Shown: piece by piece, positions 1 through 8,132 of the stretch
How the letters are laid out: the number at the start of each line of letters is the position of its first letter
Position numbering within the stretch: position 1 is the first letter of the stretch
Program-made: the position numbers and the translations under genes
Notes under the pieces: model-generated
What the model saw: only the letters and a program-made list of their open reading frames with translations
Database searches by the model: none
Told to the model about the DNA's origin: nothing
NCBI GenBank assembly: GCA_027037705.1
Contig: JALVYZ010000059.1
Coordinates: forward strand, 1 to 8,132
Source of the DNA: a bacterium
Lineage (GTDB): Bacteria > DYJV01 > JALVYZ01
DNA: 8,132 bases
Direction of reading: 5' to 3'

Positions 1-1879
1 TTATCCTAAATAAAATATTCCTTTGTATTTTATCTCCAGAAATATCTTCTCTAAATCTATTATTAAAAATATTATTAACATAAATAGTTGCTTTTAGTTT
101 ATCTCTAAAAATAGAGATTGTAATGCTTGAATTTACAGAAAGATAATAATCTGTCCTATAATCATATTTTTTTATTGCTGGAAGGTATTTAAAGCTAACA
201 CTTCCTTTTAATTTTTTCCCTTTAATTAAAACACCTCCTGATACTTTATATTTTGGGATAAAGGAATTTTTTTTTGAATTATATGTTTTATTTTTTATAT
301 TTTGATTATAATAAGATATAAAGAGCTTATAATCTTTATAATCATACTCTACTTTTGAATCAAATCCATAAACACAAAAATCCATTAAATTTTCTGTATT
401 AATATCTATTTGAAAAGGAAAAAAATTAATATTTCCTATAATATTTGGGATATCATAAATTAAATTATAAAAATAAGTAAAATCAAAGTTAATATTATTA
501 ATTTTTTTTGTTAGCGAAAATTCTGAAGCTTTAATCTGATAAGAAGATAATTTTCTATTTTTATGGTAATATAGATTAATTTCATTCAAATTATATTGAT
601 TTAATATTGGAAGAGTTTCTGAATCAGCATGAAAAGAAAGATTTTGATATTGATATATCATAAAAGGTTTTTTAAACTCTCTTGAATAGCCTAATCTGAC
701 TCTAAAACCTGGTTTTTTATAAAGCAAATTCAATTTATAAGAAATCTTATTTCCCAAATCTTTTGTCCTATCATTTTTTAAATATATATTAAAATAAAAA
801 TTTTTAAACATACTATAATCATCTTGAATAAAAAAATTTATAGATTCTCTTCTCATACTATCAGATTTAGCTAAATATCCATATTTTAAACGAGCTTCAG
901 CTCCTATTAATATTTTATTTTTTTTTATGTTTATTTTTTTTCTAATAGAAAATTTAGTAAATTTTGAATTAGAATAAATTGAATTAGAGGCTTCAGGAAG
1001 AGCCATTAATACATCACCATAGGCAGATTGGTGATATAAGCTTATGTCAAAATCTTTTATTTTGTAATTTATTAAAAAATTAAAATATTTAAAGTTATTT
1101 AAATGATTATTAAAGCTAACAATTAGTGGTTTACCCATTACCCCTGTCACTACTGACTCTTTAAAATTTAAATCATTATTCGTATATGAAAATTTAAAAT
1201 TTAATTTTGAATTTGAAAAATATTTAACTAATTGTGAGCTTAAAAAATATGAATCTTTAGATTTATAATCTGGATCATTCTGGTCGATTCGCTTAAAATA
1301 CCCATTTATTTTTACATAACTATCCCAGAAATATTTATTTAGTGAGAAAAATGTTTTTTTATAAAATTTAGAGCCTACTTCTTGATAAATATAATTTTCA
1401 TCTAAATATTCAGGTGATTTTGTTACAATATTAATTATTCCAGCAATATTAGAATTTCCATTTAGAGTATAGGTTGGATTTTTTATAATTTCTATTCTAT
1501 CAATATCTGAAATTTCAACTGGCAAATTGTATAAATATGTTCTATCATAAAAATTTTCTGAAATTTCCATGCCATCAATTAAAATTAAAGGAGCAATCCT
1601 AAAATCAACAGGATAGCCCCTTAATGAAAAATTTGCAGTAGATTCATTAACATGATAAATATTAACTCCAGCGGCAATATCTAATAAATCTGGTATATTA
1701 TTTATCCCTAATGCTTCAATATCTTCATGTGTAATTATTTCTACATCTGCATTTGATTTAGATAAATCCTGTGTAAGGAATGTTGATGAAATAACTTCTG
1801 GTAAATTAGAATTTGAATTTAAATCTATACATAAAATTAAAAAAAAAATAAAAAAATAACAAACTAATTTCTTTTTCAT
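1..1879 (-). CDS. TonB-dependent outer-membrane receptor, 3' end cut by window edge
   Basis: Not closed by a stop codon inside the window. I translated this frame by hand from ATG 1879-1877 and found it open for 626 codons to the edge. Residues 1-24 (MKKKL, then a Phe/Ile/Leu-rich core) look like a signal peptide. LPEVISS at about 26-32 is a possible TonB box. Residues 45-154 match the plug domain: DVEIITHEDIEALG, FSLRGYP (84-90), a LILIDGM strand (98-104), RIEIIKNP (128-135) and the closing NIAGIINIVTK (144-154). The rest alternates Tyr/Phe/Asn/Lys-rich strands as in a 22-strand beta-barrel. It ends with the family's typical YVNNIFNNRFRE segment and the strand NILFRI, so probably only a terminal codon or few are missing. 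There is no STN or carboxypeptidase-like extension. Receptors of this family import siderophores, haem, cobalamin, metals or sugars using TonB energy. No ABC transporter or TonB gene is visible, so the ligand is unknown. The start has no Shine-Dalgarno. Family call is firm, substrate is not. Confidence 0.93.
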   Translation of the reverse strand, partial: MKKKLVCYFFIFFLILCIDLNSNSNLPEVISSTFLTQDLSKSNADVEIITHEDIEALGINNIPDLLDIAAGVNIYHVNESTANFSLRGYPVDFRIAPLILIDGMEISENFYDRTYLYNLPVEISDIDRIEIIKNPTYTLNGNSNIAGIINIVTKSPEYLDENYIYQEVGSKFYKKTFFSLNKYFWDSYVKINGYFKRIDQNDPDYKSKDSYFLSSQLVKYFSNSKLNFKFSYTNNDLNFKESVVTGVMGKPLIVSFNNHLNNFKYFNFLINYKIKDFDISLYHQSAYGDVLMALPEASNSIYSNSKFTKFSIRKKINIKKNKILIGAEARLKYGYLAKSDSMRRESINFFIQDDYSMFKNFYFNIYLKNDRTKDLGNKISYKLNLLYKKPGFRVRLGYSREFKKPFMIYQYQNLSFHADSETLPILNQYNLNEINLYYHKNRKLSSYQIKASEFSLTKKINNINFDFTYFYNLIYDIPNIIGNINFFPFQIDINTENLMDFCVYGFDSKVEYDYKDYKLFISYYNQNIKNKTYNSKKNSFIPKYKVSGGVLIKGKKLKGSVSFKYLPAIKKYDYRTDYYLSVNSSITISIFRDKLKATIYVNNIFNNRFREDISGDKIQRNILFRI

Positions 1880-1886
1880 TGTTATA

Positions 1887-1916
1887 AAAATAGCATATCT
1901 GGAGAAAGATTGTCAA
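1887..1916 (-). promoter_or_regulatory. Candidate sigma-70 promoter of the TonB-dependent receptor gene
   Basis: On the minus strand a perfect -35 hexamer TTGACA lies at 1916-1911. TATTTT (4 of 6 consensus bases) follows at 1892-1887 after an 18-base spacer. A start about 7 bases beyond the -10 falls at 1880/1879, on the ATG itself, so the mRNA would be leaderless or nearly so. This fits the absence of any Shine-Dalgarno. No terminator separates queE from this promoter, so read-through is also possible. Confidence 0.45.
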
Positions 1917-1952
1917 TAATTTAATAAAATGGAATTAATATTATGCTATTTT
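1887..1952. repeat. 11-bp perfect inverted repeat flanking the queE/receptor gap
   Basis: The arms are AAAATAGCATA at 1887-1897 and its exact reverse complement TATGCTATTTT at 1942-1952, separated by 44 bases. One arm overlaps the candidate -10 of the receptor gene; the other contains the TAG stop codon of queE (1946-1948). They might be two half-sites for a regulator or a long-looped RNA stem, or they may be chance in AT-rich DNA. Confidence 0.35.
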
Positions 1953-2578
1953 AATCCAATAATTTTATGTAATTGTAAGTGTAATCTTACATAATTTAAT
2001 TTTTTTTCTAATATCCAATTTGCGAGTTTTTTAGGGGACAATAAATTATAAACTGGTGAAAGAGAAATATTTTTAACAAGATTATAAATTTTATATTTTT
2101 CTATTACATTAATTGACCATTTAAAATCTTCATAATTTGAAATTACAAATTTTATCTCATCATTAAAATTAATATAATTGAAATTTTTGAAATTATTTTT
2201 AGTACATTCTCCACTTGAAGGTGTTTTTATATCAATAATTTTAATCGCATTTTTATTTATTTTATCAACTAAAACTGAACCATTGGTCTCAATTAATACA
2301 TTAAATTTATTATTAATAAGTGAGTCTATTAAAAAGTAAATATTTTCTTGGATTAAAGGCTCACCTCCTGTTATTAAAACATTTTTTAATTGTGAAGATT
2401 TAACATTTTCAATAATTTCACTAATTTCAATAAATTCACCATCTTCATAAGCATATTTTGTATCACAATATTTACATCTTAAATTACATCCTGAAGTTCT
2501 AATAAAAAAAAAGGGGAATCCTGAAAAACTTGATTCCCCTTGAATGCTTATAAACATTTCATTAATTTTTAGTTTCAT
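1946..2578 (-). CDS. queE: 7-carboxy-7-deazaguanine synthase QueE (radical SAM)
   Basis: QueE converts 6-carboxy-5,6,7,8-tetrahydropterin to 7-carboxy-7-deazaguanine, the step that creates the deazapurine core of preQ0 and queuosine. The 210-residue length is normal. The substrate-binding SIQGES is at 11-16. The cluster motif C31-x3-C35-x2-C38 (GCNLRCKYCDT) holds the [4Fe-4S] that cleaves S-adenosylmethionine. GGEP at 71-74, ETNGS at 97-101, DIKTP at 116-120 and the C-terminal LQLHKIIG at 201-208 are all family signatures. The ATG overlaps the secF stop codon as ATGA and only a weak GAG lies upstream, so translation is probably coupled to secF. No other queuosine gene (queC, queD, queF) is in view, so the pathway is presumably scattered. 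Codons 13-25 contain a terminator-like hairpin, described separately. The stop is TAG at 1948-1946. Confidence 0.95.
   Translation of the reverse strand: MKLKINEMFISIQGESSFSGFPFFFIRTSGCNLRCKYCDTKYAYEDGEFIEISEIIENVKSSQLKNVLITGGEPLIQENIYFLIDSLINNKFNVLIETNGSVLVDKINKNAIKIIDIKTPSSGECTKNNFKNFNYINFNDEIKFVISNYEDFKWSINVIEKYKIYNLVKNISLSPVYNLLSPKKLANWILEKKLNYVRLHLQLHKIIGLK
2504..2541 (-). terminator. Terminator-like hairpin plus T tract inside the queE coding sequence
   Basis: On the minus strand AAGGGGAATC (2541-2532) pairs perfectly with GATTCCCCTT (2520-2511) across an 11-base loop. The last two T of the 3' arm begin an uninterrupted run of nine T (2512-2504). This is the layout of a Rho-independent terminator, yet it lies 37-75 bases into queE and encodes residues 13-25 of a conserved region. 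It could end yajC-secD-secF transcripts or act as an attenuator of queE. Structure is certain; function is inferred. Confidence 0.55.
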
Positions 2579-3456
2579 TTTGTTTTTTTCTCAAAAAATA
2601 ATAGAATTGGGCTTGCAATATAAATAGAAGAGTATGTACCAACAATTATCCCAATGAGTAATGCTAATGCAAAATCATGAATTACCCCACCGCCAAAAAT
2701 AAACAATGCTAAAACAACAAATAGTGTTGTTCCAGAAGTTAAAATTGTTCTTGATAGTGTTTCATTAATACTTTTGTTAATTATATTTGGGAAATTCCCT
2801 TTTACAAATTTTTTCATATTTTCCCTTATTCTATCAAAAACAATGATTGTATCATTTAAAGAATAACCAACGATTGTAAGAAAAGCTGCTACAACTGTTA
2901 AATCAAATTCTTTATTTAAAATTGAGAATATCCCAAGAGTAATTAAGACATCATGAAATAATGCTATAACAGCACCAAGAGCAAATCTAAATTCAAATCT
3001 AAGAGTAACATAAATCAATATCCCAATTAATGAGATCAAAATCGCTATTGCACCTTTTCTCCTTAAGTCTTTCCCAATTTTTGGTCCTACCATTTCTACT
3101 CTTCTTATTTCAAAAGAATTTTTGCCAAAAGTTTCTGTTAATTTTTTCTTTAAATTTTGTTGTAATTGCTCTGTATCAGCTTTAGTTAATGAGTATCTAA
3201 TTAAAAATTCATTTCCAGAATCTCCAAAATTCTGAATCCTTGCTTTTTTTACAACTTTTCTTAAATCATTTATTGTTACAGGTTTGTTAAATTTGACCTG
3301 AATAATTGTTCCACCTGCAAAATCAATTCCATATTTTAGTCCCTTTTTCATGGTAATTGAAATTAATCCAATTATAATTATTGCAAGGGAAATAGATATG
3401 AAAATTTTCCTTTTTGAGACAAAATCTATATTAACACCTGGTTTAATAAATTCCAT
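2575..3456 (-). CDS. secF: Protein translocase subunit SecF
   Basis: SecF is an inner-membrane partner of SecD in the SecDF-YajC complex, which uses the proton motive force to help SecYEG/SecA complete export of proteins. At 293 residues it has the normal length. TM1 is at about 17-35, followed by the family signature GIDFAGGT (43-50). A periplasmic domain follows to about 120, then VGPKIGKDL (123-131). TM2 to TM6 lie at roughly 135-152, 160-180, 186-207, 236-255 and 261-286. The TM4 motif GYSLNDTIIVFDRIREN (197-213) carries the conserved Asn-Asp pair. The start overlaps the secD stop by one base (TAATG) and has a strong AGGAGGT site inside secD. The stop overlaps queE by four bases. Stoichiometric production with SecD by coupled translation is likely. 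Confidence 0.97.
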   Translation of the reverse strand: MEFIKPGVNIDFVSKRKIFISISLAIIIIGLISITMKKGLKYGIDFAGGTIIQVKFNKPVTINDLRKVVKKARIQNFGDSGNEFLIRYSLTKADTEQLQQNLKKKLTETFGKNSFEIRRVEMVGPKIGKDLRRKGAIAILISLIGILIYVTLRFEFRFALGAVIALFHDVLITLGIFSILNKEFDLTVVAAFLTIVGYSLNDTIIVFDRIRENMKKFVKGNFPNIINKSINETLSRTILTSGTTLFVVLALFIFGGGVIHDFALALLIGIIVGTYSSIYIASPILLFFEKKTK

Positions 3457-5060
3457 TATTTCTTACCTCCTGGCATTTGTATCCCAATTCCAATTTTTGA
3501 CCTCTTTTGTAGTAGAGAATCAAATAAAAATCTTGATACAAATACCCCTGTATATATACTTGTTATAATCCCAATTGAAAGAGTAACTGCAAATCCTTTA
3601 ATTGGTCCAGTTCCATATTGATAGAGAACAATTGCAGCAATAAGAGTTGTTACATTAGCATCTACAATAGTTAAAAATGCTCTTGAAAATCCATTTTCAA
3701 CTGCGCTTCTAAATGGTTTTTTTAATCTAATCTCTTCTCTTATTCTTTCAAAAATTAACACATTTGCATCAACAGCCATACCAATTGTTAAAATAATACC
3801 TGCAATACCAGGTAAAGTTAATGTTGCTTCAAATGCCGCGAGACATGCAAGTATTAAAATTAGATTAAAAACTAATGCTATGTCTGCTATGAAGCCAGCT
3901 GTCCCATAGTAAAAAACCATAAAAACTAATACAATTGCACCACCTATAACCATTGAGAAGAAACCTTTTTTAATAGAATCTTTCCCCAATGATGGTCCTA
4001 CTGTTCTTTTTTCAAGTATTTTTACAGGCGCAGGCAATGCTCCAGCTCTTAAAACAATCGCTAAATCATGAGCTTCTTTTGTAGTAAATCTACCTGTTAT
4101 TGAAGCTCTTCCACCAGAAATTCTTTCCTGAATAACTGGGGCTGAATAAACATTGTTATCTAAAATTATTGCTAATTTTCTACCAACATTTTCAGCAGTG
4201 ATTTTATCGAAAATTTTTGCACCTTGAGAATCAAATTCAATAGCAACATATGGCTCATTATATCTTGTATCAATTTGCACTCTTGCATCTTTGATATATT
4301 CACCGGTTAATAGAACTTTTTTATAAACAACAATCGGTGTTTTAGAAATTATCTTCCCAAATTCATCTTTATTTATCTTATAAAGAACTTCACAATCTTC
4401 TGGGATTTTACCATTTTTAATGTCTTGCGGAGAAATATTTTCATTAACTAATTTAAATTCCAACCTTGCAGTTTTTCCAATAATTTTTAGTGCTCTATCT
4501 GGGTCTTTAATTCCAGGCAATTCAACTAATATCCTTCTTTCTCCAAGTGCTCTAATTTCAGGCTCTGTCACTCCAAACTGGTCAATTCTGTTTCTGATTG
4601 TTTCAACAGCTTGTTCAACAGAATATCTTTCAAGATATTTTTTATATTTTGGAGTAAAAGAAATGATGACTTTATTTTGAGTGTCTTTTACAATTTCAAA
4701 ATTTTTATATTGATCTGCAATTATTCCTCTTATTTGAGTTATATTATTATATGGAGAAATAATTTCTAAATTTAAACCTTTTCTTATTATTTTTTCAAAT
4801 TTTATATTATTTTGTTTAAGTGTTTCTTTTATATCATCAATATATCTATCTAAATTAGCTTTTAAAGCTTCATCTGTTTCTACTTCCAAAATTAAATGCA
4901 TCCCCCCTTGCAAATCCAAACCTAAATGGATTTTATTTGTAGGAAAAATTTTTTGCCAAAATTGAGGAAGATTTGGAGTAACAGAAGGAATTAAATAGAT
5001 AATAGCAAAAATAATCGATAATGCAATAATAATCCCACGGATTTTCAGACTACGGATCAT
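3456..5060 (-). CDS. secD: Protein translocase subunit SecD
   Basis: SecD is the larger subunit of the SecDF complex in the inner membrane. Its periplasmic P1 domain grips emerging preproteins while proton flow through the membrane part drives release. At 534 residues it is close to the usual size for bacteria with separate secD and secF. TM1 is at about 8-24, followed by GLDLQGGMHL (47-56), the D1 signature. The P1 domain runs to about 345. RTVGPSLGKDSI (352-363) leads into five C-terminal helices at roughly 366-384, 391-408, 415-435, 463-482 and 488-512. The TM4 motif GMAVDANVLIFERIREE (427-443) contains Asp431, at the position of the aspartate needed for proton transport in studied SecD proteins. 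GAGGT lies seven bases before the ATG. The start overlaps the yajC stop as ATGA and the stop overlaps secF by one base. Confidence 0.97.
   Translation of the reverse strand: MIRSLKIRGIIIALSIIFAIIYLIPSVTPNLPQFWQKIFPTNKIHLGLDLQGGMHLILEVETDEALKANLDRYIDDIKETLKQNNIKFEKIIRKGLNLEIISPYNNITQIRGIIADQYKNFEIVKDTQNKVIISFTPKYKKYLERYSVEQAVETIRNRIDQFGVTEPEIRALGERRILVELPGIKDPDRALKIIGKTARLEFKLVNENISPQDIKNGKIPEDCEVLYKINKDEFGKIISKTPIVVYKKVLLTGEYIKDARVQIDTRYNEPYVAIEFDSQGAKIFDKITAENVGRKLAIILDNNVYSAPVIQERISGGRASITGRFTTKEAHDLAIVLRAGALPAPVKILEKRTVGPSLGKDSIKKGFFSMVIGGAIVLVFMVFYYGTAGFIADIALVFNLILILACLAAFEATLTLPGIAGIILTIGMAVDANVLIFERIREEIRLKKPFRSAVENGFSRAFLTIVDANVTTLIAAIVLYQYGTGPIKGFAVTLSIGIITSIYTGVFVSRFLFDSLLQKRSKIGIGIQMPGGKK
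3465..3471 (-). promoter_or_regulatory. Ribosome-binding site of secF embedded in secD
   Basis: AGGAGGT on the minus strand, eight bases before the secF ATG, lies within the last codons of secD (the PGGKK tail). It supports the ATG at 3456 and allows re-initiation at the TAATG junction. Confidence 0.75.
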
Positions 5061-5395
5061 TTTTTGACCTCTTTATTTGGATTTTTTTGACCATTCAATT
5101 TTGTACTTACAAAGTTTCTTGCAACTTTTACTTTAACATTTTCAGCCACTTCTAATGTTATAAAATCATCTGTTATCCCAACAATTTTGCCATATAAACC
5201 GCCAGAAGTTATAATTTCATCTCCCTTTTGTAAATTCTGAATCATTTCTCTATGTTGTTTTGCCCTTTTTTGTTGTGGTCTAATTAATAAAAAATAGAAA
5301 ACAACAAAAATTAATATAATTGGGATAAATCCTGCAATTGGATTTGGTTGTCCTCCTGCAGCTTTTCCTGCAGCATATAATGTTTCGACTAACAT
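5057..5395 (-). CDS. yajC: Sec translocase accessory subunit YajC
   Basis: YajC is a small inner-membrane protein that co-purifies with SecDF and SecYEG and is dispensable where tested. The 112 residues contain one hydrophobic segment at about 20-38 (AGFIPIILIFVVFYFLLI). The family hallmark IRPQQKR (38-44) follows, and then a small cytoplasmic beta-domain with KGDEIITSGGLYGKIVGI (57-74). The start has a strong AGGAGG five bases upstream. It is the first gene of the yajC-secD-secF-queE run and its TGA overlaps the secD ATG by four bases. Gene order and motifs together make the assignment firm. The Lys/Asn-rich tail (about 99-112) looks disordered. Confidence 0.97.
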   Translation of the reverse strand: MLVETLYAAGKAAGGQPNPIAGFIPIILIFVVFYFLLIRPQQKRAKQHREMIQNLQKGDEIITSGGLYGKIVGITDDFITLEVAENVKVKVARNFVSTKLNGQKNPNKEVKK

Positions 5396-5400
5396 AATTT

Positions 5401-5406
5401 CCTCCT
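5401..5406 (-). promoter_or_regulatory. Ribosome-binding site of yajC
   Basis: A full AGGAGG is placed five bases before the yajC ATG. It fixes this start and is the entry point for ribosomes on the four-gene overlapping operon. Confidence 0.8.
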
Positions 5407-5421
5407 AAAATTTTTGTTTAA

Positions 5422-5448
5422 TTTATAAACTAAATCCGAGCATATGAA
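5422..5448 (-). promoter_or_regulatory. Weak candidate promoter of the yajC operon
   Basis: TATAAA (5 of 6 consensus bases) lies at 5427-5422 on the minus strand. TTCATA (4 of 6) lies at 5448-5443 with a short 15-base spacer. The -35 would fall in the loop and arm of the neighbouring palindrome, so that palindrome could serve as an operator as well as a terminator. The -35 is poor, so this is tentative. Confidence 0.3.
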
Positions 5449-5464
5449 TTAATATGCTCGGATT
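5433..5464 (-). terminator. Perfect 13-bp hairpin between the ferritin-like gene and yajC
   Basis: AATCCGAGCATAT (5433-5445) and ATATGCTCGGATT (5452-5464) are exact reverse complements around a six-base loop. The hairpin lies 43 bases past the ferritin-like gene stop. On the minus strand it is followed by the moderately T-rich TTAGTTTAT. I read it as the terminator of that gene. The lack of a clean T tract leaves open a protein-binding operator for yajC. Confidence 0.55.
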
Positions 5465-5507
5465 AAATATTAATTGGTATATTTTAGCTTTAAAATAAAA
5501 TAGCTAA

Positions 5508-5975
5508 TTAATTTTCCTGCATGAATGTTTCTTCATAATCTCTTTCAAGTTTATCTAAGTGCTTCTTTTCTTCATCTCTAAGTTTTTCAAAAAGATAAGA
5601 CATTTTACTACCTTTACATGCATTCATTAAATTGGTATAAAATTTAATCGCCTTTTTTTCACTTGTAATTGCATAAAGGTAAATATCTTGTAAAGAAGAG
5701 TCCTCAGAAATTTTATTTTCTTCAACTAAATACTCAGAGAAACTAAATCCTTCAGGGACATTACCTTCACCTAATTCTAATACTTCTTCATCAAGTAAAG
5801 CTTTTTCTAATTTATATTTATGTTCTAATTCGTCAGCTGCTAACTCTTTTAATAGGACCTTTGCTCCTTTATCCTGAACTTTCTTTGAAGCCATATAATA
5901 AGTTTGAAAAGCATCTTCTTCTGCTTTTATTGCAACTTTTAGAGCCTCTTCAAAGAACATACAATATTCTTGCAT
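5508..5975 (-). CDS. Ferritin-like di-iron protein, rubrerythrin type without rubredoxin domain
   Basis: The 155-residue protein is predicted to fold as a four-helix bundle binding two irons. The ligand pattern is that of the rubrerythrin/ferritin superfamily: Glu19/Glu20 in helix 1, an ExxH in helix 2 (E49-L-E-H52), Glu106 in helix 3 and a second ExxH in helix 4 (E136-K-K-H139). An acidic crossover of about residues 62-96 joins the two halves, as in rubrerythrin. There is no C-terminal CxxC pair, so the rubredoxin electron-transfer domain is absent; Cys5 and Cys120 are isolated. Related proteins reduce peroxide or handle iron in anaerobes and microaerophiles, but for this domain-only form the exact reaction and electron donor are not known. 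It has its own candidate promoter and a hairpin downstream, so it is likely transcribed alone. A GGAGGTG site six bases upstream favours this ATG over the one at codon 6. Confidence 0.85.
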   Translation of the reverse strand: MQEYCMFFEEALKVAIKAEEDAFQTYYMASKKVQDKGAKVLLKELAADELEHKYKLEKALLDEEVLELGEGNVPEGFSFSEYLVEENKISEDSSLQDIYLYAITSEKKAIKFYTNLMNACKGSKMSYLFEKLRDEEKKHLDKLERDYEETFMQEN

Positions 5976-5979
5976 TTTG

Positions 5980-5986
5980 CACCTCC
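5980..5986 (-). promoter_or_regulatory. Ribosome-binding site of the ferritin-like gene
   Basis: GGAGGTG on the minus strand sits at good distance from the ATG at 5975-5973. It would be too far, about 20 bases, from the alternative Met codon 6, which decides the start. Confidence 0.75.
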
Positions 5987-6006
5987 ATCATAGAATTGTT
6001 TTTTCG

Positions 6007-6033
6007 CTTATCAAAACATAGCTATTCTGTCAA
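6007..6033 (-). promoter_or_regulatory. Candidate sigma-70 promoter of the ferritin-like gene
   Basis: A perfect TTGACA at 6033-6028 on the minus strand is followed by GATAAG (4 of 6) at 6012-6007, with a short 15-base spacer. Transcription would start near 6000, leaving a leader that carries the GGAGGTG site. No peroxide- or iron-type operator is obvious around it. Confidence 0.4.
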
Positions 6034-6042
6034 TTTTTATTT

Positions 6043-6378
6043 TTACTCTTCTAATATTGCTATTGCTACAGCATAATTCCTATCATGAGAAATAGATGCT
6101 GAAATTTTTTTATTTTCTACAAAACAGAATGGCCTTCCTGATTTTTCATATTGAATTGAAAAATCTTTAAAATATATTTCACCATTAAAACATTTAATAA
6201 TTGCCTCTTTTAGAGCAAAGATTCCTGCTAATTTTTCAATTTTTCTTTTTTCTTTTGAAATTTTATTAATTAAATTTATCTCTTCTTCTGTTAAAAATTT
6301 TTTTAAAAATTTTTCATTATATTTTTTATAAATTTCTTCAATTCTTGTTATTGCAACTAAATCAATTCCTACTTTCAT
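6043..6378 (-). CDS. acpS: Holo-[acyl-carrier-protein] synthase AcpS
   Basis: AcpS transfers the 4'-phosphopantetheine arm of coenzyme A to a serine of apo-acyl carrier protein, activating it for fatty-acid synthesis; it works in the cytosol as a trimer. The N-terminal GIDLVAITRI (4-13) carries the metal-binding Asp6. LAGIFALKEA (50-59), equivalent to the usual FAAKEA, holds Glu58. The closing SISHDRNYAVAIAI (95-108) is the third family block. At 111 residues it is slightly shorter than the usual 120 or so, the loss being in the loop after the KEA helix, where a short NGE segment stands. Its ATG overlaps the stop codon of the phosphatase gene as ATGA and has no clear Shine-Dalgarno, so translation probably depends on the gene before it. 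No terminator is visible downstream. Confidence 0.93.
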   Translation of the reverse strand: MKVGIDLVAITRIEEIYKKYNEKFLKKFLTEEEINLINKISKEKRKIEKLAGIFALKEAIIKCFNGEIYFKDFSIQYEKSGRPFCFVENKKISASISHDRNYAVAIAILEE

Positions 6379-7991
6379 TGTAAAATTTTTATTATTAATA
6401 ATGTAAGATCATCAAATTGTTCTACATCACCACAAAATTTGGTAATATCATTTAATATTTCAAGTTTAATTTTTTCTGGATCGTATGTAGAAAATTTCTT
6501 TATTAAATTAATTAGTCTATCAAGTTCATATCTTTCACCTTCTTCATTAATGGCATCTGGTAATCCGTCTGAAAATGTTATAATCAAATCATTTTTATTA
6601 ATATTAAATTTTTTAACTTCAAATTCTACATCTTCAAACATACCAATAGGTAAATTTTCTGAAGGATATTTGTTTATCTTTTCATTTTGACTATCAAAAT
6701 GAATAATATCAGTATGTCCTGCATTAATAAGTTCAACTGAATGATTTTCTAAATCAATATCAAATATTCCTAATGTAAAATATTTTTCGTCTAAATCCTC
6801 TCTACAGATAATATTATTGATCTTGTAAAGCACTTTTTGTAAATTTTTAAATTCTAAAATAAAAGTTTTTAACAAAGACATAGCCATAGTAGTAAGCAAT
6901 GCAGCAGGAACTCCTTTTCCAGAAACATCCCCAACAAAAGCTGTAATTTTATTATCATCAGAAATTAAGTAATTATAAAAATCTCCTCCTACACTTCGTG
7001 CAGGGATAGAGAAACCTCCAATAAAAAATTTTTCTGTTGAAAAATTTTCAGCTGGTAAAAATTTTTTTTGAAGATTGGCAGCTATTTTTAATTCTGTTAG
7101 TAATTTTTCTTTATCTAATGAATCTTTAAAAAAAATTGCATTTTCAATTCCTATAGCTGCTATTTGAGTCAAAGTTTCTAAAGTTGCTTTAGTTATTTCA
7201 ATAGAATCAATATCTATTTTGAAGTTTATTAATATCAAAACTCCAAGGTCTTTATTTTTAGTATAAAGTGGTAGTCCAATAAAGGATTTAATATTAAACT
7301 TTTCTTTTAACAAAAATTCATACTCTGGATGTGTTGATAAGTCTTCAATTAAGACTATCTCTTTATTATCAAATATTTCCTCAACTAAAGGTTTATTAGT
7401 ATTTTTATTTATTATTTTTATTAATACACCTCTTGGGACTCCCCATGAAATTTGTTCATGTAAAATATTGCTTTTCTTTAAACATATAACTCCAACATCT
7501 CCATTAACAAGCTTTACTGCATTTTCTAAAATTTTTGTTAGAAGAATCTCAAGGTCAAAATTTCCCAGCAATTCACCTATTTCTTTTATTAAGTCAAGTT
7601 GTAATTCATTTGCCAATAATGAGTTTTGATAATATTTAATTAAATTTAGTTTTTGTACAGCAATTGCAATATGTTTGAATAATTTTTTTTGGAATTCATT
7701 TAAAGGAGAATCATCATGAATTAACAATAAGAAAGAAGTGTTATCTATTTCATATTTATATTGATAATATACAGTTACTTCATTTAACTCATAAGGTAAA
7801 GAGTCTTTTATTTCAGTATCAAAAAAAAATTTTTCCTCTAAAATTGTTGAAAATATATTAGAATAACTGAATTCATCACTATCATAAGTTAATAATGTAA
7901 AATTAAATTTATAAAATGATTTAATATATTCAAATAATTGCTCTATATCGTTAATCTTATACAACTCAATTAAAATATCATCTGTTTTCAT
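6375..7991 (-). CDS. GAF-domain PP2C (SpoIIE/RsbU-type) serine phosphatase
   Basis: A 538-residue cytosolic sensor-phosphatase with no membrane segments. Residues about 15-125 look like a degenerate GAF domain: a beta-rich core, then a helix near NEFQKKLFKHIAIAVQKL. A clearer GAF domain spans about 140-285. The linker ELKIAANLQKKFLP (300-313) is the signature that precedes SpoIIE-type phosphatase domains. The phosphatase domain runs from about 322 to 537 and keeps the metal-binding residues: GGDFYNY (335-341, Asp337), GDVSGKG (354-360, Asp355), NAGH (423-426), FSDGLPDA (473-480, Asp475) and a C-terminal DDLTLL (Asp527/Asp528). It should therefore be active. Relatives dephosphorylate a serine on an STAS anti-anti-sigma factor in partner-switching; no STAS or anti-sigma gene is visible here, so the target is unknown. 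It starts one base inside the preceding gene's stop (TAATG) and overlaps acpS by four bases. Confidence 0.92.
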   Translation of the reverse strand: MKTDDILIELYKINDIEQLFEYIKSFYKFNFTLLTYDSDEFSYSNIFSTILEEKFFFDTEIKDSLPYELNEVTVYYQYKYEIDNTSFLLLIHDDSPLNEFQKKLFKHIAIAVQKLNLIKYYQNSLLANELQLDLIKEIGELLGNFDLEILLTKILENAVKLVNGDVGVICLKKSNILHEQISWGVPRGVLIKIINKNTNKPLVEEIFDNKEIVLIEDLSTHPEYEFLLKEKFNIKSFIGLPLYTKNKDLGVLILINFKIDIDSIEITKATLETLTQIAAIGIENAIFFKDSLDKEKLLTELKIAANLQKKFLPAENFSTEKFFIGGFSIPARSVGGDFYNYLISDDNKITAFVGDVSGKGVPAALLTTMAMSLLKTFILEFKNLQKVLYKINNIICREDLDEKYFTLGIFDIDLENHSVELINAGHTDIIHFDSQNEKINKYPSENLPIGMFEDVEFEVKKFNINKNDLIITFSDGLPDAINEEGERYELDRLINLIKKFSTYDPEKIKLEILNDITKFCGDVEQFDDLTLLIIKILQ

Positions 7992-8132
7992 TAAAATAGC
8001 TCTAAATTTTCTGATAATTTTTTACAATTATTATAAATTTTTTGAAAATTATCAATAGATAATCCAAGAAAAGATAACGCTTCATTTTTTTTATTTTCAT
8101 CAAATTCAACAATTTTAAAATTTAAAATATCT
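7991..8132 (-). CDS. C-terminal end of an unidentified protein, 5' part beyond the window
   Basis: The frame ending with TAA at 7993-7991 is open to the window edge for 46 codons and shares one base with the phosphatase ATG (TAATG), the same junction type as elsewhere in the window. The visible residues are hydrophilic and Lys/Asn/Glu-rich, probably helical (ending FQKIYNNCKKLSENLELF), with one Cys and no recognisable motif. The tight coupling suggests an operon with the phosphatase and acpS. I do not recognise the product. Confidence is for its being a coding end, not for any function. Confidence 0.6.
   Translation of the reverse strand, partial: DILNFKIVEFDENKKNEALSFLGLSIDNFQKIYNNCKKLSENLELF

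Follow-up and report, generated by a model that had tools for sequence, protein, structure and literature searches.

Whether the stop signal of one gene can be carried by the coding sequence of the next is the question raised by a terminator-shaped hairpin located within the first codons of queE in an 8,132-nt stretch of DNA from an uncultured bacterial lineage (contig JALVYZ010000059.1 of assembly GCA_027037705.1; hereafter the window, and its genome G000). The gene encodes a radical SAM 7-carboxy-7-deazaguanine synthase (1946-2578; NCBIfam QueE models, best TIGR04349, E 6.9e-70, under the curated cut-off) and closes a presumed operon that begins with yajC (5057-5395; TIGR00739, E 2.7e-30) and continues with secD (3456-5060; TIGR01129, E 1.7e-151) and secF (2575-3456; delimited as an open reading frame and matched by TIGR00966, E 6.9e-103). 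All four genes are on the minus strand and overlap consecutively, and the TGA of secF shares the ATGA at 2578-2575 with the ATG of queE. Upstream of the operon, a 13-bp hairpin (AATCCGAGCATAT...ATATGCTCGGATT, 5433-5464, minus strand) separates yajC from a ferritin-like gene (5508-5975), of which it is likely the terminator. Downstream of queE, a 67-nt gap precedes a TonB-receptor-like ORF beginning near 1879; the gap contains a promoter-like TTGACA-18-TATTTT with TG (1887-1916, minus strand), and no terminator was seen there at the end of queE.

Only one other genome of the phylum, termed G001, is present in the collection, and it belongs to the same order and to a different family; a search of the collection for further relatives returned only the record of G001 itself, the phylum consisting of two genomes. 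A public copy of the relevant G001 contig (DYJV01000009.1, here L122; sample SulCav; ~32% GC) is labelled Candidatus Methylomirabilis, a label that may be wrong because G001 groups with the window genome in the two-member phylum. The order secD-secF-queE is retained in G001, where secF also overlaps queE (ATGAGTAA) and radC overlaps behind it, while the adjacency of secF and queE was found only in these two genomes among the queE loci compared. Both genomes also contain queC and two copies each of the tRNA-guanine transglycosylase gene tgt (L211, L212, L213 and L214, all exceeding the family cut-off), so that the queuosine pathway is likely active. In E. coli, queuosine synthesis is also tied to the Sec operon, in the order queA-tgt-yajC-secD-secF. 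Rho is present in both genomes. A clear tmRNA was detected in G001, and none scored above the Rfam gathering score in G000 (best E 1.6e-5), which may reflect incompleteness of the assembly.

On the minus strand, read 5' to 3', the segment AAGGGGAATC (2541-2532) pairs with GATTCCCCTT (2520-2511) around the 11-nt loop AAGTTTTTCAG (2531-2521), giving a hairpin at 2511-2541 that spans queE codons 13-23. It runs into nine consecutive T (2512-2504) encoding Phe23-Phe24-Phe25, the first two of which are paired within the stem. The perfect 10-bp stem, the loop and the T run are thus exactly as described in the earlier note, over codons 13-25 (CAA GGG GAA TCA AGT TTT TCA GGA TTC CCC TTT TTT TTT; 2504-2541). 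The RNA folds at -15.5 kcal/mol with a z score of -4.8 against dinucleotide shuffles, so that a stable GC-rich hairpin on the transcribed strand is followed immediately by a U-rich tract. A recount bore out that Gly14 is the sole GGG among nine glycine codons and Pro22 the sole CCC among five proline codons. That synonymous alternatives would break the stem held for Gly14, where GGA, GGT or GGC reduces the fold to between -8.3 and -8.6 kcal/mol, and for CCA at Pro22 (-10.5), and it failed for CCT at Pro22 (-12.8) and TTT at Phe21 (-12.6), with which the stem survives through G-U pairs.

Several other identities were considered and rejected. A repeat or mobile element was rejected because the genome has only one copy of this stem, and no Rfam family such as a riboswitch or T-box matched above its gathering score in the window, the wider contigs yielding only tRNAs. 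A mis-called queE start, which would leave the hairpin noncoding, is contradicted by the in-frame, QueE-conserved SIQGE before the stem and GFPFFF/GCNLRC after it. A terminator on the opposite strand is rejected because there A9 precedes the stem, and queuosine-sensing attenuation through NAY codons because the codons before the stem include at most one NAY in G000 and none in G001. Nor is the hairpin a general feature of queE: the GFPF.F signature with a T run was found only in G000 and G001 among the QueEs examined, the viral QueEs examined were without the hairpin and T run, and the Phe23-24-25 run (GFPFFF) occurs in only these two among 386 genomes.

The likeness to a terminator was assessed against the terminators of the same genomes. 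Terminator-like sites in noncoding DNA numbered 27 in G000 and 31 in G001, against 5 and 8 in the same sequence read backwards, and both genomes accordingly use intrinsic terminators. By a d'Aubenton-Carafa-type score computed with an in-house script, the queE site ranked 9th of 32 in G000 and 3rd of 39 in G001, within a reference set that is itself predicted and enriched over the reversed control by those ratios (27:5 and 31:8). The description of the hairpin as terminator-shaped was therefore upheld, since it is built like an intrinsic terminator and ranks among the better ones of its genome. In its GC-rich stem, its U-tract and its usual stop-to-stem distance it resembles the gene-end terminators, with a score that exceeds their median in G000 and is the third highest for G001, but it differs from them in lying wholly inside the next gene and in also encoding conserved QueE residues.

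The features that make the hairpin conspicuous could have arisen by coincidence. The codons of the conserved peptides QGE and FPFFF naturally complement each other (GGN GAR with TTY CCN), and a phenylalanine run in AT-rich DNA is a U run. Both genomes might then have arrived at GGG/TTC/CCC by accident, and the structure might be without function or a weak terminator that is tolerated. This reading, which we regard as somewhat unlikely, was examined with a null model in which the protein was fixed and codons were drawn from the usage of the genome, with and without codon-pair context. In G000 (400 genes, 510 kb, 27% GC), GGG makes up 10.9% of glycine, CCC 3.5% of proline and TTC 10% of phenylalanine codons, and the probability of a terminator-like hairpin at the queE stretch was ~0.007 at -12 kcal/mol or below and 0.0012-0.0016 at -14 or below. 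Across the gene samples, about 0.5 intragenic sites would be expected by chance in G000 and about 1.0 in G001, and one was found in G000; such sites are unsurprising because the QueE peptides are self-complementary in their codons (Gly-Glu against Phe-Pro), with Phe-Phe-Phe as a ready U run. Wherever a genome is AT-rich, the protein sequence by itself (QGE...FPFFF) would provide half of the stem as well as the U run, and the site had first been picked by eye across many windows. Taken alone, the G000 hairpin is compatible with chance because ~0.5 sites are expected in 400 genes, and the earlier argument that two rare codons indicate selection does not follow from this genome by itself.

Among the 400 G000 genes, the queE site was the only wholly intragenic one on the sense strand at -12 kcal/mol or below, the other site filed under genes (L069) overlapping a gene end. 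In G001, one site (L186) lies 33 nt inside an ORF that, judging from the sequence, probably has its start called too far upstream. A second terminator-shaped hairpin of G001 (L208:8385-8408) lies 66 nt into a membrane-protein gene and seems truly internal; an ortholog of that gene, sought in G000 as a conservation control, was not found.

The evidence that carries the argument is the recurrence of the queE hairpin in G001 (same-site features L002/L078). The QueE proteins of the two genomes are 56% identical, and at the same codons G001 has the hairpin AGGGGGAATCT / AGGTTTCCCCT followed by an identical T9, at -16.2 kcal/mol. As RNA, AGGGGGAATCU pairs with AGGUUUCCCCU in 11 pairs around a loop of 8, followed by U; relative to G000, the pairing is offset by one base and the structure is retained. 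Within codons 13-25, GGG, GAA, TTC, CCC and TTT TTT TTT are common to both genomes. The codons of Gln13, Ser16, Ser17 and Gly20 differ, and the changes at Gln13, Ser16 and Gly20 leave a strong stem in the shifted register, which speaks against coincidence.

How much such recurrence means depends on the divergence of silent sites, which was estimated from 94 reciprocal-best gene pairs. Where the amino acid was identical, the same codon was used for 0.33 of glycines (0.304 expected under independence), 0.432 of prolines (0.396) and 0.781 of phenylalanines (0.766). These rates barely exceed expectation, and silent sites are therefore nearly saturated between G000 and G001. The largest departure, 0.384 against an expected 0.261, is that of serine and stems from the poor interchange between its two blocks of codons. 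Retention between the genomes was 27.5% for GGG, 25% for CCC (20 cases) and 24.7% for TTC, together ~1.7%. With the G001 protein and codon usage fixed, the probability of a hairpin at -12 kcal/mol or below was 0.013, and at -14 or below 0.004, values that hold with codon-pair context and tell against coincidence. Coincidence is favoured, on the other side, by the stem codons as a group, which are no better conserved than the remainder of queE (same codon at 5/8 against 54/102). The silent-site comparison had been named beforehand rather than chosen post hoc, and it is a single comparison of two genomes at p ~0.01. The proposal of a selected structure survived it, since a relative free to lose the stem and T run at near-saturated silent sites has kept both, beyond what the protein demands (one relative, p ~0.004-0.013). 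This recurrence, as read from the two sequences, is evidence that carries weight and is not overwhelming.

On these grounds, the 5' coding region of queE is considered to embed an intrinsic, Rho-independent terminator that would end part of the yajC-secD-secF transcripts and lower queE expression, a reading to which we assign a probability of about 0.62; the hairpin probably trims or tunes the operon RNA just past secF. RNA polymerase that has passed through yajC-secD-secF would transcribe the GC-rich stem, 33 nt downstream of the secF stop (32 nt in G001), and then U9, where a share of the polymerases would halt and leave a stable 3' end for the secDF mRNA. The remainder would read through into queE, and in G001 also into the overlapping radC, so that QueE output would be set below SecDF output inside one tightly packed operon. 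From the observed anatomy, fold, same-codon recurrence and likeness to the gene-end terminators of both genomes, we infer termination, its partial efficiency and a benefit of having less QueE than SecDF. A further extension, in which the lineage would have fixed the two rare silent codons together with the unusual Phe23-24-25 run so as to hold a terminator that sets the secDF:queE ratio, a regulatory RNA signal thus having shaped the amino-acid sequence of the enzyme, appears doubtful.

The earlier note had also suggested that ribosomes might override the terminator or make it an attenuator. Ribosomes reinitiating at the ATGA would cover the stem and permit read-through, whereas poor translation would expose it and cut off queE. 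The secF-queE overlap in both genomes makes coupling plausible, and ribosomes in E. coli do repress nearby terminators (PMC4824070). In that organism, however, the tR2 terminator is fully efficient once it lies >27 nt downstream of a stop codon. Terminators also function well inside the first 100 bp of a coding region, and one located 30 bp after the AUG loses only ~10% to translation (PMC4824070). Measured against this tR2 threshold of ~27 nt, neither a stop nor a stalled ribosome falls within range of the stem, the distance from the queE ATG being 37 nt in G000 and 40 nt in G001, and that from the secF stop 33 and 32 nt. Coverage of the stem by a ribosome crossing from secF, or by one starting on queE, is hence unlikely.

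The spacing of other terminators bears on the same point. Gene-end terminators lie a median of 7 nt past the stop codon in G000 and 22.5 nt in G001. In B. subtilis and Listeria, where the distance from coding sequence to transcript end is 38 and 37 nt, transcription and translation are loosely coupled (PMC12207403). Because the gene-end terminators similarly hug stop codons in G000 and G001, this small set suggests by analogy that ribosomes do not closely follow RNA polymerase there, which weighs against a switch governed by translation. Moreover, when 346 nt (G000) and 355 nt (G001) were folded, each RNA formed the terminator stem, the two had no mutually exclusive antiterminator stem in common, and no leader peptide was seen, so that a true attenuator is unsupported. 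Control by translating ribosomes is accordingly judged very unlikely. By analogy with the E. coli distances and the proximity of gene-end terminators to stop codons, a plain, translation-independent partial terminator that would serve secF and leave queE dependent on read-through is favoured over a ribosome-covered switch.

The stem might alternatively act on RNA that has already been made, either by blocking 3' exonucleases or by marking a processing site, and so provide a stable secDF 3' end without any termination. Situated immediately behind secF, a strong stem would indeed shield RNA trimmed back to it, but the U9 directly after the stem would be unneeded for such a role and has been kept in both genomes, so that a stability or processing element seems scarcely probable.

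For the favoured partial terminator, counterparts exist in other bacteria. Mapping of RNA 3' ends in E. coli has revealed ORF-internal ones with features of intrinsic terminators (PMC7815308), and of 994 3' ends located inside ORFs in Borrelia burgdorferi, 151 qualified by score as intrinsic terminators (PMC10319736). The queE site resembles these internal or premature terminators, located by 3'-end sequencing, in having a hairpin and U-tract inside an ORF; it differs in being predicted from sequence only and in being kept at the same codons by a relative. The closest positional match is W48, a synthetic tricistronic construct in E. coli that has tR2 at 30 bp downstream of a start codon, where the terminator worked behind an upstream gene with ~10% of its efficiency lost to translation (PMC4824070). 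The queE stem lies at nearly the same position, 37-40 nt after the ATG, whereas W48 is artificial, belongs to another organism and has a terminator that is not conserved coding sequence. Ribosome-controlled attenuators of the pyrBI leader type (PMC4824070) share with it a translated sequence before the terminator, but in the queE case no short leader peptide, pause or antiterminator element was seen, and the site lies in a conserved enzyme gene. A literature search found no paper describing a terminator in queE; ORF-internal terminators as such are already known, and what is new is the queE example and its recurrence across families.

If the reading is correct, the locus would provide a clean natural case in which the stop signal of one gene lies inside the conserved codons of the next, kept over a family-level distance that has nearly randomised the silent sites. 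Such a case would also serve as a warning that terminator callers skipping coding sequence miss real operon boundaries. For the organisms themselves, the locus would explain how overlapping genes can differ in output without any intergenic space, and it would bear on queuosine synthesis tied to the Sec operon.
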